A stretch of DNA of 64,000 nt from an uncultured Bacilli bacterium (GCA_947588685.1 CANPYM010000004.1:1-64000); one strand, 5' to 3'; counted from the first letter of the stretch, positions 1-64,000 are shown. Notes: a model not told the origin generated them from the letters alone. Numbers and translations are program-made.

Positions 1-280
1 CGTCGTGGGCGTAGGAAAATTGAGGAGAGCTGTTCCTAGTACGAGAGGACCGGAACGGACATACCTCTGGTGTATCTATTGTCACGCCAGTGGCAGTGTA
101 GAGTAGCTATGTATGGAAAGGATAATCGCTGAAAGCATCTAAGCGAGAAGCCAACTTCAAGATGAGTTTTCCCATACATTATGTAGTAAGATCCCAGATA
201 GACTAACTGGTTGATAGGCTAGAGGTGGAAGCATAGCAATATGTTGAGCTGACTAGTACTAATAGATCGAGGATTTAATC
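1..280 (+). rRNA. rrl: 23S rRNA, 3' end (truncated by window start)
   Basis: Sarcin-ricin loop 'AGTACGAGAGGACCGGAACGGAC' and 3'-terminal 'GCTGACTAGTACTAATAGATCGAGG' recognised; 3' end approximate. Confidence 0.95.
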
Positions 281-341
281 CTATTATTCTTAGATGAGAT
301 TACACATTATCATGTTTTCAGGGAATTATTTTCCCATAGTA

Positions 342-448
342 AATTTGTGACGATAGCAAGAGTGATACACCTGTTCCCATCCCGAACACAGAAGTTAAGA
401 CTCTTAGCGCCGACGATAGTGTATGCGAAAATAGGGCGTTGCAAATTT
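342..448 (+). rRNA. rrf: 5S rRNA
   Basis: 'ACACCTGTTCCCATCCCGAACACAGAAGTTAAG' signature with complementary ends AAATTTG/CAAATTT, just downstream of 23S. Confidence 0.95.
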
Positions 449-458
449 TTTTTTGTCT

Positions 459-482
459 TAAAATGGCCTTGCCATTTTTTTG
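459..482 (+). terminator. rRNA operon terminator
   Basis: AAAATGGC-CTT-GCCATTTTTTT hairpin with T-run. Confidence 0.75.
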
Positions 483-540
483 TTGTTAAATCACCCTTTT
501 TATGATAGAATACATAATACGTATTTATGGGGGTGAGATG

Positions 541-1299
541 ATGAAAAATAACCGATGGGAGCGGATGAAAAAGTATAATTTTCGGCATCGTTTAGGTTTA
601 ATTATGCCAATAATTAGTGTGGGCTTTGTAATGGCTTTGGTATCGGAAATTACAGCCATCATTGTCTTTTTCACCCTCTTACCTCTTATGGCTATCTTGG
701 AAACTGATTTTGTGGAAAGCGCTGTCGTTAAAAGCTTTAAGAATACTTGCTTTTGTTTTTTTCATAATGATGATTATTATGAAGTAACCCAAAGGCTTAC
801 TAGTATGAAAGATTATGTTGATAGTAAAATTTTAAAAGACCGGACTGCTTATTATAAAATGAGTGCGGTTAATTTAATTAATCAATTACCTATCTATGAT
901 GCTGAAGATAAAAGAATGCATTATTCTTTTGTCTCACACGCTTATACGATGTATCTTTTCCGCATTTTAGAACGTAAGCGTTATGTCCAAGATGTGGTTA
1001 TAAATAGGGATAAGAGTAATGACGCCTTAAGTAGTTATGCTAAAGCTTTAGGCTATAAACCACACTCTAGACGTTATAAGTTATACCAAGTTAGTTTTAC
1101 TTTAACTGACGAAGTAGATAAGCCACATGTGGCTTTAGAATTAATTAATGAAGTAGGTCTTGATCAAGAACGATTTCGAATTGTTAAAGATGCCTCAACT
1201 TATTATTTGAAGATTCGCTATAGGCATATTATTAAAAGTCGTATCTTTAAAAGTGATGACTTAGGTGCGTCATCAAAGATTAAAACATTAGTGAAGTGA
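541..1299 (+). CDS. Membrane protein, unknown function (tandem paralog 1)
   Basis: ORF with start at ATG 541 after GGGGGTGAGATG; two N-terminal hydrophobic segments; similar to the next ORF. Confidence 0.75.
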   Translation: MKNNRWERMKKYNFRHRLGLIMPIISVGFVMALVSEITAIIVFFTLLPLMAILETDFVESAVVKSFKNTCFCFFHNDDYYEVTQRLTSMKDYVDSKILKDRTAYYKMSAVNLINQLPIYDAEDKRMHYSFVSHAYTMYLFRILERKRYVQDVVINRDKSNDALSSYAKALGYKPHSRRYKLYQVSFTLTDEVDKPHVALELINEVGLDQERFRIVKDASTYYLKIRYRHIIKSRIFKSDDLGASSKIKTLVK

Positions 1300-1308
1300 G
1301 GATAAACT

Positions 1309-2070
1309 ATGAAATCTAGAAGTAAAAGAGAAGCATTAAAACGTTATAATATTAAACATCGCCTAGCTTTAATCATTCCAGTCAGTATTTGGGCTTTAAT
1401 GGCCACAATACCTAATATCCCTGCTATTATAGGACTTTTCATGGCTGTTACTTTAGGGGTGTGGTTAGGATCTTCTGTAGAAAGACTTTTAATGAAAAGT
1501 TTTCGTCATTCTTGCTTTAGCCTTTTCCTTGGTTTTGACATTATTCAACGCTCGACGTCCATTAGAAATTTTTTAGAAGCCTGTCTTTTAAAAGATCCAA
1601 GAGCTTATTATAAGATGAACGCGGTCAATTTTATCAATCAGTTACCTGTTTATAATACAGATAATAAAAAGCAAGTTTATAATTTTTATTCTCAAGCTTA
1701 TACGGTAAGACTTATTAGATGGGCAAAAAGACAAAATTATATTGATAAAATAGATATTGTTGATACCTATAAATATCAAAATCTCCATATTTACCGAATG
1801 GCTTTAGGCCTTGGCAAACAAAAAAGAAAATACCATATGTATAATGTTTATTTTACATTAGCTGATTCAATGGATAAAACTAAAACTTCTTTACGTCTTA
1901 TTAACGCTGCCGGCTTGGATAACCGTCGTTTTAAAATTGTTAAAGAAGGAAACACGTATTATTTAAGAATGCGTTATGGTAATATTATCGCAGATAGACT
2001 AAAACGTGATGAAAGTAAAATCAAGCCGGAAGAACATGCCCGGATGAAAGTCTATCGTAAACATAATTAA
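1309..2070 (+). CDS. Membrane protein, unknown function (tandem paralog 2)
   Basis: ORF; shares 'AYYKMxAVNxINQLPxY' and 'TYYLxxRYxxII' with the upstream ORF. Confidence 0.75.
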   Translation: MKSRSKREALKRYNIKHRLALIIPVSIWALMATIPNIPAIIGLFMAVTLGVWLGSSVERLLMKSFRHSCFSLFLGFDIIQRSTSIRNFLEACLLKDPRAYYKMNAVNFINQLPVYNTDNKKQVYNFYSQAYTVRLIRWAKRQNYIDKIDIVDTYKYQNLHIYRMALGLGKQKRKYHMYNVYFTLADSMDKTKTSLRLINAAGLDNRRFKIVKEGNTYYLRMRYGNIIADRLKRDESKIKPEEHARMKVYRKHN

Positions 2071-2132
2071 CAGATATTTAAAAAATGTTGTCTAACATAT
2101 AAAAAGTTTGCTATAATGATAGTGGTGATTTT

Positions 2133-2582
2133 ATGGAATATAAATATACATCTCATAGTGTAACAGAGACACTTGAGTTAGCCCAAAATTTTGAATCAGA
2201 GAAGTTCCCTAATATGGTAATTTGCCTAAATGGTGAATTAGGAAGTGGCAAAACGATGTTTGTTAAAGGTATTGCCCAAGCTTTAGGCATTGAAGAAAGT
2301 ATTACCTCACCAACATTTACAATTGTTAAAGAGTATGATGGCGAGCTACCTTTATACCATTTTGATGTTTATCGTTTAGATGGTAAAACAGATGGCATTG
2401 GTATGGAAGAATATTTTACTAAAGGTGGCGTCGTTGCTATTGAATGGGCCGATACAATTAAAGACGTCTTACCAGAAGAAAGATTAGAAATAAAATTTAA
2501 GGTTGTCGATGAAGATAAACGTGTTCTTATCATCACTCCTTATGGAACAAAATATGAAGAATTATGTGAGGCGGTATTGTGA
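2133..2582 (+). CDS. tsaE: tRNA threonylcarbamoyladenosine biosynthesis ATPase TsaE
   Basis: GELGSGKT Walker A, SPTFTIVKEY, HFDVYRL; next to tsaB. Confidence 0.93.
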   Translation: MEYKYTSHSVTETLELAQNFESEKFPNMVICLNGELGSGKTMFVKGIAQALGIEESITSPTFTIVKEYDGELPLYHFDVYRLDGKTDGIGMEEYFTKGGVVAIEWADTIKDVLPEERLEIKFKVVDEDKRVLIITPYGTKYEELCEAVL

Positions 2583-3196
2583 AAATATTATTTTTAGATA
2601 CGTCTTCTTTTTTTGCTACAGTGGCAATTATTGAAGATGGAAAGATTAAATACTTATTTCAAGAAGAAATAAAGGATGATATGGCATCAAGGATGTTGCC
2701 TGTCATTCAAGAAGGCTTTAATCAAGTATCATTTACAATTAATGACATTGATAAAATAATGGTTGTCAATGGTCCAGGTTCTTTTACGGGTGTCCGCATT
2801 GGTGTGACTATTGCTAAAGTTTTAGCGTGGTCTATTAAAAAAGATATTATTCCGGTATCAAGCCTTGCTTTTTTAGCGACAACGAGAACATCTTCTAAGT
2901 ATATTATTCCGATGATTGATGCTAGAAGAGGATACGTTTATGCTGGTGTTTATGATCAAGAATTAAACAGTGTTTTAGCTGATCAATATATTGCCTATGA
3001 TGCTTTAAAAGAATATTTTGAAGATGGTACAATCATCAGTCATGATGAACTTCCTATGGCAACTAAACCAGAGTTAGATGTTCTTAAAATAGTTTCTAAA
3101 TATCAAAATAATGAACCTGTTCCTTGTCATAGTGTTAACCCTAACTATTTGAAGAAAACGGAAGCGGAAGAAAAATTAGAGGTAAAAAATGATTAG
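2579..3196 (+). CDS. tsaB: TsaB
   Basis: LFLDTSS, GPGSFTGVRIG; gene order. Confidence 0.93.
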   Translation: MKILFLDTSSFFATVAIIEDGKIKYLFQEEIKDDMASRMLPVIQEGFNQVSFTINDIDKIMVVNGPGSFTGVRIGVTIAKVLAWSIKKDIIPVSSLAFLATTRTSSKYIIPMIDARRGYVYAGVYDQELNSVLADQYIAYDALKEYFEDGTIISHDELPMATKPELDVLKIVSKYQNNEPVPCHSVNPNYLKKTEAEEKLEVKND

Positions 3197-3614
3197 AAAA
3201 GTAGTTAAAAGTGATTATGAAAAGTTAATTAAATATTATCGTTTGTTTGATGATAGCCAAGTTGAACTATTTCCAACGGATCCTTTTGCCCATTTACTTG
3301 TCTACGAATTAGATAATCAGATTGTTGGCTTTGTTAACTACAGCATTATTTATGAGCGAGCTGAAATAAATTATATATATATTGAGGAAGAGTATCGTAA
3401 TAAACATATTGCGAGTGAATTTATGGAATTAATTATTACAGACGCTATTGATAGTGGCTGTGTCAATATTTCTTTAGAAGTTTCCGTTAATAACAAAGCA
3501 GGCCTTGCTTTATATGAAAAATATGGCTTTGAACGTAAAGCCATTCGCAAAAATTATTACCCTGATGGTGATGGGGTCTTAATGGTGAAAGAGTTGGTAA
3601 AAGATGAAAAATGA
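3189..3614 (+). CDS. rimI: GNAT acetyltransferase, RimI-like
   Basis: GNAT fold motifs 'IYIEEEYRNKHIASEFM', 'LALYEKYGFERKAIRKNYY'; between tsaB and tsaD. Confidence 0.85.
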   Translation: MIRKVVKSDYEKLIKYYRLFDDSQVELFPTDPFAHLLVYELDNQIVGFVNYSIIYERAEINYIYIEEEYRNKHIASEFMELIITDAIDSGCVNISLEVSVNNKAGLALYEKYGFERKAIRKNYYPDGDGVLMVKELVKDEK

Positions 3615-4611
3615 TGTATATATTTTAGGCATAGAATCTAGTTGTGATGAAACGAGTGTATCAATTGTTAAAAATGGTGAGGAAGATATTGCTACAGTTG
3701 TTTTATCACAAATGGATACCCATGCTAATTATGGTGGCGTTGTTCCCGAGATTGCCAGTAGGATGCATGTTGAAAATATTACGATGGTCATTGAGGAATG
3801 CTTAAATAAGGCTCATATGACGATGGATGATATAACAGCTATTGCTGTAACTTATGGACCAGGTTTAATTGGTTCTTTGCTTGTAGGGGTAACGGCAGCT
3901 AAAACGCTTGCCTACGTTTATAATAAACCCCTTGTACCTGTTCATCATATTGCTGGTCATATCTACGCTAATAACTTAACGAAAAAGATGAGTTTCCCCC
4001 TTATAGCTTTAGTTGTCAGTGGGGGACATACGGAACTTATTTATATGAAAGATAACTATAGCTTCGAAAAAATTGGTGGAACCTTAGATGACGCTGTCGG
4101 TGAAGCTTATGATAAGGTAGCGCGCATTGTTAAAGTTCCATATCCTGGTGGACCATTAGTTGATAAAATGTCTTATCAAGGAGAGGATAATTATGATCTT
4201 CCTTTACCCCTTGATGACGATTCATACAATTTCAGTTTTAGTGGCTTAAAGAGTGCGGTTATTAATCTTGTTCATAATGAAGAACAAAGAGGACATACTA
4301 TTAATAAGGAAGATTTAGCTTGTTCTTTCCAAAAACGCGTTGTGGATATTTTAACCAAGAAGACTATGCGAGCTTTAGAACATTACAATGTTAAGAATAT
4401 GATTATCGCTGGTGGGGTGGCTGCTAATAGTGGCATTAGAACTAAATTTACAGAGTTATGTGCTGAAAATGGTGTTGATCTTACGATACCAGAGTTTAAA
4501 TATTGTACGGATAATGCGACGATGATTGCAGCGGCAGGATTCTTTGCCTATGAAAAAGGTAAAAGAGCTGACCTTGACCTAAAAGCTAAAGCTAATACAA
4601 AATTAGAATAG
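3604..4611 (+). CDS. tsaD: tRNA N6-adenosine threonylcarbamoyltransferase TsaD
   Basis: GIESSCDETS, HHIAGHIYAN, VSGGHTELIYM. Confidence 0.96.
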   Translation: MKNDVYILGIESSCDETSVSIVKNGEEDIATVVLSQMDTHANYGGVVPEIASRMHVENITMVIEECLNKAHMTMDDITAIAVTYGPGLIGSLLVGVTAAKTLAYVYNKPLVPVHHIAGHIYANNLTKKMSFPLIALVVSGGHTELIYMKDNYSFEKIGGTLDDAVGEAYDKVARIVKVPYPGGPLVDKMSYQGEDNYDLPLPLDDDSYNFSFSGLKSAVINLVHNEEQRGHTINKEDLACSFQKRVVDILTKKTMRALEHYNVKNMIIAGGVAANSGIRTKFTELCAENGVDLTIPEFKYCTDNATMIAAAGFFAYEKGKRADLDLKAKANTKLE

Positions 4612-4620
4612 AGGGAATAA

Positions 4621-5298
4621 ATGAAATGTCTTATCTTATGTGCTGATCATAATGATGATGCTACCATTGAGCCATATGCTTTAATGGAAATTGATGAAGG
4701 GATAACGGCTTTAGATGTCTTAATTGATCAGGTTCATCAAATTGCGGAAATTGATCAAATATATGTTGTAACTAATGGTAAAAGTTATGATGCTTTTCTA
4801 AATTGGTATGATAATCGTTATTCTGATGTTAAGATTATTAACGATAATACGACTTCGCCTGATGCCAAGTTAGGAGCAATTGGCGATATTAAGTTCACTT
4901 TAAATTGTGAAAATATCAACGATGATTTACTAATTATCGCAGGTGATGCGGTATATGACTTTGACTTATTAGATATTTATAACTATTATAAGCTTAAAGA
5001 AGCGCCAGTCATCGCTGTTAAAAAAGCTTTAAATTTACTAGATTTAAAACGCTATGGTGTTGTCAGATTTGATGATGATAATAAAATTATTGAAATGCAT
5101 GAAAAAGTAACAGATCCGATTGGTAGTCACATTGCGTTAGCGCTTTACTTTTATCCAAAAGAGGTTATTAGAACATTTGATTATTATCTATCTGAAGGAA
5201 ATAAGACGACCTCACCTGGATATTTCCTTGAATATTTATATCCTAATAGTGATACTTATGCCTATGTTATTGATGGTGAATATTATACGTTAAAATAA
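4621..5298 (+). CDS. Nucleotidyltransferase-like protein (NTP_transferase family)
   Basis: 'DLLIIAGDAVYDFDL', 'KRYGVVRFDDDNKIIEMHEKV' resembles sugar-phosphate NTases. Confidence 0.65.
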   Translation: MKCLILCADHNDDATIEPYALMEIDEGITALDVLIDQVHQIAEIDQIYVVTNGKSYDAFLNWYDNRYSDVKIINDNTTSPDAKLGAIGDIKFTLNCENINDDLLIIAGDAVYDFDLLDIYNYYKLKEAPVIAVKKALNLLDLKRYGVVRFDDDNKIIEMHEKVTDPIGSHIALALYFYPKEVIRTFDYYLSEGNKTTSPGYFLEYLYPNSDTYAYVIDGEYYTLK

Positions 5299-5383
5299 AT
5301 GTAAAAGGTTTGTTTATCAAGCCTTTTTAATTGACTTTAAGACCTTTATATAGTACAATTGTTTTAGAAACGGAGATGTAGTT

Positions 5384-6751
5384 ATGGCTGAAGAAAATAT
5401 GAAACATATGCCTCAATTTGTTCGCACGGGATTTTTATGGCAAATTGAGGGGGGACATGTTTTAGTTAAACAAAATAGATGGGGTAATAATGGTAAAATT
5501 CGGGCCGTTGCCAAGTTTTTTTATGATAGGAAAGTAATTGAAGAAAAAAAGTCTCTTAGTGAACTATCTAATGATGAATTAAGACAAGAACTTAGAAATG
5601 CTGAAAGAACATCTGAAGAAATTGAAATGATTAGAAGTGAGCTCTCTTATCGTAGACGTTTATGGGTACGTCAATTATCTGACGAACAATTAGAAAGTAA
5701 AAAAGATGAAACGGGAAGCCAATTACAAAGAGACTTAATCAATGCAGAAATTGAATATCGCAAAAGTAGAAGAGACAATAATCTTCCTCTTGAAGAAGTA
5801 CGAAGGGATGAGAAGCTTCAAGACTATAAATTAACTTTTGTACATGAAAAAAGATTCAAGGGATTTAAAACTAAAAATGGTGCCCGTATTGTATGGCCTT
5901 GGGAATCAGGTATCGTTTTATCAACTGGTACAGTTACCATTATAACACCAGCTATTTCTGAAATTTCTAGAGATAAAGTTAGGGTAACATTTGATACAAA
6001 CTATATGTATCATGTTGCGGATCCTGAATTATTTGCTTTTAGAATTAATGAGCACAGAGGTGTTTCTGGTGTTGAAAGACAAATTGGTGTTTTGCTAGAT
6101 AATGATGTTCGTGAATATGTAAAGTCGGTTTCAGCCGATACGTTTAGAGAAAAAGGTTATAAAGCATTGAAAACACTGCTTCGGTCTAAAATTAGCGAAG
6201 TAGAAAAAGATTATGGTATAGAACTAGAAGATTTTACCTTAAGTAAAATACAATTGCCAAATGAGATACTTGAAAGAGAGGATGAACTAAAAGCTGCCGA
6301 AGCTGAATCTTCAAGAAAAATAAAGTTAGCTAAAGCAGAGGCAGAAGCTGCTAAGATAAAAGCAGAGGCAGATGCATACGCTGCTAGACTAAGTGCCGAG
6401 GCACAGGCATATAAAGATCAAAAACGGCTTGAAGCAGCAATAGAAACAGTAAAAACTTTAGGTTTACCACTTGACCCTAACCAGTTAGCAGCAATAATGG
6501 CTGCAACGGCAGCCGACAGTAACGTTGTTGTCAATACTTCTGGCGATGCATCTAAAATGGATACTACAACTGCTGTTGTGACATCGCAACAAATCGGAAA
6601 AGTTAGTCAAAAGCAACAACAAGGACAAGATCAGCAGCCAACTCAGCAACAAGGTCAACCACAACCACCTGCTCCAACTACTCCAACTACTCCAACTACT
6701 CCAACTGATGGTGATAAAGTATCAAACGATGGAAAAGCAAGAACCCGCTAA
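5384..6751 (+). CDS. SPFH/Band-7 domain protein
   Basis: Central SPFH-like region, Ala/Glu-rich coiled coil 'AEAEAAKIKAEADAYAARLSAEAQAYKDQKRLEAAIETVK', low-complexity Q/P/T tail. Confidence 0.75.
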   Translation: MAEENMKHMPQFVRTGFLWQIEGGHVLVKQNRWGNNGKIRAVAKFFYDRKVIEEKKSLSELSNDELRQELRNAERTSEEIEMIRSELSYRRRLWVRQLSDEQLESKKDETGSQLQRDLINAEIEYRKSRRDNNLPLEEVRRDEKLQDYKLTFVHEKRFKGFKTKNGARIVWPWESGIVLSTGTVTIITPAISEISRDKVRVTFDTNYMYHVADPELFAFRINEHRGVSGVERQIGVLLDNDVREYVKSVSADTFREKGYKALKTLLRSKISEVEKDYGIELEDFTLSKIQLPNEILEREDELKAAEAESSRKIKLAKAEAEAAKIKAEADAYAARLSAEAQAYKDQKRLEAAIETVKTLGLPLDPNQLAAIMAATAADSNVVVNTSGDASKMDTTTAVVTSQQIGKVSQKQQQGQDQQPTQQQGQPQPPAPTTPTTPTTPTDGDKVSNDGKARTR

Positions 6752-6766
6752 TAAAGGAAACAATCT

Positions 6767-7054
6767 ATGAATATATATGATAAAGATGAACTAATGGCTC
6801 TAGCTGAAAAGTTAAATGATAAGATGCCATATGCTCCAGCATTAGAAGAACAATTATGTGAGGCATATCATCTTGTTAGTAAAGATGGCTATTTTAATCG
6901 TGATGATTCTTTGGTTTTAGCAGAACTTAAAGGCGAAGAACTAGAACCATTTATGGTTTATCCTCGCGCTTTTGTTAAGCCATCAGAAATGATTCAACTT
7001 ATTTTAAGAACGAGGTTTAATAATCTTGAAGATGAGCAAACTAAAACAAAATAA
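6767..7054 (+). CDS. Hypothetical protein
   Basis: ORF following the SPFH gene. Confidence 0.6.
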   Translation: MNIYDKDELMALAEKLNDKMPYAPALEEQLCEAYHLVSKDGYFNRDDSLVLAELKGEELEPFMVYPRAFVKPSEMIQLILRTRFNNLEDEQTKTK

Positions 7055-7078
7055 ACTACGCTAATGCGTAGTTTTTTC
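7053..7078. terminator. Bidirectional terminator between convergent genes
   Basis: AACTACGC-TAAT-GCGTAGTTTTTT. Confidence 0.75.
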
Positions 7079-7858
7079 ATACTTTTTTTCAATATAATAC
7101 ACTAAATAATAAAGAGTTGTTGCGACAATACATAAAAGAATAATGCCACTCATAACTAAATCTAGATTAAATACTTGTGATCCATACATAATAAGATATC
7201 CAATCCCTTTTTTAGATACTAAGAACTCACCCATAATGATACCAATTAAAGACATACTAATACAAATCTTTAAATTGCTGATAATTGTTGGAATATTACT
7301 TGGAAAGACAAGATAATAATATAATTTAATCTTACTTTTCGTAAATGATTTAACTAATTTAATCTTGTTTTCATCAATATTGATAAAGCCATTATAAATG
7401 TTGATAGTTAAAACTATTGAACTAATTAAAATAGCCATAATTATGATTGATGTGGTCGTTGTTCCAAACCAAATTAAAATAATCGGTCCTAAAGCGACTT
7501 TAGGTAGACTATTTAAAATGGTAAGATATGGTTCCATAACTTTGGCTAGAGTTTGTGATGACCATAAAAGACTAGCAAAAACAATACCAATAAGCATACT
7601 AATGATAAAACTGATAATAGTTTCATAAATAGTTGTTCCAATATGAATAAATAAGTTATGGCTCTGATATAATCCAACAATTGTATCGACAATTTTCTTA
7701 GGTGAGGAAACAATAAAAGCGTCGACAACTTTCATATCAGTTAATAATTGCCATAAGATAATAAAAATAATAAAGATTATAATTTGACCAAGGTATATTA
7801 ATATTTTTTTTGTCTTTCTTTTCTTTAAATAAAGTTGATGTTCTTTACTCATAATCAA
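7061..7858 (-). CDS. ABC transporter permease (NMT1/nitrate/sulfonate/HMP-type)
   Basis: Six-TM permease with 'GVFASLLW...PLLNSLPKVALGPIILIWFG' type EAA loop; next to matching ATPase and SBP. Confidence 0.85.
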   Translation of the reverse strand: MIMSKEHQLYLKKRKTKKILIYLGQIIIFIIFIILWQLLTDMKVVDAFIVSSPKKIVDTIVGLYQSHNLFIHIGTTIYETIISFIISMLIGIVFASLLWSSQTLAKVMEPYLTILNSLPKVALGPIILIWFGTTTTSIIIMAILISSIVLTINIYNGFINIDENKIKLVKSFTKSKIKLYYYLVFPSNIPTIISNLKICISMSLIGIIMGEFLVSKKGIGYLIMYGSQVFNLDLVMSGIILLCIVATTLYYLVYYIEKKYEKTTH

Positions 7859-8585
7859 TTTCCTTCCATATCAGTTGATAATATTCATTGAAAAGGGGTG
7901 TGTTGCGCCTTTCTGATGGGAGGGTGTTCTGATCAAAATTAATATCATATACTTTTTTTATATAACTAGGTCTTTTGGATAAAATGACAACTTTATTACA
8001 AAGCGTTACAGCTTCCGAGATGTCGTGTGTAACTATAACTAGAGTTTTATGCTCAGCTTTTAAAATACTATAGACATCATTAGATATATTTAGTCGTGAT
8101 TGAAAATCAAGAGCACTAAAAGGTTCATCCATCAAAAGAATATCAGGCTTGATAGCTAAACTGCGGATAAGGGCAACTCTTTGACGCATTCCTCCTGATA
8201 AGTTTCTAGGATAACTATAAATGAAGTCTTTAAGTCCATATTTATTTAAAAGATTAAGAACATATTCTTTACTATCACTATCTAATTTACCTTTAATTTT
8301 AAGCCCAATAAGGCAATTATCTAAGACATTAAGCCAATCGAATAAAGCATCTTCTTGAAGCATATACCCGATTGTTTTATTATGATAATTAATTGTTCCG
8401 CTTGACGCTTTTTCTTGTCCATTTAAAATTGATAAAAGAGTAGACTTGCCACAACCACTAGGTCCTACAATAGCAACAAAATCCCCATCTTCAATATCAA
8501 GGGATATGTTTTTAGTAGCTACTATTTCGCCTTTAGGGGTGTGATATACTTTAGAAACGTTTTTTATGGATAAAATATTAGTCAT
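7845..8585 (-). CDS. ABC transporter ATP-binding protein
   Basis: Walker A GPSGCGKST, LSGGMRQR signature, LLMDEPFSALD. Confidence 0.93.
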   Translation of the reverse strand: MTNILSIKNVSKVYHTPKGEIVATKNISLDIEDGDFVAIVGPSGCGKSTLLSILNGQEKASSGTINYHNKTIGYMLQEDALFDWLNVLDNCLIGLKIKGKLDSDSKEYVLNLLNKYGLKDFIYSYPRNLSGGMRQRVALIRSLAIKPDILLMDEPFSALDFQSRLNISNDVYSILKAEHKTLVIVTHDISEAVTLCNKVVILSKRPSYIKKVYDINFDQNTLPSERRNTPLFNEYYQLIWKEIDYE

Positions 8586-9561
8586 TATTTTGATTTTGAA
8601 CTAATTTACTAAAATCTACTCGTTTATCAAGAAAACCATTTTCAGCGACGATATCTTGCATATGATTAAATCCTTCTTCGTTAATTTTAGTAGTATCATA
8701 CCAAGAATCAATTTCCCGGTAACGACCGATGACAGTAGCGATATCATCTAAACTGGTATCTGGAAAATAATCAACTAACAATTTAGCTAATTCTTCATCC
8801 GAATGTGTTTTTGTATAATCAATTCCTTTTTGGATTGCTTGGGTAAACTTTTCAATTACTTGCGGATTATTTTCAATATAGCTTTTTAAAGCATTAAAAG
8901 TTGTATAAGGAACTTCCCCACCAATTTCTCCAACGGAACTTATAACGTATCCTTTACCTTCTTTTTCTAGCGCTAGAGCATTAGGTTCAAATAAAGTAAC
9001 CAAATCACCATTTCCTCCAATAAAGGCCCCTGATAAGCTAGCAAAATCAACACTCGTATCGACTATTGCATTAATACCTTTTTCTTTTAAGGTATAGTTT
9101 AGTGTCATAGCGGGCATACCGCCATTACGACCTCCTAAAATAGTTTTATTTTCTAAGTAATCAAGATTAAAGTTATCAATTTTTTCTCGAGCTACAAGAA
9201 AACTACCATCTCTTTTAGTTAAACCGGCAAAGTTAATAAGATAGTCTTTCGCGCCACGGTTATAGATATATAAGGTTTGTTCACTACCACAAAAACCAAT
9301 TTGAACATCACCTGACATAACAGCGGAAGCAACTTTATCGGCTCCACTAGTTAAAATAATTTCTACATCCAAACCAGCATCTTTGAAATATCCCTTCGCA
9401 TCAGCGACATACATTGGTGTATAAAATAGACTGTGCGTAACTTCAGCAACTTTCACTGAGGTAAGTTCTTCTTTTTGCTCATCTTTTTGACTATTTTTAA
9501 TGACAAGATAAAAAGTTACAATAAAGGCAATACAAATTAATGGAATAATAATTTTTCTCAT
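8578..9561 (-). CDS. ABC transporter substrate-binding protein (NMT1/ThiY-SsuA-like)
   Basis: 'HSLFYTPMYVADAKGYFKDAGLDVEI' typical of NMT1-type SBPs. Confidence 0.85.
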   Translation of the reverse strand: MRKIIIPLICIAFIVTFYLVIKNSQKDEQKEELTSVKVAEVTHSLFYTPMYVADAKGYFKDAGLDVEIILTSGADKVASAVMSGDVQIGFCGSEQTLYIYNRGAKDYLINFAGLTKRDGSFLVAREKIDNFNLDYLENKTILGGRNGGMPAMTLNYTLKEKGINAIVDTSVDFASLSGAFIGGNGDLVTLFEPNALALEKEGKGYVISSVGEIGGEVPYTTFNALKSYIENNPQVIEKFTQAIQKGIDYTKTHSDEELAKLLVDYFPDTSLDDIATVIGRYREIDSWYDTTKINEEGFNHMQDIVAENGFLDKRVDFSKLVQNQNND

Positions 9562-9646
9562 TTTCTTCTCCTTTCTTTAACTAGTATATTCATTACGCTT
9601 TATAATGTGTTATAATGTGAATGATAGGATTAGAGCTTTATAAACG

Positions 9647-9777
9647 TGTAAATAATTGACGATTACTTTCTAAAATTAAAAATAGGCACTATAACTTTGA
9701 CAATTATTTAAATACACAAAAGTAATATTTTGAAAAAATAGATATAATAATTGTCAAAAATAAATAATTGACAATAG
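9647..9777. promoter_or_regulatory. Cluster of TTGACAATTATTT-like motifs in divergent intergenic region
   Basis: AAATAATTGACGATT (about 9650), TTGACAATTATTTAA (9697), AATAATTGTCAAA (about 9747), AAATAATTGACAATA (about 9762), in both orientations. Confidence 0.4.
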
Positions 9778-9822
9778 GAAATGTTAATGAATTGTGTTAA
9801 GATGGTAGCGATGGAGGATTTT

Positions 9823-10728
9823 ATGAGCATTTTAAAATGTGAAAAAATATGTAAAAGTTTTGGTAAAAAAGAAGTACTTAAAGATGTAACTTTTGAAGTA
9901 AATGAAGGCGACATTTTAGGCTTTATTGGACCTAATGGCGCTGGTAAGACAACAACGATTAAACTTATCTTAGGTCTTCAAAAAATCACGGCTGGTGAGG
10001 TTACAATTAACGGATTTGATATAAAAAAAGATTTTGTTAAAGCTATTGAACGAGTGGGCGCTATTGTGGAAAACCCAGACTTGTATATGTATTTAACGGG
10101 TCGTGAGAATCTTAAAATGATTGCGCGTCTTTACCATGACATTGACGCTAAAAGAATTGAAGAAGTTATCGCTATTTCCGGATTAGGCAATCGCATTGAT
10201 GATAATGTAAGCAAATATTCTTTAGGAATGCGGCAACGTCTAGGTATTGCAGCTGCGCTACTTCATAGACCTAATTTATTAATTTTAGATGAACCAACGA
10301 ATGGACTTGATCCAGAGGGAATAAGGGAGTTACGTGACCTGCTTACAAAATTGGCCCGAGAAGAGAAGATGGGGATTTTAGTATCCAGCCATAATTTATC
10401 CGAATTAGAAAGCTTTTGTAATCAAATATGCATTATTAAAAATGGTATGATTATTGATAAAACATCTCTTATCGATTTAAAGAAGGAGGTATCTAATTCT
10501 AAATACATTTTAGAACTTGATCATATAGACGGTTTAAAAGATATCATCGATTATTCATATGACGAAATATCACCAACGCAAATTTCTATCAATATCGAAA
10601 GAGAAAAAATACCGGAATTGATAAAAACACTTATCGCTAATGATTACCTTCTTTACCAAATTGTTGAGGATAAGGCCAGCTTAGAAGATGCTTTCTTAAG
10701 AAAGACAGGAGGTAATATCATTGATTAA
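9823..10728 (+). CDS. ABC transporter ATP-binding protein (BcrA/lantibiotic-type exporter)
   Basis: GPNGAGKTT, SLGMRQRLGIAAALLHRPNLLILDEPTNGLDPEG; start at ATG 9823 (MSILKCEKICKSFG). Confidence 0.92.
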   Translation: MSILKCEKICKSFGKKEVLKDVTFEVNEGDILGFIGPNGAGKTTTIKLILGLQKITAGEVTINGFDIKKDFVKAIERVGAIVENPDLYMYLTGRENLKMIARLYHDIDAKRIEEVIAISGLGNRIDDNVSKYSLGMRQRLGIAAALLHRPNLLILDEPTNGLDPEGIRELRDLLTKLAREEKMGILVSSHNLSELESFCNQICIIKNGMIIDKTSLIDLKKEVSNSKYILELDHIDGLKDIIDYSYDEISPTQISINIEREKIPELIKTLIANDYLLYQIVEDKASLEDAFLRKTGGNIID

Positions 10729-12100
10729 TTTACTAAAAAATGAGATTACAAAAGTTATCAAGAAAAAAAGTTTTTTAATTATGGTTATAGTAATGTTTGG
10801 ATATGCTCTTTTAACTAATATTATCTATTTAACTTTAAGTAATGTTGATGAAGTGGAATTTGCCCAAAATGTAGCGAGCACGATTGACGATGACAATCTT
10901 GATCCAGAAACTAAAGCTTATAATGAAGCTTTAAAAGAAACTTATGATTTGGCTCAAAAGTATGAAAAGTCATCTTGGCAATATAATTACGTTATAACTT
11001 ATGATTATGATAACTTAGAGACCATTCATCTTTATGAAGCCTCTCAATTGTTTGATTCTAAAATCTATAATGAGGCTAAAGAAAAGCATGAAAAGATTGT
11101 TTCGCTATTAAAAGAAGATGATTGGAAAAGTGTTGTTAAAATTGAAATGGACGAGTTAAAAGAAGCATTTGAAGAGGGCGATTATACCAAAGAAGAGTAT
11201 GATATTAAATTAGAATGTTTAAAGATGCGTTTAGATCAAAATATTTCTTATGCAAATAGTTATCAAAATGACAATCTGATTAATTATGAAGAAAGTAAAA
11301 TATCTTTATTGGGATATGCTAACGTTGATAAATTAGACGCCGGAGATAAAGAATTTTATCAGGAGCGAAGAGAGACTTATTTAACTAGTGAATATGCTTT
11401 AAAACATAATCTTAATATTACATCAGAAATTAGTCTTCAATCAGTTCTAATGAATTTCTTTGATGAGTTTATGCTTATGATTATCATTATGGTATTTATG
11501 ATAGCTGGATCAATCATGAGTAATGAGTATAATAATGGTACAATTAAACTTTTGCTTGTAAGACCATATAGTCGTATTAAAATATTACTTAGTAAATATA
11601 TAACAGTATTAATTTGTATCCTAATAGCTATCTTAATAATGGTTATTGCTGAACTCTTAATTGGTGGGGTGACATTGGGATTCTCTTCATTATCAAATCC
11701 AGCTTTATACTATAATGCTAAACTTGATACCCTTCAAACATATAATATTTTTGCTTATTTAGGATTAAATATTATTGGTCAATTACCTAATTTAATTATT
11801 TTAGCTACATTAGCATTTGCTATTAGTACCATTTTCTCTAATACAGCTTTAGCAATTATTATGGGTTTTGTTGGCCAGTTTGTTGGTAGTTTATTTAGTA
11901 CTTTTGCAACATCTGATATATGGTGGATTAAATATATTATTTCGCTTAATTGGAACTGGACACCATATTTATTTAAATCTACCCCTAGTATTGAAGGAAT
12001 GTCTTTTATCTTTTCGTTTGTTATTTGTCTAATTTTCCTTTTAGCGATGATTATACCAACATTCTTAATTTTTAAGCATAAAGATATTGTTAATGTTTAA
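10721..12100 (+). CDS. ABC-2 type permease
   Basis: Multi-TM with 'AGSIMSNEYNNGTIKLLLVRPYSRIKILLSKY'; overlaps ATPase gene. Confidence 0.85.
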   Translation: MINLLKNEITKVIKKKSFLIMVIVMFGYALLTNIIYLTLSNVDEVEFAQNVASTIDDDNLDPETKAYNEALKETYDLAQKYEKSSWQYNYVITYDYDNLETIHLYEASQLFDSKIYNEAKEKHEKIVSLLKEDDWKSVVKIEMDELKEAFEEGDYTKEEYDIKLECLKMRLDQNISYANSYQNDNLINYEESKISLLGYANVDKLDAGDKEFYQERRETYLTSEYALKHNLNITSEISLQSVLMNFFDEFMLMIIIMVFMIAGSIMSNEYNNGTIKLLLVRPYSRIKILLSKYITVLICILIAILIMVIAELLIGGVTLGFSSLSNPALYYNAKLDTLQTYNIFAYLGLNIIGQLPNLIILATLAFAISTIFSNTALAIIMGFVGQFVGSLFSTFATSDIWWIKYIISLNWNWTPYLFKSTPSIEGMSFIFSFVICLIFLLAMIIPTFLIFKHKDIVNV

Positions 12101-12102
12101 AC

Positions 12103-12128
12103 GTGAAAGGTATGGCTCATACCTTTTT
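12103..12128 (+). terminator. Rho-independent terminator
   Basis: AAAGGTATG-GCT-CATACCTTTTT. Confidence 0.75.
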
Positions 12129-12175
12129 CGTTGCAACTTTATATAATTTTTTATATAATATATTTAGTGGTGTTT

Positions 12176-13429
12176 ATGGTTAGTTATAAGAGGTATATTA
12201 AATTTGCTTTAGTTATTGTAGGTATTCTTTTAATTGTTTTTGGTTGTGTCCATTTCTTATCAAAAGGATACACTAATAATTATGTACTTAAAGATACATA
12301 TAATATTAAAGAGATATATACAAAAGATGAGCAGAATGAACATGATAATTATTATCTAGAGATTACCCCACCATCAGGAACGACTTATAATTATCAGTTT
12401 TATCATGAATTTGATAATAATAATCAAATTGTTGATGATGTCGTTTACTATGATGGTGAGTATCGTTGCTTACTACCTATTTTAAAAGATGGCGTTAAAG
12501 TTGATTTTGTCTGCTACAAGGATGGTGTTTATACTAATTATCAAGCATTAGTTGGTGTTGATGAGGATTTAGATAATTACATATCAAAGCTAGATAAAAA
12601 AGTATATGATTCTAAGATGTTTAAGGATGATGAGACAAACGCTAAAGAAGAAAATAAAATAACTTATTACCCTAAAAACATTCCTGATGGTTATATTATT
12701 GCTCTATCAACTTTAAAAGGAATTGTTATTGTCTCTGATGGTGAGACGAAAAGCGTTGACATCTTTGATGAAGATATCTATAAACGAGAGATAAGTGCCT
12801 TTAATGAAAACTACTATATAACTGCTGATTATAGTGATAATCAAAATTTCCGGGTTTTTTATGTTGTTGACTTAATAACTGGTAAAGAGAAAATTTTAAA
12901 AGCCCCTGATAATATCTCTTTTGATGCATATATCCAAGGCTTTGTTGGGAATAAGGCATATGTATACGATGTCAATAATGAAAAACAATATGAAATTGAT
13001 TTGGATAATGGCGAGATTAAAGCAATTGGTAGTGCTAGTAGAGGTATTAGCTATTATGATGGCAAATGGTCTTATATAACAGCCGTTAAGGCTAACAATA
13101 AGCTTTTATTCAAAACTTCTAAAGAAACATATACAAATTACGCATCTTTTGATAAAATAGGTAATAAGTTATCCGGTTTTTATTACTTCTATGAAAAAGA
13201 TGAAGATGTATACAATGTATATCGTAGTTTTGTTCAATGGAAAAAATTACGCCGGAAACTATTTACTGTTGATGATTATCGTGAACTAGCTTTTGAAGAA
13301 GATTATATCTTCTATAAAGATGGTGATACCATCAAAATGTATAGTGACTATACCGGTATTAAAACAGTTGTTAAGACAAGTGAATTATCTTTTAATGAGA
13401 ACACTTTGTTTGGCGTATATAAAAAATAA
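12176..13429 (+). CDS. Membrane-anchored protein, unknown function
   Basis: N-terminal TM 'YIKFALVIVGILLIVFGCVHF'; likely start at ATG 12176. Confidence 0.65.
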   Translation: MVSYKRYIKFALVIVGILLIVFGCVHFLSKGYTNNYVLKDTYNIKEIYTKDEQNEHDNYYLEITPPSGTTYNYQFYHEFDNNNQIVDDVVYYDGEYRCLLPILKDGVKVDFVCYKDGVYTNYQALVGVDEDLDNYISKLDKKVYDSKMFKDDETNAKEENKITYYPKNIPDGYIIALSTLKGIVIVSDGETKSVDIFDEDIYKREISAFNENYYITADYSDNQNFRVFYVVDLITGKEKILKAPDNISFDAYIQGFVGNKAYVYDVNNEKQYEIDLDNGEIKAIGSASRGISYYDGKWSYITAVKANNKLLFKTSKETYTNYASFDKIGNKLSGFYYFYEKDEDVYNVYRSFVQWKKLRRKLFTVDDYRELAFEEDYIFYKDGDTIKMYSDYTGIKTVVKTSELSFNENTLFGVYKK

Positions 13430-13505
13430 TTAAGGGTGATATAGTGAAAATAAAACGATGGTGCCTTTTATAGTTATTTTAAATAAATTATAGAAGGAGA
13501 GATTT

Positions 13506-14522
13506 ATGAAAACAATTATAACTGGCGATCGTCCAACAGGGCGTTTGCATTTAGGCCACTATTTTGGGTCTGTTAAAAGTCGTGTTGATTTACAATACGA
13601 TTATGATACATATATTTTAATAGCTGATGTTCAAGCTTTAACGGATAATTTTGAAGCACCCGAAAAGGTACGCAAGAATGTTCATGAACTTGCACTTGAT
13701 TATTTGGCAGCAGGGATTGATCCTAAACATAGCCATATCTATATTCAATCATTAATTCCCGAGGTAGCTGAACTAACAGTTTACTATTCGAATCTTGTTT
13801 CGGTAGCGCGTCTTTATCGTAATCCGACGACTAAAAATGAGGTTAGTCAAAAACAAGAATTATTCGGTGAGAAAGGTGAAAGTATTACCTATGGCTTTTT
13901 AGGATATCCTGTAAGCCAAGCTGCTGATATAACGGCCTTAGATGGTGATTTAGTACCTGTTGGTGAAGATCAGTTACCACATATTGAACAAACGAGAGAA
14001 ATTGTAAGAAAGTTTAATCATATTTATGGTGAGACTTTAAAGGAACCTAGTGCTTACTTAAGTATGACGCCACGAATCAAAGGGTTAGATGGCAATGAGA
14101 AAATGAGCAAGAGTTTAAATAATGCTATTTATCTTGCTGATACAGAAGAGGAAATCTTAAAAAAAGTTATGAGTGCAGTAACGGATCCTAACAAAATTAA
14201 AAAAGATGATCCGGCTAACCCCGATGTTTGTATGGTATATTACTACCATAAATTAATTAATAATAATGTTGATACAATTTGCGCAGAATGTAAGAAAGGC
14301 GCAAGGGGCTGCGTTGCTTGTAAGAAAGAGTTAGCTAAAGCTTTAACTGAGTATTTAAGACCAATGCAAGAGCGTCGTCATTACTATGAAGAACATCCTG
14401 AAGAAGTAGATACTATTTTAAAAGAGGGTACTAAAGCCGCTAAAAAAAGAGCTGAAGAAGTAATGATGCGTGTAAGAGAACATATGAAATTAGATTATTT
14501 TGAAAATAATCTTGATAAGTAG
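13506..14522 (+). CDS. trpS: Tryptophanyl-tRNA synthetase
   Basis: TGDRPTGRLHLGHYFGS and KMSKS motifs. Confidence 0.95.
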   Translation: MKTIITGDRPTGRLHLGHYFGSVKSRVDLQYDYDTYILIADVQALTDNFEAPEKVRKNVHELALDYLAAGIDPKHSHIYIQSLIPEVAELTVYYSNLVSVARLYRNPTTKNEVSQKQELFGEKGESITYGFLGYPVSQAADITALDGDLVPVGEDQLPHIEQTREIVRKFNHIYGETLKEPSAYLSMTPRIKGLDGNEKMSKSLNNAIYLADTEEEILKKVMSAVTDPNKIKKDDPANPDVCMVYYYHKLINNNVDTICAECKKGARGCVACKKELAKALTEYLRPMQERRHYYEEHPEEVDTILKEGTKAAKKRAEEVMMRVREHMKLDYFENNLDK

Positions 14523-14599
14523 CGTAAAATATTATAAAAACAATAGAATTCTGTTGACTTTTCTATTGTTTTTTAGTACAATTCTAGTTGGTACATTTT

Positions 14600-14661
14600 A
14601 TTAATCCCACATTTAGTAAGTCCTGGGAAAACTTACTTTATGTAATGGAGAAAGGATATTT
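14600..14661 (+). promoter_or_regulatory. Possible ribosomal protein L13 leader
   Basis: Hairpin GTAAGT-CCTGGGAAA-ACTTAC (14616-14636) directly upstream of the rplM RBS; L13 leaders are known in Bacilli. Confidence 0.35.
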
Positions 14662-15096
14662 ATGAAAAATTCATATATGCAAAAAAAAGAAGATGTAGTA
14701 CGTAATTGGTATGTTATCGACGCTACGGGTGTTAGCCTAGGTCGTTTAGCTGCTAAAGCATCTAACGTATTACAAGGAAAGCATAAACCTACATATACAC
14801 CACATGTTGATTGCGGTGATTGTGTAATCGTTATTAATGCTTCTAAAGTTAACCTAACAGGTAACAAATTAGATGACAAGATTTATTATAACCATAGTGG
14901 TTATACTGGTGGCTTAAGAGAAAGAACAGCTCGTGATATGGTTGAAAAATACCCAGTTGAAATGATTGAAAGAGCTGTTAAAGGTATGCTACCAAAAACA
15001 AGATTAGGACGTCAAATGTATAAAAAATTATTCGTATATGCTGGTGAGGAGCATCCACATATGGCTCAAAAACCAGAAGTTATGGAAGTTAAATAG
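14662..15096 (+). CDS. rplM: 50S ribosomal protein L13
   Basis: '[39 protein letters not shown]'. Confidence 0.97.
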
Positions 15097-15107
15097 GAGG
15101 GTTAGGT

Positions 15108-15518
15108 ATGGCAAAAGTATATTGCGGAACAGGTCGAAGAAAATCATCAGTTGCTCAAGTTAAAATGACGGCTGGTAAAGGAAAAATTACTGTTAATGGT
15201 CGTGATGTAAGAGATTTCTTACCATACGAAACTCAAGTTATGGATTTAATGCAACCATTAGTTGCAACGAATAACGAAAATACATTTGATATCGAAGTAA
15301 AAGTTACAGGTGGTGGCTCTACAGGAGCAACGGGTGCTATTCGTTTAGGTATTACGCGTGCACTTCTTGAATACGATGCTGCTAACGAAGGTAATGAAGA
15401 TAGTTACCGTGCCATTTTAAAAAGAGCTGGTTTTGTAACTCGTGACTCACGTGCTAAAGAACGTAAGAAACCAGGTTTAAAAGCTGCTCGTCGTGCACCA
15501 CAATTCTCAAAGAGATAA
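15108..15518 (+). CDS. rpsI: 30S ribosomal protein S9
   Basis: '[26 protein letters not shown]...[17 protein letters not shown]'. Confidence 0.97.
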
Positions 15519-15520
15519 GA

Positions 15521-15546
15521 AGAACCCATTTTTATGGGTTTTTTGT
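15521..15546 (+). terminator. Rho-independent terminator
   Basis: AACCCA-TTTTTA-TGGGTTTTTT. Confidence 0.75.
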
Positions 15547-15604
15547 TGCTCTAAAATATATAAAAAAAGTAAATTATGATATAATCATACTAGGATGTGA
15601 TGAT

Positions 15605-16375
15605 ATGAAATTAGAAGAATTCGATGAGACTAGAGTTGCAACGATTGAACCATCAGAGGCTGAAAGTGTTGTTCCTAATATGCCTAAGATTGGTATTACA
15701 TGTTTTTCTAAAAAATTAATTGATCATTATGTCGAGATATTTAATGGTGAAAAAATTGCGGAGTTAGCTAATGCTAATGGGCGCATTCCTGTCTATAAAA
15801 TCCATTATCAGGGACACGAGTTTGCTTTATTTATGAGCCGCGTTGGCGCTCCTGCATGCGTCATTTCTTATGAAGAGATGATTGCTAAGGGCCTAGACAA
15901 ATTAATTATGTTTGGCACTTGTGGTGTATTGGATAAAAATATCGAGGACTTGGCTATTATTATTCCAACATCAGCTATTCGTGATGAAGGTACCAGTTAT
16001 CACTATATGAAAGCCAGTGATGAAGTAAGTGTTAATGATAAATATCGGGCGGATTTTATTCATATTTTAAATCATAATCAAGTTACCTATGTCGAGGGTA
16101 AGACGTGGACAACTGATGCTGCATATCGCGAGACGCGATCTAAAGTTCAAAGACGGAAACAAGAAGATTGTATTTGTGTCGATATGGAATGTTCTGCTAT
16201 GAGTGCTGTTAGTAAGTTCCGCGGTAAAGATTTGTTTCAATTTTTCTATGCTGCCGACAATTTAGATAGTGCTACTTGGGATAAACGTAGTTTAGAATGT
16301 GACGACCGTTTAGCCGAAAAAGAAAAAATAATCTATTTAGCTCTCGACTTAGCTATGAAAATAGCTCAAGAATAA
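15605..16375 (+). CDS. Nucleoside phosphorylase (Udp/DeoD-like)
   Basis: 'KLIMFGTCGVLDKNIEDLAIIIPTSAIRDEGTSYHY', 'DMECSAMSAVSKFRG'. Confidence 0.88.
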   Translation: MKLEEFDETRVATIEPSEAESVVPNMPKIGITCFSKKLIDHYVEIFNGEKIAELANANGRIPVYKIHYQGHEFALFMSRVGAPACVISYEEMIAKGLDKLIMFGTCGVLDKNIEDLAIIIPTSAIRDEGTSYHYMKASDEVSVNDKYRADFIHILNHNQVTYVEGKTWTTDAAYRETRSKVQRRKQEDCICVDMECSAMSAVSKFRGKDLFQFFYAADNLDSATWDKRSLECDDRLAEKEKIIYLALDLAMKIAQE

Positions 16376-16441
16376 TTTTATAGTTTGTATAAAATAAAAG
16401 TTATGTTATAATATGATGGCTATATTGAAAAGAGGAAGATT

Positions 16442-18076
16442 ATGAAAATAAAAACTGTATCAGGAACGCCAGAGTCATTTAAGGATTTTTTTCCACCTGA
16501 AGAGTTGTTTCATCCCGATTCATTTTATGATAGTGAATGGACTTTAGGTGGTGGTTATGATTTAGATGAACCTGAAGTTGATATGTTAGTTATCAATGCT
16601 AAAGAGATAAATGGTAAGAATGCTTATCTAGAGTTTTTGGATAAACATTACTTTAAACCTTTACGTTCAGCGATTGTATCATCAATTCCCATTAAGAATT
16701 TTTATCCTAAAATTGCTCTTAATGTCGACTATGACAAAGGTGAAAGAAGAGTAGCTTTTTCCTATGGCCAATTTGTTCGTCAATTAATGCTTAGTTTGAT
16801 AAACATTAAGTATGCCCAGGAAGCTTTCGGAGAAGTAAAAGATGATTCGTATGAATATGTTATTAATGTAGCTAGAACTTTTTTGCGCGATGAACTTAAA
16901 CGATTAAATGATGTTAAAGAACATTTACAAGCGTCAAAATATTATCGTGACGCGAAAGAAAACTATGATTACTTCTTAAAAGAAACCCAAAAATATGTTT
17001 CTTTTCCAACTTTTCTTCAACTAAAAATTGACTCAACTAGTTCCTTAATTTTTTCTTTAAAATTTTGTGGCAATATTTTTAATAAGAGTCTTGATGAACA
17101 AGCCCTTGTAGATTGCTTTGATTATGATAAGCTTTGTCTTATGGCTTGCTACAGTGCTTTAGATGCCTGTGCCTTTACGGAAAAGACGACTAATCTTGTT
17201 GATGGTAGTGCGACATATGTAAGTAAATATCTATATGTTGTTGATTTATATAGGAAAATAGAACCTAATTATAATCCTTTTGCTATCGTTATTGATCATA
17301 AAACAGGAAAGAAAAAAGTTATTCACATTGAAGACATCAAAAAAGCTTATGATCAATTGATTAGTCGGCATCCTGACTATGGTGTTGTTATGACTGATAC
17401 CCATAAAATCATAATGATTTTAAAAGCTAATGGTTATACTGATGAAGAGATTGAAGCTTTTGATACAAGTAAAAAGAAAGATCAAGAAACCTTAGAAAAA
17501 TTATATGAAAAATTTGAGGCTGATCGTGAGTTAGCAGCCAACTGGGAGTTTATGCCTAAAGGTGAAGATGAAAAGGAAAGAGAACCTTCTTCTAAACCTC
17601 GTCATCATTTAGAAGGGGCATCAGCCGCTTCAACTGAAAGAGCACGTCGTTTAGCTATCGGTTGGGAATATTTAGCAGCATCAAACTATTTGTATCATTT
17701 ATCAGGTATTAATAAATTTGCTGGCTATCATGCTTATATCTATCCGACGAAAAAGGTTGTCTTTGAAGCGATGGAAAATGATAAGTCATCTTTTGTACCA
17801 TCAACGGCAACCTATATTATGACTTTGGATAATTTTATTGAATTATCAAAATTAAGTAAACCAGAAATTATTGCTTTAATGAAAGGTGATAGCATCGGTT
17901 CAACACCAATTAATGTTAGAAGACTTTATCATCGTGAGAATATGGAACGTTGGAAGCAAGATTTAGCGCGAGCTATCAGTGGTCAAGAATATACGCATGA
18001 AGTAAAAACGTATATTGATGCTTTACTTAGTGAAGAACAATTACGAAGAGGAGGTCGTCAGAATGTCCTTAGCTAG
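16442..18076 (+). CDS. Hypothetical protein
   Basis: Long ORF, no family recognised. Confidence 0.7.
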   Translation: MKIKTVSGTPESFKDFFPPEELFHPDSFYDSEWTLGGGYDLDEPEVDMLVINAKEINGKNAYLEFLDKHYFKPLRSAIVSSIPIKNFYPKIALNVDYDKGERRVAFSYGQFVRQLMLSLINIKYAQEAFGEVKDDSYEYVINVARTFLRDELKRLNDVKEHLQASKYYRDAKENYDYFLKETQKYVSFPTFLQLKIDSTSSLIFSLKFCGNIFNKSLDEQALVDCFDYDKLCLMACYSALDACAFTEKTTNLVDGSATYVSKYLYVVDLYRKIEPNYNPFAIVIDHKTGKKKVIHIEDIKKAYDQLISRHPDYGVVMTDTHKIIMILKANGYTDEEIEAFDTSKKKDQETLEKLYEKFEADRELAANWEFMPKGEDEKEREPSSKPRHHLEGASAASTERARRLAIGWEYLAASNYLYHLSGINKFAGYHAYIYPTKKVVFEAMENDKSSFVPSTATYIMTLDNFIELSKLSKPEIIALMKGDSIGSTPINVRRLYHRENMERWKQDLARAISGQEYTHEVKTYIDALLSEEQLRRGGRQNVLS

Positions 18077-18527
18077 TTATATTATGGATGCTTTTCTTAA
18101 AGAAGAAGATGTTATTAAAGAATTACTTGCTATTGATAATCAAGTTTGTATGACGACGCTAACTTATGATGAGTTATATAAGCAACTTAATGATGCCTCA
18201 CCACTTAATGATCTTAACTATGATTGTGTTATGTTAACTGATGGGGATCCAGATACGGTATATGAAGCTTTAGTCAATAACGCTTGTAACATTTTAAGTT
18301 TACATATTGATAATAGCTTTTTAGGAATTAATAAATGGCTTGTTAATCAAGCTTATAAGTATTATGGAGATCAGGATATTAGCCTTAAATTAACGCTTGA
18401 TGAAACCGATAACTATAGTAAATATAAGGGTATTCAAACTAAAATAGTCATCTATGGCTTTGATGAGTTTGCCTTTGGGACTAAAGAATTATTTGACGGT
18501 CAAGATGTCTTAATTGTAAGTAGATAG
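18063..18527 (+). CDS. Hypothetical protein
   Basis: ORF; GAGGAGG RBS before ATG 18063, overlaps upstream gene. Confidence 0.65.
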   Translation: MSLASYIMDAFLKEEDVIKELLAIDNQVCMTTLTYDELYKQLNDASPLNDLNYDCVMLTDGDPDTVYEALVNNACNILSLHIDNSFLGINKWLVNQAYKYYGDQDISLKLTLDETDNYSKYKGIQTKIVIYGFDEFAFGTKELFDGQDVLIVSR

Positions 18528-18536
18528 GATGGTTTT

Positions 18537-19280
18537 ATGTTAGAAGATAAAATTGCTATTGTAACAGGGGGAACACGTGGAATTGGTTTAGCAATCGTAA
18601 GAAAGTTCCTAGATAACGGAGCTAAAGTCATTTTGCTTGGCAGTCGTGAAGAGAGTGTCAATAAAGCAATCGATTTACTACGCAATGAAAATGAAACTTA
18701 TGAAGTAACCGGTTATTATCCCAATTTATGTAAAGAGAGTGAAGTCGATGAAATGTTTAAAGATGTCATCGATAAATATGGCCGTATTGACATTTTAGTT
18801 AATAATGCTGGTGTTACATCGACAACCCCAATTGAGGAATATACGATTGAAGATTATGATAAAACAATGGATATTAATACTAAAGCTACCTTTGTTTGTT
18901 CTAAAGGAGTCGTTAAGTATATGAAAGAAGAGGGGAAAGGCGCTATTATCAACACTAGTTCGATGGTAAGCTTATATGGACAACCTCGTGGCGTTGCCTA
19001 TCCGATGTCTAAATATGCTGTAAATGGCTTAACGAAATCCTTAGCCCGGGAACTTGGTAAATATAATATTCGCGTTAATGCTGTTAGCCCTGGTGTAACT
19101 AATACGGATATGGTAGCTAATTTACCTAAAGAGTATATTGAACCGCTTCTTAAAACGATTCCTTTAGGAAGAATTGGTGAACCTGAAGAACTTGCCAATG
19201 CCTATTTGTTCTTGGCAAGTGACCTAGCTTCTTATATAACGGGAGCTATCCTACAAGTAGATGGGGCGGCGATGAATTAA
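18537..19280 (+). CDS. SDR-family oxidoreductase, FabG-like
   Basis: [15 protein letters not shown], YxxxK ([10 protein letters not shown]). Confidence 0.92.
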
Positions 19281-19906
19281 TGAATAAAGATATATTAAGA
19301 GATTTATCATATGGTGTCTATGTTATTAGTAGTAAAAAAGATAAGCGAGATGTTGGATGTATCGCTAATAGCGTGATGCAAATAACATCAAATCCGGTAA
19401 CACTAGCTATAAGTATTAATGTTGATAACTTTACGAATCAAGCTATTAAAGAAAGTGAAGAGTTTGTCTGTATGGTTTTACCAAATGATATTGATAATAA
19501 TGTTATTGGAACGTTTGGTTTTAAGACAAGTGCGGAAGTAGATAAGTTTGAAAAGATGGACACAGTTGAAGTAGATGGCTATCCTATTTTAAAAGATGCC
19601 ATTGGTTATATGCGGTGTAAATTAATTAAACAAGTCGATATGAATACGCATACTATTTTTGTCGGTGAAGTTATTAGTTCAGATAAACTTAATACGAAAG
19701 AACCGATGACATATGCTTATTATCATCAAGTCAAAAAAGGTAAAAGTCCAGCTAAAGCTCCAACATATATTGAAGAAGAGGTATCAGGCAAAAAGAGGTA
19801 TGTTTGTCCTATTTGTGGCTATGTCTATGAAGAAGGCGAAATGCCTGATGATTTCGTTTGTCCTATTTGTGGCGCACCTAAAAAAGTCTTTAAAGAGGTA
19901 TCATAA
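19280..19906 (+). CDS. Flavin reductase-rubredoxin fusion (high molecular weight rubredoxin)
   Basis: Flavin-reductase-like N-terminus; C-terminal rubredoxin '[31 protein letters not shown]'. Confidence 0.9.
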
Positions 19907-19962
19907 CCTCTTTTATTTTAAAATAAAAAAATGTATGATATACTAATGACGAGGGGATAAGT

Positions 19963-20838
19963 ATGTTACGTGTAAGTGATGAATGGCAAGATTATGAATG
20001 CTTGGATGCCGGAAATGGTGAGAAACTAGAGCGTTGGAAAGACGTTATTTTAAGACGTCCTGATCCTCAAGCAATGTGGTTAGTCGATATGAAAACCTCG
20101 CTATGGAATAATCCTGACGGCCAATATTTTCGTAGTAATAAAGGTGGTGGCCATTGGGAGTTTCATAAAGAACTTAAGGATTATTGGACCGTTTCATATA
20201 AAGAATTGACTTTTAAAGTTAGTCCAACTAATTTTAAACATACAGGTCTCTTCCCTGAACAAGCCGCCAACTGGGACTTTATGATGGATAAAATAAGAAA
20301 AGCTAACCGCCCTATTCGGGTTTTAAATCTTTTTGCGTATACAGGAGCAGCGACAATGGCTTGTGCGAAAGCTGGCGCCACGGAAGTTGTTCAAGTTGAT
20401 GCTTCTAAAGGTATGACAGAGTGGGCTAAAGAAAATATGCATTTAAGTAACTTAGATGACTGTCATATCCGTTTTATCGTTGATGATTGTTTAAAGTTTG
20501 TCGAACGTGAAGCGCGCCGTGGTCGCAAGTATGATGCCATTGTTATGGATCCACCTAGTTATGGTCGGGGACCTAATGGCGAGGTATGGAAGTTTGAACA
20601 TAATCTTGATAAATTAATTAATGCTTGTATGAATATTTTAAGCGATAAGCCTCTATTCTTTTTAATTAATGCCTATACAACGGGAATCTCTAGTACTGTT
20701 TTATATAACATTTTAAAAATGACCTTGGACGTTAAATATCAAGGCGAAGTCGATGCTGGTGAGATTGGTCTTCGCATTACGAATAACAATTTAATATTAC
20801 CTTGTGGTATTTATGGAAGATGGCAGAGCAATGATTGA
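19963..20838 (+). CDS. Class I SAM-dependent methyltransferase (RlmI/K-like)
   Basis: 'VLNLFAYTGAATMACAKAGATEVVQVDASKGMTEWAKEN', 'DAIVMDPPSYGRGP'. Confidence 0.88.
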   Translation: MLRVSDEWQDYECLDAGNGEKLERWKDVILRRPDPQAMWLVDMKTSLWNNPDGQYFRSNKGGGHWEFHKELKDYWTVSYKELTFKVSPTNFKHTGLFPEQAANWDFMMDKIRKANRPIRVLNLFAYTGAATMACAKAGATEVVQVDASKGMTEWAKENMHLSNLDDCHIRFIVDDCLKFVEREARRGRKYDAIVMDPPSYGRGPNGEVWKFEHNLDKLINACMNILSDKPLFFLINAYTTGISSTVLYNILKMTLDVKYQGEVDAGEIGLRITNNNLILPCGIYGRWQSND

Positions 20839-21481
20839 TGTTTTATATGAAGATAATCATATTATCGTCGTCATTAAAAAGGTCAATGTTCCAACCCAAG
20901 CTGATGATAGTAAAGATTTAGATATGCAAACGATGATTAAGAATTATTTAAAAGAAAAATATCATAAACCAGGGAACGTCTATTTAGGTATTGTTCATCG
21001 TTTGGATCGCCCGGTTGGTGGGGTGATGGTCTTTGCTAAAACAAGTAAAGCGGCATCAAGGCTAAGTGAAGAAGTAAGAACTCATCAACTAACTAAGAAA
21101 TATTATGCTGTTGTTTTAAATGCGATAGAAGATAAAGCTACTTTAAAAGATTACCTTTTAAAAGATAATAAAACTAATATGGTTAGTGTTAATGATAAGG
21201 GAAAAGAAGCCGTTTTAAACTTTGAAAAAGTCGCGACGAAAGATAATTTAAGCCTTGTTAGTATTGATTTAAAAACAGGTAGATCCCATCAAATTCGTGT
21301 TCAAATGTCGCATCATGGTAATCCTTTGTATGGTGATCAAAGATATAATAAAGAAGCTAAGGTTGGGGAACAAATTGCCTTGTTTGCCTATTCTTTATCT
21401 TTTCATCATCCGATAACCAAAGAGGTAATGACTTTTAATTTACCTCTACCTAATCAATATCCATTTAGTTTATTTAAATAG
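20831..21481 (+). CDS. RluA-family pseudouridine synthase
   Basis: 'IVHRLDRPVGGVMVFAKTSKAASRLSEE', 'TGRSHQIRVQMSHHGNPLYGDQRY'. Confidence 0.93.
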   Translation: MIDVLYEDNHIIVVIKKVNVPTQADDSKDLDMQTMIKNYLKEKYHKPGNVYLGIVHRLDRPVGGVMVFAKTSKAASRLSEEVRTHQLTKKYYAVVLNAIEDKATLKDYLLKDNKTNMVSVNDKGKEAVLNFEKVATKDNLSLVSIDLKTGRSHQIRVQMSHHGNPLYGDQRYNKEAKVGEQIALFAYSLSFHHPITKEVMTFNLPLPNQYPFSLFK

Positions 21482-21511
21482 AAATATCAGTTTGAACTGA
21501 TATTTTTTTAG
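21482..21511 (+). terminator. Rho-independent terminator
   Basis: AAATATCAGTT-TG-AACTGATATTTTTTT. Confidence 0.75.
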
Positions 21512-21540
21512 TATCCATCATAAAATGTATTAGGTGAGAT

Positions 21541-22185
21541 ATGGATAACCTTAAATACTATTACTTTTTATTAGTGGTTAGTATTTGTACTTTTGCTTTT
21601 ATTAATGTAAAAAGTTATGATAATCCCTTAAAAGGACGGATGATATACATAGATGTTGGTCATGGCGGGGTTGATAGCGGGACAAAATATAAAGATCTTC
21701 TTGAAAAAGATCTTAATCTTGAAATTGGTTATGAACTTATGGGCGAATTAGAAAATGCTGGCGCTAAAGTATATATGACAAGATATGGTGACTATGATTT
21801 AAGTACGAATAATGCTTATTTTAGAAAAAGAAGTGATTTAGCTAATCGAGCTAAGATAATTAATGATAGTAATTGTGATATGTTTATATCTCTTCATCTA
21901 AACGCGACAACATCATCTAAGTGGTCAGGTGTTCAAGTTTTTTATGATGATGTTAATCTAGCCAATGAAAAAATAGCTACCTATTTACAAGCGTCTTTAG
22001 GAGGGGAAAGAAAGCAGATGGAATTAAATGGTCACTATATGTATGAAAGAGTAAAAGTACCAGGTGTTTTAATTGAATTAGGTTTTTTATCTAATGCTAA
22101 TGACCGGGCTAAATTACAAGATGCGACGGAACGTATCAAGATGGTTCGTAAAATAGTAAAGGGCATTGTCAAATATTACGAATAA
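21541..22185 (+). CDS. N-acetylmuramoyl-L-alanine amidase (Amidase_3, CwlD-like), intact active site
   Basis: DVGHGGVDSG, LEKDLNL, ISLHLNA, LIELGFLSN: Zn ligands and catalytic Glu present. Confidence 0.92.
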   Translation: MDNLKYYYFLLVVSICTFAFINVKSYDNPLKGRMIYIDVGHGGVDSGTKYKDLLEKDLNLEIGYELMGELENAGAKVYMTRYGDYDLSTNNAYFRKRSDLANRAKIINDSNCDMFISLHLNATTSSKWSGVQVFYDDVNLANEKIATYLQASLGGERKQMELNGHYMYERVKVPGVLIELGFLSNANDRAKLQDATERIKMVRKIVKGIVKYYE

Positions 22186-22243
22186 GGTGGATATTAATAT
22201 TAATTTAAAAACATTTGTGTTATAATTTCTATAAGGTGATAGT

Positions 22244-23173
22244 ATGCCAGCAATTAAGGTATTTAAAACTTTAGATGAACAAATTGAAATCTTGCGTTCT
22301 AAAGGTTTAGTCATTAATGATGAAGAGTTTACTAAAAGAGTTCTTCTTCGGGAAAATTACTTTTTTATTAGTGGCTATCGTCATCTTTTTATGCATCGTG
22401 AAAATAAATTTTATACAGGTACAACTTTTGAAGAGTTGTATGCGATGTTTTCTTTCGATCGTAATTTGCGTAATATTTTCTTTAAACATATTTTAATAGT
22501 TGAAAATAACATTAAATCTTTAATAAGTTATGAACTATCTAAAAAATATGGTTTTAAAGAGAAAGATTATTTAAATGTTGATAACTTTACACAAAATCCG
22601 ATGAAAGTAAGACAAGTTCATGACATTTTGGATAAAATGCGTCGGCAAATTAGAGTTAATGGTAAGCAACATACGGCTACTCTTCACTATTTAAGTAATT
22701 ATGGTTACATTCCCCTATGGATTTTGGTTAAAGTATTATCTTTTGGTATTGTATCAGAGCTATATACTATTTTAAAAGATGAAGATCAAATGGCTATCAG
22801 TGACTTTTATAAGACTGATCCATCAACTTTAGCTATTTATCTAAATGTTTTATCTAATTATCGTAATTTATGTGCCCATGAGGAAATTTTGTATGATCAC
22901 CGAACACAGCGTGTTATACCTGATAGTAAATATCATACTAATTTAAATATTCCTAAAATTGAAGATGAATATATTTATGGTAAAAATGATTTGTTTGCCG
23001 TAATTATCATTTTAAAAATTATGCTTGATGAACGGGAATTCCGTAATATGATGAATGAAATATCATATGAAATTGACCTTTTAGGCGGACGTCTTAAAGT
23101 TGTTCGGGTTGAATCAATTCTTGAACAAATTGGTTTCCCATTAAACTGGCGTGATATTGATCGTAATGACTAG
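22244..23173 (+). CDS. Abi family protein (Abi_2, AbiD/AbiF-like)
   Basis: 'LDEQIEILRSKGLVI', 'YFFISGYRHLF', 'FDRNLRNIFFKHILIVENNIKSLISYELS', 'YRNLCAHEEILYD' (RX4H). Confidence 0.85.
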   Translation: MPAIKVFKTLDEQIEILRSKGLVINDEEFTKRVLLRENYFFISGYRHLFMHRENKFYTGTTFEELYAMFSFDRNLRNIFFKHILIVENNIKSLISYELSKKYGFKEKDYLNVDNFTQNPMKVRQVHDILDKMRRQIRVNGKQHTATLHYLSNYGYIPLWILVKVLSFGIVSELYTILKDEDQMAISDFYKTDPSTLAIYLNVLSNYRNLCAHEEILYDHRTQRVIPDSKYHTNLNIPKIEDEYIYGKNDLFAVIIILKIMLDEREFRNMMNEISYEIDLLGGRLKVVRVESILEQIGFPLNWRDIDRND

Positions 23174-23184
23174 GAGATGATGAT

Positions 23185-24177
23185 ATCAAATATCTTAACT
23201 TCATCGGATTGGTAGTTTTATCAATAGTTGTAGGTGGATATATTAGTGATACTAATCAAAATAGAACAAATCAAATAACGAAAAATATTAATATTGTTGA
23301 AGAAAATACTATTAAAGAAGCCATCGACAAAGTATATAATGCGGTGGTTTTAATTACGTCTTATCGCCTTGATGATGGTGATAGTGTTGGATCAGGTTTT
23401 ATCTATAAAACCGATGATAAATATGGTTATATTCTAACTAATAATCATGTTATCGCGAAAAGTAATACTATAAGTGTTATGACCAACGATTTAAAAGAGA
23501 TTGATGCTACCCTTTTAGGCTATGATGAGCCTATGGATTTAGCTATATTAAGAATTGCAAAAGAAGACGTCTCATTAGTGGCGCCCATTGGCAATAGTTC
23601 AGATATGAAAATAGGTGATACTGTTTTTACAGTTGGTTCACCAGAAGGTATACAATATATGGGAACGGTGACAAAGGGAATTATATCGGGGCTTAACCGG
23701 GAAGTAAAAATAGGCACTCTTGGTGAAGATTATACGATGAGTGTTATTCAAACTGATGCTGCTATCAATCCCGGCAATAGTGGTGGCCCCTTAGTTAATA
23801 TCAATGGCGAGGTTATCGGTATTAACTCTTTAAAATTAGTCCAAGATGAAATTGAAGGAATGGGTTTTGCTATTCCTATTGAAGAAGTATTACTTTATAC
23901 CGATTCTTTAGAAAAAGGCGAGACGATTAAAAGACCTTATCTTGGATTAGAACTTATGGATAATGATATTGGTATCGTTATAAATGCTATTAACAATAAT
24001 GCCATAAGTAGGGATTTGCAAAAGGGTGATATCATTATAAAACTAGATGATACCAGCATCCGAGATACGAGTCATTTTCGATATCTTTTATATAAACATA
24101 AAATAGGTGATAAAGTTAAAATCACATATATTAGAGGTTTAAAAGAAGCAGAAACTTATATCGAATTAGAAACTTAG
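23185..24177 (+). CDS. HtrA/DegP-like serine protease with PDZ domain, probably ATC start
   Basis: 'VGSGFIYK', 'ILTNNHVI', 'MDLAILRI', 'NPGNSGGPLVN', C-terminal PDZ; in-frame extension MKYLNFIGLVVLSIVVGGYI from ATC 23185 after AGGAGA; ORF track begins at TTG 23209. Confidence 0.88.
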   Translation: MKYLNFIGLVVLSIVVGGYISDTNQNRTNQITKNINIVEENTIKEAIDKVYNAVVLITSYRLDDGDSVGSGFIYKTDDKYGYILTNNHVIAKSNTISVMTNDLKEIDATLLGYDEPMDLAILRIAKEDVSLVAPIGNSSDMKIGDTVFTVGSPEGIQYMGTVTKGIISGLNREVKIGTLGEDYTMSVIQTDAAINPGNSGGPLVNINGEVIGINSLKLVQDEIEGMGFAIPIEEVLLYTDSLEKGETIKRPYLGLELMDNDIGIVINAINNNAISRDLQKGDIIIKLDDTSIRDTSHFRYLLYKHKIGDKVKITYIRGLKEAETYIELET

Positions 24178-24206
24178 AACATATCTTTTTAAAGAAGATA
24201 TGTTTT
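24178..24206 (+). terminator. Rho-independent terminator
   Basis: AACATATCTT-TTTAAAG-AAGATATGTTTT. Confidence 0.7.
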
Positions 24207-24282
24207 AATTTGCAAAATTAGGAAATAATAGTATAATACTAGTAGTTTGGCTTGATTTTGTGGAGAATTAGAGGTGTTTTAG

Positions 24283-25014
24283 ATGAAAATTTTAATTATC
24301 ATTCCGGCTTATAATGAATCTTTAAACATTGTAAGAACAGTTGATAGTTTAAAAGACGCTAAGTTGGGGAAGAAATATACCTTAGATTATGTTATTGTCA
24401 ATGATGGATCTTGTGATAATACGAAAGAAATATGTGAAGAAAATCATTTTAATGTTATCAATTTACCAGTTAATTTAGGTATCGGTGGCGCTGTTCAAAC
24501 CGGATATAAGTATGCCTATTACAATAACTATGATATTGCTATCCAATACGATGGTGATGGACAACACGATGCTGCTTACATCAAAGATTTAGTTAAAGAA
24601 ATAGAAGATGGAAATGATATTGCTATTGGTTCTCGTTTTGTTAAGGAATTAAGTGAGTTTAAATCCACTTTTATAAGACGCTGTGGTATTAACTTTTTAT
24701 CTTTCTTAATCAAAATATTAACCGGTAAAAAGATATATGATCCAACAAGTGGTTTTAGAGCTAGTAATACTAGAATAATTAAAGAATTTGCTACAGACTA
24801 TCCAACGGATTTTCCTGAACCAGATTCAATTACTAAAATTATCAAAAAAGGTTATCGAGTATCGGAAATACCTGTTAAAATGAAACCGCGCCTTGATGGT
24901 GTATCATCTCTTACAACAAATATTTTTAAGCCAGCTTACTATATGATAAAGGTAAGTATCGCCATTATTATTGCTGGTGTAACAACGAGAAAAGTGGGTG
25001 ATAAAAATGAGTAA
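24283..25014 (+). CDS. Glycosyltransferase family 2
   Basis: 'IIPAYNES', 'VNDGSCDNT', 'YDGDGQHD'. Confidence 0.93.
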   Translation: MKILIIIPAYNESLNIVRTVDSLKDAKLGKKYTLDYVIVNDGSCDNTKEICEENHFNVINLPVNLGIGGAVQTGYKYAYYNNYDIAIQYDGDGQHDAAYIKDLVKEIEDGNDIAIGSRFVKELSEFKSTFIRRCGINFLSFLIKILTGKKIYDPTSGFRASNTRIIKEFATDYPTDFPEPDSITKIIKKGYRVSEIPVKMKPRLDGVSSLTTNIFKPAYYMIKVSIAIIIAGVTTRKVGDKNE

Positions 25015-25378
25015 TAATTTAATGATTTCCTTATTAGTAATTTGCGTTTTAGGTTTCCTATTTGTTTTATGGGCCGTTAAGAAAAAAGAAATGCTTTTTA
25101 AACATGCTTTGTTATGGTGGTTTTTAGATATCATTTTAATTATTCTTATCTTTATACCTGGTATTTTACGCTTTATTGCTGATTTAATGGGTATTGAAAC
25201 AATATCTAATATGATTTTCTTGTTTGGTTTTATCATTGTTTTAGGAATTATTCTCCTTTTAACAATGCTAGTTGCTGAACAAAAAGCACAAATAACGACT
25301 TTAAGTCAAGAAGTAGGTATTTTAGAAAATAAGGTTAGGGGGTTAGAGAATGGCAACCATAAAAAAACTAATCGCTAA
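25007..25378 (+). CDS. DUF2304-like membrane protein
   Basis: Small 3-TM protein between GT2 and GtrA genes; RBS then ATG 25007. Confidence 0.7.
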   Translation: MSNNLMISLLVICVLGFLFVLWAVKKKEMLFKHALLWWFLDIILIILIFIPGILRFIADLMGIETISNMIFLFGFIIVLGIILLLTMLVAEQKAQITTLSQEVGILENKVRGLENGNHKKTNR

Positions 25379-27653
25379 AAATATAACCTTTATTAAATAT
25401 ATTATGGTAGCTGCTTTCTCTTTTATTCTAGATATAACTTTATTTACTGTTTTTAAAATCCTTTTAAATGAAAAAATAGCATCAGCTATTTTAGTGGCAA
25501 CTATTATGGCTAGAGTTATCTCATCATTTGTCAATTATCTTTTAAATCGTAATGCGGTATTCCAAAATAATAGTGGTAAAGCCGATTCTAAAACACTAGT
25601 TAAATATTATATCTTAGTTATTATTCAAACTCTTATAAGCGGCTTTGCCGTTGAAGCTTTAGCTAGTCATTTTGATGCTGATATGATGATTTTATTTCTT
25701 CCTATTGCTACCGTTATTAAAATGCCAGTAGAGATGATTCTTTTTGTTGTCAACTATTTTGCTCAAAAACTTTTTGTGTTTAAGGGTAGTGATAGCAAAT
25801 TAAATATTAAGGATTACATTAAGATAAATGATACTATTGTTTATCTTGCTTTGGCCTTTATAACAACAATTACCCTAATATTTAAAGTTAATTCAGGTAG
25901 TAAGTTTACGGCAAGTTTTTACCAAGGCGACAACAATAACTTCTTTATATCAGTTATTGTATTTATATGTACATATAAATATTATAAATATTATCTTTAT
26001 AAATATAAAAGTAATGTCTTATTTAGACTTTTAGCAGTATTATTTAGTTTATTTATGATTTTAGGATATAGCTATGCTGCTGTAGGTAATGCCAGTTTAG
26101 TCTTTGGTAACCTTGCTTACTTTGGCTATTCGTGTGTTAAACTAGTTGGCTATTATTTTCTATTTATCGTAGCTATTAACATAGCTTATGACTTTATGTG
26201 TAATGGCAAAATCAAAGAGATTAAAATCAAGAATAAATTTATTGATGCTTTTAACAAACACCCCGTGCTTGTTAGTGCCATTGTTATTTTAATTTGTTAT
26301 ATGCCATATATTATTTCTTATTATCCTGCCATAATGGGATATGATCCAGCTAATCAAATTAAAGAAGTAATGGGTATGCATACAAGATATATGGATTCAG
26401 TTATTTTACTTGATCCTAATATGACAATTACGAATTTTAATCCCGTTTTACATACCCTATTATTAGGTGGATGCTTTAAATTAGGTCATGTAATGGGTAG
26501 CGATAATTTGGGCTTATTTATGTATACGATTATTCAAGTAGCTCTTGTTATTGCAACACTATCATATTCTATTAGCTATATGAAAAAAGAAGGCGTCAAT
26601 AATACTTTCTTATTTATCATTTTAGCTATTTATGCTTTAGTTCCAATGTATCCATTCTATGCGATAGGTACAAATAAAGATATGATTTTCTGCTGCTTTA
26701 TCTTACTATATTGTATTAAGGTATATGATTTAATTCACCATGAGCAGACCTTAAAAAAATATATTGAGGTCTTCCTCGTTATCATAATGGTTGTTTTAAC
26801 TCGTAATAATGGTATTTATACGTTTATATTATCTTTCCCATTTTTACTTATCTGGTTAAAAGGTAAAAGAAAGGCTATTTTAACTATTTTAATAGCGACA
26901 TTGCTATTTTATGTTGGATATAATAAAGTATTGCTTCCAACACTAAAAATAAGTAATACAAGCGTTAGAGAAATATTATCTATTCCTTTCCAACAAACAG
27001 CGCGTTACGCTAAAGAGTATCCAGAAGATTTTACGGATGAAGATAAAGAGACAATTGATAAGATTTTAAACTTTGATACGTTAGCGACACGTTATAATCC
27101 TCGTCTTTCTGATCCTGTTAAAAACGAATATAATATTTATACGACTAAAGATGATTTAGTTAAATATTTTAAAGTTTGGAGTAAAGGTTTAATAAAAAGA
27201 CCAGTTGTCTATATTGATGCGACGATTGCTAATACATATGGCTATTTCTATCCAGGTAAGACGATGTGGTATCTATATTATAAGTATAATACTAAGTTAG
27301 CTAATGCGGGATTTGATTATCACTATAATGGCTTATCCGTACCTCGTAAAGTTTTAAATGTTTATGGTGAGTACTTCCCACATATTCCAATTGTTGGATT
27401 ACTTGTTAATATTGCTTTTATGGGTTGGGTTTATTTCTTCTTGTTCGTAGCTTTGATTATTAAAAAGCAGTATAAGTATTTGCCATTAGTCTTTATTGCT
27501 TTATCATTTATTTTAACGAATATAGCGGGACCAGCCAATACTTATTTTAGATATGCAATGCCATATATTATTCCGCTTCCTTTAACATTTGCTTTGCTAT
27601 ATCTTTTGTTTCATGAAAATGAAAAAAAAAGTTCTAGGAAAAAATTATCCTAG
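25350..27653 (+). CDS. GtrA-like domain fused to large multi-TM (DUF6020-like) protein
   Basis: N-terminal GtrA-like 'YIMVAAFSFILDITLFTVF...SFVNYLLNRNAVF'; C-terminal multi-TM with 'YDPANQI', 'ALVPMYPFYAIGTNKDMIF'. Confidence 0.75.
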   Translation: MATIKKLIAKNITFIKYIMVAAFSFILDITLFTVFKILLNEKIASAILVATIMARVISSFVNYLLNRNAVFQNNSGKADSKTLVKYYILVIIQTLISGFAVEALASHFDADMMILFLPIATVIKMPVEMILFVVNYFAQKLFVFKGSDSKLNIKDYIKINDTIVYLALAFITTITLIFKVNSGSKFTASFYQGDNNNFFISVIVFICTYKYYKYYLYKYKSNVLFRLLAVLFSLFMILGYSYAAVGNASLVFGNLAYFGYSCVKLVGYYFLFIVAINIAYDFMCNGKIKEIKIKNKFIDAFNKHPVLVSAIVILICYMPYIISYYPAIMGYDPANQIKEVMGMHTRYMDSVILLDPNMTITNFNPVLHTLLLGGCFKLGHVMGSDNLGLFMYTIIQVALVIATLSYSISYMKKEGVNNTFLFIILAIYALVPMYPFYAIGTNKDMIFCCFILLYCIKVYDLIHHEQTLKKYIEVFLVIIMVVLTRNNGIYTFILSFPFLLIWLKGKRKAILTILIATLLFYVGYNKVLLPTLKISNTSVREILSIPFQQTARYAKEYPEDFTDEDKETIDKILNFDTLATRYNPRLSDPVKNEYNIYTTKDDLVKYFKVWSKGLIKRPVVYIDATIANTYGYFYPGKTMWYLYYKYNTKLANAGFDYHYNGLSVPRKVLNVYGEYFPHIPIVGLLVNIAFMGWVYFFLFVALIIKKQYKYLPLVFIALSFILTNIAGPANTYFRYAMPYIIPLPLTFALLYLLFHENEKKSSRKKLS

Positions 27654-27661
27654 AACTTTTT
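27625..27661 (+). terminator. Rho-independent terminator overlapping the 3' coding end
   Basis: AAAAGTTCTAGGA-AAAAATTA-TCCTAGAACTTTTT; stop codon lies inside the hairpin. Confidence 0.8.
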
Positions 27662-27696
27662 AATTGCAAATGAATAACGTATTACTAGGTGATGGT

Positions 27697-28668
27697 ATGG
27701 ATTATAAAGTCATTATTAATCCTGAATTAGGTGGTAGTGAGGTAGGGATTAATTATGGTGGTGAGAAAGCAAAAGATTTTAACTTACGTTTTAGTAAACT
27801 ATTAAGTAATAAGCTTAAGGATATTGGTGTATCCAATCTTTTATTGCGTAATAATGATGTGAATATGACAAGTGAAGAGCGCATTAATTTGATTAAGGAA
27901 ATAGGAAGTACGCCGCTTGTTATTTCCAATGGCGTTAGTAATGATGGGAATCTTGAAATTATCTATCCCTTACGTAGTAATGATGTCTTAGCTAGCAGGT
28001 TAGCTAATAGCTTAGAAGAAAATGGTTTTATAGTTAATAAGTACTATCAAAGACGATCTAATAGTGTCCCTGTTAAAGATTATGAGGCTATTTTTAGAGA
28101 TAATGTTAACCCTAGTATTATTATTCGCTATGGCAATTTAAATGGCCGAATAAATGAGATTATTGACGTTATAGCGAATACCATCAAAAGCTATTTAGGA
28201 CTTGCTAACGACTATTATATTGTAAAAAAGGGTGACAATTTATATAGCATTGCTAGAAAATATAATACGACGGTTGATGTTATTAAAAAACTAAATAATT
28301 TAACGAATAATAATTTAAGTATCGGTCAAAGGCTAACTATAAAAGCTATACCAACAACTGATGATAGTAATACCTATTATATAGTTAAGAAAGGTGATAA
28401 CTTATATAGTATCGCTAGAAAGTACAATACGACGGTTGATGAAATCAAAAGACTAAATAATCTAACAAATAACAATTTAAGTATTGGTCAAAAATTAATA
28501 ATAAAAACAATTTCAATGACAACTGATTATTATATTGTAAAAAAAGGCGATACCTTATATGACATTGCAAGAAAATATAACACAACTATTGATAATATTA
28601 AAAGACTAAATAATCTAACAAACAACAATTTAAGTATCGGTCAAAGATTAGTTATAAAGGCGATATAA
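27697..28668 (+). CDS. Amidase_3-like pseudoenzyme domain with three C-terminal LysM domains
   Basis: Three near-identical 'YYIVKKGDxLYxIARKYNTTxDxIKxLNNLTNNNLSIGQxLxIK' repeats; N-terminus aligns to Amidase_3 but lacks catalytic residues. Confidence 0.8.
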   Translation: MDYKVIINPELGGSEVGINYGGEKAKDFNLRFSKLLSNKLKDIGVSNLLLRNNDVNMTSEERINLIKEIGSTPLVISNGVSNDGNLEIIYPLRSNDVLASRLANSLEENGFIVNKYYQRRSNSVPVKDYEAIFRDNVNPSIIIRYGNLNGRINEIIDVIANTIKSYLGLANDYYIVKKGDNLYSIARKYNTTVDVIKKLNNLTNNNLSIGQRLTIKAIPTTDDSNTYYIVKKGDNLYSIARKYNTTVDEIKRLNNLTNNNLSIGQKLIIKTISMTTDYYIVKKGDTLYDIARKYNTTIDNIKRLNNLTNNNLSIGQRLVIKAI

Positions 28669-28882
28669 CCATCTGACAATGATAATATTTATTACACTAT
28701 TAAAAAGGGTAAAAAAATTTTATGAGTAGCAATGATAATTATTATGTCTAAATAAAAATGTCATCAAAATATAAGATATTTTAAAAAATTGTCTTTTTGC
28801 ATGTTATAATTAACAGTAGAATGATGAAAATATCATAAGTAAATTAATGTACATATAAATCAAAATAGGCAAGGTGTTTATA

Positions 28883-29575
28883 GTGAAAAAATTAGAAACA
28901 AGTTTATGTAAAATAAATTATTCCGATAGTTTAGAAACTCTAGCCAAAGCGACTGTTCCTTTGCTTAATCAAAAAATGAAAGAATTTGAATCGCTTTTTG
29001 ATATTTCTAATCATGAACAAATAGTTGTTAATTATTTTGATAATACTGAAGAATTTAGAGAGTTTATCTATTCTATAAGAGGTGAAAGAGAGTCATTACC
29101 TAAATATGCTGAAGGAACTTATGATAATGGAATGGTAAATGCTTATATAAATCCTGAATTGCAATTAGAAAAATTGTATACTTCTAGTCATGAGTTATTT
29201 CATATTTTATATATGAAGTATATATTGAACAATGATTATTCAAAAAGAATCGTTTGGTATGATGAAGGTATGGCTCAACTTATGTCAGGAGAAAAAGATT
29301 CTCTAACTGATGATGCTTTTAAAGAGTTCTATTTTAATGTAAGAGAAAAAACAAAAATAATACCCCAGATGAATAGTTTAAATCATGGAAAGTCTTTTAT
29401 TAATGAAGATTACAATGGTTATGATTTAAGTTATTTATCTGTAAAATATTTATCAGAAATATTAAGTGATATACAATTTAAAAATTTAATGTCTGACTTT
29501 TCAAAAATTAATCAATTTGGTGATGATATAATTCATAAAATGTTTAGTTATTATGATGAAAAATTTAAAAACTGA
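28883..29575 (+). CDS. Putative gluzincin-type metallopeptidase
   Basis: HELFH (HExxH) followed downstream by 'WYDEGMAQ'; GTG start at 28883 likely. Confidence 0.6.
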   Translation: MKKLETSLCKINYSDSLETLAKATVPLLNQKMKEFESLFDISNHEQIVVNYFDNTEEFREFIYSIRGERESLPKYAEGTYDNGMVNAYINPELQLEKLYTSSHELFHILYMKYILNNDYSKRIVWYDEGMAQLMSGEKDSLTDDAFKEFYFNVREKTKIIPQMNSLNHGKSFINEDYNGYDLSYLSVKYLSEILSDIQFKNLMSDFSKINQFGDDIIHKMFSYYDEKFKN

Positions 29576-29799
29576 TTTGGTAAAAAATAGATATAAATTT
29601 AATCATCCTATAAAGTCAGTAGAAGCTATAAATATCTTTAAATTAATATATTTATAAGTTTTATAGGATGATAGGTAAAACTTTCCGTGCTTTATGACTC
29701 GACTCACCTTTTTGATGGTATTATCATATAGCTCGTTAAAAAAGATGAATGAATAATCTATTTAATAATTTATTAAGTGTTGGATGACGTTTGATTATA

Positions 29800-29842
29800 A
29801 AAATGAAAAAGTAATACGCATTTAGGTAAAATACGTATTACT
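29800..29842 (+). terminator. Hairpin/terminator upstream of accessory operon
   Basis: AAAAAGTAATACG...CGTATTACTTTTA. Confidence 0.6.
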
Positions 29843-29892
29843 TTTATTGAATTTGAGTAAAATACAGTTTACAATGTATTTAGAGAGGAGAA

Positions 29893-31215
29893 ATGGAAAT
29901 GAAAAAGGAAAACATTTATTCTAATGATAATTTGGAAGCTTTGGTACTTGACCTAATTAAGTATTTATATAAAACAAAGGATTATAATAAAAATCGACTA
30001 TCTAATAATGTCATAATTTATAGTATGAATAAGGCTTATTATATAGGTGGTGAAAAGGCTAACTATAAATTAGGTAGTATTCCTGTTTTTATTGAAGAAA
30101 ACATGAAAATAGAAGATTATTTTGATTATTATTATCCTAATACATTAGCTTTATCAATGGACTCTACTCTTAGTGAATATTTATATAATTATGATGTTCC
30201 GAACTGTGAAGAAGTGGCAGACAAAATAAGTCAAATATTTAATAAGCATGGTTTTTATTATAACTTTGGTTCTAATTGGTATTTATATGCCGTACCTTTA
30301 AAAAAAGATGATAACAAAATAACTGCTGTTTACGATTTTACTGATGATACTTTAGGTAGTAGCAAAATAAATCCGACAAATTATGAAGAATATGAAAAAG
30401 CAAAAGGTTTAGAAAGATATTTAATGTATAGATTATCATCTAACTCAGGAAAAGATCCGGATAATCATAGTATAAAACTTAAACTTTTTTATCGCACAAA
30501 ATATTCTAAATATGCTAAAAGCGATTTAAAAGATATTTATTCCGATACTATGACTAGCGCTCAAACTCTTCTTTCGGCTTTTTATATAAAAGAAGCTCCT
30601 GAGGAATGGAAGCATTTTAAAGAAGTATTTTGTCCAAAAGCTAAAGGGCTGAGTGCTGTTGCTATGAGTAACATTTTAACTAAAATAGATGAATTCCCAA
30701 AGTTTAAGGAGATATTTGTTTCTACAACTAAAAAATATGTTAATGTTAGGGAGTTTATCAACTTATATCATACTATCGGTAATTATATACCCGTAGCTAA
30801 ATATTTTAACTCTAATAGAAGTGGTGCTGGAGCAAGTGCTATGCATGATATGTGGGATTTGACTTTGACGAAAATATTTAATTACTATCAGTTAATGAAA
30901 GTAAACAAAGTTGAAGCAGCTAATTATTCATTACAAGAATTATTACATTTAAAAAAGATGGATAAAAAAAGTAGAGAAATATTACAAAGTACTAAAGATT
31001 GGTTGGATTCATACCAAAGTTGGAAAAACTTTATTAAAGAAAATTATCTTCAGGATTATGTTGATATCAACACTAAAAATTGGAACATAATTTCAGAGTT
31101 TACAAGTATTCATGATTGGGACAACCCTTATGAGATAGAAGATTATCTAGCTTATTTTAAACTTCTCGTCGAAACAATTGAAAAAAGAGCTGACCGAATA
31201 CTTAAAGGGGAATAA
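29893..31215 (+). CDS. Uncharacterised 440-aa protein
   Basis: ORF with GAGAGGAG RBS; conserved-looking 'GNYIPVAKYFNSNR...HDMWDLTLTKIFNYY'; first gene of a tight operon. Confidence 0.75.
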   Translation: MEMKKENIYSNDNLEALVLDLIKYLYKTKDYNKNRLSNNVIIYSMNKAYYIGGEKANYKLGSIPVFIEENMKIEDYFDYYYPNTLALSMDSTLSEYLYNYDVPNCEEVADKISQIFNKHGFYYNFGSNWYLYAVPLKKDDNKITAVYDFTDDTLGSSKINPTNYEEYEKAKGLERYLMYRLSSNSGKDPDNHSIKLKLFYRTKYSKYAKSDLKDIYSDTMTSAQTLLSAFYIKEAPEEWKHFKEVFCPKAKGLSAVAMSNILTKIDEFPKFKEIFVSTTKKYVNVREFINLYHTIGNYIPVAKYFNSNRSGAGASAMHDMWDLTLTKIFNYYQLMKVNKVEAANYSLQELLHLKKMDKKSREILQSTKDWLDSYQSWKNFIKENYLQDYVDINTKNWNIISEFTSIHDWDNPYEIEDYLAYFKLLVETIEKRADRILKGE

Positions 31216-31217
31216 TA

Positions 31218-31904
31218 ATGAATAATAGTGAGTTATCTTATAAATTAAAATATATTTTAAAAGAGCTTGGTATGAACAAGAAAGAGTTCTTAGAAGCGTG
31301 TAAAGTTTTTAATCCATCTATTTCTAAACCTACTATTTTGAATGCTATTAACGGGAGAAACACCATAACGCCAACGATTGAAACATTAAGTACTATTATT
31401 AAGGTATGTCAAACGTCAAATAACAAGAAATTAGAACATATTTCTTATGACTTTTTATTAAATGATAATATTCAAGAGGTTGAAGCTAATACCGTTCAAC
31501 TATATCAAGAAATAGGATTATCTCTTGATGTTATAAAAAAACTAAAGCAATATAATCATCCCTTTTATTATAATTATGGCAATATCATAAACTATTACTT
31601 ATATCATTTACCAACTAATTATTTTAAATATCTAGAATATTTAAAAATCACTGATGATATTTCTAAAGAACTAAAAAAAGATCATTATGATGTAAAGAAA
31701 GTATTAAAATGCTTTAATAATGATGCTTATCTAGAATATCTTTCCCGAAATTTTAAAAACATCTATACCATTTATTTAGTTATAAAAAATAATAATGATT
31801 TTGATAAGCCTGAAGTATTAGATTTATTAGATATAGTTAGTAGTAATATAAAATATAAATTATTAGAAATAAATAGAAAGTTATATGAGGAGATGGAAAA
31901 ATGA
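31218..31904 (+). CDS. XRE/HTH-like N-terminal DNA-binding protein
   Basis: 'LGMNKKEFLEACKVFNPSISKPTILNAINGRNTITPTIETLSTIIKVC' HTH-like; 2 bp after upstream gene. Confidence 0.65.
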   Translation: MNNSELSYKLKYILKELGMNKKEFLEACKVFNPSISKPTILNAINGRNTITPTIETLSTIIKVCQTSNNKKLEHISYDFLLNDNIQEVEANTVQLYQEIGLSLDVIKKLKQYNHPFYYNYGNIINYYLYHLPTNYFKYLEYLKITDDISKELKKDHYDVKKVLKCFNNDAYLEYLSRNFKNIYTIYLVIKNNNDFDKPEVLDLLDIVSSNIKYKLLEINRKLYEEMEK

Positions 31905-32104
31905 AAATAGAATTAGAAAAATATAGTGATATTGAAAAATTAAGAAATAATTTAGATAAGAATTGTACCATTAATTTATCCCATTGCCATCCCAAAGTTA
32001 AACTTAGAATCATTGACTTTTTAAGTGGCCTAGTATTTTTCAAAGGAATGCTAAAAAAGATAAATAAGGATGAGTATCAAATTACAATGTCAGAGGAAAT
32101 GTAA
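31901..32104 (+). CDS. Stand-alone SepF-core-like protein (67 aa)
   Basis: 'INLSHCHPKVKLRIIDFLSGLVFFKGMLKKI' matches the window's own SepF '[32 protein letters not shown]'; ATGA overlap with upstream gene. Confidence 0.7.
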   Translation: MKIELEKYSDIEKLRNNLDKNCTINLSHCHPKVKLRIIDFLSGLVFFKGMLKKINKDEYQITMSEEM

Positions 32105-32133
32105 TTTACTTTATCTAAAGATGTAGGTAAAAA

Positions 32134-33144
32134 ATGGCAGAATTAATAGTCAGAAATAAAAGAGTTGTCAGTGAATATTTTAATATTCCATTAGAAGATA
32201 AAGAAGATTTATTTAACCGGGCTGAGAAAAATATAAAAGAGTTTATTAAAACATATCAGAATATTTTATTTAATAATAATTATGATAAATTGAAAGAGTT
32301 TACTAAGCAAACGGGTCTTAGTATACTTAGAGTATATCATTATAAGGATAGTTATAATGTTTTATATTTAGATGAACGAGGTATGGTATCCAAATGGGAA
32401 AATGATCATCATCTTTTAAGTGATAAAGATTATGTCTTTAAACATCATTTGACGGTTCATATTTATCTAGATAAAGTAACAATCGAAAATAATTGTGTTT
32501 ATGGTTTTGTAAATGATAAAAAGCAATTGATTTATCGAGAAGCTAAAGAGTATAACAAAGTTAATGATGAAGAAAAATCTATTCGAAAACATATTAACCA
32601 AGATTATTTATTAACTGAAGGCCAGATAAAAAAAGGATTAAAGCTGCTTTCAAAACAGGGATTACCAAAATTAGCTATCAAAGAAATAAAACAAATTATG
32701 TGTGTTTATCCTTTCTATGACATACTGATTCTCAAAAAAGATGGCAACCTTTTTGTTAATGGTCAACTATACGCTAAAAAGGTAAGGGAATTATGTTGCC
32801 TAACTTCCTATCGTACTTATATAATATTTGATGATGATAGTGTAGAACTTTATACTTGCCCTTTCATTAGTTCGGCTTCACCAACTATCAAAGCTATTAA
32901 AACGTCATCTATCAATGAATCTTTCTTAGCAAGTCTTACTAGTGATAAAGATTTATTCATAAGTACAATAGGCAGTGATAATTGCTCAAGTGATTTTGAT
33001 TGTGATAGTTGCATTGATTTTTATTTATCAAATGTTGATGATTTTTCTTATACTTATGATATTGATAATAAAGTGTCGACTTTAAACTTAATCGTTGGTG
33101 ATAAAAAAATATTATTACCATTATATATAACAATTCGTAAGTAA
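32134..33144 (+). CDS. Hypothetical protein (336 aa), same operon
   Basis: Long ORF 30 bp after the SepF-like gene. Confidence 0.65.
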   Translation: MAELIVRNKRVVSEYFNIPLEDKEDLFNRAEKNIKEFIKTYQNILFNNNYDKLKEFTKQTGLSILRVYHYKDSYNVLYLDERGMVSKWENDHHLLSDKDYVFKHHLTVHIYLDKVTIENNCVYGFVNDKKQLIYREAKEYNKVNDEEKSIRKHINQDYLLTEGQIKKGLKLLSKQGLPKLAIKEIKQIMCVYPFYDILILKKDGNLFVNGQLYAKKVRELCCLTSYRTYIIFDDDSVELYTCPFISSASPTIKAIKTSSINESFLASLTSDKDLFISTIGSDNCSSDFDCDSCIDFYLSNVDDFSYTYDIDNKVSTLNLIVGDKKILLPLYITIRK

Positions 33145-33180
33145 AATTTTACTAATTTTGAAGCTATTTTCAACTTCACT

Positions 33181-33212
33181 AAAAAAACAATACTCAATGT
33201 ATTGCTTTTTTT
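33181..33212. terminator. Bidirectional terminator between convergent genes
   Basis: AAAAAAACAATAC-TCAAT-GTATTGCTTTTTTTT. Confidence 0.75.
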
Positions 33213-34222
33213 TGATTAAAAGTATCTTTTTTCCTTTCTTCAACTTCCCTAAAGCGTGGTAATAATCCATAATTGTCGTCACGATGTGGTGGTAATTGAT
33301 AGATATCATGACCAGGGTATTCATTAGCTTCAATGAAGAAACATTTATCTTCGCCAACGCAGACATCCCAGCCGATATACCCAACTTCGGGAACAACTAA
33401 AGCAGCTTCCTCACAAAGCTTTTTTACTTCATCCCAATGTGGTATTTTAAGACCAACAAACTCTTTATTAGTTAAAGGATGCTTAGTATATAAGTTTTTC
33501 TTTTTATCAATAGCTGGATATTTAATAATACCATCATCGATATCGATGGGAGCAGCTACACCTTCATGGTTAAAGTTATCAACATTATTATGATTCATAC
33601 CAACTCTAATAAAAGCTGCTACAACTTCACCAAGTAACGTAACAACACGAAGGGTATTGATGGAATCAGGGTGTAATTCGGTTAGTTCTTTACATTGGAA
33701 AGCTTGCTCTTCAATAAGGGTTTGACCATTGTTAACTAACTCATCAAATAAGTGATCTAAATCTTTATCTTTGACATTTATTTTAACAATTCCTTTTCCT
33801 TGCATACCACTTTGGGGTTTAGCGAAGATTACTTCATGTTTAGCGCAAAAAGCTTTAAACTCACGTTTATTAGAATTATTTAAATCTAACCATTCACGAT
33901 TAATATATTTACTAAACTTTTTATGGAATTCAACTTTATCAACAAAATATTTTAAATAAGCAGGATCATTATAGTTTTTAACAAACTCATTATTTCGGCC
34001 TCTTGTTATGACGGTTTTTCTTTCTTCATCGTTCATTTTATACATCTCGAAAAGATTATAATCGACATATCCAGCTTGGTATTTTAACCCACAGCGGATA
34101 ATATCAAAAAAGACATAAAGAGAACTTTTGCCCGTCTTTTTATGAACTTCTTTAACCATTTTGAAAAAGCCTTTATAATTCATCCCAAAAATTCTTTGAA
34201 TTAAATATTTGATTTTTCGCAT
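33194..34222 (-). CDS. ATP-grasp family protein (sugar-transfer-associated ATP-grasp-like)
   Basis: 'VIFAKPQSGMQGKGIVKI', 'LIEEQAFQC', 'INTLRVVTLL', 'YIGWDVCVGEDKCFFIEANEYPGHDIYQ'. Confidence 0.8.
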   Translation of the reverse strand: MRKIKYLIQRIFGMNYKGFFKMVKEVHKKTGKSSLYVFFDIIRCGLKYQAGYVDYNLFEMYKMNDEERKTVITRGRNNEFVKNYNDPAYLKYFVDKVEFHKKFSKYINREWLDLNNSNKREFKAFCAKHEVIFAKPQSGMQGKGIVKINVKDKDLDHLFDELVNNGQTLIEEQAFQCKELTELHPDSINTLRVVTLLGEVVAAFIRVGMNHNNVDNFNHEGVAAPIDIDDGIIKYPAIDKKKNLYTKHPLTNKEFVGLKIPHWDEVKKLCEEAALVVPEVGYIGWDVCVGEDKCFFIEANEYPGHDIYQLPPHRDDNYGLLPRFREVEERKKDTFNQKKAIH

Positions 34223-34279
34223 TTCACATCACAAGTCAATTATACCATACCTTAATAGTTGGAACAATAAAAAATAAAA

Positions 34280-34885
34280 TTAGTTCAAAAGACTAATTTT
34301 ATTTTCTTTTTTTATAATTCGAACTTGTTTATCAAGATAGCGAGCTAGTTGCATACCATTTTCAACTTTTTCTTTCAAATTAGCATAGACACTATCAATA
34401 TTTTTATGCATTAAAGCATGAATGATATTGTTTCTAAAAACACACCATGTTTTAACTTCATCTAACACACTAAGAAAAGAGTCGATATCTAAATCGTTTA
34501 AGGCACATTTTAAATCGTCAGCATAATTTTGATTATCCATTGTTAAAATAGAATTATTTCGTTTGGCCCATTTTAGTAATGATTCAATGAGCTTTCTTTT
34601 GTCAGCTATTTTTTCAATATCGACTTCATACCGATAATTTCGATTGTAACAACTATAAATAGTTTTTAGTGTTCTTTTTGTTTTATTAACATCTAGAAAA
34701 GTTGATTCCATACTCTTAATTGCATTGATATGATATAAAAAGGAAGTTAAACGATCTTCCATCATTGCATAAATGATGATTATAGCTTCAAAGTAAAACT
34801 CATTTTCCATCGCTAAATTGTACTTGGTTAGATGCTCTTTATATGTTCGATATTTTTCATGATTGTTAATAACTGACTTGACCAT
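34280..34885 (-). CDS. HEPN-like domain protein
   Basis: Helical 201-aa protein with 'WCVFRNNIIHALMH' (RX4H motif typical of HEPN nucleases). Confidence 0.5.
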   Translation of the reverse strand: MVKSVINNHEKYRTYKEHLTKYNLAMENEFYFEAIIIIYAMMEDRLTSFLYHINAIKSMESTFLDVNKTKRTLKTIYSCYNRNYRYEVDIEKIADKRKLIESLLKWAKRNNSILTMDNQNYADDLKCALNDLDIDSFLSVLDEVKTWCVFRNNIIHALMHKNIDSVYANLKEKVENGMQLARYLDKQVRIIKKENKISLLN

Positions 34886-35176
34886 ATCATAATCCCTCTT
34901 TTTTAATTATAGCTATTATTGTAAATAACGTCAATTAAATATTTGTTGTTAAAATGTTAAGAAATCTAGTATAATGAAATTAGAAATAAATGAACTCATA
35001 TGATGGCATTATTAATAGTGCACATCGTTGATAGTTTATCAAGCAAGTAACCTTTAGTAATAACATACAAAAGTAATATTTTATGAAAATTACCAATGAT
35101 AATAGGCTTTACTATATTATTGACAGTAAATAAATGACTAATCATTTAAGGAATTAGTTTTCTAGTAGGTGAACAA

Positions 35177-36418
35177 ATGGAAAAAAGTAAGAAGATGAAC
35201 AAGTTTATTAAAATCTTTCCTTGGTTTTCAGGTCTATCAAAAGATTTATTATTTTGGGTAGCCATTAACACTCTTTTCTTAACCGTCGTAAAAAAATTAA
35301 CTATTTCACAAATTGTATCTTTAACACCTATTTCTTTGATTGCCTGTATTGTTTTGCAGATTCCGTTACTTAAAATTATTAAAAAAATTGGCAATACTAC
35401 TGCTGTTAGGGTAGGAACTTTTTTATTTTTATTGTCTAGTATTTTACTTACTTTTGGTAATTGTTATATAGTTATTTTAATTGGGAAAGTAGTATATGAG
35501 ATAGCTTTTACATTTAAAAATATGGCTAATGCCATACTTGAAAACAATCTAAGATTACAGAATCGTGATGATGATTTTATAATGCTTAGTACTAAAGCTA
35601 ATACTATTTATTCGATAATTACGATGTTGATTTCATTAGTGGCCAGCATAATGTTTAATATAAATCATTATTTACCAATGCTGGGATGTATCTTTTTCTG
35701 TCTATTATGTTTCATATTATCATTTTATATGGTTGATTATTCCAACTTAGAAATAGCAAAAAATGATAGAAAAATTAAGCCTCGTATAGTTAAGTATAGT
35801 ACCATTATTTTATTAATAATTTTATCATATGGATTGTTTTATCCGGTTGTGGCTTCCGGTCAACTTAACGGGCAACTATTTATTCAACAAGAACTATTAG
35901 ATAATTATAAAGTTAATCCAGCAGCTTTAATAATTGGCGTAATTTTATTCATATCCAGAGTTATTAGAGTAATATCTAATGTTTTATTTAATCGAGCTAA
36001 TAAAAAATATCAAGATAGAATAGGTGTTATTTTTCCATGCTTATTATTTGCAGCTCTTTTCCTAATGATTGCTGGTTCTTTTATATCTTCATCAATTGTG
36101 ATTAAAATTTTAGCTATGAGTTTGGGATTTATCATTATGTTATTTATTCGCGATCCGTTTGAAGTATACATTCAAAATTTGCTTTTATCACAATCTTCAA
36201 AGGATGAACAACAAACTTTATTGACTATTTTAGATTTGGCTAAAAAAATTGTTCGAGCTATTATTGATTTAAGTTTTGCTGTTATCTTAATTGGACATCA
36301 ATTATTAAGTGTTATGATTATATTATTAGCTTTATCGTTTGTAGAAATAGTTGTTGGCTTCATCTTATATAGATATCTTATGAAAGATAAGCTAAAAGCC
36401 ACTGTTAGTGAATATTGA
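35177..36418 (+). CDS. MFS-like membrane transporter
   Basis: About 12 hydrophobic segments. Confidence 0.7.
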   Translation: MEKSKKMNKFIKIFPWFSGLSKDLLFWVAINTLFLTVVKKLTISQIVSLTPISLIACIVLQIPLLKIIKKIGNTTAVRVGTFLFLLSSILLTFGNCYIVILIGKVVYEIAFTFKNMANAILENNLRLQNRDDDFIMLSTKANTIYSIITMLISLVASIMFNINHYLPMLGCIFFCLLCFILSFYMVDYSNLEIAKNDRKIKPRIVKYSTIILLIILSYGLFYPVVASGQLNGQLFIQQELLDNYKVNPAALIIGVILFISRVIRVISNVLFNRANKKYQDRIGVIFPCLLFAALFLMIAGSFISSSIVIKILAMSLGFIIMLFIRDPFEVYIQNLLLSQSSKDEQQTLLTILDLAKKIVRAIIDLSFAVILIGHQLLSVMIILLALSFVEIVVGFILYRYLMKDKLKATVSEY

Positions 36419-36432
36419 AGGGGGTAATATCT

Positions 36433-36504
36433 TTGATTACATTAATTATAATTTTATTATTTATTCGTTGGCTATTAGACGGGGCTGGGTATAAGCGCAA
36501 GTAG
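36433..36504 (+). CDS. Small membrane peptide, 23 aa (MITLIIILLFIRWLLDGAGYKRK)
   Basis: TTG start 8 nt after GAAGGGGG RBS; hydrophobic helix plus basic tail; not in supplied ORF track. Confidence 0.4.
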   Translation: MITLIIILLFIRWLLDGAGYKRK

Positions 36505-36537
36505 ATAAAGGGTATATGATTAAGGGAGGGATTTAAT

Positions 36538-36882
36538 ATGTATGAATATAGAATCTATAAAGAAGTTTATGATGAAATGATATCGGGAAGAAAAAATATT
36601 GAAATTAGACTGTTAACAGATAAGTCTGAACAAATCAAGGTAGGGGATACACTTACTTTTAAGGTTATTGATGAAGATTTGTTTTTAACTACGAAAGTAA
36701 CAAACAAATATATTTTTGATGATGTTGATGAACTATGGACTAATGAAGATGTAAGACGTCGTAGTTCAATAAGAGATACAAAAGAAGACTTCGTTAAACT
36801 TTTATATGAAATATTTGGTGAAGAAAAAGTTAAAGCATCTAAATTAGTTGGCATAGAATTTCAAATATGTATAGATGAGTAA
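36538..36882 (+). CDS. ASCH domain protein
   Basis: 'YDEMISGRKNIEIRLLTDKSEQIKVGDTLTF' is ASCH-like; 27 bp upstream of cas9. Confidence 0.75.
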   Translation: MYEYRIYKEVYDEMISGRKNIEIRLLTDKSEQIKVGDTLTFKVIDEDLFLTTKVTNKYIFDDVDELWTNEDVRRRSSIRDTKEDFVKLLYEIFGEEKVKASKLVGIEFQICIDE

Positions 36883-36909
36883 TTGGGGTTAGAATGGAGG
36901 TAAATTTAA

Positions 36910-39900
36910 ATGACTAAAAATTATATTATTGGGTTAGATCTTGGTATAAACAATGTTGGTTATTCTGTTATAGATGGAGATGGTAAAAAAATTATTAAAA
37001 CTGGTGTTAGGTTGTATTCTCCAGCTAACAAAGCCAGTGATAGAAGAGAATTTAGAAATAGCCGTAGGCGGAGAAAAAGAAAAGAAAATAGAGTTCAAGA
37101 AAGTCTAAATTTATTTAAAACAATATCTTTTCCAAATAGTATAACAACAGATACCAACTTGCTTCAAAAAAGAATTAAAGGACTACAGGAACAAATAACT
37201 CAGCAAGATATTGTTAATATTACGTGTTATTTTGTGGCTCATAGGGGGTATATTCCATACGGAGATGAACCTGCTAAAATTGATTTGCACGGAGAATATC
37301 CCTGCAAATATTATCAAAAATTATTTGAAGAGAATGGAAAATATCGAGCTTTGGATGAAACTGTTAACAATTATGATTTAAAACGGGAATTAAATGATAT
37401 TTTAAGTAAACAGGCGTCATTTTATCCTGAATTAAAAAAAATAATTGATTCTGAAAAGGGATTACTATGGATATTTGGCCGTAAAAGAAAATTTTGGGAG
37501 GGACCAGGAAGTCCTAGCTCTTTTACACCTTTTGGTAGATTTAAAAACGAAGATGACGCTAGAGAATATTTTGAATTAAAGGCTCTTGGAAAAGAAAAAT
37601 ACTTATTTGAAGATTTAATAGGTCATTGTGAAATTTTCCCTAATGAAAAATGTGTGCCTAAATGTAATGTGTTTGCTGAACAATTTAACTTATTAAATGA
37701 TTTTATTAATATTAGAATTACTAATTCTGATAATATAAAAAAGCAAGATTATGTATCTGCATTTGATAACGATACTTATAAATTAACAACGATGGCTTTG
37801 AATGATATTATCAAATACTGCATGGATAGTGATGCCAAATCATTATCCTATAACAAGGTCTTAAAGGATGCTTTAGGCTTAAATATAAGTGATATCAGAG
37901 GATATAGAATTGACAAAAATAAAAAACCACTATTTTCTTTAATGAAAGCATTTAGATATGTAAAACGTATTTATCTTGAAAACGATATAGATATGTCGTG
38001 GTTAATTTTAGACCAATATAAAAATTATAATGTGCTTATGAACTTATTAGCAGTGTCTCCTGGTATAGTTGAAACGGAGCGAATGATTTCTAGTATTCAT
38101 CATTGTGATGCCAAAGAATTAAACGCTATAAAAGAGATAAAAAATAAGCTTGATAGAGATAATTTCTTTCAATATCATGCCCTATCAGAAAAGGCTTTAA
38201 AAATAGCAATTAATGATATGATAACTAATTGTTTGAATTTTATGCAAGCGTCTAGAAAATTTGATTATGGCAAAGCAGCTAGAGAAAATTTAGTTAAAAA
38301 CTATGGCAATGGTGAGGGACATTTATTAATGACATCTAAATATATTGATGATATTGTGGCATCTCCTCAAGTTAAAAAGACGTTACGTCAGTCTATTCGT
38401 GTGATTAATGCGATTATTAAGGAACAAGGGTGCTATCCTAGCGTCATAGCTATCGAATCAACAAAAGATATGAATGGTGATAATCAAAAAAAGGCTATTG
38501 AACGTTATCAAAAAATTCAAGAAAGTTTGCGTTCGAAAGCTAGAGAATATATTGAAAAAAATATCGGCGAAGATAAAGTAACAGAAAACTTAATAGAAAA
38601 AATTATGCTTTATTTTGAAATTAATTCAGAATGCCCATATTGTGGTAATCATATACCAATAAATGATATTTTAAATGGTAATGCACAAACAGAACATATA
38701 TTGCCATTAAGTCAAAGTTCCGATGATTCTCAGGACAATAAAACCATAGCATGCGACAACTGTAATCAAAGAGGTAAGAAAAATAAAACGCCTTATGAAT
38801 TTTTGAGCCCTGTGGAATTTGATAAATTTGTTAGTCGTGTTTCTCAAATGAAAATAAGTGATAAAAAGCGTGAAAACTTTTTAACAACTGAAGATGTTAA
38901 TAAATATCAAATTCGCTTTTTCAATCGTAATTTAAGGGATACGGCTTATGCTACTAAAGAACTTGTTTCGCAAGTCCAACTATTTAACTTATATTTAAAA
39001 GAAAATCTTAATGATACACAAATATTGACATTATCAACCCCAGGACAATTAACCTATAAAGTTCGTTCAGATTGGAAATTAGATAAAGATAGAAATGAGG
39101 AGTATCATCACGCTGTCGATGCTACAATTGTTGCAGGTATAGCTACTACCAAAATCGGGCGAGAAATAATCAAATTGCAAAATGATTCTCAATATTTATT
39201 ATTAAATAAAGAAACTTTAAAAGAAATACCAAAGTTAATTAATCAAACGTTTCCTACTAATATTAAACCAGAAATATTAAAAATTAAAAGTATGGATGAT
39301 ATATTCGTATCGCGCCAGGTAAATAAGGATGCTAATGCATCATTATCCAATGCTAATATCTGCTCATATGTCAAAAAAGAAGATAAATATTATATGATTA
39401 ATCAAATTGATGATATATATGCACCAGATTTAATCAAAGATGATAAAAAGAAAAATAAAGTGGATCTTTTATTTGATGAAAATGATAAGACTTCGATATT
39501 GTTGTGTCAAGAAAAAGACCCTCATTTGTTTAGTTATTTACGTGACATATATAACAAATATCAACAAGACCACACTAATCCATTTTTAAATTATTGTTAT
39601 GAAATGATGAAAGATGGCACTGAAAAATTTAACTATTTAAAGCATGGCATAAAGACACCATCTAAAGGTGGCAAAGGAATACTTGTTAAAAAACTTAGAT
39701 ATATGACTTCAGCCACAGATCCATTTTTACTAGAAAAGAAAAATATAAATAAGAAAGATACAACTTTAATTGGTTTAGATACAGTTTCTATTTATTGTAC
39801 GAGGTTATATTGGGATTTAGATAAGAATAAAATAATTTTTATGCCAATTTATACGCCTTGTGTAGACTTTAATACTAAAAAAATTAATGAAAATCATAGT

Positions 39901-40158
39901 CTTTATAAATTATATTATAAGAAATGTATTGAAGGAAAAAATGTTGAGTTTATAACCGAATTGTTTAATGGTAATTACATTGAAATTGAAAAACCAGATG
40001 GAACTATATTAAAAGATTATGTTAAAACTTATCACAAGATAAGTAAGTCTATAGAATGCAGGTCAGGAAAATATTTATCATCTAAAGATAAGTTTACATT
40101 ATACGATGTTGATATTTTAGGAAACAAGTATAAACGTTTGACATGGCCACTAAAATAA
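36910..40158 (+). CDS. cas9: CRISPR-associated endonuclease Cas9 (compact, 1082 aa, Zn-type HNH)
   Basis: RuvC-I GLDLGINNVGYSVID (D10), Arg-rich bridge 'RREFRNSRRRRKRKENR', RuvC-II 'VIAIES', HNH 'CPYCG...TEHILPLSQSSDDSQDNKTIACDNCNQRGKKNKTPYE', RuvC-III 'HHAVDATI'. Confidence 0.97.
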   Translation: MTKNYIIGLDLGINNVGYSVIDGDGKKIIKTGVRLYSPANKASDRREFRNSRRRRKRKENRVQESLNLFKTISFPNSITTDTNLLQKRIKGLQEQITQQDIVNITCYFVAHRGYIPYGDEPAKIDLHGEYPCKYYQKLFEENGKYRALDETVNNYDLKRELNDILSKQASFYPELKKIIDSEKGLLWIFGRKRKFWEGPGSPSSFTPFGRFKNEDDAREYFELKALGKEKYLFEDLIGHCEIFPNEKCVPKCNVFAEQFNLLNDFINIRITNSDNIKKQDYVSAFDNDTYKLTTMALNDIIKYCMDSDAKSLSYNKVLKDALGLNISDIRGYRIDKNKKPLFSLMKAFRYVKRIYLENDIDMSWLILDQYKNYNVLMNLLAVSPGIVETERMISSIHHCDAKELNAIKEIKNKLDRDNFFQYHALSEKALKIAINDMITNCLNFMQASRKFDYGKAARENLVKNYGNGEGHLLMTSKYIDDIVASPQVKKTLRQSIRVINAIIKEQGCYPSVIAIESTKDMNGDNQKKAIERYQKIQESLRSKAREYIEKNIGEDKVTENLIEKIMLYFEINSECPYCGNHIPINDILNGNAQTEHILPLSQSSDDSQDNKTIACDNCNQRGKKNKTPYEFLSPVEFDKFVSRVSQMKISDKKRENFLTTEDVNKYQIRFFNRNLRDTAYATKELVSQVQLFNLYLKENLNDTQILTLSTPGQLTYKVRSDWKLDKDRNEEYHHAVDATIVAGIATTKIGREIIKLQNDSQYLLLNKETLKEIPKLINQTFPTNIKPEILKIKSMDDIFVSRQVNKDANASLSNANICSYVKKEDKYYMINQIDDIYAPDLIKDDKKKNKVDLLFDENDKTSILLCQEKDPHLFSYLRDIYNKYQQDHTNPFLNYCYEMMKDGTEKFNYLKHGIKTPSKGGKGILVKKLRYMTSATDPFLLEKKNINKKDTTLIGLDTVSIYCTRLYWDLDKNKIIFMPIYTPCVDFNTKKINENHSLYKLYYKKCIEGKNVEFITELFNGNYIEIEKPDGTILKDYVKTYHKISKSIECRSGKYLSSKDKFTLYDVDILGNKYKRLTWPLK

Positions 40159-40166
40159 TGTATACT
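40138..40166 (+). promoter_or_regulatory. tracrRNA promoter
   Basis: TTGACA (40138-40143), 17-bp spacer, TATACT (40161-40166); -35 inside the cas9 3' end. Confidence 0.75.
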
Positions 40167-40172
40167 TAAAAT

Positions 40173-40268
40173 GGATATCGAAAAATTGTTTTCGCTATCT
40201 CAAATTACACAGGGTTTCCTATTATAACTAATTTTAGGTAACCAAAAGGTGCTTCGGCACCTTTTTTT
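40173..40268 (+). ncRNA. tracrRNA
   Basis: Anti-repeat GTTTTCGCTATCTCAAATTACACAGG (40188-40213) complementary to 26 nt of the CRISPR repeat with one G-U; hairpins; ends in AAAAGGTGC-TTCG-GCACCTTTTTTT terminator. Confidence 0.9.
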
Positions 40269-40271
40269 GTT

Positions 40272-41165
40272 ATGGCATTTAGAACAATTTATATTGAAAA
40301 GGCTTTACGAGTTAAATTAGACTTGAACAATATTGTTGTATATTACGAAGATGACAATTATTATATTAGTATTGATGAAATTAGTACAATTATTTTTGAT
40401 GATCCAAGATGTAATATATCTTTACGATTACTATCAAAATTATGTGAGTCAGGTGTTAATGTAATATTTAATAATGCATCACATTTACCAATTGGCTCAT
40501 TACAAACATTATATAATCATACACGAGCATCTAAAAAAATAGAATTGCAAATGCATTGGAATGATCATGAGAAAATATTTTTGTGGACGAAAATTGTTGA
40601 ACAAAAAATAAGTAGCCAAATTGCTACTTTAAAAGCTGTAGAAATTGATGATAAAGTATGCTTATTAAATGATATGTTAAAGGATATGACTATTGGCGAT
40701 TTAACAAATAAAGAAGGAATAGCTAGTCGTGTCTATTTTCGAGAACTTTTTGGTAATACTTTTAAAAGATTTAATGAAGATATTGTCAATTATTGCTTAA
40801 ATTATATATATCAAATTATTCGCTCAAAAATTGCTCAAGAAATAGTCGCTAGTGGATATGTACCAGCAATAGGAATATGCCATAAAAACGAATTTAATTG
40901 TTATAATTTGGCAGATGATTTTATTGAACCTTTTAGGCCGATTTGTGATTATTATGTTTATCATATTTTAAGTGACTGCGTTGATGATTACTTAACTCCA
41001 TCTATTAAAAGAGAAATTATCAATATCTTAAATAAAAATGTTTATTTTAAATCATCAATTTATAAAATTCACAATGTTATTTCTTTCTACGTGCAATCAT
41101 TATTTCGTTTCCTAGAGATTGGTGATATTGATGCTATAGCATTTCCCACTTTATGCATTCTATAA
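40272..41165 (+). CDS. cas1: CRISPR-associated endonuclease Cas1 (type II)
   Basis: 'MAFRTIYIEKALRVKLDLNNIVVYYEDDNYYISIDEISTIIFDD' type II Cas1 N-terminus; 'GYVPAIGICHKNEFNCYNLADDFIEPFRPICDYYV' conserved region. Confidence 0.95.
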   Translation: MAFRTIYIEKALRVKLDLNNIVVYYEDDNYYISIDEISTIIFDDPRCNISLRLLSKLCESGVNVIFNNASHLPIGSLQTLYNHTRASKKIELQMHWNDHEKIFLWTKIVEQKISSQIATLKAVEIDDKVCLLNDMLKDMTIGDLTNKEGIASRVYFRELFGNTFKRFNEDIVNYCLNYIYQIIRSKIAQEIVASGYVPAIGICHKNEFNCYNLADDFIEPFRPICDYYVYHILSDCVDDYLTPSIKREIINILNKNVYFKSSIYKIHNVISFYVQSLFRFLEIGDIDAIAFPTLCIL

Positions 41166-41509
41166 ATTTATATCGTCAAGTGCGACTTATGCTGATTTAT
41201 GATATACCAGTCGGCGAGGAAATTGAAAGAAAGAATTACAGCAAATTCCATAAAGATATAATAAGATTAGGCTTCCATATGCTTCAATATTCCGTTTATA
41301 CTAAAGTCATCTCTAATGACACTAATATGCATCAAAATATTTCTAGGGTTGAACGAATCTTACCTAAGTATGGTAATGTTATTGCTTTTAAAATTACTGA
41401 AAAACAATATCAAGATATGCTTTATTTGCGAGGTGAAAAAAATAAAGCTGATATTATTATTGGTAATAAAGAGCTAGTTATTTTTGGTGGTGATGATAAA
41501 TTAATTTAA
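41153..41509 (+). CDS. cas2: CRISPR-associated endoribonuclease Cas2
   Basis: 'RLMLIYDIPVGEEIERKNYSKFHKDIIRLGFHMLQYSVYTKV'; overlaps cas1; annotated start may be upstream of true start. Confidence 0.93.
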   Translation: MHSINLYRQVRLMLIYDIPVGEEIERKNYSKFHKDIIRLGFHMLQYSVYTKVISNDTNMHQNISRVERILPKYGNVIAFKITEKQYQDMLYLRGEKNKADIIIGNKELVIFGGDDKLI

Positions 41510-42381
41510 AAATAGTCGATACTGAAGAGTATTTAGAACCAATAAGAAAAGAAAACAAAATATATGTATTGAATAAAAAAGAACTATTTAAATTTTATTA
41601 TAAATTTTATAAACTTATTGTGTTGAAAGATGAAAATATAAATATTAAAATAGGTGAAAAAACTTTAGAAAATAGGAATAGTATATTATTAAACTTAACG
41701 AGTTTTAACGAAATATTGAATAATTTAATGTTTAAAAAAGGGACGTTATTTTATGAATATATTGAAAATTGTTTACAGAATGTAGACTTTAATATTATTG
41801 AATCATTAAATGTAATATGTGATGACATAGGAAAATCCATAGTAGATCAAACGCATTTAGATATATCATATCAATTGGAAAATGATCTAGCCAAAAAGAC
41901 TTTTGACCTAATAAAATTTAAATTTGCTCATTTGGAGTTGTTTGATAATTGTATTTTTGAACAGGTACTTAAAGATGTTATTGAAAAAAACACTTCAAAA
42001 CTTTTTATTATTTTTTATAATTCAGAAATAATGTCGCTCGATTTTTCTTTGCATAGTAACTGTTATACATTCGACGTTTCGGATACTACGTTAATTAGTG
42101 AATGTAATTTAATATGCAATGAAGGTGTGATTAATTTTAATGTGGAGACACTTCAAAACTATTTATATGATAATTGGCCTATCGATTTTAATGCTAATGA
42201 TGTTACTGCATATATAGATAGATATTATTTTTATTGTAAAATGAAAAGTAATATCTTTGCATATAACGATATAGAATACTTAGTTTACAAACTATTATCA
42301 AAGTTAAATAATAATATGCCAATAGTATTGCCAAAGTATGTAATTTCTCATAATGTTAAAGCCTTTTTAGACATAATATAA
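41500..42381 (+). CDS. Csn2-like adaptation protein (divergent); ORF track start is TTG 41569, reading frame extends to ATT 41500
   Basis: Position directly after cas2 and before array; Csn2-like length and secondary-structure pattern; extension INLKIVDTEEYLEPIRKENKIYV. Confidence 0.6.
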   Translation: MNLKIVDTEEYLEPIRKENKIYVLNKKELFKFYYKFYKLIVLKDENINIKIGEKTLENRNSILLNLTSFNEILNNLMFKKGTLFYEYIENCLQNVDFNIIESLNVICDDIGKSIVDQTHLDISYQLENDLAKKTFDLIKFKFAHLELFDNCIFEQVLKDVIEKNTSKLFIIFYNSEIMSLDFSLHSNCYTFDVSDTTLISECNLICNEGVINFNVETLQNYLYDNWPIDFNANDVTAYIDRYYFYCKMKSNIFAYNDIEYLVYKLLSKLNNNMPIVLPKYVISHNVKAFLDII

Positions 42382-42396
42382 TAAGTGTGATATAAT
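42368..42396 (+). promoter_or_regulatory. pre-crRNA promoter / short leader
   Basis: TAGACA (42368-42373), 17 bp, TATAAT (42391-42396) with extended TGA; predicted TSS about 42403-42404 at the first repeat. Confidence 0.7.
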
Positions 42397-42404
42397 TTTT
42401 ATAG

Positions 42405-42704
42405 GTTTTAGGATCCTGTGTAATTTGAGATAGTGAAAACTATTTTATAAAATTTCTATGCTTTCAGTAAGTTTTAGGATCCTGTGTAATTTGAGATAGT
42501 GAAAACTTTATCGCCAACTTTTAAAGCGCTTGGTACGTTTTAGGATCCTGTGTAATTTGAGATAGTGAAAACTCAATTCCTAATGTACTAGGACTAATTA
42601 AAGTTTTAGGATCCTGTGTAATTTGAGATAGTGAAAACCTTACAATATACCACAAATCAAGAGTATCAGTTTTAGGATTCTGTGTAATTTGAAATGGTGT
42701 ATGA
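42405..42704 (+). CRISPR. CRISPR array, 5 repeats (last degenerate), 4 spacers of 30 nt
   Basis: 36-nt repeat GTTTTAGGATCCTGTGTAATTTGAGATAGTGAAAAC at 42405, 42471, 42537, 42603; degenerate copy at 42669 (GTTTTAGGATTCTGTGTAATTTGAAATGGTGTATGA). Confidence 0.98.
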
Positions 42705-42764
42705 TGCTATATATCACTAAAATATTTTGCATTTAACTTTATAAAATATGCACACCAAAGCAAA

Positions 42765-42797
42765 AAGAGAAAAATAATATTTTTTCTCTTTTTTATA
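42765..42797. terminator. Bidirectional terminator between CRISPR array and rpmB
   Basis: AAAAAGAGAAAAA-TAATAT-TTTTTCTCTTTTT. Confidence 0.7.
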
Positions 42798-42826
42798 TGT
42801 TTAAAAAACTAATTAAAAAAGCTACC

Positions 42827-43009
42827 TTAAGCAGCTTTACGGTCTAACTTTGATAATGTTCTTTTTTCTCTTGCACTCGTACGGAATTTAGTTCCATCAG
42901 CTAGAGTAACAGTTACCATATTAACTTTTTGTTGGTGCTTTGTCGCACGACAAGAATGTGACCGTCTATTACCAGCAAGTGGCTTTTTACTTGTTAATTT
43001 TGTTGCCAT
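42827..43009 (-). CDS. rpmB: 50S ribosomal protein L28
   Basis: 'GNRRSHSCRATKHQQKVNMVTVTLADGTKFRTSAREKRTL'. Confidence 0.92.
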   Translation of the reverse strand: MATKLTSKKPLAGNRRSHSCRATKHQQKVNMVTVTLADGTKFRTSAREKRTLSKLDRKAA

Positions 43010-43095
43010 AAATAACCTCCATTCAAAGTTTTTTTCTTCCTACGCCTTTTGATTTTAACATATAACGCTAGGAAAGTCAAATGTTTTTGTACCTT

Positions 43096-43551
43096 TTAGG
43101 CACACCAAAAGATATTTTTATCGGGAATTGTTCCTAGGAAATCATTTAACTTAGGTGAATCCATAATTGATACCGAATATGATGTATTATCATTTAATAC
43201 GATGCGGTAGTTAAGACCCGTTTTATTATCAAACGGATAATTCTTTATTTCATTGATAAGACTTTGTATATCGTAGTCATATTCACCTTTAGATATAAGA
43301 GGATCTTCGCCCTCGGGATAGGCGCCTTTTAGGATTTCGTATGTATTGTCATCATAAATAACTAAGACATTCGAAAAACAGTTCATTGATACATCAGCAA
43401 TGCTAAGAAGTTTTTCTCTTTCTTGCTCTTCTTTTTCTTCTACTTTAGGAATGTCGCTACTACTTTTCTCACTCTTTAAAACATTAATCGCTATTGCTAG
43501 ACTTAAACTGATTGTTGCCATAACGATAATGGCTATCATTAACTTTTTCAT
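43096..43551 (-). CDS. Membrane-anchored hypothetical protein
   Basis: N-terminal TM and soluble domain. Confidence 0.6.
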   Translation of the reverse strand: MKKLMIAIIVMATISLSLAIAINVLKSEKSSSDIPKVEEKEEQEREKLLSIADVSMNCFSNVLVIYDDNTYEILKGAYPEGEDPLISKGEYDYDIQSLINEIKNYPFDNKTGLNYRIVLNDNTSYSVSIMDSPKLNDFLGTIPDKNIFWCA

Positions 43552-43649
43552 ATCTCACCATTTTTATTATAAAGTAATGTTTAAAACTCGTCAATGCTCT
43601 ATTTAAAAAACCTAGGAAATATAGTAAAATAAATGTAGGAGGGTTAATA

Positions 43650-46580
43650 ATGAGCTATGTTCCACTTTATATTAAAACGGATAATTCGCTACAACAATCT
43701 TTAATTAAGATTGATGATTTAATTAATAAAGCTAAAGAATATGGCCTTAAGGCCCTTACCATTACCGATAATAATATGTATGGGGTAATGGATTTTTATC
43801 ACGCTTGTCTTAAAAATGATATTAAACCGATTATTGGTTTAGAGATAACTTGTGAGAAAAATACGCTTGTTTTATATTGTATGAATTATCAAGGATATCA
43901 AAACTTAATCAAGTTATGTACGATTATGTCGAGCCGGGAGTTAACTTTAACTGATCTTGAAACTTATGCGGAAAATATCCTTTGTCTTCTTCCTTATGGT
44001 TCTTCATCGTTACTTGATAGTGTTAAAAAAATATATAAGTATGTTTTTAGAACTTATCAAAATGCTGATGAAAAAAAAGAATTATCAAGTGATGCTTTAT
44101 TTATGCGCGAGACATTATATCTAAATAAAGAAGACAGTCGCTATTATAAGTATTTAAAAGCTGTTAAAGATGGGGTTAGTGTTGATAACATCAGTACGGA
44201 TAAGTTAAATAATTATTTACTTTCTTATGATGAAGTCCAAACTTTAGATGACTTAAAAAATAATGAACGCATAGATGAATTATGCTCTTTAGAGATTCCT
44301 TTTCATCAAAAATTAATGCCTATTTTTAAAAATGATGAAGGACTAGATAGTTATACTTTCTTAAAAAGAAAATGTATTGAAGGCTTAAAGAAAAAGTTTG
44401 GTGAGCGAGTTAGTAGCGTCTATCAAAATCGCTTGAAGTATGAACTTGATGTCATAAATAAAATGGGGTTTTGTGATTACTTTTTAATTGTCTATGATTA
44501 CATTAAATATAGTAAAGAACATAATATTATCGTTGGCCCTGGAAGAGGTAGTGCGGTTGGATCGTTAGTTGCTTATTGCCTTGATATAACAGAGATTGAT
44601 CCCATTAAATATGATTTGTTGTTTGAACGTTTCTTAAATGTCGAACGGGTTAGCATGCCCGATATTGATATTGACTTTGAACACCTACGCCGGGAAGAAG
44701 TTATCAACTATTGTATGGAAAAGTATGGCCTTAAATCGGTCGCTCCTATTATTAGTTTTGGAACATTAGGGCCTAAACAAGCTGTTCGGGATGTAGGAAG
44801 ATGTATGGATATTGCTCCGAATATTGTTGATGGTTTGTGTAAGATTTTAGATTCGCGCCTTTCCTTAAAAGAAAATCAACAAAATCCTAAAGTTCAAAAA
44901 TATCTCGAACGTTATGATAATTTAGAGGTTTTATATAAAATGGCGATGCGGTTTGAAGGTTTAAAGAGACATACGAGTATTCACGCATCAGGTGTTGTTA
45001 TGTCTGAGTGTGCCTTGGATGATGTTATCCCTCTTGATCAAGGTCATAACAGTTTTTATACGAGTGGCTATGATATGACCTATTTAGAAGAGATTGGTTT
45101 ACTAAAGATGGATTTCTTAGCTATCAAGTATTTGACAATTATTCATGAGATTATCGATGATGTAAACCGTACCTGTCAAGCATCGTTAACTTTCGATAAT
45201 ATTCCTTTTAATGACCGAAAAGCGATGAAAATTATGGAAGAAGGTAATACTTTAGGAATCTTCCAATTCGAGTCAGAAGGGATGATTAATTTCTTAAAAC
45301 AATTAAAGATTACTTCCTTTGATGACATCTGCGCCGCGATTGCATTATATCGACCAGGTCCTATGAACAATATTCCTCTTTATATCAAAAGAAAAAATAG
45401 TGAAGAGAAAATTGATTACATCGACGATTCTTTAAAACCTATTTTAAAGTCAACTTATGGGATTATGATCTATCAAGAGCAAATTATGCAGATAGCTAAT
45501 GTTATGGCTGATTACTCTTTAGGAGAAGCCGATATTTTAAGAAAAGCGATGAGTAAAAAGAAGAAAGATTTACTTCTTCAAGAAGAAAAACGCTTTAAAG
45601 AACGTAGCCTTAAAAAGGGATATGCGAAAGATACGGTTGATAAAGTGTATGCGATGATGCTAAAGTTTGCGGAATATGGCTTTAATAAATCCCATTCCGT
45701 AGGTTATTCATTAGTCGCTTATCGAATGGCTTACTTAAAAGCGCATTATCCTGAAATATTTATATCTAATCTATTATCGACCGAGATGAATGATGATAGT
45801 AAATGTAAAAGATATATTTATGAATGTAAGAAAATGGGCATTACGGTTTTACCACCTGATATCAATCTTAGTGGAACGAAGTATCTTAAAGAAAAGAATG
45901 GCATTAGATATCCTTTAAATAGTATTAAAAACTTAGGTATTAATGCTTCTTCAACCATTATGGAAGCAAGATCATCCGGCCCTTTTGCCAATATTTTTGA
46001 CTTTGTTAAAAGATGTTATGGTAATGTGGTCAATAAAAAAACCCTTGAGTCACTTATTTATGCTGGCGTCTTTGATAGTTTTAATATTAACCGGGCGACT
46101 TTAATTAATAATCTTGATGCGATTATCGGCTATGGTGAGTTAATTAAAGATTTGGATGAAGAGTTTGCTTTAAAGCCAGAAATTACCAGTTATCCTGAAT
46201 ACGATAGTAAGTTTATTATGGCCAAAGAATTAGAATTATTCGGATTATATTTAAGTCGGCATCCGGTTACGGATTTAAGAGTTAAATACCCAAATAGTGT
46301 TCCTTTAAGTGAAGTAAATCAACACTTCGATAAGTTTATCAATATTATTGCCTATGTCGACCAAATAAGAGAAATAACGACGAAGAAGGGTGATAAAATG
46401 GCTTTTATCGTGGGTAGTGATGAACTAGCTACGCTAGATATAACGCTATTCCCTAAAATATATAAAGATAACATACGTATTCAAAAGGGTGATGTTATTG
46501 CCGTTTATGGTCATATTGAGAAAAGATATGATAAATATCAAATAATTGCTAGTAAAATAGCAAAGCTAAAAACTGATTAA
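43650..46580 (+). CDS. dnaE: DNA polymerase III alpha subunit DnaE
   Basis: 'VGPGRGSAVGSLVAYCLDITEIDPIKYDLLFERFLN', 'MPDIDIDFEHLRREEVINY', 'FNKSHSVGYSLVAYRMAYLKAHYP'. Confidence 0.95.
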   Translation: MSYVPLYIKTDNSLQQSLIKIDDLINKAKEYGLKALTITDNNMYGVMDFYHACLKNDIKPIIGLEITCEKNTLVLYCMNYQGYQNLIKLCTIMSSRELTLTDLETYAENILCLLPYGSSSLLDSVKKIYKYVFRTYQNADEKKELSSDALFMRETLYLNKEDSRYYKYLKAVKDGVSVDNISTDKLNNYLLSYDEVQTLDDLKNNERIDELCSLEIPFHQKLMPIFKNDEGLDSYTFLKRKCIEGLKKKFGERVSSVYQNRLKYELDVINKMGFCDYFLIVYDYIKYSKEHNIIVGPGRGSAVGSLVAYCLDITEIDPIKYDLLFERFLNVERVSMPDIDIDFEHLRREEVINYCMEKYGLKSVAPIISFGTLGPKQAVRDVGRCMDIAPNIVDGLCKILDSRLSLKENQQNPKVQKYLERYDNLEVLYKMAMRFEGLKRHTSIHASGVVMSECALDDVIPLDQGHNSFYTSGYDMTYLEEIGLLKMDFLAIKYLTIIHEIIDDVNRTCQASLTFDNIPFNDRKAMKIMEEGNTLGIFQFESEGMINFLKQLKITSFDDICAAIALYRPGPMNNIPLYIKRKNSEEKIDYIDDSLKPILKSTYGIMIYQEQIMQIANVMADYSLGEADILRKAMSKKKKDLLLQEEKRFKERSLKKGYAKDTVDKVYAMMLKFAEYGFNKSHSVGYSLVAYRMAYLKAHYPEIFISNLLSTEMNDDSKCKRYIYECKKMGITVLPPDINLSGTKYLKEKNGIRYPLNSIKNLGINASSTIMEARSSGPFANIFDFVKRCYGNVVNKKTLESLIYAGVFDSFNINRATLINNLDAIIGYGELIKDLDEEFALKPEITSYPEYDSKFIMAKELELFGLYLSRHPVTDLRVKYPNSVPLSEVNQHFDKFINIIAYVDQIREITTKKGDKMAFIVGSDELATLDITLFPKIYKDNIRIQKGDVIAVYGHIEKRYDKYQIIASKIAKLKTD

Positions 46581-46650
46581 AGACTTTTCTTTTTAGCGTA
46601 AATATGTTAAAATTATTTATAATGAAGTATACTAAGAGGAGGTATCCGAT

Positions 46651-47067
46651 ATGGGATTTATGAAAAAAATATTTGAAGGTGACGAAGAGAAAGACATCTT
46701 CAATGATGATGAGAGTCAATTTTATGAAGTAGATACCAAAGAATTAGAAGAAATGGCTGATAAAAATGGGGGAGCGAAGATGATTCTTTTGGAACCTCGA
46801 GCTTTTTCAGAATCACAACAAATTGCTGATCATTTAAAGAAAAGAAATACGGTCGTTATCAATTTAAGACGTGTTACAAGTGATCAAGCTAAAAGAATTA
46901 TTGACTTTGTAAGTGGATCTATTTATGCCCTTAAAGGCCATATTGAAAAGATTGGTAGTGGCATTTTCTTATGTACACCAAACAATGTTAATATTCAAGG
47001 TAAGATATCTACAGAAAAAGAATCAAAAGAAGTATACAACAATGATGATATTGAAATTGATTGGTAA
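46651..47067 (+). CDS. sepF: Cell division protein SepF
   Basis: '[46 protein letters not shown]'. Confidence 0.95.
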
Positions 47068-47122
47068 GTATTGAAATTATTGAATACTTATGTTAGAATA
47101 TCACAGGTAATGAGGTGAACTT

Positions 47123-47518
47123 ATGGATAAATTTACGTCCACTATTCGCGGTTATGATAAAGGCGAAGTTAATAAGTTTATCGATGAAGTTATCGTTCAA
47201 GTTGAAACAATGGTTAAAGAAATCGAAGAAAAAGATAAGAAGATTAAAAAGCTGCAATCTTTAGTTAAAGAAAACCAGGCGGCAATGAAAAAAATGCTTG
47301 CCGAAATGGATAAATTACACAAACAAGTAAAGACTTTAGAGGAAAAAGAGGAACTAGCTCATCAGTATGATGTGACGGTATCCGAATTAAAGAAAGCTAA
47401 AGAAGAAGCAGAAAGAACCATTAAGAAAGCTCAAAAACGAAGTGATGAAATTATCAAAGAAGCTGAAGAGCGAGCTGATGAGATTATCAAAGAAAGTTTG
47501 ACGAGCGTAAGTGAATAA
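47123..47518 (+). CDS. DivIVA-family protein
   Basis: 'FTSTIRGYDKGEVNKFIDEVI' N-terminus plus coiled coil; next to sepF and ileS. Confidence 0.88.
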   Translation: MDKFTSTIRGYDKGEVNKFIDEVIVQVETMVKEIEEKDKKIKKLQSLVKENQAAMKKMLAEMDKLHKQVKTLEEKEELAHQYDVTVSELKKAKEEAERTIKKAQKRSDEIIKEAEERADEIIKESLTSVSE

Positions 47519-47524
47519 TTGCAA

Positions 47525-47715
47525 GTGAAAGAGACGGTATTTATAGCGCTTTAAGAGAGTCTATGGTTGGTGCGAATAGATAAGTTAAGTAAATACGGAT
47601 CACTCTGGATGCAAAACCGGTAACGCGTTATAGTTATTAGTGCATAATAAAGTATTATGAAATAGGATGGTACCACGGCCTTGTTCGTTCCTATACGTAA
47701 TACTTTTTATTTGTT
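47525..47715 (+). promoter_or_regulatory. T-box leader (isoleucine) upstream of ileS
   Basis: AGAGAGTC..GGTTGGTG distal stem I, specifier-region GGATCACTCTGG (ATC at 47599-47601), T-box AGGATGGTACCACG (47664-47677), terminator AGTATTA..ATAGGA..TTCCTAT..TAATACTTTTT. Confidence 0.93.
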
Positions 47716-47731
47716 ATAAAGGAGTGATAAG

Positions 47732-50700
47732 ATGAAAAATTTTAAAGAATTAGACAAACGCCCTGTTAGTGAAGTTGAAGATAGTATTAGAGCTTCTTGG
47801 GGTAGTATCAATGATATGCATAATAAACAAGTAGAAATGCATAAGGATGATGAGACTTTTGTCTTCTATGATGGGCCTGCCTTTGCTAATGGGTTCCCAG
47901 GCCTACATCATATGGTTAGTAAAAACCTTAAAGATGCCGTAACTAAATACCAAGTTATGAATGGTAAGAAAGTTATTCGTAAAATCGGTTGGGATACACA
48001 TGGCTTACCAATTGAAAATCACGTTGAGAAAAAACTTGGTATTTCATCTAAAAAAGAGATTGAAGAATTAGGTGTAGCTAAGTTTAATGAAGAATGCCGT
48101 CATAGTGTTCGGGAAAATGAATCAGCCTTTACTGATTTAACTAGTAAAATGGGTCAATTCTTTGATGTTGAACATCCATATTTAACTTATAAGAATGAAT
48201 ACATTGAAACCGAATGGTGGATTTTAAAACAGATGTATGAAAAAGATATGTTCTATGAAGGAACAAGGGTTGTACCTTATTGTCCACACTGTGGAACAGG
48301 GCTAGCTAGTCATGAGGTTGCGCAAAACTATCAAACTGATACCGCTATTACTGTTTATGTACCATTTAAAAAGAAAGACGAAGATGTATATTTCTTAGTT
48401 TGGACAACAACCCCTTGGACTTTAATTGCCAATGTCGCTTTATGTGTTCATCCTGATGAAGATTATGTTTTAGCTGAATCTAAAGGTCATAAGTTTATCT
48501 TAGCTAAAGCTTTACTTAGCCAAGTTTTAGGTGATGAAGCAACTGTTTTAGAAACATATAAAGGTAAAGATTTAGAATATGTTGAATATGAACAATTAAT
48601 TCCATCTTTTGATGTTGATAAAAAAGCTTTCTATGTAACGTGTGATGAATATGTAACGATGGAAGATGGTACGGGTATCGTTCATATTGCTCCAGCCTTT
48701 GGTGAGGATGATGCTAATGTCGGTAAGAAATATGATCTTCCATACTTAAATCCGGTTGGTAAAGATGGTTGCTACGTCGGGGGAATGTGGGATGGCCGTT
48801 TTGTTCACGATGTTAATGAAGACGTTGTTGAATATTTAAAGGCTAACGATAAGTTATTCCGTCGTCAAAAGATTAGCCACGAATATCCACATTGCTGGCG
48901 ATGTGATACACCACTTATCTATTATTCAATGCCAAGTTATTATATTAAAGTAAGTGAGATGACAGATGATCTTGTTAAGGCTAACGCTGAAGTTAATTGG
49001 TATCCAGCACACGTTGGTGAGAAAAGATTTGCTAACTGGTTAGCTAATGCTAGAGATTGGAATGTCTCACGGAGTCGTTATTGGGGTAGTCCAATCCCAT
49101 ACTTTAAGTGTGAATGTGGCTATAATCATATGGTTGGTTCGATTGCCGAATTAAAAGAAATGGCTACTAAAGGAATTGGTGATGACTTTGATTTACATAA
49201 ACCATATATTGATGAAGTTCATCTAAAATGTCCAAAATGTGGTGGGGAAATGACTAGAATACCAGATGTTTTGGATTGTTGGTTTGACTCTGGTTCTATG
49301 CCTTTTGCCCAATATCATTACCCATTTGAGAATAAAGAATTATGGGAAAGCCAATTCCCAGCTGATTTTATCTGTGAAGGAATCGATCAAACTAGAGGTT
49401 GGTTTTACACTTTACTTATCATTTCTGTCTTTGTCAAGGGTGTCTCACCATTTAAGAATGTTCTAGTAAACGATTTATTACTCGATGCTGAAGGTAAGAA
49501 AATGAGTAAATCACGTGGTAACATTGTCGAACCATTTACAACCATTAAAGACTATGGTGCTGACACAGTTAGATTCTATCTTCTTTATGTCTCACCAGTA
49601 TGGACGCCATTAAAGTTTGATATGGCTGGTTTAAAAGAAGTTTATTCAAAGTTCTTTAACCCATTAAAGAATACATATAGCTTCTTTGCTATGTACGCTA
49701 ATATCGATGCAATCGATACGGATGAATGCAATATTGAATATAGTAAAAGAGAAGAAATTGACCGGTGGTTATTATCTAAATATAATAAACTAGTTCGGGA
49801 TGTTAGAGCTGATTTTGATGAATATGATTTAAATAAAGTTGTTCATCATCTAGCTAACTTTGTATCTGATGATTTATCTAACTGGTATATTAGACGTAAT
49901 CGTAACCGTTTCTGGGGCAGTGAATTAGATGATTCTAAGAAGAGTGTTTACCGGACAACTTATGAAGTATTAACGAGCTTAGCTAAGTTAATCGCTCCAA
50001 TCACCCCATTCTTATCTGAGGAATTATATCGTAATTTAACTGGTGAAGAATCTGTTCATTTTGCTAGTTATCCTGTATGTGATGAGTCTTTAATTGATGA
50101 ACACGTTGAAGAAAGAATGGATCTTGTAAGAAGCTTAATTTCCGTTGGCCGTTTTGTTCGGGAAGAGACAAAAATTAAAGTTCGTCAACCACTTAAAGAA
50201 GCTCTAATTGATGGTAAAAATAAAGATTTAATTGAAGATTTAGTACCTTTAATTAGTGAAGAGTTAAATATTAAAGAAGTTCTATTTGTCGATGATTTAA
50301 ATGAATATATGAATATTTCTTTAAAACCTAACTTCAAAGAAGTGGGTAAAGTTTTAGGTTCTCTTATGAAAGAGTTCCAAGAAAAACTTGCATCTTTAAG
50401 CTTAGATGAAGTTAATCTTCTTCAAAAAGGCGAGACTATCAAGATGACTTTAGGTGGAGAGGAAAAAGAGATCACTCCTAATATGATTGATATTCGTATT
50501 TCTAGCAAGGAAGGCTTTAATGTCGGTATGGAAAACAATAATTTTATGATTATTGATACAACTTTAACTGATGACTTAATTTTAGAAGGTATTGCTAGAG
50601 AACTTGTTTCCAAAGTTCAAAACTTAAGAAAACAAAGTGATTTTGAAATAACCGATCGCATTAAACTATATTATCATAGTGATGATTTAGTTAATGAAGC

Positions 50701-50827
50701 TATCAATAACTTCAAAGACTTCATTATGGGAGAAACTTTATCTTTAGAGTTAAATGAAAGTGATGACGCTAAAGAAGAGTTTGATTTAAATGGTCATACT
50801 TGCTTAATTAAAATTGAAAAAGCTTAA
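47732..50827 (+). CDS. ileS: Isoleucyl-tRNA synthetase
   Basis: 'DGPAFANGFPGLHHMVSKNLKD', 'GWDTHGLPIENHVEK', 'KMSKSRGN'. Confidence 0.96.
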   Translation: MKNFKELDKRPVSEVEDSIRASWGSINDMHNKQVEMHKDDETFVFYDGPAFANGFPGLHHMVSKNLKDAVTKYQVMNGKKVIRKIGWDTHGLPIENHVEKKLGISSKKEIEELGVAKFNEECRHSVRENESAFTDLTSKMGQFFDVEHPYLTYKNEYIETEWWILKQMYEKDMFYEGTRVVPYCPHCGTGLASHEVAQNYQTDTAITVYVPFKKKDEDVYFLVWTTTPWTLIANVALCVHPDEDYVLAESKGHKFILAKALLSQVLGDEATVLETYKGKDLEYVEYEQLIPSFDVDKKAFYVTCDEYVTMEDGTGIVHIAPAFGEDDANVGKKYDLPYLNPVGKDGCYVGGMWDGRFVHDVNEDVVEYLKANDKLFRRQKISHEYPHCWRCDTPLIYYSMPSYYIKVSEMTDDLVKANAEVNWYPAHVGEKRFANWLANARDWNVSRSRYWGSPIPYFKCECGYNHMVGSIAELKEMATKGIGDDFDLHKPYIDEVHLKCPKCGGEMTRIPDVLDCWFDSGSMPFAQYHYPFENKELWESQFPADFICEGIDQTRGWFYTLLIISVFVKGVSPFKNVLVNDLLLDAEGKKMSKSRGNIVEPFTTIKDYGADTVRFYLLYVSPVWTPLKFDMAGLKEVYSKFFNPLKNTYSFFAMYANIDAIDTDECNIEYSKREEIDRWLLSKYNKLVRDVRADFDEYDLNKVVHHLANFVSDDLSNWYIRRNRNRFWGSELDDSKKSVYRTTYEVLTSLAKLIAPITPFLSEELYRNLTGEESVHFASYPVCDESLIDEHVEERMDLVRSLISVGRFVREETKIKVRQPLKEALIDGKNKDLIEDLVPLISEELNIKEVLFVDDLNEYMNISLKPNFKEVGKVLGSLMKEFQEKLASLSLDEVNLLQKGETIKMTLGGEEKEITPNMIDIRISSKEGFNVGMENNNFMIIDTTLTDDLILEGIARELVSKVQNLRKQSDFEITDRIKLYYHSDDLVNEAINNFKDFIMGETLSLELNESDDAKEEFDLNGHTCLIKIEKA

Positions 50828-50832
50828 TATAA

Positions 50833-50866
50833 AAGCTAACCTGAAATTGTCTAAGGTTAGCTTTTT
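50833..50866 (+). terminator. ileS terminator
   Basis: GCTAACCT-GAAATTGTCTA-AGGTTAGCTTTTTT. Confidence 0.75.
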
Positions 50867-50872
50867 TGATAT

Positions 50873-51038
50873 CATTTAGTATTCAACTTAAAGACCATCG
50901 CTATGTTGAATATCTTATTATTTTATATACTATAATTTTATCATATATAATTAATCATTACAACGATTATCATCTTTTATTGCTTTAAATTTCACAAAAA
51001 AACTTAAAGATTTAAGTCTTTAAGTTGAATACTAAATG
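50873..51038. repeat. 166-bp segment bounded by perfect 23-bp inverted repeats
   Basis: CATTTAGTATTCAACTTAAAGAC (50873-50895) and GTCTTTAAGTTGAATACTAAATG (51016-51038). Confidence 0.9.
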
Positions 51039-51187
51039 GTTAGTTAATATTAGTACAATATAAAGTTATGATATAAACAACTTAAGTATAAAAATTAAAT
51101 TACCGGTAATAAATAAATATAGTAATAAATAATATCTAACCAAATTATTTAAAACTTTAGCTGATGAAGATTTGGAGTGGATAATAA

Positions 51188-54100
51188 ATGCTGAAAAGAA
51201 GAAAAATTAAAAGAAAATGGATAAATATTTCTCTAGCAATTCTTTTAGTAGCGCTTATTTTAACAGGTACGGGGATAGTGGTTAATGTCACTAATTTTTT
51301 AAGTGGTCAAAAGTTAAGTGGTAATAACTTTGGTAATCGTTTAGTTGATCCTAATACAATGGATTCATATAAAGACGAATTATTGAATGATAAGAATGGA
51401 TCACGTTATGCTGGAAGAATTTGGTCGGATAAGACTACCCTTTTAGATAAAGTTGATCTTGATATGGAAACAGATGGAATCTCTAAAACAATTAATGGCA
51501 ATTCAGAGTTCATTCAAGTCTTTTCTACTTTAGGAAGTAGTGAGCAAAAGGTTGATGTAATTAAAAATCCATTAGATTTGGTAATTGCGATTGATTTGTC
51601 ATCTTCAATGGGGCGTGATTCTGTCGATGATGGTTGGACACCGGAGGATCAAAATATTAGACTTTCTCACTCCCGAATTTATGCTACTGTTCAGGCTGTT
51701 AATGAAGCTATTGATGCTTTAATGGAGAAAAATCCTGAAAATCGTATTGCGGTTATTGGATATGGCGCTAATGCGACGGTCTTACTACCTTTAGGGCAAT
51801 ATAAGCGAAATGAGAAAGCTGATTATATAACAATTGAAGGTCTTCGTAGCGTTTTTGGTGATAATCCTAATGCTGATGGAAAGTTTACTTATCAAGCTGA
51901 TTGTTTTTTTGAACTTTCAATCAATGCTTTAAAGAAAAATGGGAATACTTATGATCCAATTCAAAAAAAGATTACTAATCATCCTGATGTTGTTAGTGGA
52001 AATGGGGCTCAAGAAACAATTGGCTTTCTTACTAATATGCAAGGTGGCATTTATCTTGGCCTTAATGAATTAACTTCAACCGAAGAAGCTACATATACAA
52101 CAGAACAAAATGGTAAAAGAATAACTATTGCAAGAATACCTGCCATCTTTATTATGACTGATGGTGGTTCTAATTTTGCCTTTAGAAAAGAAGGCGATAA
52201 TCCTAAAATACCTGATAATAAAGGTGATGAATGGTATAACGTTTATATCCCTGAACCAAGCCTTGCCGATCAATATATTTATTTTGGTTATCCTGATGCA
52301 AACGCTAGTGGTGTTTTATACTCTAATGATTCAAGTATTGATGGCGCACCAGGTATTATCTTAGAAAACTTGCTAACTTCTTCATATATGAAGTTAAAAG
52401 TTGAAAAACATTATACAGCTTTACAAAAGAAGGCTGGAATTAGTGATGCTAAAGCAAAACTTAATGTTCAAACGATTGGTGTTGATTTAAAAGATACACC
52501 AGCTTGGGCAAGATCAAGATTGTATATTTCATTGGATCCTGAAAATTATTTTAAAGAAGATTTAACTACTGATAATGATAAGTTCCTTTCTGAAACAGAA
52601 ATTGAAACAGTTATGAAAGATACTTTAGATAGTTGGAATATTTTGAAGCAAAAACAAAGTACCAAAGTTAAAATAGGTTTTATGCAAAAGCCAAAAGATC
52701 CTGATAAATATATAAATATTGCGCCAATTCCAGAAGAAGGTATCGGTTCTGGTGAAGAGAAGATAACGATGGATGAGGTTATTGAAAATATTAATTATGC
52801 TGATAATTTTAGTGATATATCTAGTAATGGTGGTCAACTAGAACAGTTATTCCTTAATGTTATTCAGAACCTTGATGGTGAGGCTTCTAGTCCAATTAGT
52901 GGAACTAACGAAGCTGGTGTTAGCGATTCTTTAATGTATTCAGACCCAATGGGTAAATATATGGAAATTAAAAGAAATGGTCTCACCATTGATGGCGAAA
53001 AGTATGATATGAGCTTACTTTTGTTTGGTAAATTACATAATATGCGTAAAGCTGCCGTTTATGATTATACATTCAATAGCACCCACAGAGGTCCAAATCA
53101 TAACAGTGATGATATGGCTTTAGGCTTTACTAGTGGTTGGTATGATAAAGAAGGAAATTATCTAGAAGATGGTGGATCTTGGGATAAGGGTGATACTTAT
53201 TATGCTGATGTTACCCAAGTTCAAAAATATATTCCAACTTTAGATGAGTCAAGTAATATTACCCCAAAACAAAAGAAAACTATTTATACTTTGTATAGTT
53301 TTGTTGATAAAGAAGACGAAGAACAAATTAATCCATCATATGAAGATGAAAGCGTCAAATATAAAGTTAATGATATTCGGGTTTGGACAGAGTATACGGG
53401 TAATTATGTCGATGAAGATCCAAGCGCTAACCCTAACTTAGGTTTCGATGAAGCTTTATATGTTAATATTCCAACGACAGCTTTACCACTTCAAATGGTT
53501 AAACTATATGTTGAAAGTGATGGCAGCATTTCTGATTATCAAACGAATTTAAATAACTATATAGCCTCAACACCACTTCGTTTATTTTATAGTGTTGGTG
53601 TTTCATCACAAGTTATGACTGAAGATGGCTTAGATCTTGATTTAGCTAAAATAAATCAAGAATACATTCAAAAAAATAAAGTTAATGACACAATTAGATT
53701 TTATGCCAATTATTATAGTAATACGAAGTATGATGGTTATTTAACTGATACTGAGGTAGAACGAACAAGGGGAGATGCTAGTGTTAGTTTTTCACCAAGT
53801 GCTACTAATCGTTATTATACATATCAAAAGCCATTACCATTATATGAAATGGCTATCAGTGATATACCGGATGAAAATGGCTTATATAAATCTCTTGAAT
53901 TAGGTACTAAAGAAGAATACGAATTATTTAAAAGTACCCATAAAACAATATCTAATAGTTCATCATTTGATGATAATAAATGGTATTATATCGTTGTTGA
54001 TTATTATATGCCAGGAAAAAGTGAAGCTATGCATTTAGCTGTTCCAAGAGAAGGTAAAGAGTTTGGCTCTGGTATCGGTGATGGAACTATTAAAAAGGGT

Positions 54101-57100
54101 GAATATTTAGAGTGGTATAGTGAAAAGACTGATACTTCGGCTACCTTTGATGCTTCCGAGGAAGCACCAAGTGATGCAGATGATTATGTTATTGCTACGC
54201 GTCCTGGTGGTTTAAGAGTCGGCGATTTAGCGCAAAATCTAAGAGGTAAGACGAATAATGCAACCCAAACAGCTTATAATTATTATTTACCAACGATAAG
54301 TTCATCAACAAGTGGCTTTAAGACGCGCGATAATAATGTTATTATTAATATTTTCTTAGGAAATAATGGTCGTTTGGATGTTAATGATTCTCTTATGATG
54401 ATTGCTAAAGAAGTAAAGACTGATACATTCAGTGAAAAGACTATCGATAGATCACGTGATTATCAATTTGAAGTTAAAATTGATGGCCATGAAGGGGATT
54501 ATAGTGCGATTAAAATGTATAAAAACCCTTATAGTAATGAATGGCAACTTCGCCTTAGTACCATTGATATCCTAACTGATAATGATGGTTTCTTACAAGA
54601 TAAGGATACGAAGTTATATGTTTATGAAGATGGTGGCCAACAGTATTACGTTTATATCGGTGATAATGAAATAGATGGTGATACCGGTGGCGATGATGTT
54701 TTTAGAGTATATTCAGCTCCTGATAATGATAATCACATTGAACTAACGAAATCGGGAATGACAACTTATGTAACCGATCCAAATACGATTGATGGCGCTA
54801 CTGCATTAAATAAATATAAAGCGGTTGATGATAATCATACTTTAGGCTCAATTGATTTTTGGATTGATAAAGTATACTTAATTCCAACCAATATTGTTGA
54901 TGAAAAAACTTGGAATCATTCATTAGAAGGTTATAAAACATTAACAGAGTTTGTTGTGGCACATTTGGATTCTATGAAAAAGGGTGTTGATGAATTAACA
55001 ACATCATATAAAACAGAAACAACATATTTAACAACGACCCTTAAATTTGGTTATACTGCTCAAAACAAACCAGAAACAAAACCAAATAGTTGGACCGATG
55101 ATGAATGGGATAGTCAAAAAGAACATATTGCTAAATTAGTTTTAAAAGATAATGAAGGGATTATGTTATCAGGACTAAAATCCGGCGTAAACTATGAGAC
55201 TGTAGAAGAGATAACAAATAAAGATAATAAAGAAGGATATTATTTTGAAGAGATTAAACTAGGTGAAGAAGATATGGCCACGATAACTGATAAGACGGTT
55301 AAAGGAAGAGTAAACGCAAATTATATTGATGAAGTAGAATACATTAACCGCTATTATGCACCGACTAGTTTAGCTATTAAAAAGACCGTTAGTGGTTTAT
55401 TAGGTGAGAAAGAAAAAGACTGGACGTTTGATCTTACTATTACCTTACCACCTTCTGCTGTCATTCTTGATAGTTATGATTATCATTATGATGTAATTGA
55501 TGGTGTTACAAAAAGAGCTGATGGTAAGATAACTTTTGAAAGTCTTACTGACAATCATTATTTAGCTCATCTATCTATTAAACATGGTGAGACACTTGTA
55601 ATTGAAGGTCTTCCTGAAGGAACAACCTATGAAGTTAGTGAAAATGATGCTAATCAGAATGGATATGTAACAACATCATTAAATGAAGTAGGTACACTAA
55701 GGCCTACTCAAACTGATGTAAGTTTTGAAAATAGTAAAATTGCTAAAAGCGATTTAACAATTACTAAAGAAGTTCAGGGCTTGTTAGGCGATAAAGAAAA
55801 AGAATGGGAATTTGAAGTTACTTTAAAGCCAAGCATAGAACAAGACTTCCCAACGAATTATGTCTATACTGGTACTAAGAATGGTACATTGGAATTAACT
55901 CCAAAAGAAGATGCTTATGTTGGTAAAATAACTTTGAAACACAATGATACAATTACTATTAAAGATATTCCTGAAAATACAACTTATGAAATAAAAGAGT
56001 TAGATGCTTCAAAGGATGGATACATTAGTAATGCTCAAAATGCAACCGGTCTTATCAAGGGCGAAGGCGTTTATGAAGTTCGCTTTACGAATATTAAATA
56101 TGAACGTCATAGTCTTACTATATCTAAAGAAGTAACTGGTAGCGCTGGTGATAAGAATAAAAATTGGAAGTTTAAAATCGTCTTCACACCAGATACAGAT
56201 GTCATTTTTGATAAAAGCTATCCATATGATGGTGGTACTTTAGAGCTAACGGAAAAAGATGGAAAGTATACAGGTGAAATAACTTTAAGACATAACGAGA
56301 GTATAACAATTAAAAATATTCCAGAACGAACTAATTATGACATTGAAGAAGTAGAAGCTAATGCAAACGATTATCAGACATTTATAACAGGTAATCAAAG
56401 TGGAATTATGAATGATGATGTGACCGTTAAATATACAAATCGTAAATTATCAAAACAAGATTTAACGATATCTAAAGAAGTAACGGGAGCATGGGCTAAT
56501 AAAGATAAAGAGTGGACTTTTACAGTTAAACTTACGCCTAGTAAAGATGTTTATCTAAATGGTTTTTATCATTATGAAGGCAGTAAAGAAGGCGAGATGG
56601 AGTTAACTAATAATTCGGGTATCTATACAGGTAAAATTACTTTAAAAAGTGGGGAGAGTATAACACTTAAAGAAATACCTGAAGGAACAGCTTACGAAGT
56701 TAGCGAAGATGACGCCAATACTGACGGGTATACGACAAGAGTAACAGGGGATACTAAAGGTGTATTAACTTTCAATACCCCAACGCCACATATAGCTTTT
56801 GAAAATATTAAATTATCAAAGCATAGTTTAACAATATCAAAAGAAGTAGCTGGTGGCGCCAGTGATCCTGATAAAGAATGGACTTTTAGCCTTACTTTAA
56901 CTAGTAAAGATGGTGTTACACTATTAGATAGCTATCCTATTTTAGGTGGTAATACAGCCAGTGAAGTAAGTGTTATTGATGAAAAACGTTTAACACTAGA
57001 AAAAGAAAGTGATACTAAAGCTAAAGCAACCTTTAAATTAAAGGGTGGTCAATCGATAACTATCAATGATTTACCAGAAGGTACAACTTATGAGGTTAAA

Positions 57101-58423
57101 GAACTAGAAGCCAATACTGAAGGCTATGACACTAGAATTACTGGTGATGAAAAAGGTGTTTTAGAAAATGTGGATACCAAGTCCGTTAAGTATGTTAACC
57201 ATAAAGCACTTAAATACGATCTATCTATTGGTAAAGTTGTAAAAGGTGGAGCTGGTGAAAAAGATGCATCTTGGACCTTTAATATTACATTGACACCAAT
57301 GGATGGGGAAGAACTATTAACTACTTATCTTGTTGAGGGTATTGAGCCAAGTCTTATCAGTTTAACCCGTACCGAAGATGGCTATAAAGGCTCATTATCA
57401 TTAAAACATGGTGATACAGCAACGATTAAAGGTATACCTGAAAATACGGGTTTTAAAATTGAAGAAGAAGAAGCCAATAAAAATGGATATATAACTGAAG
57501 TAAATAACCCTAATACAGGTATACTAGATAAGCAGTTAGATCCAATAATCTTTACTAATACTAAACTAGCTAAATATAATTTAACAATTGTTAAAACTGT
57601 TAAAGGTAATTTGGGTGACAAAGATAAAGAGTGGACCTTTAAAGTTTTATTAACCCCACCAACAATTAAAGATTTAGATAAAGAATATGCTTACACTAAA
57701 GAAGATGCTCACGGAACTAATTTAGATGGTAAGATGTCTTTAAATAAAGTATCAGATCATTATGAGGGTGAGATAAGCATAAAAGATCAAGAAAAAATAA
57801 CCATTAAAGATTTGCCAGAAGGAGCGACATATCAAGTTGTGGAACAAGGTGCTGAAGATGATGGTTATAAGGTAGCCACCGGTAACGATAATGGTATTTT
57901 AAATGATCATCAAATGGTAAAAGTTACTAATACCAAAGTTTCATATCATGATTTGCAAATTGAATCGCATTTAAAGGGTAATAATTCAGATCCTGAAATC
58001 GAATGGGATGTTGAAGTAACATTAACACCATCTTCTGATAGTGGATTAGAAGATAGTTATGTATGGGTTGATGATGATGGTGTATCACATCTTCTTCCAT
58101 TAACACCAAACGATGATGGAACTTATACAGGCCACTTATCTTTAAAAGGTAATAGTCATGGAACAATTAAGGATTTACCATATGGAACAACCTATGAAGT
58201 TAAAGTTCAAAATGCTAATCAAGACGGTCATAAGACAACCATTGATGAGAATAGTGGTGTTTTATCAGAAAATATGGAGGTTACTTTTACAAATGAGCGT
58301 AATTTGAAAATACCAAATACCTTAGATGATATTATGAAATATATAATTATCTTTGTTATGGCTCTAATAATTAGTAGCTGTGGTCTATATTTATATTTAC
58401 AAAAAAGAGGAACTAACAATTAA
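51188..58423 (+). CDS. Giant surface-anchored protein: VWA domain plus 8 tandem Cna-B/SpaA-like repeats and C-terminal TM anchor
   Basis: N-terminal TM; 'DLVIAIDLSSSMGRDS' MIDAS; eight repeats beginning 'LTISKEVxGxxGDKxKxWxFxVxLTP'; C-term IPNTLDD-hydrophobic-KRG. Confidence 0.85.
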   Translation: MLKRRKIKRKWINISLAILLVALILTGTGIVVNVTNFLSGQKLSGNNFGNRLVDPNTMDSYKDELLNDKNGSRYAGRIWSDKTTLLDKVDLDMETDGISKTINGNSEFIQVFSTLGSSEQKVDVIKNPLDLVIAIDLSSSMGRDSVDDGWTPEDQNIRLSHSRIYATVQAVNEAIDALMEKNPENRIAVIGYGANATVLLPLGQYKRNEKADYITIEGLRSVFGDNPNADGKFTYQADCFFELSINALKKNGNTYDPIQKKITNHPDVVSGNGAQETIGFLTNMQGGIYLGLNELTSTEEATYTTEQNGKRITIARIPAIFIMTDGGSNFAFRKEGDNPKIPDNKGDEWYNVYIPEPSLADQYIYFGYPDANASGVLYSNDSSIDGAPGIILENLLTSSYMKLKVEKHYTALQKKAGISDAKAKLNVQTIGVDLKDTPAWARSRLYISLDPENYFKEDLTTDNDKFLSETEIETVMKDTLDSWNILKQKQSTKVKIGFMQKPKDPDKYINIAPIPEEGIGSGEEKITMDEVIENINYADNFSDISSNGGQLEQLFLNVIQNLDGEASSPISGTNEAGVSDSLMYSDPMGKYMEIKRNGLTIDGEKYDMSLLLFGKLHNMRKAAVYDYTFNSTHRGPNHNSDDMALGFTSGWYDKEGNYLEDGGSWDKGDTYYADVTQVQKYIPTLDESSNITPKQKKTIYTLYSFVDKEDEEQINPSYEDESVKYKVNDIRVWTEYTGNYVDEDPSANPNLGFDEALYVNIPTTALPLQMVKLYVESDGSISDYQTNLNNYIASTPLRLFYSVGVSSQVMTEDGLDLDLAKINQEYIQKNKVNDTIRFYANYYSNTKYDGYLTDTEVERTRGDASVSFSPSATNRYYTYQKPLPLYEMAISDIPDENGLYKSLELGTKEEYELFKSTHKTISNSSSFDDNKWYYIVVDYYMPGKSEAMHLAVPREGKEFGSGIGDGTIKKGEYLEWYSEKTDTSATFDASEEAPSDADDYVIATRPGGLRVGDLAQNLRGKTNNATQTAYNYYLPTISSSTSGFKTRDNNVIINIFLGNNGRLDVNDSLMMIAKEVKTDTFSEKTIDRSRDYQFEVKIDGHEGDYSAIKMYKNPYSNEWQLRLSTIDILTDNDGFLQDKDTKLYVYEDGGQQYYVYIGDNEIDGDTGGDDVFRVYSAPDNDNHIELTKSGMTTYVTDPNTIDGATALNKYKAVDDNHTLGSIDFWIDKVYLIPTNIVDEKTWNHSLEGYKTLTEFVVAHLDSMKKGVDELTTSYKTETTYLTTTLKFGYTAQNKPETKPNSWTDDEWDSQKEHIAKLVLKDNEGIMLSGLKSGVNYETVEEITNKDNKEGYYFEEIKLGEEDMATITDKTVKGRVNANYIDEVEYINRYYAPTSLAIKKTVSGLLGEKEKDWTFDLTITLPPSAVILDSYDYHYDVIDGVTKRADGKITFESLTDNHYLAHLSIKHGETLVIEGLPEGTTYEVSENDANQNGYVTTSLNEVGTLRPTQTDVSFENSKIAKSDLTITKEVQGLLGDKEKEWEFEVTLKPSIEQDFPTNYVYTGTKNGTLELTPKEDAYVGKITLKHNDTITIKDIPENTTYEIKELDASKDGYISNAQNATGLIKGEGVYEVRFTNIKYERHSLTISKEVTGSAGDKNKNWKFKIVFTPDTDVIFDKSYPYDGGTLELTEKDGKYTGEITLRHNESITIKNIPERTNYDIEEVEANANDYQTFITGNQSGIMNDDVTVKYTNRKLSKQDLTISKEVTGAWANKDKEWTFTVKLTPSKDVYLNGFYHYEGSKEGEMELTNNSGIYTGKITLKSGESITLKEIPEGTAYEVSEDDANTDGYTTRVTGDTKGVLTFNTPTPHIAFENIKLSKHSLTISKEVAGGASDPDKEWTFSLTLTSKDGVTLLDSYPILGGNTASEVSVIDEKRLTLEKESDTKAKATFKLKGGQSITINDLPEGTTYEVKELEANTEGYDTRITGDEKGVLENVDTKSVKYVNHKALKYDLSIGKVVKGGAGEKDASWTFNITLTPMDGEELLTTYLVEGIEPSLISLTRTEDGYKGSLSLKHGDTATIKGIPENTGFKIEEEEANKNGYITEVNNPNTGILDKQLDPIIFTNTKLAKYNLTIVKTVKGNLGDKDKEWTFKVLLTPPTIKDLDKEYAYTKEDAHGTNLDGKMSLNKVSDHYEGEISIKDQEKITIKDLPEGATYQVVEQGAEDDGYKVATGNDNGILNDHQMVKVTNTKVSYHDLQIESHLKGNNSDPEIEWDVEVTLTPSSDSGLEDSYVWVDDDGVSHLLPLTPNDDGTYTGHLSLKGNSHGTIKDLPYGTTYEVKVQNANQDGHKTTIDENSGVLSENMEVTFTNERNLKIPNTLDDIMKYIIIFVMALIISSCGLYLYLQKRGTNN
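55361..58306 (+). repeat. Eight tandem protein repeats of about 115-130 aa
   Basis: Repeat starts near 55361, 55747, 56104, 56453, 56819, 57211, 57571, 57941; each contains TYEVxExxANxxGY and ends TNxK-like. Confidence 0.85.
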
Positions 58424-58437
58424 GTTCCTTTTTTAAA
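58408..58437 (+). terminator. Terminator of surface protein gene
   Basis: AGGAACT-AACAATTA-AGTTCCTTTTTT. Confidence 0.65.
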
Positions 58438-58810
58438 TATTTGGATTTTCGACATCTGCTAGCGTTTCTGTCGAAGATAAAGAAATAACATATAGAGCAA
58501 TAACTTCGGAGATAACCACTAAAATTGAGGCAGCTATCTGTAATTCATAACTTTTAAGACTATCGCCTCTTTTTTTAGCGATATTATATAACTGATAGTT
58601 GATATATAAAAAGAAGACGCCGGATAGTAAAATGACGACGCGATTAAAAGTTGTTAACTTTAAAGTATTTTTATTACTTAAGATCTTTGGGCGCTTTTGT
58701 AAACCTCGCTTTTGATTATAAGTGATGACAATCGCAATGATTGTTGTAACAATTGATATAACAAGGGTTATAATTTGGTAGTTAACATACTTAATTTCTT
58801 CTTCCTTCAT
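58433..58810 (-). CDS. Small membrane protein, hypothetical
   Basis: ORF with three hydrophobic segments, convergent to the surface protein gene. Confidence 0.6.
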   Translation of the reverse strand: MKEEEIKYVNYQIITLVISIVTTIIAIVITYNQKRGLQKRPKILSNKNTLKLTTFNRVVILLSGVFFLYINYQLYNIAKKRGDSLKSYELQIAASILVVISEVIALYVISLSSTETLADVENPNI

Positions 58811-58854
58811 AATACAATATATGTTTTTTATGATATAATAACTATGGTGGTTTG

Positions 58855-60654
58855 ATGAAACAGAATAATATTAGAAATTTCTCAATCATTGCGCATATCG
58901 ACCATGGTAAAAGTACCTTAGCTGATCGTATCCTTGAAAAAACGGGAACGATTAGTCAAAGAGAAATGAAAGATCAATTACTTGATAGTATGGATATTGA
59001 AAGAGAACGTGGTATTACTATTAAGTTAAACGCTGTCAGGTTAAAATATAATTATAAAGGTGAAGATTATATCCTTCATCTTATTGACACTCCAGGTCAT
59101 GTTGATTTTACCTATGAAGTATCTAGATCGCTTGCGGCTTGTGAAGGAGCTTTATTAGTTGTTGATGCAGCTCAAGGAATTGAAGCTCAAACCCTAGCTA
59201 ATTTATATCAAGCCTTAGATAACAATTTAACGATTATTCCAGTTATTAATAAAATTGATTTACCTAATGCTGATATTGCTAAAGTCACAGCTGAGCTTGT
59301 TAACACTATCGGTTTTGATGAAGATGAAATTATTTTAGTTAGTGCGAAGACCGGTGTTGGGGTTGATGAGTTATTAGCGTCTATCATTGAGCGTATTCCT
59401 GCCCCTAAAGGGAATAATGATGAAGCTTTGCAGGCTTTAATTTTTGATAGTTATTTTGATGCCTACCGGGGCATTGTAACCCTTGTTAGAGTTATTAATG
59501 GTCATATTAAAGTTGGCGATAAAATAAAAATGATGGCGACTAATGCCAGTTATGATGTAACAGAACTAGGCTTTAATAGTCCTTATGAACATAAAGTTGA
59601 TACCCTTTTAGCGGGTGAGGTTGGTTATTTATGCGCTAGTATTAAAAGTATTGAAGACGTTAAAGTTGGCGATACGATTACGCTAGATGCTAACCCTGCT
59701 AAAAAACCGCTAGCTGGTTATAAACCAATGAAATCGATGGTTTTTTGTGGATTATATCCAATTGAATCAAGCAAGTTTCCACTTCTAAGAGAAGCTTTAG
59801 AAAAATTAAAACTAAATGATGCCTCTTTGTCTTTTGAGCCGGAAACGTCTCAAGCATTGGGATTCGGTTTTCGATGTGGTTTCTTAGGATTACTGCATAT
59901 GGAAATCATTGAAGAAAGACTAGAGCGCGAGTTTAATATTGAACTAATTGCGACGAGCCCATCAGTTGTGTATGAAGTTGAATTAACAGATAAAACACTA
60001 GTGATGGTTGATAGTCCAGCTAAACTTCCAGACCGGGCTAGAATTGCCGAAATAAGAGAACCTTATATTAAGACCAATATTTTTGTTCCTAGTGAATATA
60101 TTGGACCAATTATGGAGTTATGTCAAAATAAACGGGGTAATTATTTATCAATGGAATATCTTGATGCGACTAGAGTTAATATTCATTATGAGATACCTTT
60201 ATCAGAAATTGTGTATGATTTTTTTGATAAATTAAAAAGTTATACCAAAGGGTATGCTTCATTTGACTATGAATTAGTTGGCTATAAACCAAGTAATCTT
60301 GTTAAAATGGATATATTATTAAATGGGGAAGCGGTTGATGCTTTAAGTACCATTGTCCATAAGGATTTCGCTTATAAAAGAGGTAAGGCTATTGTCGAAA
60401 GCTTAAGAAAACTTATCCCAAGACAACAGTTTGAAATACCTATTCAAGCAGTTATTGGGACTAAAGCTATTGCGCGGGCTGACATTAAAGCGATGCGTAA
60501 AAATGTCTTAGCTAAATGTTATGGCGGCGATGTATCTCGTAAAAGAAAATTACTAGAAAAACAAAAAGAAGGAAAGAAACGAATGAAGATGGTTGGCAGT
60601 GTTGAAGTGCCACAAGAAGCATTCTTATCTGTCCTTAGTATGGAAGATGAATAG
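58855..60654 (+). CDS. lepA: Elongation factor 4 (LepA)
   Basis: '[20 protein letters not shown]', C-terminal '[23 protein letters not shown]'. Confidence 0.96.
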
Positions 60655-60667
60655 AAGGAGTTAGAAG

Positions 60668-62380
60668 ATGGAAAAGAAATTAACGGAACAAGATGTTGTC
60701 AATGACTTTTTAAATAATGATTATACACCGGCGGAATTAGCTAGGTATTATGATAAAGTCTTCTTCCCGGGAAGATTAAGTGCTAAAACAATTAGTTCCA
60801 TTTTAAAGACGAGTTTATATGCGAAAGAACATAAAGATGAAATTGCTGCTAAGATGGCCTCTTTAAGTAAAAGAGTCAATAGTGGTAATACGGTAACAGT
60901 AGAAGAAGTATATCGCCGAATTGATCAAGAATTAAGTAAGATTGTTCACGATGAAAGTCTTATTAATAAACATAATATTATGATGTTACGTTGTACATAT
61001 CTTTATATTAGTGGTTATAATTATGCGGAAATATCAAAGATTTTATATTTATCTAAATCAACGGTTTCTAAATATATTGGTGAGGTCTTATCTGCTGGAT
61101 TACTTAATGAGATTACTAAATCTTTACTTCAAGATCGTCGTCAAGATAAGGGTAAATATAATCCAAATCATCTAAATGAAGCTATTTTAAAAGTTGTCAA
61201 AACATTTATTGAAACTGGTGGTGATTATAAAAAAACTATTCAAATTAGTGGTATATCTGATCGAACCTTAACGAGATACTTAGCTCATCCGGAATTAAAA
61301 AGTATTATCGGCGATGAAGCTTTTGAGCAAGTTAAAAGACTTGTTCGACAAAGAAACGTCGAGCAGGCTCACCGCGCTACGGAAGTATCGATGCGAAACC
61401 AAAATATTCGTACGGCTTTAGCTAAAGCTAAAACACGTAGTAAAAGTCGTCAAGTTTTAGAACTTATGTTATTAGATGGCTTAACCGATCTTAAAAAAAT
61501 AGCAGCTTTAGTAGATGTTCCTGAAAGTTATATTTTAAGATTATTAGATAAAACTGAAGAAATAGAATATACATATGGCGAATACGTCTATCAAGAACTT
61601 TTAATATATAAGAAATCTTTACCAAAAAAGGATATCAATCCTTATGATGATACTAAATTAGATTTAATTAAAGCATATTTAGGTAGCAGGTATCGTTTAG
61701 ATGACTTTATGTATGAATATCATCTAGGTACCGAAAACTTACGACAATATTTCTTTGGTAGTGGCAATCCTACTTCTGCTAGTCCCGAAGAGTGGGAAAC
61801 GTTAAAAGGATTGGTTGATAATCACATTTCAGAAGTAACTACTATTTATAAACGTTGTCCTCGTGATAAAAGGGTTATTGATCGCTTTGATTTAGTAGCT
61901 ATAGCTGATGAGAAAACTTTCTATGTTACTGATACCGAGTATAAATTGCTTAATAATGTTGCTATGTATTTTGCCTGTGATGGCAATTTAGGACTATGTG
62001 CGGAAAAGTATCATGTCAACTATGCTTTTGCATACAATAGTTTATCCTCACCAATTCTTCAAGTTCTTTTATCAGATGATGCTTACCATCGTTTGCAGAC
62101 ATATTTAAAATATGAAGATATTATTACTTCCGCCGAACATTTAGCTAATAAAAGAGATTTACTTCGTTTGGTAGTAACGTCTTTAAACAATAATAAAGAT
62201 GATGTGGCTAAAACTCTTGATACTTTTGATATGCCCGTTGAGGTATTAAAACGGTTATTAAAAGATGATGTCGCAACCCAATTATATGCTTCTGAAGCTG
62301 TAGCGCAACTATTAGAACGCGTTGATGCTTATGAGGCATCTCTTAAGGCTAAAGCTAATTCTAAGGAAAAACAAAGATGA
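60668..62380 (+). CDS. Multi-HTH protein, unknown function
   Basis: Successive HTH-like segments e.g. 'YNYAEISKILYLSKSTVSKYIGEVL', 'GDYKKTIQISGISDRTLTRYLAHP', 'TDLKKIAALVDVPESYILRLLD'. Confidence 0.65.
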   Translation: MEKKLTEQDVVNDFLNNDYTPAELARYYDKVFFPGRLSAKTISSILKTSLYAKEHKDEIAAKMASLSKRVNSGNTVTVEEVYRRIDQELSKIVHDESLINKHNIMMLRCTYLYISGYNYAEISKILYLSKSTVSKYIGEVLSAGLLNEITKSLLQDRRQDKGKYNPNHLNEAILKVVKTFIETGGDYKKTIQISGISDRTLTRYLAHPELKSIIGDEAFEQVKRLVRQRNVEQAHRATEVSMRNQNIRTALAKAKTRSKSRQVLELMLLDGLTDLKKIAALVDVPESYILRLLDKTEEIEYTYGEYVYQELLIYKKSLPKKDINPYDDTKLDLIKAYLGSRYRLDDFMYEYHLGTENLRQYFFGSGNPTSASPEEWETLKGLVDNHISEVTTIYKRCPRDKRVIDRFDLVAIADEKTFYVTDTEYKLLNNVAMYFACDGNLGLCAEKYHVNYAFAYNSLSSPILQVLLSDDAYHRLQTYLKYEDIITSAEHLANKRDLLRLVVTSLNNNKDDVAKTLDTFDMPVEVLKRLLKDDVATQLYASEAVAQLLERVDAYEASLKAKANSKEKQR

Positions 62381-63465
62381 TTAAAGCGTGTTATATCCAT
62401 ATTCCTTTTTGTAATGATATATGTACATACTGTGATTTTTGTAAGTATTATTATCATAAACCTTGGATTTCTAAGTATTTAGATGCTTTAGAAAAAGAAA
62501 TAGATACGTTTTATAAAGGGGAAGAACTAGGCTCTATCTATATTGGTGGGGGAACACCTAGTTCTTTATCTTTAGATGAATTAAAACGTCTTTTAATGAT
62601 AACGAAGAAATTGCAAAGGAAAGATGTGGAATTTACTTTTGAAGCTAATATTGAATCTTTAGATGAAGATAAAGTTAAACTTTTAAAAGAATATGGTGTT
62701 AACCGCATCAGTATTGGTGTTCAAACATTTAATCCTAAATACATTCATTTCTTAAATCGTCATCATACGAAAGATATGGTCAAAGAAAAAATCTTAATGA
62801 TTAAGAAGTATATTACCAATATTAATATTGATCTTATCTATGCTATACCGGGGGAGACACTAGAGGAATTAAAAGAAGATATAGATACTTTTTTAAGCCT
62901 AGATATTCCCCATATTTCAACATATTCTTTAATAATTGAAGATCATACGGCTTTAGCAAACCAACAAATAAAGCCTATTAGTGAGGACGTGGACTTTGCT
63001 ATGTATCAGTTAATATGTTCATCATTATCTAATTATGAACATTATGAAATTAGCAATTTTGGTATTCCTTCCAAACATAATCTTACCTATTGGAATAATG
63101 AAGAATATTATGGCTTTGGCCTTGGTGCGAGTGGTTATGAAGGAAATATTCGCTATACAAACACGAGGAGTTTAAAGCATTACCTAGCGTCTTGTTATCG
63201 CTATCAAAAAGAAGAGTTATCTTTTAATACGATGGTTGAAAATGCTTTTATCCTAGGTCTAAGAAAAATAGCTGGCATTAATAAACAAGAGTTTCAAAAA
63301 AGATACAACATTGATATGACTAAATTACCTAACGTTAAAAAGTTAAAAGAAGAAGGTCATCTATTAGAAGATGAAAATACGATTAAAATTAATCCTAAAG
63401 ATATCTATATAAGTAATGATATCTTAATTGATTTTTTAGATTTTAACTACGAAGAGTATCGTTAA
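62377..63465 (+). CDS. hemW: HemW-like radical SAM protein
   Basis: 'YIHIPFCNDICTYCDFCKYY' CxxxCxxC, 'YIGGGTPSSLSLDEL', 'RISIGVQTFN'. Confidence 0.93.
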   Translation: MIKACYIHIPFCNDICTYCDFCKYYYHKPWISKYLDALEKEIDTFYKGEELGSIYIGGGTPSSLSLDELKRLLMITKKLQRKDVEFTFEANIESLDEDKVKLLKEYGVNRISIGVQTFNPKYIHFLNRHHTKDMVKEKILMIKKYITNINIDLIYAIPGETLEELKEDIDTFLSLDIPHISTYSLIIEDHTALANQQIKPISEDVDFAMYQLICSSLSNYEHYEISNFGIPSKHNLTYWNNEEYYGFGLGASGYEGNIRYTNTRSLKHYLASCYRYQKEELSFNTMVENAFILGLRKIAGINKQEFQKRYNIDMTKLPNVKKLKEEGHLLEDENTIKINPKDIYISNDILIDFLDFNYEEYR

Positions 63466-63583
63466 GCCATTGAAAATAAAGGGATATTTGATAATGATAA
63501 AAACTATTTTAAATAGTTTTTATTTTTATATTGACAAGTGTACATCAGACGCATTATAATAATTTTAGAAAGTAGATGAACAT

Positions 63584-64000
63584 ATGAGAATAGAACTATT
63601 GTGTGGAAAAAATATTGAAGAAAGAATAAAAGCGGTTGCAGCAGCGGGAAAGCTATCAAGGACAAAAGGAAATGTTTTTGATGTTTTAGATAGCTGTGAG
63701 GTATATGAAAAGAATCTAGGCCTTGTTAAACGTATCATCGGAATGGGCCATAAGTCAATTATGGAACATGACTATTTTGTCTTTGCCTTAAGTGATGTGA
63801 CGCCGATTGTTGAACAGACCATTATCAGTTATCGCTTGACATCTTTTACAATCAAATCAGGACGGGAAGTTGACTTTCGAAGTGTCGGCTATTATGTACC
63901 AACCTTTAAAGATGTAAAGGGAAATATTCTCGAAAATAATGATGAATTGGTAACTAAATACAAAAATCATATGGATTATTTGTTCCAGGAATATGGCAAG
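63584..64000 (+). CDS. thyX: ThyX-like flavin-dependent thymidylate synthase (partial, cut by window end)
   Basis: Read by eye: MRIELLCGKNIEERIKAVAAAGKLSRTKG...GMGHKSIMEHDYFVFALSDVTPIVEQTIISYRLTSFTIKSGREVDF; promoter TTGACA-18-TATAAT upstream. Confidence 0.8.
   Translation, partial: MRIELLCGKNIEERIKAVAAAGKLSRTKGNVFDVLDSCEVYEKNLGLVKRIIGMGHKSIMEHDYFVFALSDVTPIVEQTIISYRLTSFTIKSGREVDFRSVGYYVPTFKDVKGNILENNDELVTKYKNHMDYLFQEYGK

What the first reader, a model, noticed from the sequence alone, without database searches (positions are those of the whole stretch)
36910..42704. Complete compact type II CRISPR-Cas locus: 1082-aa Cas9 with CxxC/CxxC HNH plus a fourth, Csn2-like gene
All RuvC and HNH motifs are intact (D10 in GLDLG, IAIE, TEHILP, HHAVDA). 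The HNH carries CPYC...CDNC Zn ligands and the protein is small, features I associate with II-C-like Cas9s. Yet a csn2-position gene follows cas2, a II-A arrangement. This mix of features, in a probably uncultured lineage, makes it an attractive small Cas9 candidate.
Basis: partly seen in the sequence, partly recalled or inferred. Interest (0 to 1): 0.7.

Follow-up and report, generated by a model that had tools for sequence, protein, structure and literature searches.

The report
Compact type II-A CRISPR-Cas9 immunity locus
This is a complete and apparently working bacterial anti-phage memory system built around a small Cas9, from a little-studied lineage of gut bacteria; it is an ordinary type II-A system in layout, but belongs to a distinct, uncharacterised Cas9 branch with a zinc-ribbon nuclease domain and a Csn2 helper that standard databases fail to recognise.

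Summary
Window 36910-42704 (+) holds cas9 (1082 aa, all RuvC/HNH residues present), a tracrRNA gene (about 40173-40268), cas1, cas2, a fourth gene and a CRISPR array (4 full 36-nt repeats plus a decayed fifth, 4 spacers of 30 nt). The fourth gene is a Csn2: AlphaFold2 model pLDDT 87.5, best PDB match the long Csn2 of S. thermophilus (3zth, E 4e-12), then other Csn2s; Pfam and NCBIfam miss it. It probably starts at an ATT codon at 41500, overlapping cas2. Two spacers match tailed-phage/prophage DNA at 27-28/30. The 'II-A/II-C mixture' is not a mixture: small Cas9 plus long Csn2 is the known St1Cas9 layout, Cas1 separates this clade from II-C, and the CxxC...CxxC HNH ribbon was absent from the II-C references sampled. 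What is new is a deep, uncultured clade (Bacilli, Anaeroplasma/Acholeplasma-like MAGs, Clostridia) sharing the four-cysteine HNH (20/20 Cas9s; 0/53 others), its own Csn2 subfamily and, in most members, a TATAG leader end instead of TTTGAG. The PAM remains undetermined. Verdict: real, type II-A, new variant of a known kind; activity untested.

The parts
36910..40158 (+). cas9, 1082 aa, RNA-guided endonuclease with RuvC and HNH
   Evidence: TIGR01865 E 3.5e-135; catalytic residues intact; 59-62% relatives in the family
38632..38763 (+). CxxC...CxxC cysteines (C575, C578, C615, C618) flanking the HNH His596, probable zinc ribbon
   Evidence: conserved in 20/20 clade Cas9s and in none of 53 other Cas9s compared; zinc binding inferred
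40138..40166 (+). promoter-like site (TTGACA-17-TATACT) for tracrRNA, overlapping the cas9 3' end
   Evidence: 11/12 consensus
40173..40268 (+). tracrRNA gene (predicted): anti-repeat 40188-40228, small nexus hairpin 40228-40237, terminator hairpin 40244-40265 plus T-run; start inferred from the promoter
   Evidence: terminator; fold z -12.4; anti-repeats co-vary with repeats across relatives
40272..41165 (+). cas1, 297 aa, type II Cas1
   Evidence: TIGR03639 E 2.7e-78
41153..41509 (+). cas2, 118 aa
   Evidence: TIGR01573 E 1.2e-20
41500..42381 (+). csn2 (divergent long Csn2), 293 aa from an ATT start that aligns with ATG starts of relatives; 270 aa if the TTG at 41569 is used
   Evidence: PADLOC Csn2 E 2.6e-5; AF2 pLDDT 87.5; Foldseek 3zth E 4.1e-12, matches 2-10 also Csn2; start codons of relatives
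42368..42396 (+). promoter-like site (TAGACA-17-TATAAT, extended -10) for the CRISPR array, overlapping the csn2 end
   Evidence: 11/12 consensus with TG before the -10
42400..42404 (+). leader 3' end TATAG, likely leader-anchoring sequence for spacer integration
   Evidence: TATAG|GTTTT conserved in most of the clade; TTTGAG in control II-A loci; function inferred
42405..42704 (+). CRISPR array: repeats at 42405, 42471, 42537, 42603 and a degenerate distal repeat at 42669-42704; four 30-nt spacers
   Evidence: the repeat finder; spacers 3 and 4 match phage/prophage DNA

Best explanation
A complete type II-A CRISPR-Cas adaptive immune locus. Inferred working: the array is transcribed from the promoter in its leader; tracrRNA made between cas9 and cas1 pairs with each repeat; RNase III and Cas9 mature the dual guide; Cas9 cuts matching phage DNA with HNH and RuvC; Cas1-Cas2, with Csn2 and Cas9, insert new 30-nt spacers at the TATAG|repeat junction. 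Shown here: all genes and RNA parts in place, intact active sites, co-evolving repeat and anti-repeat, Csn2 fold (predicted model), spacers matching phages. Inferred: expression, processing, cleavage, acquisition, zinc binding. It belongs to a distinct compact-Cas9 clade next to, but separate from, the SaCas9/St1Cas9 group.
For: Gene content and order; Csn2 fold; Cas1 tree puts the clade with II-A and apart from II-C references, 99*; Cas9 tree gives clade support 100*, sister to the Sa/St1 group at 92; repeat/anti-repeat duplex and co-variation, nexus stem changes CUA/UAG, CUC/GAG, CAC/GUG among relatives (sequences, read by eye); promoters and terminator in place; spacer 4 27/30 to the own-genome prophage region, spacer 3 27/30 and 28/30 to a portal gene.
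Against: No expression or cleavage data. The array is short (4 spacers), and the own genome tolerates a prophage that matches spacer 4 with 3 mismatches. csn2 lacks a canonical start codon. Cas9 deep placement is not decisive (AU p 0.346 for joining II-C references), and II-C sampling was small.
Confidence: 0.9

Rival explanations
1. A II-C Cas9 that has captured a csn2 gene (a true II-C/II-A hybrid).
For: Small Cas9; the AU test does not reject joining the clade with II-C reference Cas9s (p 0.346).
Against: Cas1 separates the clade from II-C references with 99*; Cas9 tree prefers the Sa/St1 group (92); csn2 is kept in nearly all clade loci whose contig is long enough; the HNH domain itself is most like St1Cas9; the cysteine ribbon was absent from the sampled II-C Cas9s; array and tracr run in operon direction.
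Confidence: 0.07
2. A decaying locus: non-standard csn2 start, few spacers, degenerate last repeat, prophage tolerated in the same genome.
For: ATT start; only 4 spacers; prophage matching spacer 4 at 27/30 in the same genome.
Against: All cas reading frames intact; four identical repeats; promoters and terminator in place; a degenerate distal repeat is normal; the three protospacer mismatches may be escape changes; some relatives also lack an ATG at this start.
Confidence: 0.08
3. The fourth gene is not Csn2 but an unrelated protein sitting at the csn2 position.
For: No Pfam or NCBIfam match; weak PADLOC match only.
Against: Foldseek top ten are all Csn2 structures; profile match to 3zth, E 0.025, and hhalign 86% over 251 columns to other small-Cas9 Csn2s.
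Confidence: 0.02

Closest known systems
Streptococcus thermophilus CRISPR1 (St1Cas9, long Csn2b, Stu0660/3zth), type II-A
   Same: Small Cas9 (1121 aa), four-gene II-A operon with the array in operon direction, long Csn2 fold; St1 is the best solved match to Cas9 and to its HNH domain (PMC3936727)
   Different: Distant in sequence; St1Cas9 lacks the four-cysteine ribbon; leader ends ATTTGAG there (PMC5382924), TATAG here; Csn2 only fold-level similar (13% identity)
Staphylococcus aureus Cas9 (SaCas9, 1053 aa)
   Same: Size, long alignment, catalytic residues; mollicute Cas9s are also reported as SaCas9-like (PMC6882279)
   Different: Ribbon cysteines not kept in its HNH; separate clade in the Cas9 tree; alignment fades in the C-terminal part that includes the PAM-interacting region
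Cas9d (II-D), HEARO/IscB and AnaCas9 Zn-finger HNH domains
   Same: Cysteine ribbon around the HNH motif (PMC9755519 for Cas9d/HEARO; AnaCas9 zinc from own knowledge)
   Different: NCBIfam Cas9d 107 bits against cut-off 375; different gene content; 36 residues between the cysteine pairs here, 27-31 in Cas9d
Mollicutes type II-A systems (Mycoplasma, Spiroplasma; PMC6882279)
   Same: Related hosts, II-A layout with csn2, SaCas9-like size
   Different: Those loci were not compared directly here; the text of that survey does not mention Anaeroplasma, found here in the clade

Membership tests
CRISPR-Cas type II | Cas9 with RuvC and HNH, cas1, cas2, tracrRNA and array | tested here: met
Type II-A | csn2 as fourth gene after cas2 | tested here: met
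   Fold match of the predicted model to Csn2 structures and PADLOC Csn2
Type II-A | Array transcribed in the direction of the cas operon | tested here: met
   Anti-repeat strand, array promoter, degenerate distal repeat
Type II-A | Cas1 groups with II-A Cas1 proteins | tested here: met
   II-C references split off at 99*; few II-C references
Type II-A | Cas9 groups with II-A Cas9 proteins | tested here: inconclusive
   Sister to Sa/St1 at 92; joining II-C references not rejected, p 0.346
Type II-A | Leader 3' end ATTTGAG, CTRCGAG or CG (groups in PMC5382924); a frequent trait, not a defining one | tested here: not met
   TATAG here and in most of the clade
Type II-C | Three-gene operon without csn2/cas4 | tested here: not met
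   csn2 present
Type II-D / Cas9d | Scores over the curated Cas9d model | tested here: not met
   107 bits, cut-off 375
Known Csn2 families of Pfam/NCBIfam | Match to a curated Csn2 model | tested here: not met
   No match at E 1
Active RNA-guided DNA endonuclease | Guided cleavage beside a PAM | not testable with these tools
   No experiment; PAM not resolved

The most novel reading that the evidence does not exclude
The clade is a separate sub-lineage of type II-A in which effector and adaptation parts changed together: a Cas9 whose HNH domain carries a structural zinc ribbon like IscB/Cas9d, a Csn2 subfamily outside the recognised ones, and a Cas1-Cas2 integrase anchored on TATAG instead of TTTGAG.
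Probability: 0.55. Interest if true: 0.5.

Novelty: new variant of a known kind. Interest (0 to 1): 0.42.

Why it matters
It adds an uncharacterised branch of small Cas9s with complete, directly testable guide RNA parts, of a size useful for delivery. It shows that a csn2 gene can be missed by standard models, so some loci called II-C by annotation may be II-A. The switch of the leader end from TTTGAG to TATAG within one Cas1-Cas2-Csn2 family is a natural experiment on how the integrase chooses its site.

Tried and rejected
PAM from spacers: the window's two protospacers have 3' flanks CCTTGTAA and TCAAGTAT, which share NCNNGTA, but n = 2, the matches are imperfect, and hits for relatives' spacers show no common motif; no PAM claimed. 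Spacer 3 also hit eight viral contigs over 19 nt only (22-23/30), judged chance. Spacer 1 hits of 25/30 in two relatives are AT-rich and weak, not used. Spacers against 50,697 phage records gave one weak hit, an inovirus at 26/30 to a relative's spacer, and none for a second set. The scans of genome contigs and viral contigs with the single Cas9 sequence found nothing; the alignment scan worked. An AlphaFold2 model of Cas9 came out poor (pTM 0.35) and was not used. The idea of an HNH domain swap from IscB was rejected because the HNH domain matches St1Cas9 best.

Full report
1. What is there. On the + strand of the window, 36910-40158 encodes a 1082-aa Cas9, 40272-41165 Cas1, 41153-41509 Cas2, and 41500-42381 a fourth protein; a CRISPR array fills 42405-42704. 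The Cas9 has the RuvC and HNH residues intact: D10, E516, H596, N619, H734 and D737 stand at the SaCas9 catalytic positions. HNH cysteines C575/C578 and C615/C618 are present. In this clade the acidic residue before the HNH histidine is usually Glu (E595 here), where SaCas9 has Asp.

2. RNA parts. Between cas9 and cas1 lies a predicted tracrRNA gene: a promoter-like site of 11/12 matches at 40138-40166, an anti-repeat from 40188, and an intrinsic terminator at 40244-40265. The repeat and this region pair with -47 kcal/mol, against -14.9 +/- 2.8 for 500 shuffles, and the joined RNA folds with z -12.4. Across nine loci with different repeats, the cognate tracr is the best or second-best partner in each case, so repeat and anti-repeat co-evolve. 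After the conserved core CCUAUUAUAAC, the short nexus stem changes in a compensating way among relatives (CUA/UAG, CUC/GAG, CAC/GUG; sequences, read by eye). A second 11/12 promoter with an extended -10 lies at 42368-42396, just before the array.

3. The fourth gene. It has no Pfam or NCBIfam match and a marginal PADLOC Csn2 match (E 2.6e-5). Homologs sit in the same place in nearly all clade loci whose contig reaches that far. An AlphaFold2 model from 16 homologs has mean pLDDT 87.5 and pTM 0.80. The best PDB match is 3zth, the long Csn2 of S. thermophilus (E 4.1e-12, TM 0.63 by query length), and matches 2-10 are all Csn2 structures. Profile comparison agrees (hhalign probability 86% over 251 columns to Csn2s of other small-Cas9 loci). 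In some relatives the same first residues (MNLKI...) start with ATG; here the codon is ATT at 41500. The TTG at 41569 would remove the first beta-hairpin, which is among the best predicted parts, so ATT is preferred; this is inference.

4. Relatives and placement. The genome is a 1.16-Mb MAG. Cas9s 59-62% identical occur in MAGs named uncultured Bacilli or Tenericutes (sample names point to rabbit and chicken gut); 37-45% relatives include Acholeplasmataceae and Anaeroplasma MAGs, and 31-34% relatives are Clostridia. In a 67-row Cas9 tree these form one clade (100*), sister to the SaCas9/St1Cas9 group (92), with II-C references outside (99*) and large II-A Cas9s elsewhere. An AU test does not reject joining the clade with the II-C references (p 0.346), so the Cas9 tree alone is not decisive. 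In the Cas1 tree the clade lies with II-A and apart from II-C references (99*). With csn2 present, the locus is type II-A.

5. Is it a mixture? No. A small Cas9 with a long Csn2 is the known S. thermophilus CRISPR1 arrangement (PMC3936727), and mollicute II-A Cas9s are SaCas9-like (PMC6882279). The four cysteines are found in 20/20 clade Cas9s and in none of 53 others compared, including the II-C references; one large Cas9, L096, has three of the four. Zn-finger HNH domains are described for Cas9d and HEARO (PMC9755519). The HNH domain here is nonetheless St1-like, so a regained or retained ribbon is more likely than a domain swap.

6. Leader end. Eight SaCas9/St1-type II-A control loci end their leader in TTTGAG|GTTT, the known Group 1 motif (PMC5382924). 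In the clade nearly all arrays read end in TATAG|GTTT, from the Bacilli to the Clostridia; L058 has five extra bases (GTTTT) after TATAG, and the two exceptions (L071, L073, one family) keep TTTTGAG. This suggests a changed leader anchor for Cas1-Cas2-Csn2; function is inferred.

7. Targets. Spacer 4 matches 27/30 a stretch of the same genome between terminase-side and regulator genes of a prophage (G000:C1:70065-70094). Spacer 3 matches 27/30 in the portal gene of a prophage-like region in a family member and 28/30 in the corresponding gene of an IMG/VR contig. Shuffled versions of these two spacers gave no match of 24 or more in 20 runs over 1.07 Mb. So the array records tailed phages of these hosts. 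The 3' flanks (CCTTGTAA, TCAAGTAT) are too few to give a PAM.

8. Verdict. A real, complete type II-A locus, most probably functional, in an uncharacterised compact-Cas9 clade with its own Csn2 subfamily and leader end. New variant of a known kind. Expression, cleavage, zinc binding and acquisition are not shown.

Noticed in passing
G000:C25:29233-33195 (L042): The same genome carries a second type II-A locus: 1348-aa Cas9, cas1, cas2, short csn2 (229 aa, TIGR01866 E 7.7e-34) and an array of at least 36 repeats.
   Followed up: partly
L080:5968-9147 (uncultured Clostridium MAG): A clade Cas9 whose HNH catalytic His is Asn and whose HNH Asn is Arg, with the four cysteines kept: possibly a natural HNH-inactive Cas9. 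Its contig ends soon after cas9.
   Followed up: no
L064 array and G677:C2:51805-51834: A spacer in this relative matches its own genome 30/30 at a site conserved in about 20 family genomes: possible self-targeting.
   Followed up: no
G000:C1 about 64-75 kb (L143): Prophage region with integrase, portal and terminase, matched 27/30 by window spacer 4; the three mismatches lie about 8-11 nt from the 3' (PAM) side, as might be expected of escape changes.
   Followed up: partly
L037/L072 (G022:C37): Cas9 of a close relative is split by a frameshift, which may be an assembly error or a pseudogene.
   Followed up: no
L040/L073: A MAG contig holds a clade locus and, a few kb away, a second cas1-cas2 set with its own array, whose Cas1 groups with large-Cas9 II-A systems.
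   Followed up: no
window 36538-36882: Small ASCH/DUF3850-like gene directly upstream of cas9; link to the locus not tested.
   Followed up: no
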